The notes: generated by a model not told the origin, from the letters alone. Positions 1 to 64,000 are shown, numbered from the stretch's first letter. The stretch is DNA of 64,000 bases from Virgisporangium ochraceum (GCF_016863655.1 NZ_BOPH01000084.1:1-64000), one strand, 5' to 3'. Numbers and translations are program-made.

Positions 1-100
1 CGACGATCAGGGCGACCGCACAGACCTGGTGGGCGGATTTGCGATGACGGACAGTGGCGGGCCGGGCTGATATGTCACCCTTGCCCAACCCACGACTGCG

Positions 101-147
101 CGCGAACCTGCGACCCGTGACACTACTGGTGCTTTGTCAGGTTCGCG
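101..147. repeat. 10-bp inverted repeat, possible hairpin
   Basis: CGCGAACCTG at 101-110 is exactly reverse-complementary to CAGGTTCGCG at 138-147, with a 27-base loop. There is no T-run beside it, so an intrinsic terminator is not evident. It could be a hairpin or an operator. Confidence 0.5.
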
Positions 148-223
148 AGACCGCCGTGTGGCGCAACGCATCCAGCGACACAGGTGGGCGCCGTCCACGG
201 CCCTCACGACGCCCCCCTTCCGC

Positions 224-295
224 CGATCTTGCAGTTGTGGCCTCCCTCAAAACACGACATTTACGCAAATAGGGGCGGCCACAACTGCAAGATCG
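224..295. repeat. 19-bp perfect inverted repeat, candidate dispersed palindromic element
   Basis: The arms 224-242 (CGATCTTGCAGTTGTGGCC) and 277-295 are perfect reverse complements around a 34-base loop that is much more AT-rich than its surroundings. The outer end CGATCTTG/CAAGATCG is the same as in the palindrome at 48345-48394. That suggests two members of one intergenic palindrome family, REP- or MITE-like. No transposase is nearby. Confidence 0.65.
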
Positions 296-296
296 A

Positions 297-369
297 CGCG
301 GGTCAGGGACGCGGCCACGCCGGAGCGCGCGGGTCAGGGACGAGGGCACGCCGTAGGGCGCGGGTCAGG
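297..369. repeat. 31-bp tandem repeat (about 2.4 copies) at a gene end
   Basis: Copies begin at 297, 328 and 359. Each starts CGCGGGTCAGG; the first two run for 31 bases with a few differences, and the third is cut short. The TCA in the third copy is the complement of the stop codon of the OsmC-family gene, so the upstream copies look like duplications of the region around that stop into the 3' flank. Confidence 0.65.
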
Positions 370-922
370 CGATGTCGATGGTGACCGGCACGGGGTTGGT
401 GACGATGTCGAACACCGCCGAGTGGGTGCGCGCGTGCTCCACGATCTCGGCGAGCACTTCCTCGGACGCGTCGCCGTCGACGACGATGTGGATGCCGATC
501 CCCTCGAAGCCGTTGCGGACCGCCGGGTCCAGGCCCATGAGCCCGTTCAGGTCGAGGTCGCCGACCACCGTCGAGCGGATGTCGGTCAGGCGCACACCGC
601 GCTGGGCCGCCGCCAGCACGATCCCGGCCGTGAGGCACGAGGTCAACGCGTGCAGCACGTACTCCACCGGGGTCGGGCCGCGGTCGCGGCCGACCAGCAC
701 CGGCGGGTGGTCGGCGTCCAGGGTGAAGGCGCGGTCGCGGGGGCGGTTCTGGCCGACGCCGTAGAAGTCACGCACGCTGCTGCGGCTGTGGGTCCCGTCG
801 ATCCAGGCGGTCTCGGCCCGGAACCGGAACCGGCCGGTCTCCGGTGCCCCGCGCACCACGTCGACCGTGACGTCGAGCACGGTGGTGTCGATGCCGTTCC
901 TGAAAGAGGTCAGCGTGTCCAT
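365..922 (-). CDS. OsmC family protein
   Basis: A 185-residue protein with the OsmC/Ohr fold signature. OsmC and Ohr proteins are thiol-dependent peroxidases acting on organic hydroperoxides in the cytoplasm. Cys96 lies in the conserved helix (TSCLTAGIVLAAA), the usual place of the peroxidatic cysteine. The second family cysteine is absent: the C-terminal motif reads HSAVFD where Ohr/OsmC enzymes have a CP. It may therefore be a one-cysteine variant or a non-peroxidase OsmC-fold protein. ATG at 922 is chosen because it directly precedes the first strand; an in-frame ATG 36 bases upstream is possible. It is divergent from the PLP enzyme across 129 bases. Confidence 0.8.
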   Translation of the reverse strand: MDTLTSFRNGIDTTVLDVTVDVVRGAPETGRFRFRAETAWIDGTHSRSSVRDFYGVGQNRPRDRAFTLDADHPPVLVGRDRGPTPVEYVLHALTSCLTAGIVLAAAQRGVRLTDIRSTVVGDLDLNGLMGLDPAVRNGFEGIGIHIVVDGDASEEVLAEIVEHARTHSAVFDIVTNPVPVTIDIA

Positions 923-1051
923 ACCGGGGACTCTGCCCGCACCGGCCGCCCGGGACATGGAGACCGTGTGGAGACCGTCTGCAGACAATCTGTCGGATAG
1001 CGGCGGCGCCGTCACACGCCGGCTCACACGCCCGGCGTCCACCCTGGGAGC

Positions 1052-2437
1052 ATGCGCGAAACCGACTGGCAGACACCCCTGGGCGAGGCGTACCGGCTGG
1101 CACTGGCCCACCTGACCGGCCTGCCCGACCGTCCCGTCGGCAGCGGGAAGGCCCGACCGGCGCTCGGCGGCCCGACCCCCGAGACGCCGACGCCCGCGGA
1201 GGAGGTGGTCCGTGACCTGGTCGCGGCGGCCACGCCGGGACTGGTCGCCACCGGCAGCGGACGCTTCTTCGGGTTCGTCATCGGCGGCGCCACCCCGGCC
1301 GCGCTCGCCGCCGACTGGCTCGCCACCGCCTGGGACCAGAACGCCGGCCTCCACGCGACCAGCCCGGCCGCCGCGACGGTCGAGGAGGTCGCCGGACGGT
1401 GGCTGGTCGACCTGCTCGGGCTGCCGCCGCACGCCTCGTTCGGCTTCGTCACCGGCGCCCAGCTCGCGAACCTCACCGCGCTCGCCGCGGCCCGCCACGA
1501 GGTGCTGCGCCGCGTCGGCTGGGACGTCGAGACGCACGGCCTCGTCGGCGCGCCGCCGATCCGGGTGTTCGCGGGGGCCGGCCGGCACGACACCATCGAC
1601 CGGGCCCTGCGGTTCCTGGGCCTCGGCACCGGCTCGATCGTGGCGGTGGAGGCCGACGGTCAGGGTCGCATGCGGGTGGACGCGCTGCGCACGGCCCTGG
1701 CGACGCACAGCGGGCCGGCGATCGTGTGCGCGCAGGCGGGCAACGTGAACTCCGGGTCGGTCGACCCGCTGGGCCCGATCGTGGACCTCGCGCACGCGGC
1801 CGGCGCCTGGGTGCACGTCGACGGCGCGTTCGGGCTGTGGGGCATGGCCAGCCCGGCGACGCGTCCGCTGCTGGCCGGCGTCGAGCGCGCCGACTCGTGG
1901 GCCACCGACGCCCACAAGTGGCTCAACGTCCCCTACGACTCCGGGCTGGTCTTCTGTGCCCACCCGGCCGCGCACCGGGCCGCGATGAGCGTGCGGGCCG
2001 CGTACCTGATCCACTCCGCGAGCGGCGACCGTGACCCGCTCGACCACAACCCCGAGTTCTCCCGGCGTGCCCGCGGCTTCGCCGTCTACGCGGCGCTGCG
2101 CGCGCTCGGCCGCAGCGGGGTCGCCGACCTGGTCGACCGCTGCTGCGCGCTGGCCCGGAGGTTCGCCGACCGGCTGTCGGCCGCCGACGGGGTCACGGTG
2201 CTCAACGAGGTGGTGCTGAACCAGGTCCTCGTCGGGTTCGACGGACCGGACGACCGCACCCACGCCATCCTCGACGCGGTCCGGAAGGAGGGCACCTGCT
2301 TCGTGAGCGGCACCACCTGGCGGGGCCGCGCCGCGATGCGGATCTCGGTGTCGAACTGGCTCACCGACGAGGACGACGTCGACGCGAGCGTGCGCGTCAT
2401 CCTCAAGATCGCTGGTGAACGAGGTCGAGCCTCGTGA
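1052..2437 (+). CDS. PLP-dependent group II decarboxylase-like enzyme
   Basis: A 461-residue fold-type I PLP enzyme of the aromatic-amino-acid/glutamate decarboxylase superfamily. The Schiff-base lysine is Lys289 in DAHKWLN, and Asp257 in HVDGAF is the residue that normally pairs with the pyridine nitrogen. The VTGAQLANLTAL segment (about 133-144) is the typical cofactor phosphate region. Such enzymes decarboxylate amino acids in the cytosol; the substrate cannot be read from sequence, and related actinobacterial proteins are often annotated only as aspartate aminotransferase family. GGGAG ends one base before the ATG, too close for a normal ribosome site. Its 3' end overlaps the convergent aldo/keto reductase by 35 bases. 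Confidence 0.85.
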   Translation: MRETDWQTPLGEAYRLALAHLTGLPDRPVGSGKARPALGGPTPETPTPAEEVVRDLVAAATPGLVATGSGRFFGFVIGGATPAALAADWLATAWDQNAGLHATSPAAATVEEVAGRWLVDLLGLPPHASFGFVTGAQLANLTALAAARHEVLRRVGWDVETHGLVGAPPIRVFAGAGRHDTIDRALRFLGLGTGSIVAVEADGQGRMRVDALRTALATHSGPAIVCAQAGNVNSGSVDPLGPIVDLAHAAGAWVHVDGAFGLWGMASPATRPLLAGVERADSWATDAHKWLNVPYDSGLVFCAHPAAHRAAMSVRAAYLIHSASGDRDPLDHNPEFSRRARGFAVYAALRALGRSGVADLVDRCCALARRFADRLSAADGVTVLNEVVLNQVLVGFDGPDDRTHAILDAVRKEGTCFVSGTTWRGRAAMRISVSNWLTDEDDVDASVRVILKIAGERGRAS

Positions 2438-3302
2438 GGTCGTTCGCGCTCAGCTGGACGCCGCCGACCGCCATGTTGTCGGCCAGGTGCGCGGGATCGC
2501 CGGTGCCCGGGATGACCAGCACGTGCGGCCACCGCTGCAGCACCCAGGCCAGCCTCACCTGCGCGGCCGTGAGCCCGTTCTTCCCCGCGACCGCGATCAC
2601 CTCGGCATCGTCCGCGGAGTCCGCGGGAGTGCCCGCCTCCCGCCCCGCACCGGCGATCGAGAAGAACGGCACGTACGCGATCCCCTTCTCGCCGCAGGCG
2701 CGCACGAACGCGTCCTGGCCGGGCCGGTGGCCGAGCCCGTAGGCGTTCTGCACGCTCGCCACCGGAGCGATCGCCTCGGCCTCGGCGACCTGCGCCGGCC
2801 CGACCGCCGACAGCCCGAGGTGCCGGATCAGCCCGGCCTCCCGCAGCGCGGCCAGCGCACCGACGTGCTCACCGACGGGTCCCGGCCCGGACACGCGCAG
2901 GTACACCAGGTCGAGGTGGTCACGCCCGAGCTGGCGCAGGTTCTCCTCGACCTCGCCGCGCAGCTGCTCCGGGGTCGCCGGTTCCAGCCACCCGCCGTCG
3001 GCGGACCGTCGCGGCCCGACCTTCGTGGCGATCACCAGGTCGTCGGGGTACGGGGCCAGCGCCCGGTTGACCAGCTCGTTGGCCGACCGGGTGCGCGAGA
3101 AGTAGAACGCGGCCGTGTCGATGTGGTTCACCCCCAGGTCGACCGCGCGGCGCAGCACCTCCACGGCCTGCCCGCGGTCGCGGGGCACGGCGTCGGGCGC
3201 GAACGCCGTGCCGGTCTGCGGTAGCCGCATCGTGCCGAACCCGACGCGGTTCACCGTCAGATCGCCCAGCCGGGCCGTGCTGATCGTTCCACCCAAGGTC
3301 AC
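2403..3302 (-). CDS. Aldo/keto reductase
   Basis: A 299-residue NAD(P)H-dependent TIM-barrel oxidoreductase. The family tetrad is partly visible as Asp62, Tyr67 (HIDTAAFYF) and Lys94 (IATK). The usual catalytic histidine after the strand DLVYL is replaced by Arg, as I recall for YdbC-like members. The C-terminal cofactor region PGTGDPAHLADN is present. The likely role is reduction of a small carbonyl compound; the substrate is unknown. GTG at 3302 starts the frame just before the first strand. The last 35 bases overlap the end of the PLP enzyme gene on the other strand. Confidence 0.85.
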   Translation of the reverse strand: MTLGGTISTARLGDLTVNRVGFGTMRLPQTGTAFAPDAVPRDRGQAVEVLRRAVDLGVNHIDTAAFYFSRTRSANELVNRALAPYPDDLVIATKVGPRRSADGGWLEPATPEQLRGEVEENLRQLGRDHLDLVYLRVSGPGPVGEHVGALAALREAGLIRHLGLSAVGPAQVAEAEAIAPVASVQNAYGLGHRPGQDAFVRACGEKGIAYVPFFSIAGAGREAGTPADSADDAEVIAVAGKNGLTAAQVRLAWVLQRWPHVLVIPGTGDPAHLADNMAVGGVQLSANDLTRLDLVHQRS

Positions 3303-3311
3303 CGGACCACG

Positions 3312-4271
3312 CTAACGCGCGTCACGTGGTCTCTGCCGCCGCGAGCCTGGCCGCGTCCGCGCGGCCTGGAACGCGCGGCGCTCGGCCGTGGGACGTTTTC
3401 CGGGTGACCAGCGTTCGGCGCGGCCCGGCAGCCGCGACTCCAGAAACTCGGCGACCGAGGTGGCGGGCCGCCCGGTGACCCGCTCGACCACGTCGGTGAC
3501 CAGGCTGGTGTAGCCGTGCCGGACCGCTTTGCCGATGGTGGCGAACTCGCGCGCCTCCGGCTCGCCCATGCCCGCGGCCACGAGGTCGGCGACGGTGGCC
3601 TCGTCGCTGATCGGCTGGTACCGCACCGGCACGCCGCTGAACGCGCTGATGAGCGCGGCGATGTCGAACTGCGTATGCGCCTGCGGCCCGGTGACCTCGA
3701 GGACCTCGCCGCGGTGGCCGCCACGGGCCAGCACCTCGGCGGCCACGGCCGCACAGTCCTCGCGGGTGACGTACGCCGTGGCGCCGTCGCCGTTGTTGTC
3801 GAGCAGCGTGCCGGTGGCGAGCATGGTCTCGATGCCCATGAGCACCAGCTGCGTGTAGGGGCTGTTGCGCAGCACCGTGTACGGAACACCGCTCGCGGCG
3901 AGCGCACCCTCGGTGGCCCGGTGGTCGGCCGCCACCGACGCCGGGTTGTCGTCGTCGGCGGCCCGGGCGATCGACGTGTACAGCACGTGCCCCACCCCGG
4001 CCGCGGCCGCCGCCCGCACCGCCACGTCGTGCTGGCGGACGCGCCGGCCGAGCACGTTGGTGGAGATGAGGAGCAGCCGGTCGACCCCGTCGAGCGCCCG
4101 CGGCAGCGTGTGCGGCCGGTCGAAGTCCACCTCGCGGGTGGCCACCCCGATGCCGGCAAGCGCCTGCGGCGTGCGGCTGAGCGCCACCACCCCGGCGGCG
4201 TCGACGCGCTCCAGCAGCATCCGGGTCACCAGCCGCCCGAGACGCCCGGACGCACCGGTCAGCGCGATCAT
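3312..4271 (-). CDS. NmrA-like atypical SDR, NAD(P)-binding protein
   Basis: A 319-residue Rossmann protein starting MIALTGASGRLGR, with the GxxGxxG nucleotide loop at residues 6-12. The later pattern (YTSIARA, then NSPYTQ) fits NmrA/QOR2-type atypical SDRs, which bind NAD(P) and act either as quinone reductases or as redox sensors. The active-site YxxxK of classical SDRs is absent. ATG at 4271 is preferred because GGAGG lies just upstream; an in-frame GTG at 4283 is the alternative. It lies 9 bases from the start of the aldo/keto reductase gene downstream, so the two are probably one transcript. The C-terminal tail is basic and probably disordered. Confidence 0.82.
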   Translation of the reverse strand: MIALTGASGRLGRLVTRMLLERVDAAGVVALSRTPQALAGIGVATREVDFDRPHTLPRALDGVDRLLLISTNVLGRRVRQHDVAVRAAAAAGVGHVLYTSIARAADDDNPASVAADHRATEGALAASGVPYTVLRNSPYTQLVLMGIETMLATGTLLDNNGDGATAYVTREDCAAVAAEVLARGGHRGEVLEVTGPQAHTQFDIAALISAFSGVPVRYQPISDEATVADLVAAGMGEPEAREFATIGKAVRHGYTSLVTDVVERVTGRPATSVAEFLESRLPGRAERWSPGKRPTAERRAFQAARTRPGSRRQRPRDAR

Positions 4272-4396
4272 CGCACCTCCCACACCGGACCTGCCGCGTC
4301 AGGAGAAGACGATAACGGTCAGCCGGAAGCCACGCGAGCGGCGTGAAAGACATCGGCGGGCAGGGCCGTCGGCGATCACGGCGGGCGCTAATTCGG

Positions 4397-4425
4397 TTGA
4401 GGTGGGTGGTGGGTCTGCGTAGCGT
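4397..4425 (+). promoter_or_regulatory. Candidate sigma70-type promoter of helR
   Basis: TTGAGG (4397-4402) and TAGCGT (4420-4425) are separated by 17 bases and lie about 40 bases before the helR start. This is a plausible vegetative promoter by spacing and partial consensus only. I see no rifamycin-associated element (a GC-rich inverted repeat) in the 190 bases upstream of the gene. Confidence 0.35.
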
Positions 4426-4462
4426 CGCCTGCTCACTTCGCGTCCATTGAGAGGGCTCTGCC

Positions 4463-6502
4463 ATGCCCGCGCACGCTACGACGGTCGGTTCCGCGGAGAT
4501 CTCACGGGAGGCCGGGTACCTCGACAGGGCCCGCGAGGCGCTGCGGCGCATGCGGGCCGACGTCGTCGGCACCGAGACGCCCGAGCACGTGTCCTCCGAC
4601 TCCGACGAGGTCTGGTTCAACACCATGTACCGGCTGGCCCGCGCCCGGCGGCGGGAGGAGCTCACCGACCTGCCCGAGGTGCCGCTGTTCTTCGGGCGTT
4701 TGGACTACGAACCCGGCACCGTGGCCGAGAGCGACGACCGCATCTACATCGGGCGGCGGCATGTGCGCGACGAGGCCGGCACGCCGCTCGTGGTCGACTG
4801 GCGGGCGCCCGTGTCGACGCCGTTCTACCGTGCCACCACACAAGATCCGCACCGCGTGCGGCTGCGCCGCCGCTACGGCTTCTCCGACCTCGGCCAGCTC
4901 ACCGCGTACGAGGACGAGCCCCTCGACCATCCAGCCGCGGAGAGCGCGTTGGTCGCCGCGGAGATCGAGCGGCCACGGTCCGGGCCGATGCGCGACATCG
5001 TGGCCACGATCCAGCCCGAGCAGGACACGCTCGTCCGGGCGCCGTTGCGGCCCAGCCTGTGCGTGCAGGGCGCACCCGGCACCGGCAAGACCGCGGTCGG
5101 CCTGCACCGGCTCGCGTACCTGCTCTACACCGAGCCGGAACGGCTCACCGGCGGGGTCACCGTGGTCGGGCCGAACCGGTCGTTCCTGTCCTATATCCGC
5201 CACGTGCTGCCGGCGCTCGGTGAGGTGTCGGTGCGGCAGAGGACCGTCGAGGAGATCTTCGAGCGGACCGTCACCGGCGCCGACCCGGCCGGGGCCGCGC
5301 GGATCAAGGGTGACGCGCGGATGGCCGACCTCTTGCGCCGCGCCCTCTGGCTGCACGTGCGCGAGCCCGCCGACGATCTGGTCTACCTGCAGGGGTCCAC
5401 GCGGTACCGTGTCGACCGCGGGCGCGTCGCGCGGATCGTGGCCGACATCCGTGACTCGGGCACCCGCTACGCGCCCGGGCGGGAGGCGGTCGCGCAGCGC
5501 CTGGCCCACCTGGTCCTGGTCCAGATGGAACGACGCGGCGCGACCCCCGACGACCGCGACCATGCGGCGGTGGCCCGGTCGCGGCCCGTGAAGCAGGTGC
5601 TGGAGACCGTCTGGCCCAGGCTCACACCGGAACAGGTGCTGTTCCGGCTACTGTCCGACCGTGAGTTCCTGGCCGTCGCGGGTGAGGATCTTCTTCTGGA
5701 CCGGGAGCAGGCGGAACTGCTCTGGGCGAAGCCGTACCGGTCGGCGAGGTCGGCGAAGTGGTCGGCCGCCGACGTCGTTCTGCTGGACGAGCTCGCGGGC
5801 TTGACCGACCGCACCGCGTCGCTCAGCCACCTCGTGGTCGACGAGGCGCAGGACCTCTCCCCGATGCAGTGCCGCGCCCTGGGACGCCTGTGCGCCGCCG
5901 GATCGATGACGGTGCTCGGCGACATCGCGCAGGGCACCAGCCCGTGGGCGGCCGACGACTGGGCGACCGTGCTCGGCCACCTCGGTCAGCCCGACACGGA
6001 ACTGCACGTGCTCGACCGCGGGTTCCGCGTACCCGAGGAGATCATCGGGTACGCGGCCCGGCTGCTGCCCCACATCGCGCCCGGGCACCCCGCACCCACG
6101 TCGGTGCGCCGGTCGGCGGGAGCGTTGCGGGTCACCGCCACCGACGACCTCGCGGCCACCGTCGCGCGCGAGTGCAGGCGCCACCTCGACGGCGACGGCT
6201 CGGTCGGGCTGATCGCCGCCGACGACGACATCGTCGCGTTGTGCGCGGCGCTCGACGCCACCCTCCTCGGCCGCGACGAGAACGCGATGGAGACCGACCG
6301 CCTGGTGTGTGTGCCGGCGAGCCTGGCCAAGGGCCTGGAGTTCGACGTCGTGGTGCTGGCCGAGCCGGCGCGCATCGTGGCCGCCGAACCCCGTGGCCTG
6401 AACCGGTTGTACGTCGCGCTGACCCGGGCCGTGAGCGTGCTCCACGTCATCCACGCCGAACCCCTCCCGGCCGCCCTGGCCGGCGACGACCGGTCGGGGT
6501 GA
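4463..6502 (+). CDS. helR: HelR-like RNA polymerase recycling motor ATPase
   Basis: A 679-residue UvrD/Rep-type ATPase of the HelD/HelR class, about the usual HelR length. The N-terminal half has the HelD-specific region (WFNTMYRLARARRREEL at about 51-67, VDWRAPVSTPFY at about 111-122). Walker A is GAPGTGKT (203-210), the DEAQD Walker B lies near 458, and the C-terminal motor carries AKGLEFDVVVL (about 622) and YVALTRA (about 650). HelR proteins release stalled RNA polymerase from DNA and, in mycobacteria and streptomycetes, dislodge rifamycins from the enzyme. GAGAGGG precedes the ATG by eight bases. The gene stands alone, convergent with hpf. Confidence 0.88.
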   Translation: MPAHATTVGSAEISREAGYLDRAREALRRMRADVVGTETPEHVSSDSDEVWFNTMYRLARARRREELTDLPEVPLFFGRLDYEPGTVAESDDRIYIGRRHVRDEAGTPLVVDWRAPVSTPFYRATTQDPHRVRLRRRYGFSDLGQLTAYEDEPLDHPAAESALVAAEIERPRSGPMRDIVATIQPEQDTLVRAPLRPSLCVQGAPGTGKTAVGLHRLAYLLYTEPERLTGGVTVVGPNRSFLSYIRHVLPALGEVSVRQRTVEEIFERTVTGADPAGAARIKGDARMADLLRRALWLHVREPADDLVYLQGSTRYRVDRGRVARIVADIRDSGTRYAPGREAVAQRLAHLVLVQMERRGATPDDRDHAAVARSRPVKQVLETVWPRLTPEQVLFRLLSDREFLAVAGEDLLLDREQAELLWAKPYRSARSAKWSAADVVLLDELAGLTDRTASLSHLVVDEAQDLSPMQCRALGRLCAAGSMTVLGDIAQGTSPWAADDWATVLGHLGQPDTELHVLDRGFRVPEEIIGYAARLLPHIAPGHPAPTSVRRSAGALRVTATDDLAATVARECRRHLDGDGSVGLIAADDDIVALCAALDATLLGRDENAMETDRLVCVPASLAKGLEFDVVVLAEPARIVAAEPRGLNRLYVALTRAVSVLHVIHAEPLPAALAGDDRSG

Positions 6503-6536
6503 TCGGGAGGGGTGATCGATCGGGCGCGGTCGGGCG

Positions 6537-6899
6537 CTAGATCGGCTCGTCGACGACCTCGAGGTGACGGATCGACTCCGCGCCCTTGTGGTCCTTCGTC
6601 TTCGCGTACCGGTTCTCGACCAGCGTCTTCAGCTTGTGCACGGCGCCGGTGCACGCCTCGCCGACGGTCTCGGCGTGGTTGGTCACCGCGAGCGGCGCCT
6701 TCCCGGCCGGCCGCGTCTCCATCACACAGCGCATGTCGGACGGGCCGGGCCCGCCGGCCTTCTCGTCGCTGACGTGGACCTCCACGCGGTCGATCTGGCC
6801 ACTGAACCGCGACAACGACGACTCGAGCTGCTCCTCGAGATGCTGGACCAGCCCATCGCTGACGGTCACGTACTTGTCGGTGTGGACCTGGATCTGCAC
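6537..6899 (-). CDS. hpf: Ribosome hibernation-promoting factor family protein
   Basis: A 120-residue S30AE/sigma-54-modulation domain protein, short-HPF sized. Motifs typical of the family are VQIQVHTDKYV at the start, VEVHVSDEKAG in the middle and KLKTLVENRYAKTKDHKG near the end. Such proteins bind the 30S subunit and stabilise inactive ribosomes in stationary phase or stress. GTG at 6899 is chosen because GAGGAG sits seven bases upstream and the domain begins there; the open frame extends 27 codons further without family resemblance. It is convergent with helR (34-base gap) and divergent from the ATPase gene. Confidence 0.85.
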   Translation of the reverse strand: MQIQVHTDKYVTVSDGLVQHLEEQLESSLSRFSGQIDRVEVHVSDEKAGGPGPSDMRCVMETRPAGKAPLAVTNHAETVGEACTGAVHKLKTLVENRYAKTKDHKGAESIRHLEVVDEPI

Positions 6900-7061
6900 G
6901 CGTGGACTCCTCTGTCTCGTCCGGTTCGCACCGGTTACGGTCGCGTGCGTTGCCGGATACCCACCCGGCGGAGCGGCCATGCATCACTGACGGTCACAGC
7001 GTTCAAAAGTGACAAACGCACGACAGTCCCCGCCCGGCCCTGGGGTGGGACAGTGGACGGC

Positions 7062-9167
7062 GTGACGACGCACCTCGGCGACCTGCTGGACACCGCGCGG
7101 CGGCAACGCCTCGTGGGGCGCCGCCGCGAGCTGGCCAGCTTCGACGACGCCGTCGCCGGACGCTCCAGCCGACGGGTGCTGTTCGTTCACGGCCAGGGCG
7201 GCATCGGCAAGACCACCCTGCTGCAGGAGTTCCGCGCCCGCGCCCGGGCGGCCGGGCGGCGCGTCGTGCAGATCGACGGCCGCGACGTCGACCCGTCGCC
7301 GCGGGGGCTGGAGGCGGCCGTCCGCCAGGCCCTCGACGGCGGCGACGAACCGGTCGAGCGGCTGCTCGCCGGCGCGGTCCTGCTCGTCGACGGCTACGAA
7401 CAGCTCGCCGCGATCGACGGATGGGTGCGCGACGGGCTGATCCCGCGGCTGCGCGCCGACAGCGTCGCGGTGCTCGCCGGCCGCGAACCACCGGCCGCGC
7501 CGTGGCGGGCCGACCCGGGCTGGCGGCAGGTGGTGGCCGTGCACCGCCTCGACCCGTTCGACCCGGCCGAGAGCGAGGAGCTGCTGGTCCTCGCCGGGGT
7601 CGCGGCACCGCTGCGCCAGCGGCTCCTCCCGCTCGGCCGGGGGCACCCGCTGACCATGGCCCTGCTCGCCGACCTCGCCGTCTCCGGTGAGGTACCCGAC
7701 ACCCTCGCCGACGCGCCCGACCTGATCACCGCGCTCCTGGAGTCGTTCCTGGACGACGTTCCCGGCGACGCGCACCTGACCGGGCTGGTGACCTGCGCGA
7801 TCGCCTGGCTGACCACCGAGGACCTCCTCGCCCGGCTGGTCGGCTCCGACGCCCCCGAGGTGTGGACCTGGCTGACCCGGCGGCCGTTCATCACCGCCGG
7901 CCCGCGCGGCCTGCTGCTCCATCACCTGGCCCGCGACGTGCTCGACGCGGAGTTCCAGCGGCGCGCGCCCGAGCGGTACCGCGCCACCCGCTGGACCATC
8001 TACGCCCACGCGGTCGACGGGCTGCGCGCCGGCAGCGACCTCGACCGGAGGCTGCACGCCCAGCAGCTGATGTGCCTGATGCGCACGAGCCCGCTCGCGC
8101 ACGCGATCTCCACCCTGCGCGCGCAGGGCTCGGCGACGGTCGCCCCCGGCCACCCCGTCGACCACGACGAGGTGTGCGCGATCCTCGAACGGTTCGAGGG
8201 GCCCGTCAGCGCGGAGCTGGCCCGCGCCTGGCTCCGCGAGCAGCCCGACCAGCTCAGCGTCGTGCGGGCCGGCGACGGCATCGCGGGTCTCGCGATCAAC
8301 CTGCTGTGCCCCAGCGGCTGCGCGCTCGACGACCGCGACCCGGCCGTGCGGGCCGCGCTCGACCACGTCGCCCGCCACGCGCCGCTGCGGCCCGGCGAAC
8401 GGGTGTTCATCGCCCGGTACCTGGCCGCCGCCGGCGAGTACCAGCGCGGCCTGTACGCGCTGCTGGTCGCCTGCGTCTCCAGCATCATCGAGTGGCTGAC
8501 CCGTCCGCTCGCGTGGGCGTTCATCGTGGTCGTCGAGGTCGACCACTGGGCTCCGTTCTTCGACTACATGGCCTTCGCCCCGGTGGCCGAGGTCGACGTC
8601 GGCGGCCTGCGGCACGTCGTCTACGGCATCGACTGGCGGCGCATCCCGGTCGAGGTCTGGTTCGACCTGATGCACGAGCGCGGCCGGTCCGGCGCGACCG
8701 GACCGCCACCGGCCGCCCTGCTGCGTCCGCCGCCCCTGGACCGCACCCGGTTCGCCGCGGCCGTCAAGGCGGCCCTGCCCGCCCTGCACCGCCCCGACCG
8801 GCTCGCCGCCAACCCGCTGATGGGCACGGCGCTGGCCGCCACCCCGGCCGGGCCCACCATCGCCCGGCTCCGGGCCACCATCGAGGCGGCCGTCACCAGC
8901 CTCGGTGACCAGCCCCGCGGTGATCAGCTGCGCGCCGTGCTGCACCGCACGTACCTGCGACCCGCACCGACCCAGGAGGCCGCGGCGGAGGTTCTCGACC
9001 TTCCGCTGAGCACCTACCGCCGGCACCTGGCCAAGGCCGTCGACCACCTCACCGACCTTCTCTGGACCGTCGAGACCGGAACCGAGAGCGGCACCGCGAC
9101 CGGCGCCGCCGGGCGCACCGCGACCGGCCTGCTCACGGGACCCGGGCCCACGCGCCGACCAGGGTAG
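7062..9167 (+). CDS. P-loop ATPase with C-terminal HTH, function unknown
   Basis: A 701-residue protein. Walker A GQGGIGKT is at 44-51 and a Walker B-like LLVDGYEQ at about 107-114, as in STAND/AAA-type ATPases of large transcriptional regulators. About 400 residues follow that I do not recognise; they include an aromatic, hydrophobic segment near 465-505. The end (about 634-666, EAAAEVLDLPLSTYRRHLAKA) reads as a helix-turn-helix. A regulator that couples an ATPase switch to DNA binding is a reasonable guess. GTG at 7062 is chosen as the first start before the conserved region. It is divergent from hpf over 162 bases and overlaps the next gene's end by 35 bases. Confidence 0.7.
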   Translation: MTTHLGDLLDTARRQRLVGRRRELASFDDAVAGRSSRRVLFVHGQGGIGKTTLLQEFRARARAAGRRVVQIDGRDVDPSPRGLEAAVRQALDGGDEPVERLLAGAVLLVDGYEQLAAIDGWVRDGLIPRLRADSVAVLAGREPPAAPWRADPGWRQVVAVHRLDPFDPAESEELLVLAGVAAPLRQRLLPLGRGHPLTMALLADLAVSGEVPDTLADAPDLITALLESFLDDVPGDAHLTGLVTCAIAWLTTEDLLARLVGSDAPEVWTWLTRRPFITAGPRGLLLHHLARDVLDAEFQRRAPERYRATRWTIYAHAVDGLRAGSDLDRRLHAQQLMCLMRTSPLAHAISTLRAQGSATVAPGHPVDHDEVCAILERFEGPVSAELARAWLREQPDQLSVVRAGDGIAGLAINLLCPSGCALDDRDPAVRAALDHVARHAPLRPGERVFIARYLAAAGEYQRGLYALLVACVSSIIEWLTRPLAWAFIVVVEVDHWAPFFDYMAFAPVAEVDVGGLRHVVYGIDWRRIPVEVWFDLMHERGRSGATGPPPAALLRPPPLDRTRFAAAVKAALPALHRPDRLAANPLMGTALAATPAGPTIARLRATIEAAVTSLGDQPRGDQLRAVLHRTYLRPAPTQEAAAEVLDLPLSTYRRHLAKAVDHLTDLLWTVETGTESGTATGAAGRTATGLLTGPGPTRRPG

Positions 9168-9939
9168 GCGTCTTCAGGATCGCGTCGTTGTCCACGCAGT
9201 CCCGCGCGATGCGGTCCTCCAGGGTGTCGATGTCGACCTCGGCCGGCGTCGCCACGCCGGTCTTCTCGATCGCGGGCAGCAGCGTCCGGACGATTCCCGC
9301 CGCCATCCGGGGACCGTCGGGGTCGCCGATCTCGCGGTACCCCTGCACCCCGAGCGTCGTCACGTCCGCGAACCCCGCCGTCCGCATGACCTGTGCCAGG
9401 CGGGCGCCGAGATGGGCGTCGAGGCCGGAGCGGCGGAACGACTCGGTGATCCAGTGCGTGACCCGCGCGCTGAGCTCGGTCGGTGGCACCGTGCCCGCCG
9501 CGCCCATCTCGTACTCCATCACCGCGACGGTCCCGCCGGGGCGCACCCGGTCGGCGAACCGGCGCAGGACCGCGTGCGGGTCCGGCAGGTAGAGCAGGAC
9601 CAGCCGGCCGACGACCGCGTCGACCGTACCGGTGACCGGCACCGTGTGCAGGTCGTCGTGGACGAACGACACGTTCGTCAGGCCGCGCTGCTCCGCCCGG
9701 TGCGCGGCGAGGGCCAACGGCCGGTCGGACTGGTCGATGCCGACGACCGAGCCGGTGGGGCCGACCAGCTCGGCGACCTGCAGCGCCACGTCACCCGCGC
9801 CGGTGCCCAGGTCGAGTACCCGCATCCCCGGCTCGATGCCCGCCAGCCGCAGAATGGTTCCGGTGGCGGGTGCGAGCAGCCGCGCCTGGTGTTCCAGCCG
9901 GGCCAGTTCGGCCGGGTCGTGTCCGAGAAGATATGTCAT
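9133..9939 (-). CDS. Class I SAM-dependent methyltransferase
   Basis: A 268-residue methyltransferase. Motif I is VLDLGTGAGD (41-50), the acidic residue ending strand 2 is Asp69 (GIDQSD), and a later strand with FADRVRPGGTVAVME fits the UbiE/MenG-like fold. It transfers a methyl group from S-adenosylmethionine to an unknown, probably small, acceptor. ATG at 9939 has GGGAG seven bases upstream; the frame stays open 18 codons further. Its 3' end overlaps the convergent ATPase gene by 35 bases. The next gene upstream on the same strand is a truncated methyltransferase, and the two are not close relatives by eye. Confidence 0.83.
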   Translation of the reverse strand: MTYLLGHDPAELARLEHQARLLAPATGTILRLAGIEPGMRVLDLGTGAGDVALQVAELVGPTGSVVGIDQSDRPLALAAHRAEQRGLTNVSFVHDDLHTVPVTGTVDAVVGRLVLLYLPDPHAVLRRFADRVRPGGTVAVMEYEMGAAGTVPPTELSARVTHWITESFRRSGLDAHLGARLAQVMRTAGFADVTTLGVQGYREIGDPDGPRMAAGIVRTLLPAIEKTGVATPAEVDIDTLEDRIARDCVDNDAILKTPTLVGAWARVP

Positions 9940-10023
9940 GTCCGCGCTCCCGAATTCGGTGGTGCGCCGAGGATGGGGTGCGGCTCTGTTCACTGTCCAC
10001 GTCAGTTCGTGGTCAATGCCCGC

Positions 10024-10605
10024 TCATTTCCGCGGGCGGACGGCGGTGACCAGGACCGTGTGCCTGCGGACCCGGAAGCTGCCCTCCGCGGCGATCCGCG
10101 CGCCGACCAGCGCGGTGACGGCCGCGACCTGTTCGGCGGTCAGCGGCTCGTCCGTCAGGCTGGCCAGGTAGGCGAGCACCGGCCCGGTGTCGGGGATCCG
10201 GAGGTCGCCCGGGTACCGCTCGGCGGTGACACCGGTGAAGTGGCGCGCCACGTACGCCGGCGCGGTCGCGGCCGTCACGTCGTTGCGGGTGCCCGACCGG
10301 CCGAGGTCCGGCCGCCCGACGGCGGGGCCGACCGCGTCGAGTTCGTGCAGGTGGTCGGACCCGTTGACGGCCACCGCCAGCCGCCCGCCGGGCCGCAGCA
10401 CCCGGGCGAGCTCGCGTAGCACCGCGTCGGGATCGTCGACGTGGTAGAGCATGTGGTTGGCGACGACGGTGCCGAAGCCGCCGTCGGCGAACGGCAGCCG
10501 GCCGGCGTCGGCCCGCACCACCAGCGCGCCGGAGACCGCGCGCAGCCGCCGGCACATGGCCGGCGAGAAGTCCACGGCGTGCGTCGAAGGTGTCTCACGC
10601 TCCAC
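10024..10605 (-). pseudogene. 5'-truncated class I methyltransferase remnant
   Basis: About 193 residues that begin at VDFSPAMCRRL, the strand-2 region just after where motif I should be. The rest of the fold is present: DAGRLPFADGGF, NHMLYHV, LARVLRPGGRLAVAVNG and a C-terminal cap. The glycine-rich SAM loop and everything before it are missing, because upstream of the only available start (GTG, 10605) the frame becomes the antisense of the divergent gene at 10625. As it stands the product should not bind SAM normally. I read this as a remnant left by a deletion; a frameshift further upstream is excluded by the neighbouring gene. Confidence 0.6.
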
Positions 10606-10624
10606 AGGTTCTAGACTGCCCGCG

Positions 10625-11296
10625 GTGACCGCGTTCGACCGCCTCTTCGTCCGTGGACGCGACGCCGTGCTCTCGGGTGCCCACGTCCGCGACGTGCCGC
10701 CGGTGGACGGTGGCCGCTGGGGCATGTCGGTCGTCCTGGTCCCCGACCGGAGCACGCGGACGGCGCTCGCCGCCGCGACGGCCGACGCGCTCGCGGTGGC
10801 CGGCGACGACCACTGGCCCACGGGCACGCCCCACGCGGTGCACGTCACCGTGCGCGCCATCGAGCCGTACCGCACGACGCCGCCCGGCGACCTCGCGGAC
10901 CGCTGTGCGCGGGCGCTCGCCCGGGCGGCCGCCGCCTCCGGTCCCGTCGGTCTCACGTTCCGCGGGCTGACCCTGACCCCGTCGGGCGTCATGGCGTGCG
11001 CGTTCCCGGCCGACGGCGCCGCCGACCACTTCGCCGACCGGCTCGCCCACGAGCTCGGCCCGGACGGCTGGTTCGAGGCCGCGTTCCGGCGCGACATCCG
11101 CTACGCCACGCTGGTGCACTTCACCGGCGACATCCGTGACCCGCACGCCCTCGTGCGGTTCGTGGCCGAACGCCGCCGCCGGCCCTTCGGCCGCGCCACG
11201 ATCGGCGCGGCCGAGCTGCTGCGGTTCCGGTACGACGGCCGGCAGCCGGTCCGCCACCGGCTCGCCGCCGCGGACCTCACATCCGGAGCTGGCTGA
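10625..11296 (+). CDS. 2H phosphoesterase (LigT-like) domain protein, putative
   Basis: A 223-residue protein with two HxT-like motifs, HVT at 73-75 and HFT at 165-167, spaced as in the 2H phosphoesterase/2'-5' RNA ligase-like fold. Family members hydrolyse cyclic phosphodiesters in RNA or nucleotides. The match is by motif and layout only; overall similarity to characterised members is weak. GTG at 10625 follows the 19-base gap to the divergent methyltransferase remnant. The 3' end overlaps the DUF4132 gene by 20 bases. Confidence 0.6.
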   Translation: MTAFDRLFVRGRDAVLSGAHVRDVPPVDGGRWGMSVVLVPDRSTRTALAAATADALAVAGDDHWPTGTPHAVHVTVRAIEPYRTTPPGDLADRCARALARAAAASGPVGLTFRGLTLTPSGVMACAFPADGAADHFADRLAHELGPDGWFEAAFRRDIRYATLVHFTGDIRDPHALVRFVAERRRRPFGRATIGAAELLRFRYDGRQPVRHRLAAADLTSGAG

Positions 11297-13772
11297 CGAT
11301 CGAGCGGTCGGTGATCTGGTCGTCCTTCGCCAGCAGCAGGGCCTTGCTGAGGATCAGCGCCAGCACGCGGTCGCCCTCGAACGGGAGGAACACCGGCCCG
11401 GTCTTCTCCTCCTGCGCCTGCTTCGGCACGATGCACAGGTACTGGTCGTTCGGGCTCATCAGGATGTTCCCCGACCCGAGGTGGATCCGGTAGGTGCGCA
11501 GGTTCCCGCGCACCTCCAGGAACCGGCCGACGACCTGGGCCCGGTCGGCGATCGCGAGCCGGGGCACCAGCCGGGCGAGGAGGTCGCGGCGGGTCTCGGC
11601 GGTGCCGCTCAGCTCACCGAAGCTGTACTCGGCCCAGTAGTCGCGGAACCGGCCCCGCGGGCCACCGTCCTGCCAGGTCGGGTCGTTGCCGACGCTGGCG
11701 ACGCCGACGAACAGGTCGACGTCGCGCATCACCTCGCTGAGCACCAGCGGCGGCACGTCGGCGAGCGGAACCGGGTCGTCGAGCGCGTTCTCGACGTACC
11801 GGTACTGCTCGTAGCCGCCGCCACCGGCGTGCGCCGTGTTCTCCGGCGCCCCGTGCCGGTAGAAGCGCACCTGGTCGGTGGCGAGCCGCAGGTAGGCGCC
11901 CGCCTCGGTGGTGTCCTCGCCGTACTCCTCGCCGACGCCCTCGACCCAGAACTCGGCCCGCAGCCCCCACCCGGGCAGGGTCCGCGTCGCCGGCGGGTAC
12001 GTGTCGTCGACCATCAGCCGCAGCCGGTTGCTCCAGCCGCGCACGGCGGCCAGCGCGTGGAACTGGTGCTGCCGCAGGATGTGCGCGGCGAACCGGTTGG
12101 AGTACGTGCGGGTGCGCTCCTCGGCCGCGGTGAGGAGGTACACCTCGCGGTGGGCCTGCTTGAACGGCTGCGTGATCCCGTGCCGTTCCAGGAACTCCCG
12201 CCACGCCACGACCTCCTCGACCGGCCGGCCGATCGGGTGCCACAGCTCCACGGACCCGCCGTCGTCGACCGCCGAGCCGTCGAGCGTGCGCAGCGCACCG
12301 TCGACGAACGCGACCGGTGTGCCGTCGACCACCCAGATCAGCCGCCGCGCCAGCGTGCCGACCAGCGCGTGGTCGAGGTACCGCTCGCGCCAGGCCGCGA
12401 ACGGCCACACCCGCTGCGCGAGGAACTGCCGGTCGAGCCGTTCGGCCTGCGCCGACAGCATCTGGTCGAGGTCCTTGACGGTCGCCTTGAGCTCTTTGAG
12501 GTCCTCGGCGTGGTCGGTGCGCACGGCCGCCGGGGGCGCTTTGACCGTGCGTCCCGTTGAATTGGACCACGTGAGCGTGGCCCTGCCTCCCTGAACCGAA
12601 ACCACCGCCGTGGCCGCACGGTCGTCACCGGACCCGAACTCCACGACGCGCCGCCCCACCTCCGCGAACCCGTACGTGGGAACGGCCAGCTCCTCCACCT
12701 CGTCGCGGGACAGGTTCAGCGACCGCGCCATCGCCTCCAGCGCCGCGTCGAGCTCCTTGACCGTGCCCTTGTAGGTGACCTTCGTGATGAGCCGGGCGAG
12801 CTGCGCCAGCGCCGCGCCGGTGCCGAGGCCCGCCAGCGCCAGCACGGCCGCGTTCGCCGTCTTGGGACTGCGCGGACCGAGCCCGGCGACCTTGCGCAGC
12901 GACGTCTCCACGAGCCCGCCGAGCACCCGGGCCGTGTCGGGGTGCTCGGGCAGGTGGACCGTAAGCCAGACCAGCCCCCGCAACGCGACGGAGTTGAACA
13001 GGTCGTAGGACTCGTTGACCTCGTGCTCGTACTCGCCCCGTTCGAGGGGCCAGGTGCGCGGCCGCCCGACCAGCGACAGCCAGCGCCGCACCGTGTCGCC
13101 GGCCTGCTCGTCGGGGATGTCGGCCAGCAGCGCGACGGCCTTCTTGTTCCACGTCTCCGAGGGGCGCGCGGCCGTGGCGGTGGCCGCGTGCGCGACCAGC
13201 TTCGCCCACGCCCCACCCAGCGCCGGCAGGTCGGCGATCACCGCGTCGGCCCACGCCTCGCCGCGGTTGAGGACCGGCTCGGTGAGCGTCTTCGCATACT
13301 TCTTCAGGTCCTCGCCCTGCCACCGGGCCCCGTACGCCGTTCTCCGGATCACCGCGACCGCCTCCGGCGACAGCCGGCGTCCGTCGCCCACCACCGCTTC
13401 CGCGTAGGTGCGCAGCTGCGTCGCCGGCCAGTACGTGTGGTGCTTCGCCGCGTCCTGCAGCATGGTCTCGGCCACGTCGGGCGGCAGCCCCGCGCCGAAC
13501 GTGCGGCCGACGACGGTGACCAGCGTGTGCACCGACGCCCGGTGCCCCGGCGCGGTGATGCCCGACGCCCGCTCGATGAGCGCCGCCACCAGCTCGTGCT
13601 TCCCGCTCTCGTCGAGGGCGTCGAGGGCGTCGGTGACGCGCCGGCCGTCGTGACCCCAGTGGCCGTCGTTGATGTCGGCGACATGGATCAGCTCGTCGGC
13701 CAGTGCGGGGACGTCGCGCGCCTTCGCCTTGGCGCGGACGGCCGCCACCTCGTCGGGGTACAGGAACGCCAT
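11277..13772 (-). CDS. DUF4132 domain-containing protein
   Basis: An 831-residue protein. The N-terminal 400 residues are alpha-helical and HEAT-like. The centre has DUF4132 hallmarks: WRERYLDHALVGTLARR, FKQAHREVYLL and SNRFAAHILRQHQF, at roughly residues 455-590. The last 100 residues (PFEGDRVLALILSKALLLA) match the C-terminal domain usually found with it. The domain is often seen with WGR and stress-related genes; its biochemical role is not known to me. ATG at 13772 overlaps the stop of the upstream small gene by one base (TGATG); GTG one codon earlier is equally possible. It is co-transcribed with that gene. Confidence 0.8.
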   Translation of the reverse strand: MAFLYPDEVAAVRAKAKARDVPALADELIHVADINDGHWGHDGRRVTDALDALDESGKHELVAALIERASGITAPGHRASVHTLVTVVGRTFGAGLPPDVAETMLQDAAKHHTYWPATQLRTYAEAVVGDGRRLSPEAVAVIRRTAYGARWQGEDLKKYAKTLTEPVLNRGEAWADAVIADLPALGGAWAKLVAHAATATAARPSETWNKKAVALLADIPDEQAGDTVRRWLSLVGRPRTWPLERGEYEHEVNESYDLFNSVALRGLVWLTVHLPEHPDTARVLGGLVETSLRKVAGLGPRSPKTANAAVLALAGLGTGAALAQLARLITKVTYKGTVKELDAALEAMARSLNLSRDEVEELAVPTYGFAEVGRRVVEFGSGDDRAATAVVSVQGGRATLTWSNSTGRTVKAPPAAVRTDHAEDLKELKATVKDLDQMLSAQAERLDRQFLAQRVWPFAAWRERYLDHALVGTLARRLIWVVDGTPVAFVDGALRTLDGSAVDDGGSVELWHPIGRPVEEVVAWREFLERHGITQPFKQAHREVYLLTAAEERTRTYSNRFAAHILRQHQFHALAAVRGWSNRLRLMVDDTYPPATRTLPGWGLRAEFWVEGVGEEYGEDTTEAGAYLRLATDQVRFYRHGAPENTAHAGGGGYEQYRYVENALDDPVPLADVPPLVLSEVMRDVDLFVGVASVGNDPTWQDGGPRGRFRDYWAEYSFGELSGTAETRRDLLARLVPRLAIADRAQVVGRFLEVRGNLRTYRIHLGSGNILMSPNDQYLCIVPKQAQEEKTGPVFLPFEGDRVLALILSKALLLAKDDQITDRSIVSQLRM

Positions 13773-14164
13773 CACCCACCGACCAGCGGAACGAGCTTGA
13801 GGAACGTCACGCGCGTCTCCATCGTGAGCCGCAGGTCGGCGTCGAGGTCCTCCACCTGACGGTCGTCGACCAGCACCACGAAACCGTTGCGCTCGAACGC
13901 CGCCATCGCCGTGGCGGCCTGCTTCTCGGGGTCGACCCGCCGCTTCGAGCGCAGCTTGTACCCGTTCAGCGTGGCCTCGGCGTCGCTGGGCTGCACCAGG
14001 CCGCGGAAGTACTCCGGCGCCCGGGCGTTGTGCTCGGCGACCTCCTGGAACACCCGACGGCGGATCAGCTCCCGCAGCGTCAGGGTCTCCTCGAAGATCT
14101 CCAGATGCCAGGTGTCGCCCCGGACTCCGGCCGTGGTCTCGTCGATGACGGTGACTGTGAACAC
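13772..14164 (-). CDS. Conserved hypothetical protein, partner of the DUF4132 protein
   Basis: A 130-residue soluble protein that I recognise only by context. It has a possible ubiquitin-like/beta-grasp start (MFTVTVIDETT, then TLRELIRRRV) and a C-terminal strand ending TRVTFLKLVPLVGG. It is rich in charged residues and has no cysteine motif or membrane segment. It directly overlaps the DUF4132 gene, so the two are translationally coupled and probably act together. The start is GTG at 14164. Confidence 0.65.
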   Translation of the reverse strand: MFTVTVIDETTAGVRGDTWHLEIFEETLTLRELIRRRVFQEVAEHNARAPEYFRGLVQPSDAEATLNGYKLRSKRRVDPEKQAATAMAAFERNGFVVLVDDRQVEDLDADLRLTMETRVTFLKLVPLVGG

Positions 14165-14184
14165 GGCGGGAGTCTAGCGAGGGG

Positions 14185-14910
14185 CTACGACGAAACCCCG
14201 TCCTCGGACGAGCCGACGGTCCAGTGGACGGTGTTGTACTCGGCCAGTTCGAGCCGGTCGCGGACCGCCTCGTACACCGTGACCCCGCAGTTCGCCGGCG
14301 CCTGACCGGGCGGCCACTTCTCCGCCTGCTGGTAGTCCCACTGCTCCAACGCGAACCGGAAGCAGCGGATCGCCTGCCCGTGCGTCACCACGAGGATCCG
14401 CTTGCCGGCGCGGTCGCGGTCGAGCATGTCGAGGAACTGCTGGATGCGGCTGACCACGTCGGCCAGGCTCTCCCCGCCGGGCGGACGGGCCATGAACCCG
14501 CCGAACGTCTGCCAGTACTCGGCGAGCCACGGGAACGCCGCCGTCGCCTCGTCCTCGGTCATGTCGTAGGCGTAGCCGGAGTCGCGCTCGCGGATGAAGA
14601 TGTTCATGTCGACCGGCATCCGGTCGCGTTCCTCCTTCGGGTACGCGGCGAGGATGCCCTCGGTCGTCTGGATCGTGCGCGTGTACCCCGACGTGTAGAC
14701 GTGGTCGAAGACGCCGAACCGTTCCCGCACGGCGTGGCCGGTCTGCTCGGCCTGCTGGTGACCGTCGTCGGTGAGCTCGATCTTGTGGTCGGGCTGGCCG
14801 CGCAGCACGCGGCGGGCCGCGTCGTCGGCGAAGTAGACGCTGTCCTTCTTCACCTGGTTACGGGCGGACTCGGCATGACGGACGATGACCAGCAGCGCGG
14901 GGTTCGGCAC
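14185..14910 (-). CDS. Histidine phosphatase family protein
   Basis: A 241-residue branch-1 histidine phosphatase. The phospho-accepting histidine is His12 in VRHAESARN; the second histidine is His177 in VVTHGQAIR, and the acidic residue is probably Glu108 (RERDSG). The PPGGESLADV loop at 143-152 is typical of phosphoglycerate mutase-like phosphatases. The substrate is unknown; the lack of full PGM motifs makes a glycolytic mutase unlikely. It lies 20 bases downstream of the DUF4132 pair's first gene and 20 bases from the divergent kinase gene, so the two divergent promoters must overlap coding DNA. Confidence 0.83.
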   Translation of the reverse strand: MPNPALLVIVRHAESARNQVKKDSVYFADDAARRVLRGQPDHKIELTDDGHQQAEQTGHAVRERFGVFDHVYTSGYTRTIQTTEGILAAYPKEERDRMPVDMNIFIRERDSGYAYDMTEDEATAAFPWLAEYWQTFGGFMARPPGGESLADVVSRIQQFLDMLDRDRAGKRILVVTHGQAIRCFRFALEQWDYQQAEKWPPGQAPANCGVTVYEAVRDRLELAEYNTVHWTVGSSEDGVSS

Positions 14911-14930
14911 GACCTGATCATAATGAGCCC

Positions 14931-15749
14931 GTGCTCCAGCTCGCCGAACAAGCGCTGAACACCACCGTGCGCCCGGTGCGCGACCACTCCTGGCCGCACG
15001 GCGAGGCCGAGGTGCTGGAGGTCCGCGATCCGGGCGGCGGAGCCTGGATCGTCAAGCGGGTCAAGCACAGGGAGGCGTACGACCGTGAGGTCCACGCGCT
15101 GACCCACTGGGCACCGCGCCTGGGTGCGGGCCGCGCGCCGAGCCTGCGCGCCACGCTGCCCGACCACGCCCTCCTGGTCATGAACCGCCTCCCCGGGCGG
15201 GCCGGCACCGCCTCGACCCCCGACGAGTTCCGCCAGGCCGGCCGCCTGATCCGCCTCCTCCACGACGCCGGGCCCGCACAGCCCGACCCCGACTACCCGG
15301 CCCGCGCCCGCCACAACGGCGACGGGTGGCTGCACAGGGTGCCCGGAGTGGTCGACCGCGACGACGTCGACTTCGTGCGGGCGCAGATCGCGCTGATGGC
15401 GTCGATGCCCGCGCCGCTGGCCGGTCCGATCCACAACGACAACCAGCCCCGCAACTGGCTGTCCGATGTGGACGGTACGGTCCGCCTCATCGACTTCGGC
15501 AAGTCGAAAAGGGACCTCCACCTCCGCGACGTCGAACGCATGCGCCAGGCCGAATGGCGCGCCGACCCGGCCCTCGGCGACGCCTTCCTCGACGGCTACG
15601 GCAGACCCCTCACCGACGACGAGGACCGGATGCTCGACTGCATCGGCGCCGTCGCCGCGATCACCACGATCCTGTGGGCCCGCGCCCACGGCGACCCGAC
15701 CTTCGAGAACCACGGCCGCGAAACCCTGAACCGCCTCCGCGGGGCTTAG
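14931..15749 (+). CDS. APH-type phosphotransferase/kinase family protein
   Basis: A 272-residue protein-kinase-like fold of the aminoglycoside/choline phosphotransferase family. The catalytic loop is HNDNQPRN (His168, Asp170, Asn175) and the metal-binding Asp188 is in IDFGKS. The ATP lysine is probably Lys42 or Lys43. It may phosphorylate a small hydroxylated metabolite; no evidence in the window points to antibiotic resistance. GTG at 14931 is the only start before the N-lobe. It abuts the convergent serine hydrolase with no gap. Confidence 0.8.
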   Translation: MLQLAEQALNTTVRPVRDHSWPHGEAEVLEVRDPGGGAWIVKRVKHREAYDREVHALTHWAPRLGAGRAPSLRATLPDHALLVMNRLPGRAGTASTPDEFRQAGRLIRLLHDAGPAQPDPDYPARARHNGDGWLHRVPGVVDRDDVDFVRAQIALMASMPAPLAGPIHNDNQPRNWLSDVDGTVRLIDFGKSKRDLHLRDVERMRQAEWRADPALGDAFLDGYGRPLTDDEDRMLDCIGAVAAITTILWARAHGDPTFENHGRETLNRLRGA

Positions 15750-16646
15750 CTAGAGCCGGTCGACGACGAGCGTGTAGACGGCTTCCAGCAGGTCGTACTC
15801 GCGGGCGTTCTCGCTGTGGGCGGTGACCGTGACGGCGACCCGCCGCCGCGGGCAGACGATCGCGTTCTGCCCGTAGCTGCCGGCCATCCGGTAGGTGCCG
15901 GACGCGTCGAGCCACACGCCCAGCCCGTAGCCGTGTGCGTGCCGCGGACCCCAGTCGAGCGCGCTCGTGTCGACCGACTCGGCCGGCATCCGCCGCACGT
16001 ACTCCGCCGGCACCACCTGCTGGTCGTTCCACCGGCCCTCCTGCGCCAGCAGGAGCGCGAAGCGGGCCAGCTCGCCGGTCTTCAGGAACAGGTCGCTCTC
16101 CGCGAACGGGTAGCCGAGCGGGCACGTGTGCCAGGCCGGGTTGTGCAGGTCGAGGGGTGCGAACAGGCGCGGCAGCAGGTAGGCGCGGACGTCGGCACCG
16201 GTGGCGCGGGCCAGCACCCGGCCGAGCGCGTACGGCCCCGACCCGGTGTACTGGAACCGCGTTCCCGGCTCGGCGTCGAGCGGCGCCGCGACGACGTCGT
16301 GCAGCAGGTCGGCGGCGACGATGCGGTGGACGGCGTACCACCGGTGGCTGGTGCCGCTCGTCATCGTGAGCAGGTGGCGCAGCGTCACCCGCTCGAAGCC
16401 CTCCGCGGCGAGTCCGCGCAGCTCGGGGAAGTGGTCGAGGAACCGGTCGTCGAGCGTCAGCCGGCCCTCGGCCTCGGCGAGCCCGAGCGCCACCGACGTG
16501 AAGGTCTTCGAGACCGAGTACAGGTTGACCCGGTCGTCGGAGCGGAACCGGTGCTCCAGGACCGGTTCGCCGGCCCGCTGCACGCAGATGCCGTACGCGC
16601 CCAGCTCCCGCTCCCGGTTCGCCGTCACGAAGTCGTCGAGCAGCAT
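15750..16646 (-). CDS. Serine hydrolase, beta-lactamase class C family
   Basis: A 298-residue penicillin-binding-like serine hydrolase. The SxxK motif is Ser44-Val-Ser-Lys47 (NLYSVSKTF), the YxG/N motif lies in QYTGSGPYALG, and HGYGLGVW near the end corresponds to the third motif region. No signal peptide is visible, so it probably acts in the cytoplasm as an esterase or peptidase rather than a secreted beta-lactamase. ATG at 16646 shares its A with the stop codon of the upstream DUF1905 gene (TGATG), indicating coupled translation. Confidence 0.82.
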   Translation of the reverse strand: MLLDDFVTANRERELGAYGICVQRAGEPVLEHRFRSDDRVNLYSVSKTFTSVALGLAEAEGRLTLDDRFLDHFPELRGLAAEGFERVTLRHLLTMTSGTSHRWYAVHRIVAADLLHDVVAAPLDAEPGTRFQYTGSGPYALGRVLARATGADVRAYLLPRLFAPLDLHNPAWHTCPLGYPFAESDLFLKTGELARFALLLAQEGRWNDQQVVPAEYVRRMPAESVDTSALDWGPRHAHGYGLGVWLDASGTYRMAGSYGQNAIVCPRRRVAVTVTAHSENAREYDLLEAVYTLVVDRL

Positions 16647-16942
16647 CAGACGAGCTCCACCGTGACGCTCGCGACGTCGCCGGCGTCGAGGCCCTCGGCC
16701 CGCCGGACAGCGCGCTTGACCGGCAGCACGTAGACCCCGCGCACGCCGTCGGGGAACACCGACGTGCGCCACGTGCTGGTGCCGATCGACACCCGGACGG
16801 GCACCGAGCCGAACCCGCGCCGTGTGCCCTCGGACAGCTCCCGGATGTCCTCGGACGCGTCGGCCGGCAGGCTCACGAACGTCCAGGTCTCGTCGCGCCG
16901 CGCGTCCCAGACCCACAGCTCGGCCTCGAAGAAGTACTCCAC
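16646..16942 (-). CDS. DUF1905 domain-containing protein
   Basis: A 98-residue single-domain protein beginning VEYFFEAELWVWD, with FGSVPVRVSIGTSTWRTSVF and a YVLPVKRAVRRAEGL stretch characteristic of DUF1905. The domain occurs alone or fused to YdeI-type proteins; no activity is known to me. GTG at 16942 is taken as start because the conserved domain begins there. It is translationally coupled to the serine hydrolase and 52 bases from the divergent ROK gene. Confidence 0.78.
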   Translation of the reverse strand: MEYFFEAELWVWDARRDETWTFVSLPADASEDIRELSEGTRRGFGSVPVRVSIGTSTWRTSVFPDGVRGVYVLPVKRAVRRAEGLDAGDVASVTVELV

Positions 16943-16994
16943 CCGACGAGCATGGCATCCGGGTACGACATTCGGGCCGGGGCACAATCTCCCC

Positions 16995-17882
16995 GTGCGA
17001 CAGATCATCACCCGCGTCGGCGCGTTCGACGTCGGCGGCACCCACATCCGCGGCGTGCAGGTCGACACGGCGGGCTGGCGCGTCGTGCCGAGCACCGCCG
17101 CCGAGTTCTCGCTGCCCGCCGACGGCTCCGCCCGCGACCTGCTCGACGGGATCGCCGACTGTGTCCGGGCCGTCACCACCGACGGTCCCGTCGCGATCGC
17201 GCTGCCCGCGCCGTTCGACTACGCCACCGGCATCGCGCGGTACCACGGCGTCGCGAAGTTCGACGCGCTCAACGGCGTCGACGTCGGCGCGGGGCTGCGG
17301 GCGCGCGGCGTCACGGGTCCGATCGGGTTCACGCCCGACGCGCACGCGTTCCTGCGCGGCGAGGCGATCGCCGGCGCGGCGGCGGGATACGACCGGGCGA
17401 TGGGCGTCACGCTCGGTACCGGCGTCGGATCGGCGTTCCTCGCCGACGGCGCGATGGTCGCCGACGGTCCGCTCGTGCCGCCGGAGAGCCGCATCGATCT
17501 GACCACAGTGGACGGCGCGCCCCTGGAGGAGACGGTGTCCCGGCGCGCGCTGCTGCGGGCCTGGGGCTCGCCGACCGGGGACGTCGCCGACCTCGCCCGC
17601 CTGGCCCGCGCCGGCGCCCCGGCGGAGGTCGAGGTGCTCCGGCACGCCTTCGAGGCACTCGGCCGCGCCCTCGCCCCGTGGGTGACCGGGTTCCGGCCGG
17701 GCGTCGTCGTGTTCGGCGGCGGCATGTCCGGTGCCTGGGACCTCATCGAGCCGCCCGTGCGGGCCGGGCTCGCCGCCGCCGGCGTCACGGCGGTGCCGCA
17801 CCTCGTGCGGGCGGCGTCGGCGCACGACGCTCCCCTGCTCGGCGCGGCCTGGCACGCGGCGGCCGTATCATCGGCTCGGTGA
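16995..17882 (+). CDS. ROK family protein (sugar kinase/regulator-like)
   Basis: A 295-residue ROK/ASKHA-fold protein. FDVGGTHIRG (11-20) is the phosphate-1 motif, GVTLGTGVGSAF (about 137-148) the phosphate-2 loop, and VVVFGGGMSG (about 240) the adenosine motif. The ROK zinc motif CxCGxxGCxE is absent. It may be a glucokinase-like enzyme or a degenerate member. No HTH is present, so it is not a NagC-type repressor. GTG at 16995 starts the frame; the stop overlaps the next gene by four bases (GTGA), making it the first gene of a four-gene coupled unit. Confidence 0.75.
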   Translation: MRQIITRVGAFDVGGTHIRGVQVDTAGWRVVPSTAAEFSLPADGSARDLLDGIADCVRAVTTDGPVAIALPAPFDYATGIARYHGVAKFDALNGVDVGAGLRARGVTGPIGFTPDAHAFLRGEAIAGAAAGYDRAMGVTLGTGVGSAFLADGAMVADGPLVPPESRIDLTTVDGAPLEETVSRRALLRAWGSPTGDVADLARLARAGAPAEVEVLRHAFEALGRALAPWVTGFRPGVVVFGGGMSGAWDLIEPPVRAGLAAAGVTAVPHLVRAASAHDAPLLGAAWHAAAVSSAR

Positions 17883-19624
17883 CGTCTCTGCGCGAGGTCG
17901 AAGCGGCGGCCCGGGAGGGCACGCTCGGCGACATGGTCGACGCCCTGCGGTCCGACCCCCTCTCCCGGTGGCTGGCGAAGGCGTTACGCGTCGACCTCGC
18001 GGCGATCGTCGCCGATCCCGCCCGGACCCTGCAGACCGTGTGGGCGCGTGGGTACTTCACGCCGGCGCTGCGCGGCACGCTCGACCGGTGGCGGGAGGAG
18101 CACGCGGGCCGGCCGTGGGCGAGGGCGCTGCGGCCACCGGCGTTCCCGCTGTCCGGTCCGCTGGAGGAGGAGTACCGCGGCGACTTCTCGGGCGCCGACG
18201 CCGTGTCGCTCACCGACGAAACGGTCACCGTGGTACGCGGGGACTCGGTGACGGTGGTCGACCGCGCGACCGGAGCCCGGCGCCCGTCGACGGCCGCCGC
18301 CGGGCCGTTCTGGACGGTCGACTTCCGCACCGGGTTCGGCCAGTGCCGCGTGGTCGACCTGAACTCCGACGCGGTGCTGCTCGACCTTCAGGTCAACGAC
18401 GAGGACCGGTACGAGGCGGTCGCCGTCGCCGAGGGCGGCGCCGTGTTCGCCGGTGGCTGGTGCTACGACTACGACGGGGTCGTCGTGCGGATCGACGACG
18501 GCGCCGTGCGGTGGCGGTGGGAGAAGGCGGGCGCCCACGTCGCCGGCCTCTCGTGCACGCCCGACGGCGCCCGCGTGCTCGCATTCTCGCGCGGCCGGCT
18601 GTTCGTGCTCGACGGCGCCACCGGCACGGTCGTCCACAGTGGACACGTCGGGGCCGGTGTCGGCGCCGTCGACCCGGCCGGGACCCGGCTCGTCACCGTC
18701 GGCGACTCCGTCGCGCGGGTGTGGACCCTCGACCGGCTCGGCGACGCCGAGGGCGGACTGCCGGGCACCGGCTCGGGCTTCGCGTATGCGATGTGGTCGC
18801 CCGACGGCAGCCGGCTGCTCACCGGGTCGGCGCTGTGCGAGGGGACCGGCGGCCGGCTGGTCGCCGTGCTCCTGATGGACGGGACCGGTTACCTCGAGGG
18901 CGGCCCGCCACCGGATGCGCGGGTGGTCGGCGACACCGAGGTCGTCGAGTTCACGCCGCTGCGGGGAATGACCATGTGGGACGCGGTCAGTGGCGCGCCC
19001 GTCGCCGCCGACCCCGACCGTCGCTACTCGCTGCACCGCGACCGGCTGTGGATCGCGCCGGACGCGCGGTCGTACCTCCACGCCGACCGCGATGGCGGTG
19101 CGCGGCTCCTGCGCACCCGCGACGGCGCGGAGCTCGCCGCGTTCGGCCGCATGGCCGAGGCCGCCTGGTCACCCGACAGCTCCCGGTTCGCGGCCGCCTC
19201 CGACGGCGTCGTCCGCGTCCACGGCGCCGACGGCGCGGTGGAGCACGACCTCGGCACCGTCGACGACGTCACCGGGCTGGTGTTCTCGTGCGACGGAACG
19301 GTGCTGGTGGCCGGCGGCAAGGGAACCGGGCTGCGTCTGTGGGACACCGGCTCCGGCGCACCGCTGGGCACGGCCACCCACACCGGCCGGTACCCGTGGC
19401 GTCCGTCGCCCGACAGGCTCGCGCTCCTCCACGGCCAGCACGGGTTCCGCGCGCGGCGGCACCCGTTCCATGCGCGGCACGAGGCCGGCTTCATGGTGAT
19501 CGAGCCCGACGACCCGGCGCTGCCGGTGTACCGCGTCGCCTGCGACGAGCCCCTGGTTCCCGACCCGACCGGCACCCGCTGGGCCTCCCCTACCGCGCAC
19601 GTGGCCCTGGAACCGTCGCCGTGA
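17879..19624 (+). CDS. WD40-like beta-propeller protein, function unknown
   Basis: A 581-residue protein. After a helical start (1-80), the rest is built of repeated units of the propeller kind, with recurrent SPDGSRLLTG, TPDGARVLAF, SPDSSRFAAA and SCDGTVLVAG blades about 40-60 residues apart. No enzyme motif or signal peptide is visible. It overlaps both neighbours by GTGA. A scaffold or sensor role within the ROK/TY-Chap/LRV unit is an inference. Confidence 0.65.
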   Translation: MTSLREVEAAAREGTLGDMVDALRSDPLSRWLAKALRVDLAAIVADPARTLQTVWARGYFTPALRGTLDRWREEHAGRPWARALRPPAFPLSGPLEEEYRGDFSGADAVSLTDETVTVVRGDSVTVVDRATGARRPSTAAAGPFWTVDFRTGFGQCRVVDLNSDAVLLDLQVNDEDRYEAVAVAEGGAVFAGGWCYDYDGVVVRIDDGAVRWRWEKAGAHVAGLSCTPDGARVLAFSRGRLFVLDGATGTVVHSGHVGAGVGAVDPAGTRLVTVGDSVARVWTLDRLGDAEGGLPGTGSGFAYAMWSPDGSRLLTGSALCEGTGGRLVAVLLMDGTGYLEGGPPPDARVVGDTEVVEFTPLRGMTMWDAVSGAPVAADPDRRYSLHRDRLWIAPDARSYLHADRDGGARLLRTRDGAELAAFGRMAEAAWSPDSSRFAAASDGVVRVHGADGAVEHDLGTVDDVTGLVFSCDGTVLVAGGKGTGLRLWDTGSGAPLGTATHTGRYPWRPSPDRLALLHGQHGFRARRHPFHARHEAGFMVIEPDDPALPVYRVACDEPLVPDPTGTRWASPTAHVALEPSP

Positions 19625-20580
19625 CCACCGAGCGGCTGGCCGACGCGGTCGCCGCCGCCGGTCCGCTGCTCGGCACCGCGCCGGAGGCGGTCGCGGAGGC
19701 TCTCGGGTGGCGGGCGCTGCGGGACTTCGGCGGCGACGGGGTGGTCGCCGACGCCGGGGTGGCCGACGTCCACCTCCGCGGACGGCTGGCGGTCACCGAG
19801 GTGCGGGCGACGCTCGTGTCCACACCGGACGGTCGAGCGTCCATCGTGGACGCCTTCGCCGACGCCGCGGCCGCGCTGCGCCAGCGGTTCGGGTCGCCGG
19901 CCTCCGAGCGTCCGGGCGCGTGGCCGGCGGTCACCTGGCGGCTGCCGCGCATCCGCGGGAGCGGCCTGCTGTGGCGGCGGCGCCACGCCACGCTGACCCT
20001 GTGCTACTCGCCCGACGCGCGCGGGGTCGAGCTCGCGGTCCGCTCCGACGACGAGGCCGACCGGCTCGCCGCGGCCGCCGTCGCGGCGGCGGCCCGGGCC
20101 GAGACCGCCGCCTCCCCGCCCCCGCCCGGTGGATGGGCCGACGGCGACTGGGCCCGGTTCACCGACACGCTCACCGCGGAGCTCGCCGACCTCGAGCCCG
20201 ACCACGTCGTCATCCTCGCCGACCGCACCGCCTCCGACGCTTACGTACAGTTCATGCAGTTCGAGCAGTACTCGCCCCCGTACCTCACCGCGGAGACGAT
20301 CAGCGACCACTTCCGCGACGACCACCGGCAGCTGACCCCCGACCAGCGCCAGCGGCTGACCGCCCTCGGCTGGGAGCCGCCCGACGGCGCGGCGAACTGG
20401 ACCCGTCACCTGGAGTGGCCGGCCCGCTGGGACGGCTACCACCGCCTCGCGGACCTGACCGTCGCCACGCTGCGCGACGTGCACGGCACCCGCTCGCCCG
20501 CCGACCTCGTCCTGGGCGGCTGGGGCTACGACCACACGAGGCCGCCGCCCTTCCCCCGCCTCGGCCTGGCGACCCGGTGA
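19621..20580 (+). CDS. TY-Chap domain-containing protein
   Basis: A 319-residue protein whose C-terminal half (about 165-315) fits the actinobacterial TY-Chap (type III secretion/YbjN chaperone-like) domain: VVILADRTASDAYVQFMQF, LTPDQRQRLTALGW and a late NWTRHLEWPA. The N-terminal half is a separate alpha/beta domain with WRALRDFGG and a proline-rich linker (SPPPPGG, near 160). It is cytoplasmic, with no signal. It is coupled by GTGA to the WD40-like gene before it and the LRV gene after it. The function is unknown to me. Confidence 0.65.
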   Translation: MTTERLADAVAAAGPLLGTAPEAVAEALGWRALRDFGGDGVVADAGVADVHLRGRLAVTEVRATLVSTPDGRASIVDAFADAAAALRQRFGSPASERPGAWPAVTWRLPRIRGSGLLWRRRHATLTLCYSPDARGVELAVRSDDEADRLAAAAVAAAARAETAASPPPPGGWADGDWARFTDTLTAELADLEPDHVVILADRTASDAYVQFMQFEQYSPPYLTAETISDHFRDDHRQLTPDQRQRLTALGWEPPDGAANWTRHLEWPARWDGYHRLADLTVATLRDVHGTRSPADLVLGGWGYDHTRPPPFPRLGLATR

Positions 20581-22022
20581 ACCCCGTGCTGCGCGGCGTC
20601 GCCGTCAACCCGTCGACGCCGGAACCGTTGCTGCTGCGGCTGTCCGAGCGGCCCGACCTCGCTCATTCCCTGCTGGGCCGCGCAGATCTGCCGCCGTCGG
20701 TCGTCGAGCGACTGTCCGTCGATCCCAGGGCCACCGTGCGGCGGCGGCTGGTCGCGCACAGGTCCACCATGGACCGCGTGCGCGCGGCCCTGGCGAGCGA
20801 CCCCGACCCGGGGGTACGGGCCGAGGTGGCGGGCCCGACGCAGCTGTGGGGCGAGCCCCCGCTCACGACACCCGTCGCCGCGCTGCCGGCCCTCGCGGCC
20901 GACCCGGAGCCCGCCGTGCGCGCCGCCGTGGCCGGCAACCGCCTGACACCCGTGGCGCTGCGGTTGGCCCTCGCCGCCGATCCCGACCCGGAGGTGCGCC
21001 GGCGCACCGCCTTCGGTGGGCTGCCGACGGAGACCCTGCACCGGCTGGTCGGCGACCCCGACCGCGCTGTCCGCGAGGCCGCGCTCTCCCGGGCGAGGAT
21101 CGACGCGCCGACGGAGACGATCCCGGCGCACCTCGCCGAGCCGTTCCTGGCCGGAGGCGGCTGGTACCGGGAGACCGCGATCGCGATGGTCGACCTGACC
21201 CCGGCGCTCATCGGGCGGTTCCGGGACGACCGGCCGGCGCTGGCCCGCAACCCCAGCCTCCCGGCCGACCTCATGCCCGGGTTCCTCGACGTCGCACCGG
21301 CTCTGGCCGAGAACCCCGCGCTTCCCGCCGCGATGCTCGAAACGCTCGTCGCCACCATGGATCCCGAGGTGCACCGCGAGCTCCTGCGGCGCACCGACCT
21401 GCCCGACGGCCTGCGTCGGCGGCTCCTCGCCGCCGACGAGGACGACGAGCCGCTGCCGACGGTCACGTCGCTGCGGCACGGGGAGGCAGGACTCGCGGAG
21501 CGACTGTCCTATCTGGACCATCCCAACCCCGCGTTCCGCCGCACCCTCGCGTTGTCCCCCGACCTGCCGCCGGCGGCGGTCCACGCGCTCGCCGCCGACC
21601 CGGACTGGCCGACCCGGCTGCTGGTCTGCGAGCGTAACGGCGACGTGGTTGCGCCGGAGGTGCTGGCGGAGGTCGCGACGACGCATCCCGGTCACAGCCG
21701 CTGGGACCTTCTCCGCAACCCGCGCCTGCCCGTCGAGGTCGCGGTGCGCCATCTCGCCGACGCGGCCGACGACCCGCTGGCCCGGCAGGCGGTCGCCACC
21801 CGGCCCGACACGCCGCCGGACGTCCTCGTGCGGCTGCTCGACGATCCCGACCCGGGGGTGGGCTTCTCGGCCGCCGCCAACCCGGGTCTGCCCGCCGACC
21901 GGTTGCGGGCGCTCCTCGACGGCGACGACCTCCTCCTGCGGGAGGCGGCCGCCGGCAACCCGGCGCTGTCGGCGGAGGAGCTGGAGCGGATCAGCGCGTC
22001 AGCTTCCGGTGGTCCCAGCTGA
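20577..22022 (+). CDS. LRV/HEAT-like repeat protein
   Basis: A 481-residue protein made almost wholly of short helical repeats. DPDPEVRRR, DPDRAVREA, DPDPGVRAEVAG and DDPDPGVGFSAAANPGLP are spaced about 22-25 residues apart, as in leucine-rich-variant or HEAT-like solenoids. There is no iron-sulfur N-terminal cluster as in the nitrogen-fixation LRV protein. Such solenoids usually bind proteins. It is last of the coupled ROK/WD40/TY-Chap/LRV unit, and its 3' end overlaps the PPOX gene on the other strand by 32 bases. Confidence 0.7.
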   Translation: MNPVLRGVAVNPSTPEPLLLRLSERPDLAHSLLGRADLPPSVVERLSVDPRATVRRRLVAHRSTMDRVRAALASDPDPGVRAEVAGPTQLWGEPPLTTPVAALPALAADPEPAVRAAVAGNRLTPVALRLALAADPDPEVRRRTAFGGLPTETLHRLVGDPDRAVREAALSRARIDAPTETIPAHLAEPFLAGGGWYRETAIAMVDLTPALIGRFRDDRPALARNPSLPADLMPGFLDVAPALAENPALPAAMLETLVATMDPEVHRELLRRTDLPDGLRRRLLAADEDDEPLPTVTSLRHGEAGLAERLSYLDHPNPAFRRTLALSPDLPPAAVHALAADPDWPTRLLVCERNGDVVAPEVLAEVATTHPGHSRWDLLRNPRLPVEVAVRHLADAADDPLARQAVATRPDTPPDVLVRLLDDPDPGVGFSAAANPGLPADRLRALLDGDDLLLREAAAGNPALSAEELERISASASGGPS

Positions 22023-22443
22023 CCACCCGCACCGGTTCGACCACGTAGGCCACCCGTTTGCGCGCGGCGTGCTCGACGTACCCGCCCACGACGTCGGCCG
22101 GCACCCCGAGCGGACCCTCGGCGACCAGCCGCCCGACGGCGGCCACGCCGGCGAGGTCCCCGATGGGGTGGGCGATCCCGTTGACCTGCACGCCGCGCAG
22201 GTCGAAGTAGTCCTCGCCGTCCTCGACGAGGCACGTGAGGCGCGGGTCGCGGGCGAGGTTGCGGGCCTTCTGCGAGGCGCGGTACGTCCAGAACGTGATC
22301 CGGCCGTCGCGCAGCGCGTAGAACATCGTGACGACGTGCGGGGTGCCGTCGCGGTTGATGGTGGCGAGGTGCGTCTTGCGGGAGGCGGCCAGCAGGTCGG
22401 CCACCTCGTCGGCGGTCATCGCGGCCCGGGCGCGCTCGTTCAC
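21991..22443 (-). CDS. PPOX-class split-barrel flavin/F420-binding protein
   Basis: A 150-residue pyridoxamine 5'-phosphate oxidase-fold protein (HLATINRDGTPHVVTMFY near 27-44, RITFWTYRASQKARNL near 50-65, LTCLVEDGEDYFDLRGV after). Actinobacterial members often use F420 or FMN to reduce enones or quinones. GTG at 22443 overlaps the stop of the upstream SDR by four bases, so it is translated with the two steroid-type SDRs of the operon starting at 24149. That context suggests a redox step on a sterol intermediate, which is an inference. Confidence 0.78.
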   Translation of the reverse strand: MNERARAAMTADEVADLLAASRKTHLATINRDGTPHVVTMFYALRDGRITFWTYRASQKARNLARDPRLTCLVEDGEDYFDLRGVQVNGIAHPIGDLAGVAAVGRLVAEGPLGVPADVVGGYVEHAARKRVAYVVEPVRVVSWDHRKLTR

Positions 22444-23372
22444 GCGTCACCCGCGAGCGGCAGCGTCTCCTCGCACACGAACCCCACCGGGGGTTCGGCG
22501 CCCGCATCAGAGCGCGGGAACAGCTTGTCGAACGCGCCGTCCAGCCCGGCCGGCGTCCACGAGGCCCCGTCGTCGGTGCGGAAGCTGGCCCGCACGGTCG
22601 GCGGCGCCATCAGCGCGACCAGTCCACCGTGGACGACGAACACCTCACCGTTGATCCGTCGGGCGGCCGGGCCGGCGAGGTAGGTCACCAGCGGGGCGAC
22701 GTGTTCCGGCGCGAACGGGTCGGCGCCGTCGGGTGCCGGTCCCATCAGGCCGGCGGTCATCGCGGTGCGGGCGCGGGGGCAGATCGCGTTGGCCCGCACG
22801 CCGTAGCGGCCGCAGGCACGGGCGGTCGACGCGGTCAGCGCGACGATGCCGGCCTTCGCGGCCGCGTAGTTCGCCTGGCCCGGCGGGGCGAGCAGGAACG
22901 CCTCCGACGACGTGTTGACGATCCGGCCGTGCACCGGCGCGCCGGTGATCTTGCTGCGCTCGCGCCAGTACGCGGTGGCGATCCGGGTGGTGACGAAGTG
23001 CCCGCGCAGGTGCACCCGCAGCACGAGGTCCCAGTCCTCCTCGGACAGTGAGAACACCATCCGGTCGCGGAGCACACCGGCGTTGTTGACCACGACGTCG
23101 AGCCGCCCGTACGCGTCGAGCGCCGCGGCGAGGAGCGCCTGTGCCGTGGTCCACTCGCCGATGTCGCCCGGACACAGGACGGCCTCGCCGCCGGCCGCGG
23201 CGATCTCGGCGGCGACGGCCTCGACCGCGTCGGTGCCGCAGCGGCCGGGCAGGTCGTTGAGCACCAGCCGCGCCCCGGCGGCCGCGAGCCCGAGGGCCTC
23301 CGCGCGCCCGAGGCCGGCGCCCGCGCCGGTGACCACCGCCACGGCGCCGTCGAGACCGTAGGGACCGTCCAC
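22440..23372 (-). CDS. SDR family oxidoreductase, Hsd4A/Rv3502c-like
   Basis: A 310-residue classical SDR with an extended C-terminus. The cofactor loop is TGAGAGLG (16-23), then NNAG, and the active-site Ser...Tyr-x-x-x-Lys lies in NTSSEAFLL...YAAAK. Length and layout resemble the Hsd4A/Rv3502c type of dual 17beta-hydroxysteroid and beta-hydroxyacyl-CoA dehydrogenase in mycobacterial sterol catabolism, by memory of the family rather than by a search. GTG at 23372 has GAGGAG eight bases upstream. It is second in the operon 24149-to-21991, whose divergent promoter region contains a KstR-type operator. Confidence 0.75.
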   Translation of the reverse strand: MDGPYGLDGAVAVVTGAGAGLGRAEALGLAAAGARLVLNDLPGRCGTDAVEAVAAEIAAAGGEAVLCPGDIGEWTTAQALLAAALDAYGRLDVVVNNAGVLRDRMVFSLSEEDWDLVLRVHLRGHFVTTRIATAYWRERSKITGAPVHGRIVNTSSEAFLLAPPGQANYAAAKAGIVALTASTARACGRYGVRANAICPRARTAMTAGLMGPAPDGADPFAPEHVAPLVTYLAGPAARRINGEVFVVHGGLVALMAPPTVRASFRTDDGASWTPAGLDGAFDKLFPRSDAGAEPPVGFVCEETLPLAGDA

Positions 23373-23387
23373 TGTGTACTCCTCAGG

Positions 23388-24149
23388 TCAGTAGCCGGGA
23401 CCGCTGAGGATCCCGCCGTCGGCGACGAACTCCGAACCCGTGGAGTACGACGCCTCGTCGGAGGCGAGGAACGCGACCAGCCGGGAGATCTCGACCGGCT
23501 CGGCGAACCGCGGGATCGGCATGCTGTTGATGAACTGCACCGGGTCGACGCTGCTGAACGACTGCGCGGTCTCCATGACCATGCGGGTCATGACGCCGCC
23601 CGGATGCACCGAGTTGACCCGGATTCCGACCTTCCCGAGCTCCTGCGCCGCCGCCCGCGTGACGCCCCGGATGCCGAACTTGGCGGCGCTGTAGGCCGAC
23701 AGGCCGGCCGCCCCGGCGAAGCCCTCGATCGAGGAGACGTTCACGATCGACCCGCCGCCGGCGGCCGTCATCGGCGCGATCACGGCCTTGACCCCGAGCC
23801 AGCAGCCGACGAGGTTGACGTCGAGCACCCGGCGGAAGTCCGCGAGCGGCATGTCCGCGATCGTGGCGTTGGTGAGGATGCCGGCGTTGTTCACCAGGAC
23901 GTCGATGCGTCCGAACGCGTCGACGGTCGCGGCGACGGCCGCGGCCCACTGCTCCTCGCTGGTGACGTCGTGGTGCACGTAGCGGCAGAGGTCGGGGCCG
24001 AGCTTGCCGGCGACGTACTCGCCCTTCTCGTCGAGCACGTCGCCGATGACCACGCGCGCGCCCTCGGCGACGAAGTGCCGGGCGTGCGCCTTGCCCATGC
24101 CGCGCGCGCCTCCGGTGATGAGTGCGACCTTCCCGTCGAGCCGGCCCAT
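23388..24149 (-). CDS. SDR, FabG3-type 3alpha/20beta-hydroxysteroid dehydrogenase
   Basis: A 253-residue classical SDR. The cofactor loop is GGARGMGKAHA, the substrate loop NNAGILTNATI, and the active site VSSIEG...YSAAKFG. The sequence closely follows mycobacterial Rv2002 (FabG3), a 3alpha,20beta-hydroxysteroid dehydrogenase, as I recall it. It probably interconverts hydroxy and keto steroids in the cytoplasm. ATG at 24149 has GGGAGGT seven bases upstream. It is the first gene of the minus-strand operon, divergent from the alcohol dehydrogenase gene across the KstR-like site at 24223. Confidence 0.82.
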   Translation of the reverse strand: MGRLDGKVALITGGARGMGKAHARHFVAEGARVVIGDVLDEKGEYVAGKLGPDLCRYVHHDVTSEEQWAAAVAATVDAFGRIDVLVNNAGILTNATIADMPLADFRRVLDVNLVGCWLGVKAVIAPMTAAGGGSIVNVSSIEGFAGAAGLSAYSAAKFGIRGVTRAAAQELGKVGIRVNSVHPGGVMTRMVMETAQSFSSVDPVQFINSMPIPRFAEPVEISRLVAFLASDEASYSTGSEFVADGGILSGPGY

Positions 24150-24222
24150 CGGACACCTCCCGGGTAGGCAACAGGTTCCAGTTCCCGAAGCGCTTGCTTG
24201 GTTATACGGGAGAACTCTAGAG

Positions 24223-24236
24223 TAGAACAAGTTTCA
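24223..24236. promoter_or_regulatory. KstR operator (TAGAACAAGTTTCA)
   Basis: The left half is a perfect KstR half-site and the right half (GTTTCA) deviates at two positions from TAGAACnnGTTCTA. It lies between the divergent SDR operon and the alcohol dehydrogenase operon, 18 bases before the ADH start. The palindrome ACTCTAGAGT overlaps its left end. De-repression by a cholesterol-derived CoA thioester would switch on both operons. Confidence 0.8.
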
Positions 24237-24254
24237 ATTCTGGAGGGTGGCAGC

Positions 24255-25331
24255 ATGCGCGCGGCGATACTCCATTCGGTCGGAGCCGACAAGTTCGAGA
24301 TCCGTGACGACGTGACGGTCATCCCGCCGGCACCCGGCGAGGTCCGGATCCGGTTACGGGCGACCGGCGTGTGCCACTCCGACCTGTCCGCCCGCGACGG
24401 CGGGCTCCCCCAGCCGGTGCCGGCCGTGCTCGGCCACGAGGCCGCCGGCGACGTCGTCGAGGTCGGCGACGGGGTCGAGGACCTGGCCGTCGGCGACCGC
24501 GTGATCGCCAACTGGCTGCCCGCGTGCGGCACCTGCTCCTCGTGCGTACGCGGCGAGCCGTACCTGTGCATGGCCCACGTGATGATGGGCTACGTCCAGC
24601 CGCGCTTCATGCTCGGCGACACCCCGGTGTTCGGCATGGCCGGCGTCGGTGCGTTCGCCGAGGAGATCGTCGTTCCCCGCGTGGGCGCGGTGAAGATCGG
24701 CGACGACGTGCCCTACGAGGTGGCCGCGCTCGTCGGCTGCGGCGTGATGACCGGCGTCGGCGCCGTCATCAACACCGCGCGGGTGCGTCCCGGTGAGACG
24801 GTCGTGGTCATCGGGTGCGGCGGTGTCGGCATCGCCGCCATCCAGGGCGCCCGGCTGTCCGGGGCGTCGACGATCGTGGCGGTCGACACGGTGGAGGCCA
24901 AGCACGACATCGCCCGACGGTTCGGCGCCACCCACGCGGTGACCCCCGACGGTCTCAGCGACCTCACGACGGAGGTCACCGGCGAGGGCTACGACTGGGC
25001 CTTCGACGTGGTCGCGGTCCCGCAGACGCTGCGCACCGCGTGGTCGGCCGCGCGCCGCGGTGGCGCCGTGGTCGTCGTCGGCGCCGGCCGGGTCGAGCAC
25101 CAGGTCGAGTTCAGCCCGTTCGAACTGCTCTTCGAGGGCAAGCGGATCCTGTCGTCGCTGTTCGGGTCCGCCGACGCGGTGCGCGACTTCCCGCGGCTGC
25201 TCGACCTGTGGCGGGCCGGCCGGCTCGACCTCGAGGGAATGATCACCCACCGGCTCACCCTCGACGACCTCGACGACGCGTTCGGCGCGCTCGGCCGCGG
25301 CGACGTCATCCGCCAGATCGTCGTCCACTGA
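24255..25331 (+). CDS. Zinc-dependent alcohol dehydrogenase (MDR family)
   Basis: A 358-residue medium-chain dehydrogenase. The catalytic zinc ligands are in TGVCHSDL and GHEAAG. The structural zinc site is CGTCSSC with a fourth Cys seven residues on (ranges about 94-108). The NAD loop is GCGGVGIAAIQGA (near 191). Relatives include mycobacterial AdhD-like enzymes. In this KstR-controlled operon it may oxidise a hydroxyl on the sterol side chain or nucleus, for instance the C26 alcohol made by CYP125; this is inference. GGAGGG lies eight bases before the ATG. Confidence 0.83.
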   Translation: MRAAILHSVGADKFEIRDDVTVIPPAPGEVRIRLRATGVCHSDLSARDGGLPQPVPAVLGHEAAGDVVEVGDGVEDLAVGDRVIANWLPACGTCSSCVRGEPYLCMAHVMMGYVQPRFMLGDTPVFGMAGVGAFAEEIVVPRVGAVKIGDDVPYEVAALVGCGVMTGVGAVINTARVRPGETVVVIGCGGVGIAAIQGARLSGASTIVAVDTVEAKHDIARRFGATHAVTPDGLSDLTTEVTGEGYDWAFDVVAVPQTLRTAWSAARRGGAVVVVGAGRVEHQVEFSPFELLFEGKRILSSLFGSADAVRDFPRLLDLWRAGRLDLEGMITHRLTLDDLDDAFGALGRGDVIRQIVVH

Positions 25332-25349
25332 TCTTTCGGGAGGAGCATC

Positions 25350-26435
25350 GTGCGTAGATCTACCGTGCTTCTGACGGGTGGAGCCGTCGTGGTGCTCGCC
25401 TTCGCGGCGGTGCTGCGGTTCGCGATCGTCCCCGGTCTGCAGCAGTTGCCCGACGACCTCGACACCACGCTGCACTACACGGGAACCGCCGACATCCTCG
25501 ACGAGGCCGCGCTGATGAAGGGCGACCTCGCCAACGGGTTCAAGACCGGCGTCCCGGTGGAGTTGGAGCAGCGGGTGCGGGTCGTCTCGGCGCACGGCGA
25601 CACGGTCGTCGTCACCGACGAGACCGTGCTGACCGACCCCGACGACAACCGGCTGTCGAACACGAAGCACACGTTCGCGGTCGACCGGAGGAACCTCGCC
25701 GCCGCGCCGGCGCCCGCGGGCGTCACCGTGGAGCCGCACCAGGGCCTCACGGTCGGCTTCCCGATCCCGCCGGAGCCGACCGACTACACGTACTGGGACT
25801 ACCCGACCGCGATGGGCGCCACGGCCGCGTACGTGCGTACCGAGCAGCGTGCCGGTCGCGAGACCTACGTGTACCAGATGAAGACCGCGGGACCGCTGGC
25901 CGACCCGTCCGTGGCCGGCGACCTGCCGACCGCGCTGTCGAAGCAGGTGCTGCTCGCGTTCGCGCCGTCGCTGCCGCCCGACCAGCAGGCGCAGCTGAAG
26001 CAGTACGAGGCGCTCCTGCCCGACCAGCTGCCGCTCAGCTACACCGCCGAGGGCGAGAACACGTTCTGGGTCGACATCACGACCGGCTACGTCGTCGACG
26101 TGGCCCGCAAACAGAAGATCGACGTCAGCCTCGCGCTCGGCCCCATCGTCGTCCCGCTCGCGTCGGCGTTCTCCCTCGACCTGCGGTTCGCCCCCGACAC
26201 CGTGCGGACCATCACCGCCGACGCCGAATCGGCCGCGTCGGGGCTGCGGCTGATCTCGGTGATCGTGCCGATCGCGCTCGTCGTTCTCGCGATCCTGCTG
26301 GCGCTCACGCCGCTCTTCCTGGCCCGCCGCCGGCGGCGCACCGTGCGTCCACAGGAGACGGTGACCCAGCCGGTGGCCGCGCCACCGGCCGCGAGCCCTC
26401 CCCCGGCGGCCGCCGTCGGCGCCGACGAGAAGTGA
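25350..26435 (+). CDS. DUF3068/PorA-family membrane protein
   Basis: A 361-residue protein with an N-terminal hydrophobic segment (about 5-30, VLLTGGAVVVLAFAAVLRFA), a large beta-rich extracytoplasmic region and a second membrane helix near 307-329 followed by RRRRR and a Pro/Ala tail. The layout and internal motifs (YWDYPTAMGATAAY, FWVDITTGYVVDV) fit DUF3068, annotated as a PorA-family protein in actinobacteria. It is the middle gene of the KstR-controlled ADH/LLM operon, 18 bases after ADH. A role in envelope passage or sensing of sterols is possible but unproven. Confidence 0.75.
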   Translation: MRRSTVLLTGGAVVVLAFAAVLRFAIVPGLQQLPDDLDTTLHYTGTADILDEAALMKGDLANGFKTGVPVELEQRVRVVSAHGDTVVVTDETVLTDPDDNRLSNTKHTFAVDRRNLAAAPAPAGVTVEPHQGLTVGFPIPPEPTDYTYWDYPTAMGATAAYVRTEQRAGRETYVYQMKTAGPLADPSVAGDLPTALSKQVLLAFAPSLPPDQQAQLKQYEALLPDQLPLSYTAEGENTFWVDITTGYVVDVARKQKIDVSLALGPIVVPLASAFSLDLRFAPDTVRTITADAESAASGLRLISVIVPIALVVLAILLALTPLFLARRRRRTVRPQETVTQPVAAPPAASPPPAAAVGADEK

Positions 26436-26444
26436 CCGTCGCCC

Positions 26445-27485
26445 ATGCGCCTCGGGATCATGCTCGGCTACAGCGGCGAGGGCTTCGCGGCCGCGGTCGA
26501 CGAACTGGTCGAGCATGAGCGGTCCGGTGTCGAGATCGTCGCCGTTCCGGAGGCGTACAGCTTCGACGCGGTGAGCCAGCTGGGGTTCGTCGCGGCGCGC
26601 ACCACGCGGATGGAGCTCACGTCCGGCATCGTCCAGCTGTACTCGCGCACACCGACGCTCACGGCGATGACGGCCGCCGGGCTCGACTACGTGTCGGGCG
26701 GCCGTTTCTCGCTGGGGCTCGGCGCGTCGGGCCCGCAGGTGGTCGAGGGCTTCCACGGGGTGCCCTACGACGCGCCGCTGGCCCGCACGCGGGAGATCGT
26801 CGAGATCTGCCGCCAGGTGTGGCGCCGGGAACCGGTGGTCCACAGCGGACGGCACTACCGGGTGCCGCTGCCACCGGGTGCCGGCACCGGCCTGGGCAAG
26901 CCGCTGAAGCTCATCAACCACCCGGTACGGCCGCGGATCCCGGTCATCCTCGCCGCCGTCGGTCCCCGCAGCGTCGCCATGACGGCCGAGATCGCCGAGG
27001 GCTGGTGGACGCTGTTCTTCCACCCGGAGCGCGCCGCGTCCGTCTGGGCCGGGCCGCTGGCCGACGGCACCCGGCTGCGCGACCCGGCCCTGGGCCCGTT
27101 GGACGTGCTCGCCACGGTGCCGTTCGCCGTCACCGACGACCCGGGTTCGCTGCTCGACGCCCACCGCGCGATGCTGGCCCTCTACATCGGCGGGATGGGC
27201 GCGCGGGAACGCAACTTCTCCAACGAGCTGGTGCGCCGGTACGGCTACGAGCGGGAGGCCGCGCTGATCCAGGACCACTTCCTGAGCGGCCGCCGGGCCG
27301 AGGCGATGGCCGCCGTGCCGGACGACCTCGTCCGCTCGACGGCACTCGTCGGTCCGGCCGCGTACGTCAAGGACCGGCTGGCCGCCTACGCCGCCGCCGG
27401 GGTCACCACGCTGCTGGTGTCGCCGCTCGCGCCGACCCGCGAGGCGCGGCTGGCGGCGGTCCGCCAGCTCCGCGACCTCGTCTAG
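26445..27485 (+). CDS. LLM-class F420-dependent oxidoreductase (Rv3520c-like)
   Basis: A 346-residue luciferase-like TIM-barrel enzyme starting MRLGIMLGYSGEG, with GRFSLGLGASGPQVVEGFHG (about 86-105) and PVILAAVGPRSVAMTAEIAEGWW (about 166-188) as F420/substrate motifs. Its closest remembered relative is Rv3520c of the mycobacterial KstR regulon. It would transfer hydride between F420 and a steroid or CoA intermediate; the exact step is unknown. It begins nine bases after the DUF3068 gene and ends four bases before the convergent aldehyde dehydrogenase gene. Confidence 0.8.
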   Translation: MRLGIMLGYSGEGFAAAVDELVEHERSGVEIVAVPEAYSFDAVSQLGFVAARTTRMELTSGIVQLYSRTPTLTAMTAAGLDYVSGGRFSLGLGASGPQVVEGFHGVPYDAPLARTREIVEICRQVWRREPVVHSGRHYRVPLPPGAGTGLGKPLKLINHPVRPRIPVILAAVGPRSVAMTAEIAEGWWTLFFHPERAASVWAGPLADGTRLRDPALGPLDVLATVPFAVTDDPGSLLDAHRAMLALYIGGMGARERNFSNELVRRYGYEREAALIQDHFLSGRRAEAMAAVPDDLVRSTALVGPAAYVKDRLAAYAAAGVTTLLVSPLAPTREARLAAVRQLRDLV

Positions 27486-27488
27486 CGT

Positions 27489-28997
27489 TTACATCATCTC
27501 CTCGGTGGTCGGCACGAGCACCGTCTTCACCTCGGTGTAGGCCTCGATCGCGGTGCGCCCGCCCTCGCGGCCCAGCCCCGACTGCCGGAACCCGCCGAAC
27601 TCCGCGTGCGGCTCGAGCTGGTACCCGTTGATTCCCACGGTTCCGGCGCGCAGCGCCTTCGCCATCCGCATGGAGCGCTTGACGTCGGTGGTCCACACCG
27701 TCGCCGCGAGGCCGTACTGGGTGTCGTTGGCCAGGCGCACCGCCTCGTCCTCCTCGGTGAAGGGCACGGCCACGAGCACCGGTCCGAAGATCTCCTCGCG
27801 GGCGATCGTCATGTCGTTCGTCGCGTCGGCGAAGAGGGTCGGCGTCACGAAGTTGCCGTTCGCCAGGTCGCCGTCGCCGCGTTGGCCGCCGCACACCATC
27901 CGCGCGCCCTCCTCCTGCCCCCGGGTGATGTAGCCGAGGACGCGTTCGAGCTGGCGCGGGTTGATGAGCGGTGACGCGGTGGTCGCCGGGTCGAACGGGT
28001 CCCCGTAGTTCACCATGGCCGTCATTCCCTCGGCGATGGCGAGGAACTGGTCGTAGACGTCGCGGTGCACGAGGGCCCGGGTCTGCGCGAGGCACACCTG
28101 TCCGGACAGGCCGAGCGTCACCGTGCCCATCGTGGTGGCCGCGGCCGAGTACACGTCGGCGTCGGCGAAGACCAGGGCCGGGCTCTTGCCGCCCAGTTCC
28201 AGGCTGACCCGCTTGAACCCGGTCGCGGCCGCCTCCATGACGCGACGGCCGACGGCCCGGCTGCCGGTGAACGTGATCTTGTCGACCATGGGGTGGTTGA
28301 TGAGCGCGTCGCCGGTGGGTTCGCCGGGACCGGTCACCACGTTGAGGACGCCCGCGGGTACGCCCGCCTCCTCGAGCAGCCGCACCAGGCGCAGCACCGC
28401 GAACGTCGCGTACTCCGAGGGCTTGAGCACCACCGTGCACCCGGTGGCCAGCGCCGGCGCGAGCTTCTGCGCGGCCAGCAGCAGCGGCCCGTTCCACGGG
28501 ATGACCGCGGCGACCACGCCGACCGGTTCGCGCAGCGTCATCGTCACGTGGTCGCCGCCCTGGAACGCCGGGAGCGTGGTGCCGCCGAGCTTGTCGATCC
28601 AGCCGGCGTGGTGGTCGAAGATGTCGGCCGCGCACTCCGCGGACATCGCGTAGATGGTGCCGAACGACAACGGGACACTGTTGTCCAGCGCCAGCAGGCG
28701 CAGCAGCTCGTCGGCGTGCTCCCGGATCAGGTCGGCGGCCCGGCGCATCACGCGGATGCGCTCCTTGGCCCGGGTGCGTGGCCACGGCCCCTCGTCGAAC
28801 GCCCGGCGCGCGGCGCGCACCGCCCGGTCGACGTCGGCGACGCCGGCCACGGCGAACTCGCCGACCTCCTCGCCGGTCGCGGGATGCGCGTGGCTCCACG
28901 TCTGTCCGTCTGCGGCGGGAATCCACTGCCCGTCGACGAACAGCTGTCCGGTGGAGAGCCCGGCCGCGTCGCGGGCCGACTTGATCGAGAGGGTCAT
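27489..28997 (-). CDS. Aldehyde dehydrogenase (NAD-dependent)
   Basis: A 502-residue ALDH-superfamily enzyme. The NAD site is TGSRAVGRRV (about 233), the general base is in LELGGKSPALV (about 255) and the catalytic cysteine in SGQVCLAQ (about 290). It oxidises an aldehyde to the acid in the cytoplasm; in this locus it could act on the C26 aldehyde or on propionaldehyde, which is inference. A KstR-like site is centred about 28 bases upstream of the ATG and a second, perfect one lies near the divergent chsE4 start, so it belongs to the regulon. Confidence 0.87.
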   Translation of the reverse strand: MTLSIKSARDAAGLSTGQLFVDGQWIPAADGQTWSHAHPATGEEVGEFAVAGVADVDRAVRAARRAFDEGPWPRTRAKERIRVMRRAADLIREHADELLRLLALDNSVPLSFGTIYAMSAECAADIFDHHAGWIDKLGGTTLPAFQGGDHVTMTLREPVGVVAAVIPWNGPLLLAAQKLAPALATGCTVVLKPSEYATFAVLRLVRLLEEAGVPAGVLNVVTGPGEPTGDALINHPMVDKITFTGSRAVGRRVMEAAATGFKRVSLELGGKSPALVFADADVYSAAATTMGTVTLGLSGQVCLAQTRALVHRDVYDQFLAIAEGMTAMVNYGDPFDPATTASPLINPRQLERVLGYITRGQEEGARMVCGGQRGDGDLANGNFVTPTLFADATNDMTIAREEIFGPVLVAVPFTEEDEAVRLANDTQYGLAATVWTTDVKRSMRMAKALRAGTVGINGYQLEPHAEFGGFRQSGLGREGGRTAIEAYTEVKTVLVPTTEEMM

Positions 28998-29017
28998 GCC
29001 GCACCATCCATCGCATC

Positions 29018-29031
29018 TGGAACGCGTTCTC
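29018..29031. promoter_or_regulatory. KstR operator, weaker (TGGAACGCGTTCTC)
   Basis: The core GAACnnGTTC is intact and 12 of 14 positions match TAGAACnnGTTCTA. It begins 21 bases upstream of the aldehyde dehydrogenase ATG, far from the second site at 29232 that serves chsE4. Each divergent gene thus seems to have its own operator. Confidence 0.6.
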
Positions 29032-29105
29032 CACAGCGTCTGCCGGGAAAGGGAGGACCGGCCTGCGGCGGGTCCAGACGACGACCGGCGGCGTTGCGGC
29101 TTCGC

Positions 29106-29128
29106 CCCGATACGACACCGGTATCGGG
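29106..29128. promoter_or_regulatory. 8-bp dyad between aldh and chsE4
   Basis: CCCGATAC (29106-29113) and GTATCGGG (29121-29128) are perfect inverted copies around a 7-base loop. They sit in the 264-base divergent region between the aldehyde dehydrogenase and chsE4. It could be an operator for a second regulator or an RNA hairpin in the aldehyde dehydrogenase leader. I see no coding sequence in this intergenic stretch. Confidence 0.4.
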
Positions 29129-29231
29129 ACTAAGCCGCGCCTTGCCGGGTCGCCGCCTGGACCTCCCCTCGGCTCGGCCCCCCTCTCCCAACAGACGCTA
29201 GCGGAGATTACGCCGAACTTCGATATAGTTC

Positions 29232-29245
29232 TAGAACAAGTTCTA
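29232..29245. promoter_or_regulatory. KstR operator, perfect (TAGAACAAGTTCTA)
   Basis: This is an exact palindromic match to TAGAACnnGTTCTA, 16 bases before the chsE4 GTG start. It probably covers the chsE4-chsE5 promoter and may help control the divergent aldehyde dehydrogenase. Confidence 0.88.
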
Positions 29246-29261
29246 CTTTGGGGGTCGCATC

Positions 29262-30425
29262 GTGCACATCGGCTACACGCCCGGGCAGGAGCGCCTGCGG
29301 CAGGAACTGCGCGCGTACTTCGCCGACCTGATGACCCCGGAGCTGCGCGAGGCGCTCAACCCGGCGGAAGGCGAGTACGGCGAGGGAACCGCGTACCGCG
29401 ACACCGTGCGGCGCCTCGGCTCCGACGGCTGGCTCACGCTGGGCTGGCCCACCGAGTTCGGCGGTGGCGGACGGTCCATGGTGGACCAGCTCATCTTCAC
29501 CGACGAGGCGGCCGCCGCCGGCGTACCGGTCCCGTTCCTGACGCTCAACACGATCGGGCCGACCATCATGCGGTTCGGCACGCCCGAGCAGCAGGCGTTC
29601 TACCTGCCGCGCATCGCCGCCGGCGACATCCACTTCTCCATCGGCTACTCCGAGCCCGAGGCCGGCACCGACCTCGCGTCGCTGCGCACCCGCGCCGTGC
29701 GCGACGGCGACGGCTGGCTCATCAACGGCCAGAAGATGTGGACCAGCCTCATCCAGCACGCCGACTACGTGTGGCTCGCCTGCCGCACCGACCCCGACGC
29801 GCCGAAGCACAAGGGGCTGTCGATCCTCATCGTGCCCACCGACGCGCCCGGCTTCTCCTGGACGCCCGTGCGCACCGTCGCGGGTCCCACGACCAGCGCC
29901 ACCTACTACACCGACGTGCGCGTACCGGAGTCGGCGCTCGTCGGCGCCGTCAATCAGGGCTGGCCGCTGATCACCAACCAGCTCAACCACGAACGGGTGG
30001 CGCTCACCTCCGCGGCGCCGATCCGCACCGCGCTCGCCGAGGTGCTGGAGTGGGCCCACGAGACCGGTGCCATCGAGCAGGAGTGGGTGCGGACGCACCT
30101 CGCCCGGGCGCACGCGAAGACCGAGTTCCTCACGTTGTTCAACTGGCGGCTGGCCAGCGACCCCGACGGCTCGCCCGGACCCGCCGCCGCGTCGGCCACC
30201 AAGGTGTACGGCACCGAGTTCGCCATCGAGGCCTACCGGCTGCTGATGGAGGTGCTGGGCGCAAACGCGTCGGTCCGGTACGGGTCCCGCGGCGCGCTCC
30301 TGAACGGCCGGATCGAACGCCTGCACCGCGCCGCGCTGATCCTCACGTTCGGCGGAGGGACCAACGAGGTCCAGCGCGACATCATCGCCTTCGCCGGCCT
30401 CGGCCTGCCCGCCGCCCGCCGTTAA
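29262..30425 (+). CDS. chsE4: Acyl-CoA dehydrogenase subunit ChsE4 (FadE26)
   Basis: A 387-residue acyl-CoA dehydrogenase, close throughout to mycobacterial FadE26/ChsE4 (MxIxYTPxQExLRxELR start, GYSEPEAGTDL, NGQKMWTSLIQ, late LTFGGGTNEVQRDII). ChsE4 and ChsE5 form an alpha2beta2 dehydrogenase that starts beta-oxidation of the sterol side chain at the C26-CoA/C24-CoA stage. Glu244 in NQLNHERVAL sits where I recall the catalytic base (Glu247 in M. tuberculosis). The GTG start follows GGGGGT and the perfect KstR site. chsE5 begins ten bases after its stop. Confidence 0.92.
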   Translation: MHIGYTPGQERLRQELRAYFADLMTPELREALNPAEGEYGEGTAYRDTVRRLGSDGWLTLGWPTEFGGGGRSMVDQLIFTDEAAAAGVPVPFLTLNTIGPTIMRFGTPEQQAFYLPRIAAGDIHFSIGYSEPEAGTDLASLRTRAVRDGDGWLINGQKMWTSLIQHADYVWLACRTDPDAPKHKGLSILIVPTDAPGFSWTPVRTVAGPTTSATYYTDVRVPESALVGAVNQGWPLITNQLNHERVALTSAAPIRTALAEVLEWAHETGAIEQEWVRTHLARAHAKTEFLTLFNWRLASDPDGSPGPAAASATKVYGTEFAIEAYRLLMEVLGANASVRYGSRGALLNGRIERLHRAALILTFGGGTNEVQRDIIAFAGLGLPAARR

Positions 30426-30434
30426 GGAGCCACC

Positions 30435-31496
30435 ATGGACTTCGCGTTGCCCGAGGCCTTCCACGACCTGTCCACGCTCACCCGGAGCATCCTCACCGAC
30501 CGCGTCACCCCCGAGCGGCTGCGCGAGCTCGAAGCCAAGGACGAGCCGTTCGACCGTCCCCTGTGGACGGAGCTAGCGAACGCCGGCGTCCTCTCCGCCG
30601 CCCTGCCGGCGGAGGCCGGCGGCGACGGGTACGGCCTCCTGGAACAGTGCGGCGTGCTGATCGAACTGGGACGCGTGGTCGCGCCCGTCCCGTACCTCTC
30701 GTCGATCGTCACCGCCGCGTCGGCCGTGGCCCGGTTCGGCGACGCCGGCCAGGCGGCCCGCTGGGCGGTACCGGCCGCCCGGGGCGACCTCGTCCTGACG
30801 GCCGCGCTGTCGGACGAGGGCCGCGTCAGCGCCACCGGCACCCTCACCGGATCCGTTCCCGTGGTGCCGGCCGCGACGTACGCCGACCTGATCCTGGTGC
30901 CGACCGACGCCGGCGTCTTCCTCGTGGCACCTGGCGACCGGGGCGTGCACATCGAGCCGCAGCGGGTCACCGGCGGCGAGGGCGCCGGCTGGCTGGAACT
31001 GTCCGATGTGGAGGCCCCGCTGCTCGCCGGCGACGGCGTCGCCGACTGGATGCGGAACCGGGCACTCGTCGGGCTGTGCGCCCTGCAGCTGGGCGTCACC
31101 GAACGGGTCCTGGAGCTGACCGCCGGGTACGCCCGCACCCGGGTGCAGTTCGGTAGGCCGATCGGCACGTTCCAGGCGGTGGCCCAGCGGCTGGCCGACG
31201 CCTACATCGACGTCGAGGCGATCCGCCTCACGCTGTGGCAGGCGGCGTGGCGAGTGCAGGAGGGGCTGCCGTGCGCCACCGAGGTCGCGACGGCCAAGTT
31301 CTGGGCCGCCGAGGCGGGTCACCGGGTCGCGCACACGGCCGTGCACGTCCACGGCGGCGTCGGCATCGACGTGGACCACAGCGTGCACCGCTACTTCCTC
31401 GCCGCCAAGCACCACGAGCTCAGCCTCGGCGGCGCCACCGCGCAGCTGCGCCGCATCGGCGCGGAGCTGGCTAGCGGGACTCGACGTACTCCTTGA
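30435..31496 (+). CDS. chsE5: Acyl-CoA dehydrogenase subunit ChsE5 (FadE27)
   Basis: A 353-residue, shorter acyl-CoA dehydrogenase-fold partner of ChsE4. Family signatures are AGILSAALP-type VLSAALPAEAGGDGYG (about 49-65), LGVTERVLELTAGYARTRVQFGRP (about 216-240) and AAEAGHRVAHTAVHVHGGVGID (about 295-316). In the heterotetramer the FAD sits between unlike subunits, so neither protein works alone. ATG follows AAGGAG. Its 3' end overlaps the SRPBCC gene on the other strand by 26 bases. Confidence 0.9.
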   Translation: MDFALPEAFHDLSTLTRSILTDRVTPERLRELEAKDEPFDRPLWTELANAGVLSAALPAEAGGDGYGLLEQCGVLIELGRVVAPVPYLSSIVTAASAVARFGDAGQAARWAVPAARGDLVLTAALSDEGRVSATGTLTGSVPVVPAATYADLILVPTDAGVFLVAPGDRGVHIEPQRVTGGEGAGWLELSDVEAPLLAGDGVADWMRNRALVGLCALQLGVTERVLELTAGYARTRVQFGRPIGTFQAVAQRLADAYIDVEAIRLTLWQAAWRVQEGLPCATEVATAKFWAAEAGHRVAHTAVHVHGGVGIDVDHSVHRYFLAAKHHELSLGGATAQLRRIGAELASGTRRTP

Positions 31497-31911
31497 GCGC
31501 GGCGGCGTGGCGGCGGAAGCCGTCACGCACGCCTTTGAACACCACCGACTTCAGGGGCCCGCGCAGCAGTTCCTCGGTGTGGTAGCGGGTGCCGCCACCG
31601 TCGGCGGGTTCCAGCCGCTGGATCCGGGTGCCGTGGAGGAGGCCGACCCGGTGCAGCCACCCGACGTACCCGTACTCCAGCAGGGTCGGCGACTCGATCC
31701 GGGAGATCCGTTCGCGGCTCGTGTTCGCCTGCCCGTTCTTGAACCGCACGTGCAGCGTCATGGTGTCGCCGACGCGCGCGGGACGGCCGTTGGGCCGGTC
31801 GACCCGCACGATGAACGGGTTCCACCGCGGATAGTTGTCGAGGTCGAGCATCGCCGCCCACACGGCCTCGACCGGCGCGTCGATGACGGTGTCGACCTCG
31901 ACGAGGGTCAT
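31471..31911 (-). CDS. SRPBCC (START/Bet v1-like) family protein
   Basis: A 146-residue protein beginning MTLVEVDTVIDAPVEAVWAAM, followed by DLDNYPRWNPFIVRVDRPNG, the standard opening of the SRPBCC/polyketide-cyclase-like fold. This fold encloses a hydrophobic cavity and often binds lipids or sterols. It may bind or chaperone an intermediate, or catalyse a small step; no catalytic residue can be named. ATG at 31911 overlaps the stop of the upstream nitronate monooxygenase-like gene (ATGA), placing it last in the fadD19 operon. Confidence 0.8.
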   Translation of the reverse strand: MTLVEVDTVIDAPVEAVWAAMLDLDNYPRWNPFIVRVDRPNGRPARVGDTMTLHVRFKNGQANTSRERISRIESPTLLEYGYVGWLHRVGLLHGTRIQRLEPADGGGTRYHTEELLRGPLKSVVFKGVRDGFRRHAAALKEYVESR

Positions 31912-33017
31912 GCGAGCTTCGCCAGCCGGTCGAGCGTCTCCCGGGTCTCCGCCACCAGGCCCGCCATGACGTCGGCGACCGGCCGCACCTCGTTCATCCG
32001 CCCGACGATCTGGCCCACGGGCATCGGCACGACGGTCGGGTCCCCCGACTCCATCAGGCGGCGGTGCGCCTCGCTCACCAACAGGTTCTGCAACGGCATC
32101 GGCAGCGGCGCGGGCGCGTCGGACTCTTCCCACGCGCCGGTCCACCGGTTGCGCAGCAGGCGCGCCGGCTTGCCGGAGTAGATCCGCGACCGCACCGTAT
32201 CGCTGGATCCCGCCGCCAGCAACGCCTCCCGCAGCGCCGGCATGGTGGTGCCGATGACGTACTCCTCCGTTGTCAGCCAGTACGAGCCCATCCACACGCC
32301 GGCCGCGCCGAGCGCGAGCGCCGCCGCCACCTGCCGGCCGCTTCCGATCCCGCCCGCGGCGAGGACCGGCACCGCGCCGCCGACCTCGTCGACGATCTCG
32401 GGGACGAGCACCATGCTGGCGATCTCGCCGGTGTGCCCGCCCGCCTCGTAGCCCTGCGCCACCACGATGTCGACGCCGCTGGCCACCTGCGCGCGGGCGT
32501 GCGCCGCCCGCCCGGCCAGGGCCGCCACCGTCAGCCCGTGGGCGTGCGCCTGCTCGATGACGTCCGGTGGCGGCGGACCCAGCGCGTTGGCGATGAGCTT
32601 CGGCGAGTGGGTCAGCGCGACCTCGACGTGCGAGCGGGCGACCGAGTGCAGCCAGCCGAGCACCCCCTCGCCGTCGGGTGCGCCCTCGGCGGGCAGCGGG
32701 GGGACGCCCAGCTTCGTGAGCGTGCTCTCCACGAAGTCCCGGTGGCCGTCCGGGATCAGCTTGCCGAGGTCGGCCGGGGTTCCCTCGGTGGGCACCCGGT
32801 TGGGCATCACGATGTCGACGCCGTACGGCTTCCCGTCGGTGTTCGCGTCGAGCCACGTCAACGTCTCGTCGAGCTCGGCCGGATCGTTGAACCGCACGCA
32901 TCCGAGCACCCCGAGCCCGCCGGCCCGGCTGATCGCCGCGGCGACGTGCTCCGACGGGGTGAACCCGACGATCGGGTGCTCGATACCGAGCAGCTCGCAC
33001 AACGGGGTCCGCACCAT
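31908..33017 (-). CDS. Nitronate monooxygenase/enoyl reductase-like flavoprotein
   Basis: A 369-residue FMN-type TIM barrel of the nitronate monooxygenase family: GIEHPIVGF (11-19), QGYEAGGHTG (about 192-201), PVLAAGGIGSGRQVAAALALGAAGVWMGS (about 220-248). In steroid degraders a related enzyme (IpdC, Rv3553) reduces a ring-D CoA ester, but this protein differs clearly from what I recall of IpdC and is KstR- rather than KstR2-linked. Its step is therefore open. It starts seven bases after fadD19 and overlaps the SRPBCC gene. Confidence 0.8.
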   Translation of the reverse strand: MVRTPLCELLGIEHPIVGFTPSEHVAAAISRAGGLGVLGCVRFNDPAELDETLTWLDANTDGKPYGVDIVMPNRVPTEGTPADLGKLIPDGHRDFVESTLTKLGVPPLPAEGAPDGEGVLGWLHSVARSHVEVALTHSPKLIANALGPPPPDVIEQAHAHGLTVAALAGRAAHARAQVASGVDIVVAQGYEAGGHTGEIASMVLVPEIVDEVGGAVPVLAAGGIGSGRQVAAALALGAAGVWMGSYWLTTEEYVIGTTMPALREALLAAGSSDTVRSRIYSGKPARLLRNRWTGAWEESDAPAPLPMPLQNLLVSEAHRRLMESGDPTVVPMPVGQIVGRMNEVRPVADVMAGLVAETRETLDRLAKLA

Positions 33018-33024
33018 GCCCTCC

Positions 33025-34632
33025 TTACGCGGCCTCGGCCGCGTGCTCCTCCGCGTACCGGTTCGCCCAGCGGTAGTCGGCCTTGCCGCTGGGGGTCCGG
33101 GTGATCCGCTCGACGATCCAGATGCTGCGCGGCACCTTGTACCCGGCGAGCTGCCCGCGCACGTGCGACTCCAGCACCTCGCGGCCCGGAGCGGCGCCCT
33201 CGCGCGGTTGCACCAGCGCGCCGACCCGTTGGCCGAGCAGCTCGTCCGGCACGCCGACGACGATCGCGTCGAAGACGTCGGGGTGCGACTTCAACGCGCC
33301 CTCGACCTCCTCCGGGAACACCTTCTCGCCGCCGGTGTTGACGCACGTGTTGCCGCGGCCGAGCAGCGTGATCGTGCCGTCCTCCTCGATGCGCGCGAAG
33401 TCGCCCGGCATCGAGTACCGCACGCCGTCGACCTCGATCAGCAGGTCGGCGGTCTTCTGCGGGTCCTTGTAGTAGCCGATCGGCACGTACCCGCCGCGGG
33501 CCAGCCGGCCGACGACGCCCGGCGCCGCCACCTTTCCGTACTCGTCGATGACCGTCGTCTGCGGGCCGGCCATCACGCGGGGGCCGCCCTCGGTCGGCTC
33601 GTCGTCGGCGGACACGAGGCTGATGCCCATGAACCCGGTCTCCGACGAGCCGATCGCGTCGGTGACCATCACGTTCGGGAACGTCTCGCAGTACTGGCCC
33701 TTGACGATCGGCGAGAACAGCGCCGCGCTGCTGGAGATGAACCCCACCGACGACGCGTCGTAGCCTCCCTTGTGGAAGGTCTCGATGAGGGGACGGGCCA
33801 TCGCGTCGCCGATGAGCACCATGACGTTGACCTTGCGGCGCTCGACGGTGCGCCAGATCTCGTCGGGGTCGAACTTCGGTACCAGGATCACGGTGTCGCC
33901 GGCGAACAGCGACGCGAGCGCCGCCCACTGTGCGTTGCCGTGCATCAGCGGCGCCAGGCACAGCCGCACCAGGCCGCCTATCTCGATTCCGCGCTTGGAC
34001 TGCGCCCACTCGTCCTCCACCGGGATGCCCGTGAGGAAGTCGATGCCGCCGCCGAGCACCCGCCACACGTCCTCGTGCCGCCAGATGACGCCCTTGGGGT
34101 AGCCGGTCGTCCCGCCGGTGTAGAGCATGTAGATGTCGTCGGGTGACCGGGGCCCGAAGTCGCGCTCGGGCGACGCCGCCGCCAACGCGTCCTCGTACCC
34201 CACGCCGCCGTAGCGCCCGAAGTCGGCGTCGCTCCCGTCGTCGATGACCACGACGTTGGCGAGACCGGGAACGTCGGGCAATACGGCAGCCACCCGGTCG
34301 GCGTACCGGCGGTCGTGCACCAGCGCCACGAGGTCGGCGTCGCGGAACAGATACCGTAACTCGTTCTCGACGTACCGGTAGTTGACGTTGATCGGTACCG
34401 CTCGACACTTGTACGCGGCGATCAGGGCCTCGATGTAGTGGATCGAGTTGCGCGCGTAGATGCCGACGTGGTTACCCCGGCCGACCCCGCAACCGGCCAG
34501 GTGGTGCGCTAGGCGGTTGGCCCGCTCCTCCAGCTGTCCGAAGGTCACCTCGCTGTCTTCGCAGGCGACCGCCAGACGCTGTGGGAATTGGTCAGCCGCA
34601 TGCTCGAACAGATCGGCAATGTTGGCCACCAT
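33025..34632 (-). CDS. fadD19: Steroid-C26-oyl-CoA ligase FadD19
   Basis: A 535-residue acyl-CoA synthetase. The phosphate loop is [11 protein letters not shown] (171-181), the adenylation core motif IGSSETGF, and the C-terminal catalytic Lys517 lies in [10 protein letters not shown]. It follows mycobacterial FadD19 closely (NIADL start, [10 protein letters not shown], YGGVxYEDALAA, WRHEDVWRV). FadD19 activates 3-oxo-cholest-4-en-26-oate and, in Rhodococcus, is needed for C24-branched sterols. As in M. tuberculosis it is divergent from echA19 across a KstR site. It heads a fadD19/NMO-like/SRPBCC operon. Confidence 0.93.
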
Positions 34633-34643
34633 GGCCTAGAAAG

Positions 34644-34657
34644 TAGAACGTGTTATC
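34644..34657. promoter_or_regulatory. KstR operator (TAGAACGTGTTATC)
   Basis: The left half is perfect and the right half keeps GTT. It lies 11 bases from the fadD19 start and 32 bases from the echA19 start, so one operator can serve both divergent promoters. Confidence 0.8.
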
Positions 34658-34689
34658 GTCTCGAACAAGCCCTTCCCGAGGAGATACTT

Positions 34690-35484
34690 GTGGATGCCAC
34701 GTCGCAGCAGCCGCACGCCCTCGTCGAGCGGCAGGGCCCGGTCCTCATCGTCACGATGAACCGTCCGGAGAAGCGCAACGCGCTCTCCGGCCCGATGATG
34801 GCGATCATGCGCGAGGCCTGGAACGAGGTCGACGCGAACCCCGACATCCGCGCGTGCGTCCTCACGGGCGCGGGCGGCGCGTTCTGCGCCGGCGCCGACC
34901 TCAGGGCGATGACCGAGTCGCATCCGGGCGACAACGCAGGCAACTTCGACCTGTCCACGATCGAGCCGTTGCTCAAGGGCCGCCGCCTCACCAAGCCGCT
35001 GATCGCCGCGGTGGAGGGGCCCGCGATCGCCGGCGGCACCGAGATCCTGCAGGCGACCGACATCCGCGTCGCCGGCGAGAGCGCCCGCTTCGGTGTCTCC
35101 GAGGCGCGGTGGGGCCTGTTCCCGCTCGGTGGTTCGGCCGTGCGGCTGCCCCGCCAGATCCCGTACACGGTCGCCGCCGACATCCTCCTCACCGGCCGGC
35201 ACCTGTCCGCCGCCGAGGCGCGCGACATCGGGCTCATCGGTCACGTCGTCCCCGACGGCGAGGCCCTGTCGAAGGCGCTGGAACTCGCCGGAATGATCGC
35301 CGCCAACGGCCCCGTGGCGGTGCAGGCGATCCTGCGGACGATCCGCGAGAGCGAGGGCATGCACGAGAACGACGCGTTCAAGCTCGAGGCCCGCATCGGG
35401 ATGGACGTCTTCCGCAGCGACGACGCGAAGGAAGGCCCCCGCGCGTTCATCGAGAAGCGGAAGCCGGACTTCCGGGGTCGCTGA
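34690..35484 (+). CDS. echA19: Enoyl-CoA hydratase EchA19
   Basis: A 264-residue crotonase-family hydratase, the length of mycobacterial EchA19. The oxyanion-hole segments are [15 protein letters not shown] (about 60-74) and [11 protein letters not shown] (about 108-118), with the catalytic Glu in SEARWGLFP. EchA19 hydrates the 22,23- or 24,25-enoyl-CoA of the sterol side chain. GTG at 34690 is preferred, with GAGGAG six bases upstream; the open frame continues upstream through the operator and is not used. Gene position and orientation to fadD19 match M. tuberculosis. Confidence 0.9.
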
Positions 35485-35504
35485 GCCACGGTACGCTCGG
35501 GCAC

Positions 35505-36206
35505 TTGACGATATTCCTGACCCTCTTCCTGTACATGGCCACGCTCATCGCGTATGTCGTCGCCATCTACTTCTGGGTGTCGCCCGCGCCGCCCAGGGAG
35601 AAGATCCGGCGGGCACCGGCGCCCCGGCACGACGGGGTCACGGCGGCGCAGCGCGGTGGAGCGCGGGAGGTCTTCACCGAGCCGCAGGCGGGGCGCCGCA
35701 TCCTGGCCGCGGGCGCCACGCTGCTCGCCGTGGTGTTCGGGATCATCGCCCTCCGCGTCGGGGAAATACGGTGGCTGGCGCTCGCCTGGGTCGCGGGCTT
35801 TCTCCTCGCCGCGGGGTTCCTCCTGTGGACCGGCCGCACCAACCGGCTCACCATCGCGCCGGAGGGCATCCGCCTGCGCCGGCACGACGGCGAGACGTGG
35901 CTGCCGGCCGAATCCATCACCCGGATCGATCTTCTGCAGGCCCTCCACCCGGCCCGCGACGGCGGGTCCGGGACACCCACGCGGCACTACCTGCTGATCG
36001 CCGTGGCTGAACCGGCGACGATCGGTCGGCTCTCGCGCCGCCAGCGGAGGCTCCGCAGGCACCTCGGGCAGTACGGGCGCGCCACCCGGCCGGCGGTCGT
36101 CGTCGTTCCCGACGAGTACCCGGGCGGCGTCGACCAGGTCTGTGCCGCGCTGCGCCGGAGGTTGCCCCGCGTGCCGGTCCGCTACGCCGAGACCGCCGAC
36201 GCCTAG
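35505..36206 (+). CDS. Membrane protein of unknown function downstream of echA19
   Basis: About 233 residues. One transmembrane helix lies at the start (FLTLFLYMATLIAYVVAIYF) and two more near 70-112, followed by a cytoplasmic C-terminal domain of about 120 residues with LTIAPEGIRLRRHDGETWLP, which looks PH-like. The start is uncertain: TTG at 35505 gives a whole first helix, ATG at 35535 cuts into it. It begins 20 bases after echA19 and is probably co-transcribed with it, so it may be induced by sterols. Confidence 0.6.
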   Translation: MTIFLTLFLYMATLIAYVVAIYFWVSPAPPREKIRRAPAPRHDGVTAAQRGGAREVFTEPQAGRRILAAGATLLAVVFGIIALRVGEIRWLALAWVAGFLLAAGFLLWTGRTNRLTIAPEGIRLRRHDGETWLPAESITRIDLLQALHPARDGGSGTPTRHYLLIAVAEPATIGRLSRRQRRLRRHLGQYGRATRPAVVVVPDEYPGGVDQVCAALRRRLPRVPVRYAETADA

Positions 36207-36260
36207 ACACCCGACGCCGCGTGTGGGTCGAGGGTGGCTGCCGTGCGCCGGGTCCGTCAC

Positions 36261-36309
36261 CGGGCACGGAGGAACATCATCGGGGCGTGATGATGTTCGT
36301 GTGTGCCCG
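36261..36309. terminator. Candidate bidirectional terminator hairpin
   Basis: Between the convergent membrane-protein and acyl-CoA ligase genes, CGGGCAC (36261-36267) and GAACATCAT (36272-36280) pair with ATGATGTTC (36290-36298) and GTGCCCG (36303-36309). A small internal loop separates the two stems and the terminal loop is nine bases. There is no T-run, as is usual in high-GC actinobacteria. Confidence 0.5.
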
Positions 36310-36371
36310 GTCGTCGTCCGCGGGGCGGGATGACCGACCCCGTGCGGGGCGGCCGGCGGAACCGACGGCGG

Positions 36372-37919
36372 CTAGATCGACCGCTCGCGGTCCTTCCAGT
36401 AGGCGTCGCGCAACCGTCGCTTGTAGAGCTTGCCGTTCGGGTCGCGCGGAAGCTGGTCGGTGTAGTCGATGGTGCGGGGCAGCTTGAACTTCGCCAGCCG
36501 CCCGGTGAGGAAGGCCATCAGTGACGCGGTGAGCTCCGGCCCCGGCTCGATCCCGGGCCCGGGCTGCACGACCGCCTTGATCTCCTCGCCCCACTCGTCG
36601 TGCGGGATGCCGAAGACGGCCACGTCGGCGACGTCGGGGTGGCACAGCAGTTCGCCCTCGATCTCGGCCGGGTAGATGTTGACCCCGCCGGAGATGATCA
36701 TGTCGCTGCGCCGGTCGCAGAGGAACAGGTAGCCGTCGTCGTCGAGGTAGCCGATGTCGCCGACCGTGAACAGCTTGCCCACGCGGGCCGCGCGGGTCTT
36801 CGCCGCGTCGTTGTGGTACTCGAACGTGGCCTCGCCCATCTGCATGTAGACCTGGCCGGTGTCGCCGGTCGGCACGTCGTTGCCGTCGTCGTCGAGCACG
36901 CGCACCACGGAGCCGGGCCACGGCCGGCCGACGGATCCGGGACGCCGCAACCACTCCTCGGCGAAGATCGTCGTTCCGCCGCCCTCGGAGGCGGCGTAGT
37001 ACTCGACGACCACCGGCCCCCACCACTCCAGCATCCGACGCTTGATCTCCGCCGGGCACGGCGCGGCACTGTGGATCATGCACCGCATCGAGGACAGGTC
37101 GTACGCCGACCGGACCTCGTCGGGCAGGGCGAGCAGCCGACGGAACTGGGTCGGCACGAGGTGGCTGTGCGTCACTCGGTGCCGCTCGACCAGGCGCAGC
37201 GTCTCCTCCGGGTCCCACCGGTCCATCAGCACGACGGGATGGCCGAGCTGCAGCGAGATCGTGGCGAAGTTCAGCACCGCCGTGTGGTACAGCGGCGAGG
37301 AGCACAGGTGCACGTTGGAGTCGTTGGGCTTCAGCCCGAAGATCCCGAAGAACCACGTGGCGTTCGGCGGCAGCACGTCGGGGTCGGCACCGGTGAGCGG
37401 GCGGCGTACGCCCTTGGGCCGCCCCGAGGTTCCCGACGTGTAGACCATCGGCGCGCCCATCGTCCGGTCGGCGGGCCGGCCGGAGGTGTCGGCGCCGAGG
37501 TCCTCGAACGGGCGGAACCCGGGCACGGCACCGATGGCGAAGCGCGCGTCGGCGGGCAGCCCGGCGGTGTCGGCCGCCTCCACGGCGGCATCGGCGAAGC
37601 GCTCGTGGGCGATGAGGACCTTCGCGCCACAGTCCTTCAGGATGTACCCGATCTCGGCGCCCACGAGGTGCCAGTTGACCGGCACGATGTACAGGCCGGT
37701 CTCCAGCGCGGCGAAGAACGCGGCCAGCAGGGCCGCGCTGTTCGGCAACTGGACCGCGAAGCAGTCGCCCGCGCGCAACCCGGCCGACCGCAGCCCCCGG
37801 CCGATGCGGTCGGCCTCGGCGGCGAGGTCGGCGTACGTCACGATCCGGCCGTCCGGTTCGACTGCCGCGGTGCGCCGCGGCTCGCTGCCGGCGATGGCCC
37901 AGAGCCCGATGGCGGTCAC
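36372..37919 (-). CDS. Acyl-CoA synthetase, KstR-linked, specificity unknown
   Basis: A 515-residue AMP-forming ligase. The phosphate loop is YTSGTSGRPKG (160-170), later YYAASEGGGTT, GDIGYLDDDGYLFLCDRRSD and the C-terminal Lys in PRDPNGKLYKRR. It is not a close match to FadD19 or, from memory, to FadD17 or FadD3. A substrate among shortened side-chain acids is likely. GTG at 37919 is chosen because the KstR site at 37931 lies only 11 bases upstream; an upstream in-frame ATG at 37967 would put the operator inside the gene. No good ribosome site is visible. Confidence 0.82.
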   Translation of the reverse strand: MTAIGLWAIAGSEPRRTAAVEPDGRIVTYADLAAEADRIGRGLRSAGLRAGDCFAVQLPNSAALLAAFFAALETGLYIVPVNWHLVGAEIGYILKDCGAKVLIAHERFADAAVEAADTAGLPADARFAIGAVPGFRPFEDLGADTSGRPADRTMGAPMVYTSGTSGRPKGVRRPLTGADPDVLPPNATWFFGIFGLKPNDSNVHLCSSPLYHTAVLNFATISLQLGHPVVLMDRWDPEETLRLVERHRVTHSHLVPTQFRRLLALPDEVRSAYDLSSMRCMIHSAAPCPAEIKRRMLEWWGPVVVEYYAASEGGGTTIFAEEWLRRPGSVGRPWPGSVVRVLDDDGNDVPTGDTGQVYMQMGEATFEYHNDAAKTRAARVGKLFTVGDIGYLDDDGYLFLCDRRSDMIISGGVNIYPAEIEGELLCHPDVADVAVFGIPHDEWGEEIKAVVQPGPGIEPGPELTASLMAFLTGRLAKFKLPRTIDYTDQLPRDPNGKLYKRRLRDAYWKDRERSI

Positions 37920-37930
37920 GCTCGTGAATG

Positions 37931-37944
37931 TATAACGCGTTCTA
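37931..37944. promoter_or_regulatory. KstR operator (TATAACGCGTTCTA)
   Basis: One mismatch from TAGAACnnGTTCTA. It is 11 bases upstream of the acyl-CoA ligase GTG and probably overlaps its transcription start. A second operator for the divergent operon lies 42 bases away. Confidence 0.85.
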
Positions 37945-37986
37945 ACTGCTGACAAGGAGCCGTTCACACGTCGTTGCTCCCATGAA

Positions 37987-38000
37987 TAGAACGTGTTTCA
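37987..38000. promoter_or_regulatory. KstR operator (TAGAACGTGTTTCA)
   Basis: The left half is perfect and the right half has the same GTTTCA variant as the site at 24223. It ends nine bases before the GTG of the DUF35 gene that leads the ltp4-ltp3-choA operon. Confidence 0.82.
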
Positions 38001-38009
38001 CTATCGTGT

Positions 38010-38957
38010 GTGGAGACAGCGCTGAGCGCCCCGCTGACCATCAGCTTCGACTACACCCGGTCCCTGGGGCCGGTGCTCAGCCGCTTCATGACCGCGCTCG
38101 CCGAACGGCGGATTCTCGGCACCCGCGGCTCCGACGGCCGCGTGCACGTGCCGCCACTGGAGTACGACCCCGTCACCCACGCGCCGCTGACCGACCTGGT
38201 CGAGGTCTCACCCGTCGGCACCGTCACGACGTGGACGTGGGTGGAGCGCCCGATCGACGGCCAGCCTCTCGACCGTCCCTTCGCCTGGGCCCTGATCCGC
38301 CTCGACGGAGCCGACACCCCGATGCTGCACGCCGTCGACGCCGACGCCAAGGAGGCGATGCGCACCGGGATGCGCGTGCGCGTGCGGTGGGCCGCCGGTC
38401 CGGTCGGCCACATCCGCGACATCGCCTGCTTCGAACCCGGCGACAGCCCGCCGGAGACGCAACCCGTGACGGCCGGGCCCATCGCGAGTGTCACCACGCC
38501 GATCCACCTCGGCTACACGCACATGGTCTCGCCCGAGGAGACGCGTTACCTGCGCGGCCTCGCCGAGGGCCGGCTCCTCGGCCAGCGCTGCCCCGTGTGC
38601 GGCAAGGTGTACGTCCCGCCGCGCGGCGCCTGCCCGGCCGACGGCGTACCCACCACCGACGAGGTGGAGCTGTCGAGCACCGGAACCGTCACCACGTTCT
38701 GCGTCGTCAACGTCCCCTTCGCCGGGCAGCGGGTGAAGCCGCCGTACGTGGCGGCGCAGGTGCTCCTCGACGGTGCCGACATCCCCATGCAGCACCTCAT
38801 CCTCGGCTGCCCGGCCGACGAGGTGCGGATGGGCATGCGGGTCGAGGCGGTCTGGAAGCCGCGCGAGGAGTGGGGCACCACGCCCGAGAACATCGACCAC
38901 TTCCGGCCGACCGGCGAGCCGGACGCGCCGTACCAGTCGTACGCCCACCACCTGTGA
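38010..38957 (+). CDS. Tandem DUF35 OB-fold protein (Rv3521-like)
   Basis: A 315-residue protein with two DUF35/OB-fold-like halves (about 10-150 and 165-300), each with a VEVSPVGTVTTW- or VELSSTGTVTTF-type strand. The second half has a zinc-ribbon remnant, Cys194, Cys197 and Cys208 (a fourth Cys is lacking); the first half has none. DUF35 proteins partner with thiolase-fold SCP2-like aldolases, as in ChsH2-Ltp2. Standing directly before ltp4 and ltp3, it is the natural partner of one or both. The order matches Rv3521-Rv3522-Rv3523. The start has no ribosome site. Confidence 0.82.
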   Translation: METALSAPLTISFDYTRSLGPVLSRFMTALAERRILGTRGSDGRVHVPPLEYDPVTHAPLTDLVEVSPVGTVTTWTWVERPIDGQPLDRPFAWALIRLDGADTPMLHAVDADAKEAMRTGMRVRVRWAAGPVGHIRDIACFEPGDSPPETQPVTAGPIASVTTPIHLGYTHMVSPEETRYLRGLAEGRLLGQRCPVCGKVYVPPRGACPADGVPTTDEVELSSTGTVTTFCVVNVPFAGQRVKPPYVAAQVLLDGADIPMQHLILGCPADEVRMGMRVEAVWKPREEWGTTPENIDHFRPTGEPDAPYQSYAHHL

Positions 38958-38966
38958 GGCACATCC

Positions 38967-40019
38967 ATGATTGACGTGGCCGTGGTCGGCTTCGCCGAGG
39001 CTCCCTGCCAGAGGCACGCGATCAGCACCACCAACGGGGTGGAGATGCTGGTGCCGGTCTTCCAGGAGGTGCTCGCCGCCACCGGTCTGTCCAAACAGGA
39101 CATCGGCTTCTGGTGCTCCGGCTCGTCGGACTACCTGGCCGGGCGGGCGTTCTCGTTCGTCTCGGCCGTCGACGCGATCGGCGCGTTCCCGCCCATCGTC
39201 GAGTCGCACGTGGAGATGGACGCCGCGTTCGCGCTCTACGAGGCGTACGCGAAGCTGCTGACCGGCGAGGCGGAGACCGCGCTCGTGTACGGGTTCGGCA
39301 AGTCCTCGGCCGGCCACCTGCGCCGCGTCCTGGCCCTGCAGCTGGACCCGTACGTGCTCGCTCCGCTGTGGCCCGACTCGGTGAGCATCGCCGCGTTGCA
39401 GGCGCGGCTGGGCATCGAGGCCGGCCTGTTCAGCGAGCGGGCGATGGCCGAGGTCGCGGTCCGCTCCCGCGCCGACGCGCGGTCGAACGACAGGGCCCAG
39501 GTCTCCGGCGAGTCCACGGTGGACGATCTGCTCGACGCCGACTACGTCGCGGACCCCCTCCGGGCACACGACTGCGCACCCGTCGGCGACGGCGCCGCAG
39601 CGGTGATCCTCGCGGCCGGCGACACCGCGCGGCGGCTCAGCCCGCGACCGGCGTGGATCGACGGCTTCGCGCACCGGGTGGAGTCGCCCGGGCTCGGCCA
39701 GCGCGACCTGACCACCTCCGCGTCGACCGCCGCCGCCGGGGTCGCCGCGGGTGCCAGCGGCATCGACGTCGCCGAGCTGCACGCGCCGTTCACGCACCAG
39801 GAACTCCTGCTGACCCGCGCGCTCGGCCTCGGCTACGGCACCCGGATCAACCCGTCCGGCGGCGCGCTGTGCGCCAACCCGATGTTCGCCGCGGGTCTGA
39901 GCCGCATCGGTCACGCCGCCACGGCGGTCACCACCGGTCGCGCCGACCGGGCGCTCGGGCACGCCACGAGCGGACCCGCACTCCAACAGAACCTCGTCTG
40001 CGTCCTGGAGGCCCGATGA
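38967..40019 (+). CDS. ltp4: Thiolase-like lipid-transfer protein Ltp4 (side-chain aldolase)
   Basis: A 350-residue SCP2/thiolase-like protein (Rv3522-like). Thiolase-fold features include VESHVEMDAAFALYEAYAKLL (about 76-96), the PVGDGAAAVIL loop (about 207-217) and INPSGGALCANPMFAAGLSRIGHAA (about 292-316). The classical catalytic cysteine of degradative thiolases is not in its usual place, as in other Ltp aldolases. In Rhodococcus ltp3, ltp4 and fadD19 are required to degrade C24-branched sterol side chains. Its stop overlaps the ltp3 start (ATGA). Confidence 0.88.
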   Translation: MIDVAVVGFAEAPCQRHAISTTNGVEMLVPVFQEVLAATGLSKQDIGFWCSGSSDYLAGRAFSFVSAVDAIGAFPPIVESHVEMDAAFALYEAYAKLLTGEAETALVYGFGKSSAGHLRRVLALQLDPYVLAPLWPDSVSIAALQARLGIEAGLFSERAMAEVAVRSRADARSNDRAQVSGESTVDDLLDADYVADPLRAHDCAPVGDGAAAVILAAGDTARRLSPRPAWIDGFAHRVESPGLGQRDLTTSASTAAAGVAAGASGIDVAELHAPFTHQELLLTRALGLGYGTRINPSGGALCANPMFAAGLSRIGHAATAVTTGRADRALGHATSGPALQQNLVCVLEAR

Positions 40020-41170
40020 GAAGGGCAGCGGTTCTCGGTACCGGGCAGACCGACCACCGGAGCAGGCGCCTCGACGTCTCGATGGCGGGCCTGTGCCGCG
40101 AGGCGATCGACCGGGCGATGGCCGACGCCGGCGTCGACTGGCCGCAGATCGACGCGGTCGTGCTCGGCAAGGCCCCGGACCTGTTCGAGGGCGTGATGAT
40201 GCCCGAACTGTTCCTCGCCGACGCCATCGGCGCCACCGGCCGCCCGCTGCTGCGGGTGCACACCGCGGGCTCCGTCGGCGGATCCACCGCGGTCGTCGCG
40301 AGCAGCCTCGTGCGCGCCGGTGTCCACCGGAGGGTGCTGGCCGTCGCGTTCGAGAAGCAGTCGGAGTCGAACGCGATGTGGGCACTGTCGATCGCTCCCC
40401 CGTTCACGATGCCCGTCAACGCCGGGGCCGGCGGCTACTTCGCGCCGCACATCCGCTCCTACATCCGGCGCTCCGGCGCGCCACGGCACGTCGGCGCGAT
40501 GGTCGCGGTCAAGGACCGTCGCAACGGCGCGCTGAACCCGCACGCCCACCTGCGCCAGCCCGACATCACCCTCGAGTCCGTCGACGCGTCGACGATGCTG
40601 TGGGACCCGGTGCGCTACGACGAGACGTGCCCCTCGTCCGACGGCGCCTGCGCGGTCGTCATCGGCGACCAGGAGGCGGCCGAGGCGAGCGACCGCCAGG
40701 TCGCCTGGATCCGGGCCACCGCGATGCGCACCGAGCCCACGATGTTCGCCGGCAAGGACCACGTGAGCCCGCGCGCCGGCCGGGAGGCCGCCGAGGCGCT
40801 GTGGCGCGACGCCGGCATCACCGACCCGCTCGAGCAGATCGACGCGGCCGAGATCTACGTACCGTTCTCGTGGTTCGAGCCGATGTGGTTGGAGAACCTC
40901 GGCTTCGCCGCACCCGGACAGGGCTGGAAGCTCACCGAGTCGGGCGAGACCGGCCTCGACGGCGCGCTGCCGGTCAACCCGTCGGGCGGGGTGCTGTGTT
41001 CCAACCCGATCGGCGCGTCGGGCCTGCTGCGTTTCGCCGAGGCGGCGATGCAGGTGATGGGGCGCGCCGGGGAGCACCAGGTCCGCGACGTCGACACCGC
41101 CCTCGGGCACGCCTACGGAGGCGGGTCCCAGTTCTTCTCCATGTGGGTGGTCGGAAGGAGTCCCCGATGA
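40016..41170 (+). CDS. ltp3: Thiolase-like lipid-transfer protein Ltp3
   Basis: A 384-residue SCP2/thiolase-like protein (Rv3523-like) with TGQTDHRSRRLDVSMAGL at the start, VHTAGSVGGSTAVVASSLVRAG (about 80-101), CPSSDGACAVVIGDQE (about 203-218) and VNPSGGVLCSNPIGASGLLRFAEAA (about 320-344). It is expected to act with Ltp4 and the DUF35 protein in retro-aldol removal of a side-chain unit from C24-branched sterols. ATG overlaps the ltp4 stop, and its own stop overlaps the start of the cholesterol oxidase gene. Confidence 0.88.
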   Translation: MRRAAVLGTGQTDHRSRRLDVSMAGLCREAIDRAMADAGVDWPQIDAVVLGKAPDLFEGVMMPELFLADAIGATGRPLLRVHTAGSVGGSTAVVASSLVRAGVHRRVLAVAFEKQSESNAMWALSIAPPFTMPVNAGAGGYFAPHIRSYIRRSGAPRHVGAMVAVKDRRNGALNPHAHLRQPDITLESVDASTMLWDPVRYDETCPSSDGACAVVIGDQEAAEASDRQVAWIRATAMRTEPTMFAGKDHVSPRAGREAAEALWRDAGITDPLEQIDAAEIYVPFSWFEPMWLENLGFAAPGQGWKLTESGETGLDGALPVNPSGGVLCSNPIGASGLLRFAEAAMQVMGRAGEHQVRDVDTALGHAYGGGSQFFSMWVVGRSPR

Positions 41171-42765
41171 CGAGCCGCCGCACGCTGCTCCAGGCCACCG
41201 CTCTCGGCGCCATCGCGAGCCAGGTCCCGCTCGCCGCCGTGGGAGCGGCGCCGTCCCTCGTCGGCAAGACCGCGGTGGTGGTCGGTAGCGGCTTCGGCGG
41301 CGCCGTCGCCGCCTACCGCCTCGGCCGGGCCGGCGTGCAGACGACCGTGCTGGAACGCGGACGCCGTTGGGACGTCAATGCCGCCGGCACCACGTTCTGC
41401 ACGATCAGCAACCCCGACTGGCGGTGCGCCTGGTTCGCCGACCGGCCGCCGCTCGGCATCGACGTGAGCCGGACGATCCAGCGCCGGGCGGGGCTCATCG
41501 CCACCCATGCCGGCGACGGCATCAAGGTCCTCAGTGGATCCGGGGTCGGCGGCGGGTCGCTCGTCATCGGGATGTTCCTGCCCCAGCCGCGCCGCGGCGA
41601 GTGGACCCAGGTGTACCCGGCCGAGCTCAGCTACGACGAGTTCGACTCCGTCTACTGGCCCCGGGCGCGGCAGAACCTCGGCGCCGCGACGATTCCCACC
41701 GACATCCAGAACACGGCGCAGTTCAAGGGCTGCCGGGCGTGGCTGGAGTACATCGCGGAGTTCGGCCAGACGCCGGTGCCGATCCCGTTCGCGGTCAACT
41801 GGGACACGATCCGCAAGGAGATGACCGGGCAGGCGCCGAAGTGCCACTCGATCGGCGAGGGTCCGTACGGCAGCAACTCCGGCGCGAAGAACAGCGTCGA
41901 CCGCAACTACCTCCAGTGGGCGGCGGCCACCGGCAACGTCACCACGCTGGCGCTGCACGAGGTCACCGAGATCCGCGAGGTGTCGGGGCAGGAGAGGTTC
42001 GAGGTCCGCTGCCGGCAGATCGACGAGTACGGCACGGTGCTGTCGACGCGGACGTTCGTCTGCGACTACCTGTTCCTCGCGGCCGGGTCGGTCTACACGA
42101 CCTCGCTGCTGCTCACCTCCCGCGCCCGGGGCGGCCTGCCCAGGCTCACCAACGCGAACGTCGGCAAGGGCTGGGGGAACAACGGCGACTTCCTGGTCGC
42201 CCGGTTGAACCTGCGCAAGGACGTCGGGTCAGCACAGGGCGGGCCGGGCAACGTGAAGTTCATCGACGACCAGAACCCGTTCGCCGTCGCGTCGATGGCC
42301 TTCGAGAGCGCGCCGGTGCCCACCTGGTTGCCGAAGACGACCGCGCACCTGGTCACCAGCCTCGCGCCCGAACGCGGCGAGATCCGCTACGACGCCGCCA
42401 CCGGCGCCGGCAGGGTGTACTGGCCGTACGGGGTCATGGAGACCACGTCGGAGAAGGCCGCCCGCGACCTGGTGACCCGCCTCTGGTGGAGGACCGAGGG
42501 CAGCAAGGGCCATCTCTTCAGCGGTCTGCCCGACTACGACCGCGGCACCGGCTCGGGGCTCGGGTCGGCGAACACCTGGCACCCGCTGGGCGGCATGGTG
42601 ATGGGGAAGGCGACCGACTTCGGCGGCCGGGTGGTCGACTACCCGAACCTGTTCTGTGTGGACGGTTCCACCCTGCCCGGCTCGGCCTGCCTGTCGAACC
42701 CGGCGCTGACCATCACCGCCAACGCGGAGCGCATCATGGACCGGTTCGTCGCCGGCCGGGCGTGA
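41167..42765 (+). CDS. choA: Secreted cholesterol oxidase, GMC (ChoA) type
   Basis: A 532-residue GMC oxidoreductase. A Tat-type signal opens it (TSRRTLLQA, then a hydrophobic stretch to about Ala28). The FAD loop is GSGFGG (40-45). By alignment with Streptomyces ChoA, the active-site residues are Glu380 (AFES), His472 (WHPLGG) and Asn511 (SNPALTITA). It oxidises cholesterol with oxygen and isomerises the product to cholest-4-en-3-one, outside the membrane. ATG overlaps the ltp3 stop (ATGA), so the secreted oxidase is translated with intracellular side-chain aldolases under KstR control. This type is distinct from mycobacterial ChoD. Confidence 0.9.
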   Translation: MTSRRTLLQATALGAIASQVPLAAVGAAPSLVGKTAVVVGSGFGGAVAAYRLGRAGVQTTVLERGRRWDVNAAGTTFCTISNPDWRCAWFADRPPLGIDVSRTIQRRAGLIATHAGDGIKVLSGSGVGGGSLVIGMFLPQPRRGEWTQVYPAELSYDEFDSVYWPRARQNLGAATIPTDIQNTAQFKGCRAWLEYIAEFGQTPVPIPFAVNWDTIRKEMTGQAPKCHSIGEGPYGSNSGAKNSVDRNYLQWAAATGNVTTLALHEVTEIREVSGQERFEVRCRQIDEYGTVLSTRTFVCDYLFLAAGSVYTTSLLLTSRARGGLPRLTNANVGKGWGNNGDFLVARLNLRKDVGSAQGGPGNVKFIDDQNPFAVASMAFESAPVPTWLPKTTAHLVTSLAPERGEIRYDAATGAGRVYWPYGVMETTSEKAARDLVTRLWWRTEGSKGHLFSGLPDYDRGTGSGLGSANTWHPLGGMVMGKATDFGGRVVDYPNLFCVDGSTLPGSACLSNPALTITANAERIMDRFVAGRA

Positions 42766-42767
42766 GT

Positions 42768-42790
42768 GGTGGGGGGGCCGCGGCCCCCAC
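42768..42790. terminator. GC-rich hairpin between convergent choA and cyp125
   Basis: A run of seven G followed by CCGCGG and five C, then AC, can fold into a short, very GC-rich stem in the 29-base gap between the two convergent genes. It is the only candidate terminator there and could work for both directions. Confidence 0.45.
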
Positions 42791-42794
42791 CCCT

Positions 42795-44021
42795 TCAGCG
42801 GTAGGCGACCGGCAGGTCCTTGATGCCGTTGAGCCAGCCCGACCGCAGCCGCTCCACCTCGGCGGCCTTCCGGATGTCGGGCATCCGGTCGGCGATCGCG
42901 TTGAAGATGAGCTCGATCTCCAGCCGGGCGAGGTTGGCGCCGAGGCAGAAGTGCGCGCCGCTGCCGCCGAACCCGAGGTGCGGGTTGGGCGTGCGCATGA
43001 TGTCGAACGTGTACGGGTCGGTGAACACGGCCTCGTCGTAGTTGGCCGACCCGTAGAAGATGGCGACCCGCTGCCCCGCCCTGATCTCCTGGCCGGCGAG
43101 CACGGTGTCGTGCTTCGCGGTGCGCTGGAACACGTTCACCGGCGTGGCCCAGCGGATGATCTCCTCCACCGCGCTCTTCGGCCGCTTCTCCTTGAACAGC
43201 TCCCACTGCTCGGGATGGTCGAGGAAGGCGAGCATCCCGTGCGAGATCGCGTTGCGGGTGGTCTCGTTGCCCGCGACCGCGAGCAGCAGCACGAAGAACC
43301 CGAACTCGTCCGACGACAGGTGCTCGCCGTCGAGCTCGGCGTTGACGAGCTTGGTGACGATGTCGTCGGTCGGCGCCTCCTTGCGCTCCTCGGCCATCGC
43401 CATGGCGTACGCGAGCAGTTCCATCGCCGCCGACAGCGGTTCGACGTCGTACTCGGGGTCGTCGTAGCCGATCATCTGGTTCGACCAGTCGAAGATCTTC
43501 TTCCGGTCGGTCTGCGGGATGCCGAGCAGCTCGGCGATCGCCTGCAGCGGCAGCTCGCACGCCACGTCGGTGACGAAGTTGCCGGTGCCGGAGTCGAGCG
43601 CCTCCGACACGATCCGCTCGGCCCTCGCGGTGAGCGCCGCGCGCAACGCGTTGATGGCGCGCGGGGTGAAGCCGCGGGAGACGATCGCCCGCACCTTGGT
43701 GTGCTGCGGCGGGTCGATGTTGAGCATCACGAGCCGCTGCATCTCGATGTTCTCGCGGTCCATGTCCGACCGGAACCGCACGATCGCCGTGTTCTCCCAC
43801 GACGAGTACGTGTCGGAGTCGCGCGACACCGTCATCACGTCGGCGTGCCGGGTCACCACCCAGTACCCGTCGTCGTCGAACCCCGCGGCGCCGTGCGGCT
43901 GCGCGTTCCACCACACGGGCGCGACGCGGCGCAGTTCCGCGTACTTCTCGTGCGGCAGACCGTGAACGAGAATGTCCGGATCGGTGAAGTCGAATCCCTC
44001 CGGGATGTGCAGCTCAGCCAC
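42795..44021 (-). CDS. cyp125: Cytochrome P450 CYP125 (sterol C26 monooxygenase)
   Basis: A 408-residue P450 that follows CYP125A1 almost throughout (DFTDPDI start, VMLNIDPPQHTKVRAIVSRGFTPRA-type region, PNPHLGFGGSGAHFC). The haem ligand is Cys359, the acid-alcohol pair lies in AGNETTRN, and the C-terminal RSGWLNGIKDLPVAYR matches. It hydroxylates the terminal C26 of cholesterol or cholestenone, starting side-chain breakdown; redox partners are not next to it. GTG at 44021 follows GGAGGGG. Here it is divergent from fadA5, not downstream of it as in M. tuberculosis. Confidence 0.94.
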   Translation of the reverse strand: MAELHIPEGFDFTDPDILVHGLPHEKYAELRRVAPVWWNAQPHGAAGFDDDGYWVVTRHADVMTVSRDSDTYSSWENTAIVRFRSDMDRENIEMQRLVMLNIDPPQHTKVRAIVSRGFTPRAINALRAALTARAERIVSEALDSGTGNFVTDVACELPLQAIAELLGIPQTDRKKIFDWSNQMIGYDDPEYDVEPLSAAMELLAYAMAMAEERKEAPTDDIVTKLVNAELDGEHLSSDEFGFFVLLLAVAGNETTRNAISHGMLAFLDHPEQWELFKEKRPKSAVEEIIRWATPVNVFQRTAKHDTVLAGQEIRAGQRVAIFYGSANYDEAVFTDPYTFDIMRTPNPHLGFGGSGAHFCLGANLARLEIELIFNAIADRMPDIRKAAEVERLRSGWLNGIKDLPVAYR

Positions 44022-44033
44022 GGCCCCTCCTGA

Positions 44034-44047
44034 CGGAACAGGTTCTC
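44034..44047. promoter_or_regulatory. KstR operator, weaker (CGGAACAGGTTCTC)
   Basis: The core GAACnnGTTC is intact; the outer positions differ. It is only 12 bases upstream of the cyp125 GTG and 43 bases from the second site at 44091, so cyp125 and fadA5 seem to have separate operators. Confidence 0.6.
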
Positions 44048-44073
44048 ACGCATAGGCACTCGTCTTAGGCTAA

Positions 44074-46323
<2,250 letters not shown>

Positions 46324-46327
<4 letters not shown>

Positions 46328-46647
46328 GACGCCGGCCTCGGCCGGAGCCGCCGCAACCGGGCCTCCGCGGCGGTGGCGAGCTGGCGCAGCCGCGCGGTCT
46401 CCGCGGTGACCGCGGCGAGCCCCTCGGCGGTGAGCCGGTAGTAGCGCCGTAGCCGACCGTCGACCTCCTCCTCGCGGTCGGGCTCGATGAGGCCCTCGGC
46501 GACGAGCCGGTCGAGCGCCGTGTAGAGCGTGCCGGTGAGCAGGCGCACCCGCCCCTCCGACAGCTCGTGCACCTCCCGCGCGATGCCGTAGCCGTGCCTG
46601 GCCTCGCCCGCGAGCGTGGCGAGGATGAGGAACGTCGGTTCCCGCAT
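46324..46647 (-). CDS. PadR family transcriptional regulator
   Basis: About 107 residues. The winged HTH is typical of PadR: MREPTFLILATLAGEARHGYGI at the start, then RLLTGTLYTALDRLVAEGLIE, and a wing with GRLRRYYRLTAEG. PadR proteins are small dimeric repressors. ATG at 46647 is preferred; GTG (46656) or TTG (46665) would add three or six residues. The likely operator is the 23-bp dyad at 46666, directly upstream. It is co-transcribed with the membrane-protein gene. Confidence 0.85.
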
Positions 46648-46665
46648 GCCCTTCACGCCCCGCAA

Positions 46666-46688
46666 GATAGATTGATGATCAAGCTATC
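46666..46688. promoter_or_regulatory. Candidate PadR operator dyad
   Basis: GATAGATTGAT-G-ATCAAGCTATC is a 23-bp dyad with one mismatch per arm, AT-rich in a GC-rich neighbourhood. It lies between the padR start and the divergent membrane glycosyltransferase-like gene. It is likely to be the autoregulatory site of the PadR protein and may also affect the divergent gene. Confidence 0.6.
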
Positions 46689-46709
46689 GTCAACCGGGAG
46701 TGCGGCCGC

Positions 46710-48326
46710 GTGGCAGACTGCTGGGTCGGTACCACGAACAAGGGACGGAGCTTGTCCACCACGCACGGCAACGCGGAACCCGAGCTGCGGTTCCCCTTCA
46801 GCGACCGGCGTCTCCTCGCCGTGCTGGTGACCCTGGCCACGGCCCTGTTCACCTTCGCCACCCGGCTGCGGCTCAACGAGAAGCCGTGGGGCGACGAGCC
46901 CCACTACCTCATCATGAGCATCGCCTTGAGCAAGTACCACACGTTCGACCTCACCCAGGCGTACGAGAACCGGGACTACTGGGACTTCTACCCGGAGAAC
47001 ATCGACAAGCACGTCTTCCGCAACGCCGACGGCGCCATGGTGCCGCTGCACAACTTCGGCGGTCCGCTGGTGTGGGCGCTGCCGTTCGACTGGTGGGGCC
47101 GGGCCGGTGCGGCGGCGGTCATCGTGCTCGCCTCGGTGCTCAACGTCATCAACATGTACTGGTTGCTGCGCGAACTCGGCATCGTGAAGGCGTACGCGGG
47201 GGTCGTCACGGCGCTGTTCATCGTCGGCACCCCGCTCTACATGTACTCCTCGATGCAGTTCATCGAGCCACTCGGCGCGTTGCTTGTCGTGTTCGCGGTG
47301 CGGGTGGTGCTGCACCCGGAGCCGTCGTGGGCCAGGGTCGCCGTCGCGTCGGCGGGGCTCGGCTACCTGCCGTGGATCCACGGCAGGTTCATCGTGTTCA
47401 CCGTGATCCTCGGTGTGCTGCTGGTCGCGCGCGCCGACCACCGGTCGTGGCGCGCCTACCTTCCGGCCGTCGTGCCGATGGCGGTGCTCGTGCTGGCGCT
47501 GGAGCTGTTCAACTTCATCAGCTACGACACGCTGAGCCCGGCGCCGGGCAACTCCGCCTACGGCGACGGGCTGTTCCAGATCCCGCCGTACACCGGGCTA
47601 GCGGGGCTGTTGTTCGACCGCCAGTACGGGTTGCTGAGCCACTTTCCGCTTCTCGCGGTGGCGGTGCCGGGAATGGTGCTGGCGTTCCGGCGTCGCGTCC
47701 TGCCCAGCCATGTCGTGATCCTGGGAACCGTGGTGGTGTACGTGCTCACCGTGTCGACGTTCAAGACGTGGTGGGCCGGCTGGAGCCCACCGGGCCGGCT
47801 GCTCGTCGTCCTGACGCCGCTGTTCGCGTACTACGTGGCGGTGGTGCTGCAACGGCTGCACTCATGGATCGCCGTCACGGTGGCCGCGCTCGCCGCGCTG
47901 GGCGGCTTCCTGGTCTCGGTCACCGGCGACTACTACACGGTGGCCCGCTTCGCCACGAGCGCCGGCGTCGGAAAGGACCCCGTGCTCGAGGGCCTCACCG
48001 AGCGCCTGCATCTGGGCAACCTCACGCACCTGCTGCCCTCGGTGCGCGAGACACCTGACTCCGGCTTCTACCTCCTCTGGTACGGCGAGTTCCTGATTTT
48101 CGTGGCGATCGTGTGGCTCGCCGGCCACTTCCGCCCGGCCGACCGCATCCCCACGCGTCCCGCGTCGGCGCTGTTCCCCGTCGTGGGCGCGCTCCGCCGG
48201 CGGCTGCGTCGTTCGTCTTCCGCGGAAAGCGTTGTGGTGACGGGCGTGAGGGCGCCTCCCGTGCCCCAGTCCCACGGACAGCACGGCGGCCGCCGCTCCA
48301 CTCCCCCACCCCCCGACACCCCCTGA
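46710..48326 (+). CDS. Polytopic GT-C/ArnT-like membrane protein
   Basis: A 538-residue protein with about ten to twelve predicted membrane helices and an early extracytoplasmic WGDEPHYL motif (about 60-67). That acidic loop matches the Asp/Glu motif of GT-C glycosyltransferases such as the PMT/ArnT/GT39 families, which use polyprenyl-phosphate sugars. The C-terminus is a proline- and arginine-rich cytoplasmic tail. GTG at 46710 has GGGAG nine bases upstream; a TTG at 46752 is possible. The acceptor is unknown. Confidence 0.65.
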   Translation: MADCWVGTTNKGRSLSTTHGNAEPELRFPFSDRRLLAVLVTLATALFTFATRLRLNEKPWGDEPHYLIMSIALSKYHTFDLTQAYENRDYWDFYPENIDKHVFRNADGAMVPLHNFGGPLVWALPFDWWGRAGAAAVIVLASVLNVINMYWLLRELGIVKAYAGVVTALFIVGTPLYMYSSMQFIEPLGALLVVFAVRVVLHPEPSWARVAVASAGLGYLPWIHGRFIVFTVILGVLLVARADHRSWRAYLPAVVPMAVLVLALELFNFISYDTLSPAPGNSAYGDGLFQIPPYTGLAGLLFDRQYGLLSHFPLLAVAVPGMVLAFRRRVLPSHVVILGTVVVYVLTVSTFKTWWAGWSPPGRLLVVLTPLFAYYVAVVLQRLHSWIAVTVAALAALGGFLVSVTGDYYTVARFATSAGVGKDPVLEGLTERLHLGNLTHLLPSVRETPDSGFYLLWYGEFLIFVAIVWLAGHFRPADRIPTRPASALFPVVGALRRRLRRSSSAESVVVTGVRAPPVPQSHGQHGGRRSTPPPPDTP

Positions 48327-48344
48327 CCCCCTGACCGCCATGGG

Positions 48345-48394
48345 CGATCTTGGACACTTCTACATCGATTTCGATGCATAAGTGTCCAAGATCG
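48345..48394. repeat. Nested palindromic element, CGATCTTG...CAAGATCG family
   Basis: CGATCTTGGACACTT (48345-48359) pairs perfectly with 48380-48394. Inside lies a second dyad, CATCGA/TCGATG (48363-48368 with 48371-48376). It sits between the convergent membrane-protein and hsaB genes and may end transcription from both sides. Its outer bases equal those of the 224-295 palindrome. Confidence 0.65.
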
Positions 48395-48417
48395 CGAGGA
48401 GCGGGGCGGGGCCCTGG

Positions 48418-48987
48418 TCAGATCCAGTCGGTGTGGCGGGGCCACGCGAGCAGCGTGTCTGCGACCTCGGGCGGATCGTGGGGCGACAGGGCCGCGGTCG
48501 CGGTGTAGCGGCCCTTGTAGAACAGCAGGGGGCGCGCGTCACGCACCGGGCCGAGGTCGGTCACCAGCCCGATGACCACGCGGTGGTCGCCCGCGTCGTG
48601 CACCGCCTCGACCCGGCAGGCTGCCCACGCCAGCACCCCGTCGAGCACCGGCGCACCGGATGGGCACGGCGTCCACCCGACCCCGGCGAACTTGTCGCCG
48701 CCCCGCGTGCCGAACGTACGCGACAGGTCACGCTGGTCCTCGGCCAGCACGTTGACGCAGAAGTGGCCGGCCCGCTCGATGCTGTGCCCCGTCGCCGAGG
48801 CGTTGCCGGGGCAGAACAGCACCAGCGGCGGGTCGAGCGACAGCGCCGCGAACGCCTGGCAGGCGAAGCCCACGGGCAGGGCTGTATCGCCGGTGGTGTC
48901 CACTGTGGTCACCACGGTGACGCCGGTGCAGAAGTGACCGAACAGGCGGCGGAACCGCAGGGGGTCGACCACGCTGTGCTTCAGCAT
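48418..48987 (-). CDS. hsaB: Flavin reductase HsaB
   Basis: A 189-residue short flavin reductase close to mycobacterial HsaB (FRRLFGHFCTGVTVVTT, PVGFACQAFAALSLDPPLVLF, DKFAGVGW, RPLLFYKGRY). It supplies reduced FMN from NADH to the oxygenase HsaA, which hydroxylates 3-HSA to 3,4-DHSA. It is last in the order hsaA-hsaD-hsaC-hsaB, the same as in M. tuberculosis, and starts one base after the hsaC stop codon. Confidence 0.93.
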   Translation of the reverse strand: MLKHSVVDPLRFRRLFGHFCTGVTVVTTVDTTGDTALPVGFACQAFAALSLDPPLVLFCPGNASATGHSIERAGHFCVNVLAEDQRDLSRTFGTRGGDKFAGVGWTPCPSGAPVLDGVLAWAACRVEAVHDAGDHRVVIGLVTDLGPVRDARPLLFYKGRYTATAALSPHDPPEVADTLLAWPRHTDWI

Positions 48988-48988
48988 C

Positions 48989-49888
48989 TCAGTGCGCGGG
49001 GCCGCGCAGGAACTTGTGTCCCCACACCGTGTGTGCGGTGGTCTCGCGTGACACCCAGGTCGCGGAGTCGACCAGCAGTCCGCCGGTGCCGTATTCGATG
49101 TCGAACCCGCTCGGCGTGCGCAGGTAGAACGAGATCATGTTGTCGTTGGCGTGCCGACCGAGCGTCGACACGAGCGGCGCCTTGTTCCGCTGGCACCGGT
49201 CGAGCGCCCGCCCGACGTCGTCGATGTCGTCGACCTCGAGCATCACGTGCACGATGCCGGTCGGTGCCGGGATCGGCGCGAACGCGACGCTGTGGTGCCG
49301 CACGCCGGGTCCCATGAACCGCATCCACAGTGGACCGTCCTCGGCCGGCCGGCCGAACAGCTCGGGCGGCAGGCGCATCGTGTCGCGCAGTTGGAATCCG
49401 AGCAGCCCGCCGTAGAAGGCCAGCCCGGCCGCGTCGTCATCGGCCGACAGCACCACGTGGCCGAGGCCGCCGTCGCCGGTGACGAACCGGTTGCCGTAGT
49501 GGCTCACCGCCGGCCGGTCGTCGAGCGCGGCGCCGGTGAACAGCTCCAGCGTGTTGCCGAACGGGTCGTCGACGCGGATCAGTTCGGCCACCCGGCGCTC
49601 GGCGAGCTCCTCCGCGCTGGCCTGCTTCGTGGCGACGCCCGCGTCCTCCAACGTCTTCCCGATCCGGGCGAGCGACGCCGAGTCGGACACCTCGTACCCG
49701 CAGACGAGCAGGCAGTCCCGCTCCCCCGGGACGATCACGAGCCGGGCGGGGAAGTCGTCCATGCGCAGGTACAGCGCGTCGGGATCGGGCCCGCGTCCCA
49801 GCACCATGCCGAGCACCTTGACGGCGAACGAGCGCCACGCTTCGAGGTCCGTCGCCTCGACACGCAGGTACCCCAACGAACGGATCAT
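48989..49888 (-). CDS. hsaC: Extradiol dioxygenase HsaC
   Basis: A 299-residue type I two-domain extradiol dioxygenase. The iron ligands are His144 (GHVVLS), His214 (IVHVML) and Glu265 (FDIEYG), and His199 in RHHSVAF is the acid-base residue. It cleaves the catechol 3,4-DHSA at the meta position to 4,9-DSHA. ATG overlaps the hsaD stop (ATGA). Confidence 0.94.
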   Translation of the reverse strand: MIRSLGYLRVEATDLEAWRSFAVKVLGMVLGRGPDPDALYLRMDDFPARLVIVPGERDCLLVCGYEVSDSASLARIGKTLEDAGVATKQASAEELAERRVAELIRVDDPFGNTLELFTGAALDDRPAVSHYGNRFVTGDGGLGHVVLSADDDAAGLAFYGGLLGFQLRDTMRLPPELFGRPAEDGPLWMRFMGPGVRHHSVAFAPIPAPTGIVHVMLEVDDIDDVGRALDRCQRNKAPLVSTLGRHANDNMISFYLRTPSGFDIEYGTGGLLVDSATWVSRETTAHTVWGHKFLRGPAH

Positions 49889-50751
49889 CCCCGGTCCCCT
49901 CCCAAGAAGCTGATCGCCAGACGGTTGAAATCGTCGAACTTCTCGAGCTGCGCCCAGTGCCCGCAGCCGCCGAACACGTGCAGCCGGGCCTTGCGGATGA
50001 GCTTGAGCGCGACGAGCGCGCCGTCGAGCGGGTTGACCCGGTCCTCGCGGCCCCAGATCAGCAGCACCTCGTTGCGCAGCCGGTGCGCCTCGCGCCACAG
50101 CATCCCGTCTTCGAACGTCTTCGGGTCCCTGAACGTGGCGCCCATCGCCGCCATCGCCTTGAGCGCGGCGGGGTCGCTGGCGTAGGCGTAGCGCTCCTCG
50201 ATCAGTTCCTCGGTGATGAGCCTCTGGTCGAAGACGAGGGTCTTCAGGAACGCGGCGAGCTTCTCGCGGCTCGGGCCGGGCGGCGCGCCGAACTCCATGA
50301 GGCGCCTGGTGCCCTCGGTCGGGTCGGCCGCGAACACGTTGAGGCTGAGGCCGCCCGGCCCCATCAGCACCAGGCGGCCGGCGCGGTCGGGATGGCGCAA
50401 CGCGAGCCGCACCGCCGTTCCCCCGCCGAGCGAGTTCCCGATCAGGTCCGCCTTCTCGATGCCGAGCGAGTCGAGCACCGCGACCACCGCGTCGGCCGCG
50501 AACGTGAAGTAGTGGCTCGTGACCGGGCCGACGGCCGACCGGCCGTACCCCGGCTGGTCGATCGCGAGGGTGCGGAACCGCTCGGCGAACACGGGCACGT
50601 TGCGGCCGAAGTTGCTCCACGCAGACGCGCCCGGCCCGCCGCCGTGCAGCAGCACCAGGGGCGGGTCGCCGGAGTCGCCCGCCTCGTGGAAGTGCACCTG
50701 CCCCTCGCCGTACGGCACGGTGCGGCTGGTCGCTTCGAACACGGTCGTCAT
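49885..50751 (-). CDS. hsaD: Meta-cleavage product hydrolase HsaD
   Basis: A 288-residue alpha/beta hydrolase. The triad is Ser107 (GNSLGGG), Asp237 (GREDRVNP) and His265 (GCGHWAQ); HGGGPGASAW (36-45) forms the oxyanion region. It cuts 4,9-DSHA into 9,17-dioxo-1,2,3,4,10,19-hexanorandrostan-5-oate and 2-hydroxyhexa-2,4-dienoate, the latter feeding HsaE. It overlaps hsaC and starts ten bases after the hsaA stop. Confidence 0.94.
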   Translation of the reverse strand: MTTVFEATSRTVPYGEGQVHFHEAGDSGDPPLVLLHGGGPGASAWSNFGRNVPVFAERFRTLAIDQPGYGRSAVGPVTSHYFTFAADAVVAVLDSLGIEKADLIGNSLGGGTAVRLALRHPDRAGRLVLMGPGGLSLNVFAADPTEGTRRLMEFGAPPGPSREKLAAFLKTLVFDQRLITEELIEERYAYASDPAALKAMAAMGATFRDPKTFEDGMLWREAHRLRNEVLLIWGREDRVNPLDGALVALKLIRKARLHVFGGCGHWAQLEKFDDFNRLAISFLGGDRG

Positions 50752-50761
50752 GCGAATCTCC

Positions 50762-51934
50762 TCACACCATCGCGTCGGCGACCGACAGCCCGAACTCGCC
50801 GCGGCCGAACATCACCAGCGCCCGCTCGGCGTCGTTGATCGCGTGCACGCGGCCCGCGTGCGCGTCGCGCCAGAACCGCTGGATCGGCGTGCCGACCGCG
50901 AGCGCGCGTCCGCCGGAGTTCTCGAACAGCCGGTCGACGGCGTCGATCGCCTGCGCGGTGCCGTGCACCTGGTCGCGCCGGATGCGCAGCCGCAGCCGCA
51001 TCGGGATCTTCTCGCCGGCGGTGACGTGCCCCATCAGCTCGCGCATGTTGCCCTCCAGCGCGCGCCACGCCGCGTCGAGCTCGATCGCGGCCTCGGCGAC
51101 CTTCACCTGCGAGAACGGGTCCTCCACCGCCTTCGTTCCGGCGTAGGCGGCGCGCACACGCTTGCGCTGGTAGTCGACGTGCGCCTCGTACGCGCCCTCG
51201 GCCATGCCGATGATCGGGGTGGTGATCGCGTAGGAGAAGATCGAGCCGTACGGGATCCGGTACAGCGGACCGGTGTTCAGCTCCTGCCCCGGGCACACGC
51301 ACTTCGCCGTGTCGGAGAAGCTGAGCGACCGGTACGCGGGCACGAACGCGTCCTCGATCACGATGTCGTTGCTGCCGGTTCCCCGGAGCCCGATCGTGTT
51401 CCAGACGTCCTCGATCACGTAGTCGCCGATCGGCACCAGGAACGTGCGGAAGTCGGGCGGCTGGCCGTCGTCGCCCATGACGATGCCGCCGAGCAGCACC
51501 CAGGTGGCGTGGTCGCAGCCGGACGAGAAGCTCCACCGTCCACTGAGGCGGTAGCCGCCCTCGACGGCGCGCACCTTGCCGGTCGGCGCGTACGACGAGG
51601 ACATGCGCGTCTCCCCGTCGGCGCCCCACACGTCCTGCTGCGCGTGGTCGGGGAACAGCCCGAGCTGCCACGGGTGCACGCCGACCACCGACGCCACCCA
51701 GCCGGTGGAGCCGCAGGCGCCCGCGATGAGGCGCACGGCCGTGTAGAAGTACATGGGATCGGCCTCGAACCCGCCGTACCTGGCGGGCTGCAGCAGCCGG
51801 AAGAACCCCGTCTCCGCCAACGACTTCACGGTCTCCGCCGACAGGGCCCGCCGGTCCTCGGTCTCCTGCGCGCGCTCGCGGAGCACAGGAAGCAGCTCAC
51901 GAACCCCTGCGATCACCGCATCTGGTGAGTTCAT
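50762..51934 (-). CDS. hsaA: 3-HSA hydroxylase oxygenase component HsaA
   Basis: A 390-residue flavin monooxygenase with the acyl-CoA dehydrogenase fold, matching the HsaA family (LLQPARYGGFEADP, GACGSTGWVASVVGVHPW, RWSFSSGCDHATW, GLRGTGSNDI, SGGRALAVGTPIQRFWRDAHAG). With HsaB it hydroxylates the phenolic ring A of 3-HSA. ATG at 51934 is chosen, with GGAAGG eight bases upstream; GTG at 51949 is possible. It leads the hsaADCB operon under the perfect KstR site at 51973. Confidence 0.93.
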   Translation of the reverse strand: MNSPDAVIAGVRELLPVLRERAQETEDRRALSAETVKSLAETGFFRLLQPARYGGFEADPMYFYTAVRLIAGACGSTGWVASVVGVHPWQLGLFPDHAQQDVWGADGETRMSSSYAPTGKVRAVEGGYRLSGRWSFSSGCDHATWVLLGGIVMGDDGQPPDFRTFLVPIGDYVIEDVWNTIGLRGTGSNDIVIEDAFVPAYRSLSFSDTAKCVCPGQELNTGPLYRIPYGSIFSYAITTPIIGMAEGAYEAHVDYQRKRVRAAYAGTKAVEDPFSQVKVAEAAIELDAAWRALEGNMRELMGHVTAGEKIPMRLRLRIRRDQVHGTAQAIDAVDRLFENSGGRALAVGTPIQRFWRDAHAGRVHAINDAERALVMFGRGEFGLSVADAMV

Positions 51935-51972
51935 CGGATGTCCTTCCACGACGCCTGCGTCGACGCCTATAG

Positions 51973-51986
51973 TAGAACACGTTCTA
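51973..51986. promoter_or_regulatory. KstR operator, perfect (TAGAACACGTTCTA)
   Basis: An exact match to TAGAACnnGTTCTA. It lies 38 bases from the hsaA ATG and 19 bases from the kshA ATG, and it is the only operator visible between these divergent operons. Confidence 0.9.
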
Positions 51987-52005
51987 GTTGAGCGGGAGGG
52001 GTCTC

Positions 52006-53151
52006 ATGAGCGACCGGGACACCGTGCGGACGATCGACCAGGGTGCGCCACCGACGCGGTACGCCCGCGGCTGGCACTGCCTCGGCCTCGCCGACACCTA
52101 CCGCACCGGGGGGCCGCACGCGGTCGAGGCGTTCGGCACCAAGCTGGTCGTCTTCGCCGACTCGAAGGGCGACCTGCACGTGCTCGACGCGTTCTGCCGC
52201 CACATGGGCGGCGACCTGAGCATGGGCACCGTCAAGGGCGACCAGGTCGCCTGCCCGTTCCACGACTGGCGCTGGGGCGGCGACGGGCGCTGCGCGCAGG
52301 TGCCGTACGCGCACCGCGTCCCGCCACGGGCCCGCACGCGGTCATGGCGCACGCTGGAGGAGAACCGGCAGCTGTTCGTCTGGAACGACCCGCAGGGCGC
52401 GCCGCCGCCGGCCGACGTCGTCATCCCGCGCATCGACGGCGCGTTCTCCGGCGAGTGGAGCGACTGGACCTGGGACTCGGTGCGCATCGAGGGCGCCAAC
52501 TGCCGCGAGGTCGTCGACAACGTCGTCGACATGGCGCACTTCTTCTACATCCACTTCGCGTTCCCGACCCGGTTCAAGAACGTGCTCGAAGGGCACATCG
52601 CGTCGCAGTACCTGGAGACCCGCGCGCGTCCCGACATGGTCGGCGCGTCGGCCTACACCGCGAGCACCGACATCACGCTACGCTCCGACGCGTCGTACTT
52701 CGGGCCGTCATACATGATCGACTATTTGTGGCACGACTACCACGGCATGACCGTCGAGTCCGTCCTCATCAACTGCCACTACCCGGTGACACCGACGTCG
52801 TTCGTGCTGCAGTGGGGCATCATCGTCAAGACGCTGCCCGGCCTCGACGCCGAGACGGCCGACAAGGTAGCGCGCAAGATGGCCAAGGGCATCGGCGTCG
52901 GCTTCCTGCAGGACGTGGAGATCTGGAAGCACAAGAGCCGCATCGACAACCCGCTCCTGTGCGCCGAGGACGGCCCCGTGTACCAGCTCCGCCGCTGGTA
53001 CGACCAGTTCTACGTCGACGTCGACGACATCACCGAGGACATGGTGGCCCGCTACGAGTTCGAGGTCGACACCAGCCGCGCCATCGAGGCGTGGGAGGTC
53101 GAGGTCGCCGAGAACCTCGCCCGCAAGCGGGCCGCGGCAGAACAGTCATGA
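52006..53151 (+). CDS. kshA: 3-Ketosteroid 9alpha-hydroxylase oxygenase KshA
   Basis: A 381-residue Rieske oxygenase. The Rieske [2Fe-2S] ligands are Cys64, His66 (FCRHMGGDL), Cys83 and His86 (CPFHDWRW). The mononuclear iron ligands include His178 and His183 (MAHFFYIHF). It 9alpha-hydroxylates AD or ADD, or their CoA forms, so that ring B opens with KstD activity. ATG follows GGGAGGGG. It shares the operator at 51973 with hsaA. Translation products of the next two genes, including the reductase KshB, are likely made from the same mRNA. Confidence 0.94.
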   Translation: MSDRDTVRTIDQGAPPTRYARGWHCLGLADTYRTGGPHAVEAFGTKLVVFADSKGDLHVLDAFCRHMGGDLSMGTVKGDQVACPFHDWRWGGDGRCAQVPYAHRVPPRARTRSWRTLEENRQLFVWNDPQGAPPPADVVIPRIDGAFSGEWSDWTWDSVRIEGANCREVVDNVVDMAHFFYIHFAFPTRFKNVLEGHIASQYLETRARPDMVGASAYTASTDITLRSDASYFGPSYMIDYLWHDYHGMTVESVLINCHYPVTPTSFVLQWGIIVKTLPGLDAETADKVARKMAKGIGVGFLQDVEIWKHKSRIDNPLLCAEDGPVYQLRRWYDQFYVDVDDITEDMVARYEFEVDTSRAIEAWEVEVAENLARKRAAAEQS

Positions 53152-53161
53152 AGAGGCAGTC

Positions 53162-53449
53162 ATGAGCAGACCGGAGACGCTCGCCGACCAGCGGCTGTAT
53201 CTGGAGGACGGGCTGCGGCAGCTGGCCTGCCACGGCTGCGGGGCGCTGGTGCGGGTGAAGAAGACCAGCCCGCAGCACACCAGCATCCAGTGGAGCACGC
53301 GGGCGGTGCGCGAGTGCGCGGAGTTCGCCACCCGCGTCGCCCTCGGCGAGACCACGGCGCTGGTCGACGGCTGCACGACCCTGCGCGAGACCATCGAGCG
53401 GGCGGTGCGCGAAGGACGCCTGGAGGCGAAGGCCGCGAGCAGCGCATGA
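53162..53449 (+). CDS. Small CxxC protein between kshA and kshB
   Basis: A 95-residue soluble protein with CHGCG at 23-27 (Cys23, Cys26), further Cys52 and Cys71, and a helical C-terminus. It looks like a small zinc- or Fe-S-binding protein, but no known domain is obvious. It lies ten bases after kshA; the two starts share the repeated sequence GCAGTCATGA. The position suggests help with KshA cluster assembly or electron transfer, or simply an unknown conserved partner. I cannot name it. Confidence 0.65.
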   Translation: MSRPETLADQRLYLEDGLRQLACHGCGALVRVKKTSPQHTSIQWSTRAVRECAEFATRVALGETTALVDGCTTLRETIERAVREGRLEAKAASSA

Positions 53450-53519
53450 GCGAGCCTCGCGAGCGAATCATCAACTCAGGGCGTTGCGAATGGCTCGCGG
53501 AGCGAAGCGGAGCGATCGC
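53450..53519. repeat. Candidate intergenic palindrome-rich repeat before kshB
   Basis: The 70 bases between the small gene and kshB contain CTCGCGAG, a direct copy of GCATGAGCG at both ends and repeated GAGCGA words (GCGAGCGAATCATC, then GAGCGAAGCGGAGCGA). Similar strings occur between genes in other high-GC actinobacteria as I remember them, so it may be a dispersed element inserted in the operon. There is no ribosome site beyond GGAGCGA. Confidence 0.4.
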
Positions 53520-54560
53520 ATGAGCGCCCGCCAGCCGTACCACAGCGTGCCGGTCAAGGACGTCGTCGTGGAGACCGCCGACGCCGTGTCGCTGGTGCTG
53601 GCCGTGCCGCCGGAGCTGGAGGGCGCGTTCGCCTACCGGCCCGGGCAGTTCCTCACGGTCCGGGTGCCGCACGCCGACGGCGGCTCGGTGGCCCGGTGCT
53701 ACTCGCTGTCGAGCACGCCCGGCATCGACGAGCACCTGAAGATCACCGTGAAGCGGGTCGTCGACGGGCACGCGTCGAACTGGATCTGCGACACCCTCAC
53801 CCCCGGCGCCGTCCTCGACGTGCTGCCGCCCGCTGGCCTGTTCACTCCCTCCACAGTGGACGGTGACCTGCTCCTGCTCGCCGGCGGCAGCGGCATCACG
53901 CCCGTCATGTCGATCCTCAAGGCGGCCCTCGCGGGCGGCACCGGTCACCTCGCGCTCGTGTACGCCAACCGCGACGCCGGGTCGGTGATCTTCCGGGACG
54001 AGCTGCAGCGCCTCGAGACCCGCCACCCCGACCGGCTGCGGGTGGTGCACTGGTTCGACGCGGCGCAGGGCCCGCCCACGGCCGCCGGCCTGGGTCCCGT
54101 GCTGCGCCTGTACGCCGACCGCGACGTGTACATCTGCGGCCCGGAGGCGTTCCTGACCGTGGCCCGCGCGGCGCTGTCCGACCTGTCCGTACCCGGCCGG
54201 AGGATCCACGTGGAGCGCTTCTCGTCGTTGCTGGAGAACCCGTTCGAGCCGGTGGCCCCCGTGGAGGCCGCCGGGGGTACGGACCACACCGCCGAGGTCA
54301 CCATCGACGGGCAGACCCACACGCTGCCGTGGCCGGCGAAGAAGCGGCTGCTCGACGTCATCATCGACGCCGGCCTCAACCCGCCGTACTCGTGCCGGCA
54401 GGGCATCTGCGGCGCGTGCGCGTGCCGCATCCTCGACGGCGAGGTCGAGCTGGTGAACAACGAGGTGCTCGAGGAGGAGGACTTCGCCGACGGCTACACG
54501 CTGGCGTGCCAGGCGCTCCCGGTCACCGGCACCGTGACCGTCACCTACTCTCCCGAGTGA
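53520..54560 (+). CDS. kshB: 3-Ketosteroid 9alpha-hydroxylase reductase KshB
   Basis: A 346-residue FNR-type reductase with a C-terminal plant-type ferredoxin domain. RCYSLSS (about 59-65) binds [13 protein letters not shown] (about 122-131) is the NAD loop, and the [2Fe-2S] cysteines are Cys292, Cys297, Cys300 and one near 330. It passes electrons from NADH to KshA. ATG at 53520 is preceded by GGAGCGA; the open frame begins 12 codons earlier inside the repeat. Its end overlaps hsaF on the other strand by 20 bases. Confidence 0.93.
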
Positions 54561-55575
54561 GCTCGAGCGCGATGTCGATCAGCTGGTCCTCCTGGCCGCC
54601 GACGAGCCGCCGCTGCCCGGCCCGCACGAGGATCTCCGCGCCCGACACCTTGTACCGCTCGGCGACCGTGTACGCGTGCTTGAGGAAGCTGGAGTACACG
54701 CCCGCGTAGCCCATGATGAGCGCCATCCGGTCGAGGAGGCACTCGTCGGGCATGGTCGGGCGCACCACGTCCTCCGCGGCGTCGACGATCGCGAAGAAGT
54801 CGACCCCCGTGCGGATGCCGAGCTTGTCGCACACGCCGACGAACGCCTCCACCGGCGTGTTGCCGGCGCCGGCGCCGAACCGCCGGGTGCTGCCGTCGAT
54901 CTGCGTCGCGCCGGCGCGGGCGGCCAGCACCGAGTTGGCGACGCCGAGGCCGAGGTTCTCGTGGCCGTGGAAGCCGACCTGCGCGTCGTCGCCGAGCTCC
55001 GCGACGAGCGCCGCGACCCGGTCGCCGACCTCGTCGAGCACCAGCGCGCCCGCGGAGTCGACCACGTAGACGCACTGGCAGCCGGCGTCGGCCATGACAC
55101 GCGCCTGCTTCGCCAACGCCTCCGGCGGCGACGAGTGCGCCATCATGAGGAACCCCACGGTCTCCAGGCCGCGTTCGCGGGCGAGGCCGAAGTGCTGCAC
55201 GGAGATGTCGGCCTCGGTGCAGTGGGTGGCGATGCGGCACACCGCGGCGCCGTTGTCGGCGGCGGCGAGGATGTCGTCCTTCACACCCACACCGGGCAGC
55301 ATGAGGAAGGCGATCCTGGACGCGCGTGCGGTCGCCACGGCGACCTTGATGAGCTCCTGTTCGGGCGTGTGGCTGAACCCGTAGGTGAACGAGGAGCCGC
55401 CGAGGCCGTCTCCGTGGGTCACCTCGATCACCGGGACCCCGGCGGCGTCGAGCGCCGCGACGACGGCCCCGACCTCGGCGGCGGTGAACTGGTGGCGCTT
55501 GGCGTGCGAGCCGTCGCGCAGCGACGAGTCGGTGATGCGCACGTCGAGGTCGGCGGAGAAGCGGCGGGGAAGCAT
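54541..55575 (-). CDS. hsaF: 4-Hydroxy-2-oxohexanoate/valerate aldolase HsaF
   Basis: A 344-residue DRE-TIM class II pyruvate aldolase. The signature [16 protein letters not shown] is at 13-28, metal ligands include Asp18 and the HGHEN histidines, and [13 protein letters not shown] follows. It cleaves 4-hydroxy-2-oxohexanoate (and the valerate) to pyruvate and propanal or acetaldehyde, which HsaG takes up through a tunnel in the HsaF-HsaG complex. It is last in the operon KstD-like-hsaE-hsaG-hsaF. Confidence 0.94.
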
Positions 55576-55584
55576 GGGAGTCTC

Positions 55585-56454
55585 CTAGAGGGCGCGGGCC
55601 AGATCCTCGCCTACCCGGGTGGCGGCAGCGGTCATGATGTCGAGGTTGCCGGCGAAGCTCGGCAGGAAGTCGCCGGCGCCGGTCACCTCCACGAAGATGC
55701 CGACCCGCAGGCGGTCGCCGACGATGTCGAACTGCGGCTCGCTCGTCAGCCGGTACCCGGGCACGTACCGGGCGACGTCGGCGGCCATGCCGACCACCGA
55801 GGCCGCGATCGCGTCGGTGTCGGCGCCGGGGTCGACGGCGCAGAAGACAGTGTCGCGCATGGCCATCGGCGGGTCGGCCGGGTTCAGCACGATGATCGCC
55901 TTGCCGCGGCCGGCGCCGCCGAGGTCCTCGATGCCGCGGGCGGTGGTGCGGGTGAACTCGTCGATGTTCGCGCGCGTGCCGGGCCCGGCCGAGCGCGAGG
56001 CCACCGACGCGACGATCTCGGCGTAGCTCACCGGTGTCACCCGCGACACCGCGTACACCATCGGGATCGTCGCCTGCCCGCCGCACGTGATGAGGTTGAC
56101 GTTCGGCGCTCCGAGATGCTCGTGGAGGTTGACGAACGGCACCACCGCCGGGCCGACGGCCGCCGGGGTGAGGTCGACGGTCCGGATGCCCGCCTCCGCG
56201 TAGCGCGGCGCGTTCGCGCGGTGCACCGACGCCGACGTCGCCTCGAACACGAGGTCGGGCAGCGGATCCTGGGCCAGCAGCCAGTCGACACCGTCCACTG
56301 TGGTCGCCAGCCCCAGGTCGGCGGCGCGGCGCAGGCCCGGGCTCGCCGGGTCGATGCCCACCATCCACCGCGGCTCGACCACCTCCGAGCGCAGCAGCTT
56401 GTGCAGCAGGTCGGTGCCGATGTTCCCCGACCCGACGATCGCCGCCGTCACCAT
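55585..56454 (-). CDS. hsaG: Acylating acetaldehyde/propanal dehydrogenase HsaG
   Basis: A 289-residue CoA-acylating dehydrogenase ([20 protein letters not shown] site near the start; the thiol nucleophile is the Cys in [13 protein letters not shown], about 124). It converts propanal to propionyl-CoA or acetaldehyde to acetyl-CoA, completing breakdown of rings A/B-derived carbons. ATG at 56454 has GAGGGG five bases upstream; GTG at 56460 is possible. It is between hsaE and hsaF. Confidence 0.93.
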
Positions 56455-56463
56455 GAGCACCCC

Positions 56464-57240
56464 TCACACGAAGCTGATGGACACGTCGCCCAGACCGGTG
56501 AACGACGCGGTGAACGCGTCGCCGGGCCGCGCGTCGACCGCACGGGCGCACGCGCCCGGCAGGATCACGTGGCCGGCGCGCAGCCGCACCCCGAACCGGG
56601 CCACCGTGCGGGCCAGCCACGCGACCGCGGTGGCCGGATGCCCGAGCACCGCGTCGGACCGGCCGCGCGCCACCTCCTCGTCGCCGCGCCGCAGCACGGC
56701 GTCGATCGCGCGGACGTCCACAGCGGACGGTGGGACGCGCGCGGCGCCGAGCACGAACCCGGCCGACGACGCGTTGTCGGCGATGGTGTCGGCGAGGCGG
56801 ATCCGCCAGTCGACGATCCGGCTGTCGATGAGCTCGATCGCCGGCGCGAACGCCTCGGTGGCTTTCAGGACGTCCTCCTCGGTGCAGCCGTCGCCGGGCA
56901 GGTCGCGGCCGAGGACGAACCCCACCTCGACCTCGACGCGCGGGTAGCAGTACCGCGCCGCCTCGACCGGAACGCGTTCGTCCACCCGCATGTCGGCCAG
57001 CAGGTGCCCGTAGTCGGGCTCGTCGACGCCCATCATCTGCTGCATCGCCAGCGACGACAGCCCCACCTTGTGGCCGACCACGGGTCCGGTCCGGCGGCGG
57101 ATGTTGTGGAGCTGGATGCGGTACGCGTCGGCCGCGTCGAGCTTCGGGTATTCGTCGGTGATGGGCCGGACCGGCGTGCGGTCGCGCTCGGCGGCCCACA
57201 GCCGGTCGGCCACTGTGGACAGTTCAGTGTCCGTGAGCAT
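56464..57240 (-). CDS. hsaE: 2-Hydroxyhexa-2,4-dienoate hydratase HsaE
   Basis: A 258-residue MhpD-type hydratase (VVGHKVGLSSLAMQQMMGVDEPDYGHL, RVEVEVGFVLGRDL with the metal-binding glutamates, ELIDSRIVDWRI). It adds water to 2-hydroxyhexa-2,4-dienoate from HsaD, giving the substrate of HsaF. ATG at 57240 lies 17 bases inside the end of the upstream KstD-like gene, so the two are coupled. Confidence 0.93.
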   Translation of the reverse strand: MLTDTELSTVADRLWAAERDRTPVRPITDEYPKLDAADAYRIQLHNIRRRTGPVVGHKVGLSSLAMQQMMGVDEPDYGHLLADMRVDERVPVEAARYCYPRVEVEVGFVLGRDLPGDGCTEEDVLKATEAFAPAIELIDSRIVDWRIRLADTIADNASSAGFVLGAARVPPSAVDVRAIDAVLRRGDEEVARGRSDAVLGHPATAVAWLARTVARFGVRLRAGHVILPGACARAVDARPGDAFTASFTGLGDVSISFV

Positions 57241-58861
57241 CCGGGGCTCCCAGCTGACGCCCGGCCCGGCGGCCGGAGAACACGCAGTCGGCGAGCGACA
57301 GCCCGCTGACGTAGGAGTTCGAGCACACGCCCACCGCGTTGCGCCCGGCGGCGTAGAGCCCGCGGATCACGGTGCCGTCGGCGCGACGCACCTGCCCGGT
57401 CTCCTCGTCGACCATCAGCCCACCGAGGGTGAGCATCGGCGCCGGCTGGGCCATCCGGTTGCGGATGGAGCAGTCGATGAGCGAGTACGGCGGGTGTTCC
57501 AGCGCCCGCACGAACTCCGGCGCCTTGCCCGCCGGGTCGGGCTCACCGGCAGCCGCCGCCCCGTTGTACGCCTTCACGGTGAGCGCGAGCGCGTCGGCGT
57601 CGACGCCGACCTTCGCGGCGACCGCGCTCAGCGTCGGCGCGCTCACCCGGTCGACCGACAGCAGTGACCACGCCTGCAGCCGTTGGAACCACAGGGTCTG
57701 TGCGCGGATCTGCCGCCGCGCCTCGGCCAGGACGGTGCTGTCGACCAGCAGCCACGCCTTCGCGCCGTCGCTGTGCAGCACGGCGTCGCCGATCGTCGCG
57801 CCGTAGCGGGACTCGTCGCAGATCCGCCGCCCCGCCCGGTCGACCAGCACGCCGTGCAGCAGCGCCGCCGGCGGCGTGATGAACCGCCAGATCGTCAGCC
57901 GGTCGAGCCGGGCCGTCGCGGCGCCGGCGTCGACGCCGAGCCGGATGCCGCTGCCGTCGTCGCCCGGCGTTCCCAGCGGCAGGCCACCCCGGTACAGCGG
58001 CGCGTGCTCGCGCAGCATCGCGCGGTTGAACACGAACCCGCCGGCCGCGAGCACCACTCCCCGGGTGGCGGAAACCCTGATGGGACGGGCGTAGCGGCGC
58101 TCGATCGACGCGACCCGCTTGTGCAGCAGGCGGCCGAGGGCCGGCACGTACAGGCCCGGCTTCACCGAGTACCGGTGCAGCACGCGGTGCGCCAGGCGGG
58201 CCCACGCCGGCGCGTCGCGCAACGTGCTGGCCTCCACCCCGGTCACGCGGCCGGTGCCGTCGGTGAGCACCCGCACCGCGCTCGTCTGCGTGAGCACCCG
58301 CACCCCGCGCTCCCGGGCGGCGGCCGCGAGCCGCGCGTAGAACAGCTTCCCGGACGTGCCGTGGCCCCGGGTGCGGTGCCCGCGGGCGGCCGGCGGGGCG
58401 ACGTCACGGAAGGACAGTTCGCTGCCCGAGGCGTACAGGTAGTGGCGGTTCGTGGGGTACGAGGTCTTGTACGGGCACAGGCTCGGCTCGAACGGCACGC
58501 CACGCTCGGCCAGCCACGCGATCATGTCGACGCTGCCGGCGCTGAACCGGCGCAGCGTCTCCTCCGACACGGCGTCGCCGACCTCCTGCCGGAGGTAGTC
58601 GCGCATCGCCTCCGGGGTGTCGTGAACCCCGGCCGCCTCCTGGACCGCCGTTCCGCCGCCGGCATAGACCACGCCGCCCGACATCGCGCTCGCGCCACCG
58701 CCGGCGAACCGGTCGAGCACGAGCACGTCGGCGCCCGCCTCGCGGGCCTCGATGGCGGTGCAGGCACCCGCGGCGCCGAACCCGACGACGATGACATCCG
58801 CGGTGACGTCGGCAACATCCGTACGTTCGCTCAGGTCCTTGTCCACGTGCCCTCCATCCAT
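57224..58861 (-). CDS. KstD-like FAD-dependent 3-ketosteroid oxidoreductase
   Basis: A 545-residue flavoprotein of the fumarate reductase/KstD class. The FAD loop is VVGFGAAGA (25-33), with DRFAGGGASAMSGGVVYAGGG after it and a late GLYAAGRNAVGVCSNSYVSGLSLADCVFSGRRAG. It is clearly different from the authentic KstD encoded divergently at 58897. Possible roles are a 5alpha-ketosteroid 4(5)-dehydrogenase, a KstD acting on other steroids, or a reductase. ATG at 58861 lies 21 bases from the KstR site. It heads the hsaE-hsaG-hsaF operon, a place where M. tuberculosis has no such gene. Confidence 0.78.
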   Translation of the reverse strand: MDGGHVDKDLSERTDVADVTADVIVVGFGAAGACTAIEAREAGADVLVLDRFAGGGASAMSGGVVYAGGGTAVQEAAGVHDTPEAMRDYLRQEVGDAVSEETLRRFSAGSVDMIAWLAERGVPFEPSLCPYKTSYPTNRHYLYASGSELSFRDVAPPAARGHRTRGHGTSGKLFYARLAAAARERGVRVLTQTSAVRVLTDGTGRVTGVEASTLRDAPAWARLAHRVLHRYSVKPGLYVPALGRLLHKRVASIERRYARPIRVSATRGVVLAAGGFVFNRAMLREHAPLYRGGLPLGTPGDDGSGIRLGVDAGAATARLDRLTIWRFITPPAALLHGVLVDRAGRRICDESRYGATIGDAVLHSDGAKAWLLVDSTVLAEARRQIRAQTLWFQRLQAWSLLSVDRVSAPTLSAVAAKVGVDADALALTVKAYNGAAAAGEPDPAGKAPEFVRALEHPPYSLIDCSIRNRMAQPAPMLTLGGLMVDEETGQVRRADGTVIRGLYAAGRNAVGVCSNSYVSGLSLADCVFSGRRAGRQLGAPDAHGH

Positions 58862-58882
58862 TGATAGCGGCACCCGGAAAAC

Positions 58883-58896
58883 TATAACCTGTTCTA
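58883..58896. promoter_or_regulatory. KstR operator (TATAACCTGTTCTA)
   Basis: One mismatch from TAGAACnnGTTCTA. It ends directly before the kstD GTG at 58897 and lies 21 bases from the KstD-like start, so it must overlap both transcription starts. Confidence 0.88.
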
Positions 58897-60558
58897 GTGA
58901 GGGAGAACGAGAGCGACTTCGATGTCGTCGTGGTGGGGAGCGGTGCCGCCGGCATGACAGCCGCCCTCACCGCCGCGCACCACGGGCTCAGCGTCGTGGT
59001 GGTCGAGAAGGCCGACACGTTCGGCGGCTCGACCGCCCGCTCCGGCGGCGGCGTGTGGATCCCCGGCAACGAGGTGCTGCGTAGGGCCGGCGTCACCGAC
59101 AGCGCCGAGGAGGCCGAGACGTACCTCGCCCACGTGGTCGGCTCCGACGTGCCCACCGCGAGGCAGCGCGCGTTCCTGTCGCACGGTCCCGCGATGCTCT
59201 CGTTCGTGCTCGCCCACTCACCGGTGCGTTTCGCGTGGGTGCCCGGATACGCCGACTACTACCCCGAGGCGCCCGGCGGCCTCCCCGCCGGCCGCTCCAT
59301 CGAACCCCGGCCGCTCGACGCGCGCGTGCTCGGCGCCGAGCTGCGCCATCTCGCACCGCCGTACCTCGCGGTGCAGAGCAAGGTGACCGTCACCGCCCGC
59401 GACTACCGCTGGCTGAGCCTCGGCATGCGCCACCCGCGGGCCGCGATCGCCAGCGTGCGCGTCGCCGGCCGGCTGCTCCGGTCGAAGGCGTTGCGGCGGC
59501 GCACTCTCGGCCTCGGTCAGGCGCTCGCGGCCGGGCTGCGCGCCGGTCTCGCCGACGCGGGCGTCCCGGTCTGGTTGGGCACCCCGATGAGCGGCCTCGA
59601 ACTCGACGGCGACCGGGTGGTCGGCATCCGCGTCGACGGGCGCGTCATCAGGGCCCGGCGCGGGGTGCTGCTCGCCACCGGCGGGTTCGAGCACAACGGG
59701 GCGATGCGCCGGAAGTACCAGAGGGCGCCGATCGGTACGGAGTGGACGGTCGGTGCGCCCGGCAACGTCGGCGACGGCATCACCGCCGGCGAGGACGTCG
59801 GTGCCGCGCTCGACCTGATGGACGACGCCTGGTGGGGCCCGTCGGTTCCGTTGCCCCGCGGGCCGTTCTTCCTGCTGGCCGAGCGGAGCCTGCCCGGCTG
59901 CGTGCTGGTCAACGGCGCCGGCCGGCGCTACGTCAACGAGGCGGCCCCGTACGTCGACGTCGTGCACGCCATGTACGACAACCACTCCGACGAGGTGCCG
60001 CACGTGCCGTCGTGGCTCGTCTTCGACCAGCGTTACCGCGACCGGTACCTGTTCGCCGGCAAGTCTCCACGCCAGGCGTTGCCGCGAAGCTGGTACGAAT
60101 CCGGAATCCTCCAGCGCGCGTCATCTCTCGAAGGTCTTGCCGGGAAGACCCGGCTGCCGGCGACGGCCCTGACCGAGACGGTGACGCGGTTCAACCGGTA
60201 CGCGGAGACCGGCCACGACGAGGACTTCGCCAAGGGTGACTCGGCCTACGACCGCTACTACGGTGACCCGCGCAACCGCCCGAACCCGTGCCTCGGCGCG
60301 CTCGTGAATCCGCCGTTCTACGCGGTGCGGATCGTGCCCGGCGATCTGGGTACCAAGGGCGGGCTGCGCACCGACGAACGCGCGCGGGTGCTGCGCGCCG
60401 ACGGCATCCCGATCCCCGGGCTGTACGCGGCCGGCAACGCGAGCGCGGCGGTGATGGGGCACAGCTACGCCGGTGCGGGCGCGACGATCGGGCCCGCGAT
60501 GACGTTCGGATACGTTGCGGCGCTCGACCTCGCGACCGTCGAGGTCACGGCCGGCTGA
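58897..60558 (+). CDS. kstD: 3-Ketosteroid Delta1-dehydrogenase KstD
   Basis: A 553-residue flavoenzyme that matches KstD throughout (DVVVVGSGAAGMTAAL with the FAD loop at 14-19, EKADTFGGSTARSGGGVWIPGNEVL, VPGYADYYPEAPGG, late GLYAAGNASAAVMGHSYAGAGATIGPAMTFGY). It 1,2-dehydrogenates ring A of AD or 9OH-AD, which with KshA opens ring B. The GTG start touches the KstR operator and there is no room for a ribosome site. Because the FAD strand begins by residue 8, no later start will do, which suggests a leaderless transcript. It is convergent with ltp2, four bases apart. Confidence 0.94.
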   Translation: MRENESDFDVVVVGSGAAGMTAALTAAHHGLSVVVVEKADTFGGSTARSGGGVWIPGNEVLRRAGVTDSAEEAETYLAHVVGSDVPTARQRAFLSHGPAMLSFVLAHSPVRFAWVPGYADYYPEAPGGLPAGRSIEPRPLDARVLGAELRHLAPPYLAVQSKVTVTARDYRWLSLGMRHPRAAIASVRVAGRLLRSKALRRRTLGLGQALAAGLRAGLADAGVPVWLGTPMSGLELDGDRVVGIRVDGRVIRARRGVLLATGGFEHNGAMRRKYQRAPIGTEWTVGAPGNVGDGITAGEDVGAALDLMDDAWWGPSVPLPRGPFFLLAERSLPGCVLVNGAGRRYVNEAAPYVDVVHAMYDNHSDEVPHVPSWLVFDQRYRDRYLFAGKSPRQALPRSWYESGILQRASSLEGLAGKTRLPATALTETVTRFNRYAETGHDEDFAKGDSAYDRYYGDPRNRPNPCLGALVNPPFYAVRIVPGDLGTKGGLRTDERARVLRADGIPIPGLYAAGNASAAVMGHSYAGAGATIGPAMTFGYVAALDLATVEVTAG

Positions 60559-60562
60559 GGCG

Positions 60563-61708
60563 CTACCCGCTCAACAGCAGCCCGCTCGTGGGGACGCCGG
60601 TGCCGGCGGTCACGAGCACGGGTCCGTCGCCGTCGACCTGGTTCACCGCGGTGCCGCGCACCTGCCGCACCGCCTCGGCGATGCCGTTCATGCCGTGGAT
60701 GTAGGCCTCGCCGAGCTGTCCGCCGTGGGTGTTCAGCGGCAGCGGGTCGTCGGCGAGGAAGTGCCGCGCCTCGCCCGGTCCGCAGAACCCCAGCTCCTCC
60801 AGCTGCATCAGCACGTACGGCGTGAAATGGTCGTACAGCACGGCGGTGCGGATGTCGGCGGGCCTGAACCCCGACTGGCGCCACAGCTCGCGGCCGACGA
60901 CGCCCATCTCCGGCAGACCGGTCAGCTCGTCGCGGTAGTAGCTGTTCATGATGAACTGGTCGGCGCCGCTGCCCTGTGCGGCGGCGCGCACCACCGCCGG
61001 TTCCTGCCGCAGGTCGGCGGCGCGTTCGACGCTGGTCACCACGAGCGCCACCGCGCCGTCGCTCTCCTGGCAGCAGTCCAGCAGCCGCAACGGTTCCGCG
61101 ATCCACCGCGACGCCTGGTGGTCGTCGATGGTGATCGGCCGCTGGTAGAACCACGCGTGCGGGTTGGTCGCCGCGTGCCTGCGGGCGATCACGCTCACGC
61201 GGCCGAAGTCGGCGCTCGTCGCGCCGTACCCGTGCTGGTACCGGCGGGCGACCATCGCGACGGTCGCGGCCGGGGTTCCCAGCCCCATCGGGTAATGCCA
61301 GCTGTTGTCGACTCCCGACGTGGTCGGCGCGCTGGCGGCGAGCCGCGACACCTGCCCGAACCGGTGGCCGGAGCGCTCGTTGAGCGCGCGGTAGCAGACC
61401 ACGACGTCGGCCACTCCGCCGGCGACCGCGAGCACGGCCTGCTGCACGGTGGCGCACGCCGCCCCGCCGCCGTAGCCGATGTGGCTGAAGAACCGCAGAT
61501 CGCCGACGCCGAGCTCGCGGGCGACGGCCACCTGGGCGTTGCTGTCCATGGTGAATGTCACCATGCCGTCCACATCGGACGGTTCGAGTCCGGCGTCGGC
61601 CAGGGCCGCCTTCACCGCTTCGACGGCCAGCCGGAGCTCGCTGCGGCCGGAGTCCTTGGAGAACTCGGTCGCCCCGATGCCGACGACCGCGGCCCGTCCC
61701 CCGATCAC
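60563..61708 (-). CDS. ltp2: Side-chain retro-aldolase Ltp2
   Basis: A 381-residue thiolase-fold aldolase matching Ltp2 (Rv3540c): VGIGATEFSKDSGRSELRLA start, YDHFTPYVLMQLEELGF (about 294-310) with a candidate catalytic tyrosine, and LGEAYIHGMNG (about 340-350) with another. Ltp2 with the DUF35 domain of ChsH2 cleaves the 17-hydroxy C22-CoA intermediate to androst-4-ene-3,17-dione and propionyl-CoA. GTG overlaps the chsH1 stop (GTGA). It is last in the chsE2-chsH2-chsH1-ltp2 operon. Confidence 0.94.
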   Translation of the reverse strand: MIGGRAAVVGIGATEFSKDSGRSELRLAVEAVKAALADAGLEPSDVDGMVTFTMDSNAQVAVARELGVGDLRFFSHIGYGGGAACATVQQAVLAVAGGVADVVVCYRALNERSGHRFGQVSRLAASAPTTSGVDNSWHYPMGLGTPAATVAMVARRYQHGYGATSADFGRVSVIARRHAATNPHAWFYQRPITIDDHQASRWIAEPLRLLDCCQESDGAVALVVTSVERAADLRQEPAVVRAAAQGSGADQFIMNSYYRDELTGLPEMGVVGRELWRQSGFRPADIRTAVLYDHFTPYVLMQLEELGFCGPGEARHFLADDPLPLNTHGGQLGEAYIHGMNGIAEAVRQVRGTAVNQVDGDGPVLVTAGTGVPTSGLLLSG

Positions 61709-62079
61709 GACGCCCTCCCGACGCGGACGGTGCCGGTCACGTGGTTGCCCAGGCTGTTGCTGCCGACCACCTCGACCACCGTCACACCGTCCTCTTCGGA
61801 CACCACCGAGCCGGTGAGCGTCAGCGTCTCGTAGGCGTAGCAGGGCACGCCGAGCCGGATCGCGATGCCGAGGATCCGCGCGTCCGGGCCGGCCCAGTCG
61901 GTGACGTACCGCTGCACCAGGCCGGTGGTGGTGAGGATGTTGAGGAAGATGTCCTTCGAACCGCGCTGGACGGCCTTGTCGCGGTCGTGGTGCACGTCCT
62001 GGTAGTCCCGGGTCGCGAGCGCGGTGCTGATGATGAACGTCGGGCTGATGTCGAGGACGAGCGGCGGCAGGCTCGTCAT
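61705..62079 (-). CDS. chsH1: Steroid enoyl-CoA hydratase subunit ChsH1
   Basis: A 124-residue MaoC-like hotdog protein (LVLDISPTFIISTALATRDYQDVHHD start with the hydratase Asp/His in the YQDVHHDRD region, then GSKDIFLNILTTTGLVQRYVTDW). With the N-terminal half of ChsH2 it forms the heteromeric hydratase acting on the C22 enoyl-CoA. ATG at 62079 overlaps the chsH2 stop, and its stop overlaps ltp2. Confidence 0.93.
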   Translation of the reverse strand: MTSLPPLVLDISPTFIISTALATRDYQDVHHDRDKAVQRGSKDIFLNILTTTGLVQRYVTDWAGPDARILGIAIRLGVPCYAYETLTLTGSVVSEEDGVTVVEVVGSNSLGNHVTGTVRVGRAS

Positions 62080-62981
62080 GCCAGCCGCCACGCCGGCAAG
62101 GTGAGGTCGTCGTCGACCTTCACGAACTCCACCCGCACCGGCGCGCCGATCCGGACCTCGTCGGGCTCGACGCCGCGGACCTCACCGACCATGCGCACCC
62201 CTTCGGTCAACGCCACCAACGCGACGACGATCGGCAGCTCCCGCCCCGGAACCGGCGGATGCCGGTGCACCACGTAGCTGTAGATCTCCCCGGTTCCGGC
62301 GGCCACCACGTAGCCGGGTTCCAGCGCGCCGCACGTGGGGCAGGCCGGGCCGGGCGGGTGCCGCAGCTCGCCACACGCCCGGCAACGCTGGATCCGCAGC
62401 TCGTTGAGGGCCGTGCCGTCCCAGAAGAACTTCGTGTCGCGGCTGACGACCGGCCGGATCACGTCGCCGGCCGGTTTCGCGACCGGCGCCTGCCCGGACG
62501 GCCGGAACTTCAGGACCCGGAACAGCATCGTCCCGACCGCTTCGGTACCGGAGTACCAGGTGCTCTCGGTGGTGACGAAGTAGCCCTCGCCCAACGCGGT
62601 CCGCTTGGGGCCGACGACGTCGCTCAGCCGGGTGCGGACCTCGATCACCTCGCCCTGGCGCAGGTACCGGTGGTAGGACTGCTCGCTGTTGGTCGCGACG
62701 ATCGACGTGTAGCCGGCGTCGTCGAGCGCGGCCAGCATCTCCGCGAACGGGTCGGTCACCCCGGTGGGCCGGCGCAGCCCCGGCATCGTCCACACCTGGA
62801 TCATCGCGGGCGGGGCGAGCCCGTCGCGCTCGTACACCGGGTTGGTGTCGCCCATCGCGTCGAGCCAGTGGTGGATCATCGGCAGGTTCACCGGGTCGCG
62901 GGCGACCCTCGGCGCGCTGTCGCCGGTCGCGGCGATCCGACGCGCCGCCTCCTCGATGTCCACAGTAGACACCTCCGTCAT
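62076..62981 (-). CDS. chsH2: ChsH2: MaoC-like hydratase subunit fused to DUF35
   Basis: A 301-residue two-domain protein. The N-terminal hotdog domain (about 1-170) has the motif region NLPMIHHWLDAMGDTNPVY and pairs with ChsH1. The C-terminal DUF35 domain (about 190-301) begins with a zinc ribbon (CRACGE...CPTCGA, four cysteines) and pairs with Ltp2. The two functions let hydration and retro-aldol cleavage follow one another. ATG at 62981 overlaps the chsE2 stop (ATGA). Confidence 0.93.
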   Translation of the reverse strand: MTEVSTVDIEEAARRIAATGDSAPRVARDPVNLPMIHHWLDAMGDTNPVYERDGLAPPAMIQVWTMPGLRRPTGVTDPFAEMLAALDDAGYTSIVATNSEQSYHRYLRQGEVIEVRTRLSDVVGPKRTALGEGYFVTTESTWYSGTEAVGTMLFRVLKFRPSGQAPVAKPAGDVIRPVVSRDTKFFWDGTALNELRIQRCRACGELRHPPGPACPTCGALEPGYVVAAGTGEIYSYVVHRHPPVPGRELPIVVALVALTEGVRMVGEVRGVEPDEVRIGAPVRVEFVKVDDDLTLPAWRLA

Positions 62982-64000
62982 CGGGGCACCCTCGGCAGGC
63001 CGAGGCCGGACGTCGCGATCAGCTCGCGCAGGACCTCGTTGACGCCGCCGCCGAACGTCAGCACCAGGTTGCGCTTCACCTGGACGTCGAGCCACGTCGC
63101 CAGGTCGGCGGTCACCGGGTCGGCCGGGTCGCCGTGCCGGCCGACGACGTCCGACAGCTCCTGGCCCAGCCGCTGCAGGCGTTCCGAGCCGAAGACCTTC
63201 GTCGCCGACGCGTCGGCGATCTCGACGGTGTCGGTCGCGGCCACCTGCCAGTTCAGCAGCTCGTTGACGCGCAGGCACGCGTACGTCCGCGCGAGCGCCC
63301 TGCGCATGTCGGGCTCGCCGAGCAGGTCGCTGTTTGCGGCCCAGGCGTGCACCCGGTCGTACAGCACGGCGATCCGGCCGGCCGGGCCGAGCATCACCCG
63401 CTCGTGGTTGAGCTGCGTGGTGACCAGCCGCCAGCCCGCGTTCTCGGCACCGACCCGCATGCCGACCGGCACCCGCACGCCGCTGTAGTACGTCGCGTTG
63501 ACGTGGTGCGCGCCGTCACACGTGATGATCGGCGTCCACGAGTAGCCAGGGTCGGTGGTGTCGACGATGAGGATCGAGATGCCCTTGTGCTTCGGCGCCT
63601 CCGGGTCGGTGCGGCAGGCCAGCCACACGTAGTCGGCGTCGTGCGCGCCGGTCGTGAACGTCTTCTGACCGTCCACTATGTACCCGTCACCCTGTCGCAC
63701 GGCGGCGGTGCGCAGCGCGGCGAGGTCGGTGCCGGCGCCCGGCTCGGTGTACCCGATCGCGAAGTGCACCTCGCCGGCGAGGATGCGGGGCAGGAAGAAC
63801 TCCTTCTGCTCCGGGGTGCCGTGGGCCTGCAGCGTCGGTCCGACGGTCTGCAGCGTCACCGCCGGCAGCGGCACGTCGGCGCGGGCCGCCTCGTTGACGA
63901 AGATCTGCTGCTCGACCTGGCCGAGGCCGCGGCCGCCGTACTCGACCGGCCAGCCGACGCCGAGCCAGCCGTCACGGCCCATCCGCCGCACCACGTCGCG
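62978..64000 (-). CDS. chsE2: Acyl-CoA dehydrogenase subunit ChsE2 (FadE29), 5' end outside window
   Basis: About 340 residues from the window edge to the stop, lacking roughly the first 45 of FadE29. The visible part follows mycobacterial FadE29 closely (RRMGRDGWLGVGWP, EQQIFVNEAARADVPLPAVTLQTVGPTLQ, FAIGYTEPGAGTDL, VTTQLNHERVML, LTFGGGVNEVLRE). ChsE1-ChsE2 dehydrogenates the three-carbon side chain of the C22-CoA. chsE1 should lie beyond the right edge. It begins the visible part of the chsE2-chsH2-chsH1-ltp2 operon. Confidence 0.9.
   Translation of the reverse strand, partial: RDVVRRMGRDGWLGVGWPVEYGGRGLGQVEQQIFVNEAARADVPLPAVTLQTVGPTLQAHGTPEQKEFFLPRILAGEVHFAIGYTEPGAGTDLAALRTAAVRQGDGYIVDGQKTFTTGAHDADYVWLACRTDPEAPKHKGISILIVDTTDPGYSWTPIITCDGAHHVNATYYSGVRVPVGMRVGAENAGWRLVTTQLNHERVMLGPAGRIAVLYDRVHAWAANSDLLGEPDMRRALARTYACLRVNELLNWQVAATDTVEIADASATKVFGSERLQRLGQELSDVVGRHGDPADPVTADLATWLDVQVKRNLVLTFGGGVNEVLRELIATSGLGLPRVPR

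Follow-up and report, generated by a model that had tools for sequence, protein, structure and literature searches.

In the soil actinobacterium Virgisporangium ochraceum, the gene for an exported-type cholesterol oxidase, choA, overlaps the end of ltp3, which encodes an aldol-lyase subunit predicted to act inside the cell. This arrangement raises the question of what keeps a putatively extracellular enzyme in one transcription unit with intracellular partners: the junction between the two genes, a substrate common to their products, or the regulator at the head of the unit. The window analyzed here is a stretch of 64,000 nucleotides (GCF_016863655.1, NZ_BOPH01000084.1:1-64000), which was compared with related genomes. 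Considered together, the observations make it likely that choA ends a KstR-headed operon, that the exported oxidase is made with the sterol genes, and that the operon hosting it is replaceable.

Gene organization and predicted KstR operators

The sterol cluster spans 24-64 kb of the window and includes echA19, hsaA/C/D, kshA, kstD and hsaF/G-type genes. Within it, a DUF35 gene (38010-38957, plus strand) encodes an aldolase partner of the ChsH2 type with an OB-fold and a zinc ribbon (PF01796, PF12172). Two genes for thiolase-like aldol-lyase subunits follow on the same strand, ltp4 (38967-40019; NCBIfam NF005924/PRK07937, 573 bits, cut-off 419) and ltp3 (40016-41170; NF006180/PRK08313, 718 bits, cut-off 514). 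Both products thus exceed the cut-offs of their subfamily models in profile searches, and the DUF35 gene adjoins them, as expected of Ltp3/Ltp4 aldol-lyases. The fourth and last gene of the predicted operon DUF35-ltp4-ltp3-choA is choA itself (41167-42765, plus strand), assigned as a class I (non-covalent FAD, GMC) cholesterol oxidase with a twin-arginine leader on the basis of homology to 1COY, family domains and the catalytic triad.

On the 5' side, a divergent fadD-type acyl-CoA synthetase gene (36372-37919, minus strand; PF00501/PF13193) is also kept in relatives. The convergent neighbor downstream (42795-44021, minus strand) encodes a P450 that matches PF00067 only; it is called cyp125-like here on account of its conserved context, as it adjoins fadA5 in relatives. 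The steroid 3-ketoacyl-CoA thiolase gene fadA5 itself lies at 44128-45273 on the plus strand (NF005889/PRK07850, 678 bits, cut-off 515). Elsewhere in the sterol cluster, a PorA-type porin gene (25389-26435; PF11271) is flanked by genes for an NDMA-type alcohol dehydrogenase and an Rv3520c-type F420 oxidoreductase.

KstR-type palindromes of the form TNNAACNNGTTNNA occur six times in the 64-kb window, against an expectation of 0.05, and none of 100 shuffled sequences reached six. The gap between fadD and the DUF35 gene holds two pattern matches, TATAACGCGTTCTA (37931-37944), closer to fadD, and TAGAACGTGTTTCA (37987-38000), just 5' of the DUF35 gene. Each of the 18 Micromonosporaceae relatives examined, all of which have the operon with choA intact (L093 and 17 family loci), carries a box pair in this gap, 55-68 bp apart. 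The pattern search detected no box between 38001 and 42765, and hence none in ltp4, ltp3 or choA; in the same 18 relatives, the 700 bp preceding choA were likewise free of boxes. In Crossiella, the equivalent operon-head gap contains no strict match and carries a box one base off, GAGAACGTGTTTCA, at -44, in the equivalent place before DUF35. Palindromes at the presumptive promoter, conserved as a pair, predict KstR binding and membership of the operon in the KstR regulon. The initial annotation had placed ltp3 and choA under a KstR site; two boxes do head the operon, although they lie 3.2 kb upstream of choA and not at choA itself.

The oxidase and its predicted export

Residues 36-529 of the oxidase (about 490) match class I cholesterol oxidases of known crystal structure, with 1COY the best match (E 3e-86), and identity to the characterized class I enzymes 1COY and 4REK is 37-38% (37% for 1COY). 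Residues E380, H472 and N511 correspond to E361, H447 and N485 of 1COY and are invariant in 14 orthologues; the Glu380 column was misplaced in one MAFFT run, and two other alignments agree on the assignment. Full-length homology together with the catalytic triad places the protein in class I (GMC type), for which cholesterol oxidation and isomerization are predicted. The NCBIfam cholesterol oxidase equivalog NF058674 was dropped as a test of identity: the window oxidase scores 106 bits against a cut-off of 850, and this model evidently does not cover class I oxidases, because 1COY itself reaches only 117. An AlphaFold model built from 14 close orthologues was likewise set aside (mean pLDDT 45.6), as the alignment was too shallow.

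A quick tree, to be read with a warning about long branches, places the window oxidase in a lineage distinct from 1COY and 4REK; two Streptosporangiaceae copies fall close to it, and a Rhodococcus branch, 53% identical, lies outside. Proteobacterial metagenome-assembled genomes (L108-L112) also carry oxidases of class I type that share 34-37% identity with that of the window; the three placed on the tree formed a branch of their own. Searches for other candidate first-step enzymes gave 23 matches to PF01073 (3-beta-HSD), of a generic short-chain dehydrogenase kind that all 14 control genomes match too, and no matches to PF09129 (the class II covalent oxidase domain), with none in the controls either. 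Intracellular 3-beta-HSD activity encoded elsewhere in the genome may therefore accompany the oxidase.

The leader, MTSRRTLLQATALGAIASQVPLAAVGA, contains a twin arginine (R4, R5) followed by a hydrophobic stretch, from which Tat export is inferred. The twin arginine is invariant in the 14 aligned orthologues, and the leader is otherwise variable. Several Actinoplanes orthologues have short leaders with no obvious cleavage site, and in these the enzyme may therefore stay anchored. Extended to the oxidase generally, this would mean an enzyme that remains inside the cell or bound to the membrane and acts on imported sterol, with no free extracellular first step. We consider such a location unlikely, given that an invariant arginine pair precedes a hydrophobic stretch, that a plausible cleavage site, VGA|APS, can be read by eye in the window oxidase, and that ChoG of Rhodococcus is extracellular (PMC5348764). 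Export through the Tat route thus remains our preferred prediction.

Conservation of the ltp3-choA link and its alternatives

Among 251 Micromonosporaceae genomes surveyed, 36 carry ltp3, and the 19 with an intact copy of the window-type oxidase all belong to these 36. In 18 of these 19 genomes, ltp3 is followed on its own strand by the oxidase gene, once with an insertion in between. The sole exception is Salinispora, where choA adjoins cyp125-fadA5 and ltp3 is about 35 kb away. The operon is also present in two Crossiella, which belong to another family, and in Paractinoplanes rishiriensis; across 28 ltp3 loci in other families of the order, the up to 1.5 kb of downstream sequence covered contained no choA. 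Recurrence in 18 of 19 family genomes with an intact oxidase is more than chance would give, and on these genome comparisons the link is genuine and has been retained within a limited set of lineages. The initial annotation had held that a failure of related genomes to conserve the link would make it accidental, and the survey found the link kept. Its proposal that an exported-type oxidase shares a transcription unit with aldolase genes under KstR control was also upheld, as a prediction from gene order and operator boxes.

The form of the junction is less constant than the gene order. In the window, the ATG of choA (41167-41169) and the TGA of ltp3 (41168-41170) overlap as ATGA (41167-41170, plus strand), exactly where the initial annotation had located the overlap. 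A Shine-Dalgarno-like run, GGAAGGAG, lies within the 3' end of ltp3 (41153-41160, plus strand), six bases 5' of the choA ATG, and the ltp4/ltp3 junction is likewise ATGA (40016-40019). A start with the 4-nt overlap is available at 13 of the 18 Micromonosporaceae loci that have choA behind ltp3; at four, a gap of 10-13 nt separates the genes. These four include V. aurantiacum (13 nt), a member of the same genus, so that stop-start coupling, as had been suggested for this junction, is not a conserved feature. In Actinoplanes italicus (L038:7403-8794), an insertion of 1.4 kb with a TnpB-like frame splits ltp3 from a choA that is still intact.

This last arrangement bears on whether choA might be driven mainly by a promoter of its own inside ltp3, its neighborhood being a passive cluster. 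The Salinispora copy of the oxidase gene sits in the sterol cluster, away from ltp3, and that of A. italicus is intact 1.4 kb behind ltp3; independent expression of choA must therefore be possible somewhere. We nevertheless judge it quite improbable as the general rule, considering that no KstR-type box occurs in ltp3 or within 700 bp of choA, that the two genes overlap or lie at most 13 nt apart at 17 of the 18 family loci, and that the Shine-Dalgarno-like run of the window sits inside the end of ltp3.

Fifteen ltp3-bearing genomes of the family lack any copy of the window-type oxidase. In 12 of them (Actinoplanes-like, L147-L158), a class I oxidase gene lies directly behind kstD, 27-75 kb from ltp3; its product is 34-36% identical to the window oxidase and falls on the 1COY side of the tree. 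A KstR-type box immediately precedes kstD in 10 of the 12, and in the other two it heads the same gene run. In a thirteenth genome, G042, a similar oxidase is encoded on a separate contig and is preceded by boxes at a distance of about 1.9 kb; in the remaining two (G146 and G041), no similar oxidase was found. Genomes G017 and G019 present yet another state, a shortened in-frame oxidase remnant behind ltp3 together with a stand-alone oxidase gene that has KstR-type boxes 50-215 bp upstream. Both remnants (L051:8260-9552, minus strand; L052:8301-9302, plus strand) keep the twin arginine, the FAD motif and an open frame, and in both the equivalent of Asn511 is Ser; Glu380 is replaced by Ala only in L051, from G017. 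Such remnants may be on the way to loss or may have taken on another function.

On the ltp3 tree, the ltp3-linked and kstD-linked types form clades inside the Actinoplanes-like genus. Many independent oxidase swaps were rejected on this ground, and the change to kstD-choA is essentially one clade-level switch in Actinoplanes. The ltp3-linked form is more widely scattered on the tree than the kstD-linked form and is perhaps the older of the two. Coupling to ltp3 is not the essential feature, because in sister lineages an oxidase from a different lineage is found behind kstD or under KstR boxes of its own. What appears constant across lineages is the predicted KstR control of an exported-type oxidase, with ltp3 as one of several hosts.

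The alternative wirings also bear on the idea that this oxidase is specialized for plant or fungal sterols with a C24 branch, its link to DUF35-Ltp4-Ltp3 reflecting a common role in phytosterol use. Class I oxidases as a rule accept differences in the side chain, which counts against such specialization. The same ltp3 operon coexists elsewhere with a different oxidase lineage behind kstD, and therefore no substrate-specific pairing is required. In its favor, the oxidase forms a distinct, deep class I lineage, which within the family sample is confined to genomes that carry ltp3, and Ltp3 and Ltp4 act on C24-branched side chains, as stated in the passages of PMC8708139 and PMC6678751 that cite Wilbrink 2012 for these aldol-lyases. 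Overall, we find specialization for phytosterols very doubtful. The same assignment alters one detail of the initial annotation, which saw the first and a late step of sterol breakdown joined here; that description does not fit, because Ltp3 and Ltp4 serve C24-branched sterol side chains and are not late enzymes of cholesterol breakdown.

Regulatory model and comparison with known systems

In the model that we favor, the pair of KstR operators at the operon head, shared with the divergent fadD, would control DUF35-ltp4-ltp3-choA. Release of KstR by a sterol-derived ligand would give rise to a single mRNA, on which ribosomes ending ltp3 would go on to choA by way of the ATGA/GGAAGGAG junction. 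The oxidase would then fold with FAD, exit by the Tat route and convert the 3-beta-hydroxy-5-ene of its presumed sterol substrate to the 3-keto-4-ene, on the outer side of the membrane or on the cell surface, and DUF35-Ltp4-Ltp3 would remain inside and remove the C24 branch of plant sterols. Selection would favor an exported oxidase under KstR, and the operon that hosts it would be replaceable. The conserved placement of choA as the last gene of the operon suggests that the outside oxidase is probably made only when the sterol-catabolic genes are on. Regulon control, already proposed as the likely point of the arrangement, holds as a prediction, the KstR boxes being constant across wirings. 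A broader reading, to which we give even chances, is that sterol-degrading Micromonosporaceae hold an exported first-step oxidase under KstR by means of any available operon; the ltp3-linked lineage would have been displaced in some by a non-orthologous oxidase that was tied either to kstD or to a KstR operator of its own, leaving catalytically damaged remnants that possibly have a new role. Within the family, Actinoplanes missouriensis grows on cholesterol and Salinispora arenicola metabolizes it (PMC4810484).

According to a 2021 study of a related actinobacterium, cho genes of actinobacteria are not located in steroid clusters (PMC8708139). The in-operon choA, conserved in Micromonosporaceae and Crossiella, contradicts this statement for Micromonosporaceae. 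Relatives also show natural replacement, in which a different operon carries an oxidase of another lineage, and these two features together make the regulation of extracellular 3-beta oxidation within sterol catabolism directly testable. An uncharacterized oxidase lineage is, in addition, on offer for sterol biotechnology.

Several known systems resemble the window locus in part. The enzymes 1COY (Brevibacterium) and 4REK (Streptomyces type) share full-length homology, the Rossmann FAD site, the Glu/His/Asn triad and an exported type with the window oxidase, which nevertheless groups in a separate lineage with the Rhodococcus branch. The cho gene KR76_09550 of Nocardioides simplex has a KstR box and is induced by sterols but is located outside the sterol clusters (PMC7807495, PMC9782250). 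The kstD-choA units of other Actinoplanes combine a class I oxidase with KstR-type boxes in the same sterol cluster, differing in the host gene and in the lineage of the oxidase. DUF35-Ltp4-Ltp3 genes occur in the same order in other actinobacteria, and it is the trailing choA that was missing from the up to 1.5 kb downstream at the 28 loci of other families; among open-access papers, we found no report of an ltp3-choA operon. The closest parallel is kstD3-hsd4B-choG of Rhodococcus, which is co-transcribed on cholesterol, as determined by RT-PCR, and has KstR boxes upstream (PMC5348764). Tight regulation is debated even in Rhodococcus, since the R. ruber oxidase is described as constitutive in a review (PMC6678751). 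In kstD3-hsd4B-choG, as is predicted for the window, an extracellular oxidase stands last in a KstR-boxed polycistronic unit with cytoplasmic sterol enzymes; the partners, unlike those in the window, are kstD3 and hsd4B and not DUF35-ltp4-ltp3, and ChoG was compared by its published description. The principle of an exported oxidase in a sterol operon is therefore already known from Rhodococcus, and the ltp3 operon is new as its partner.
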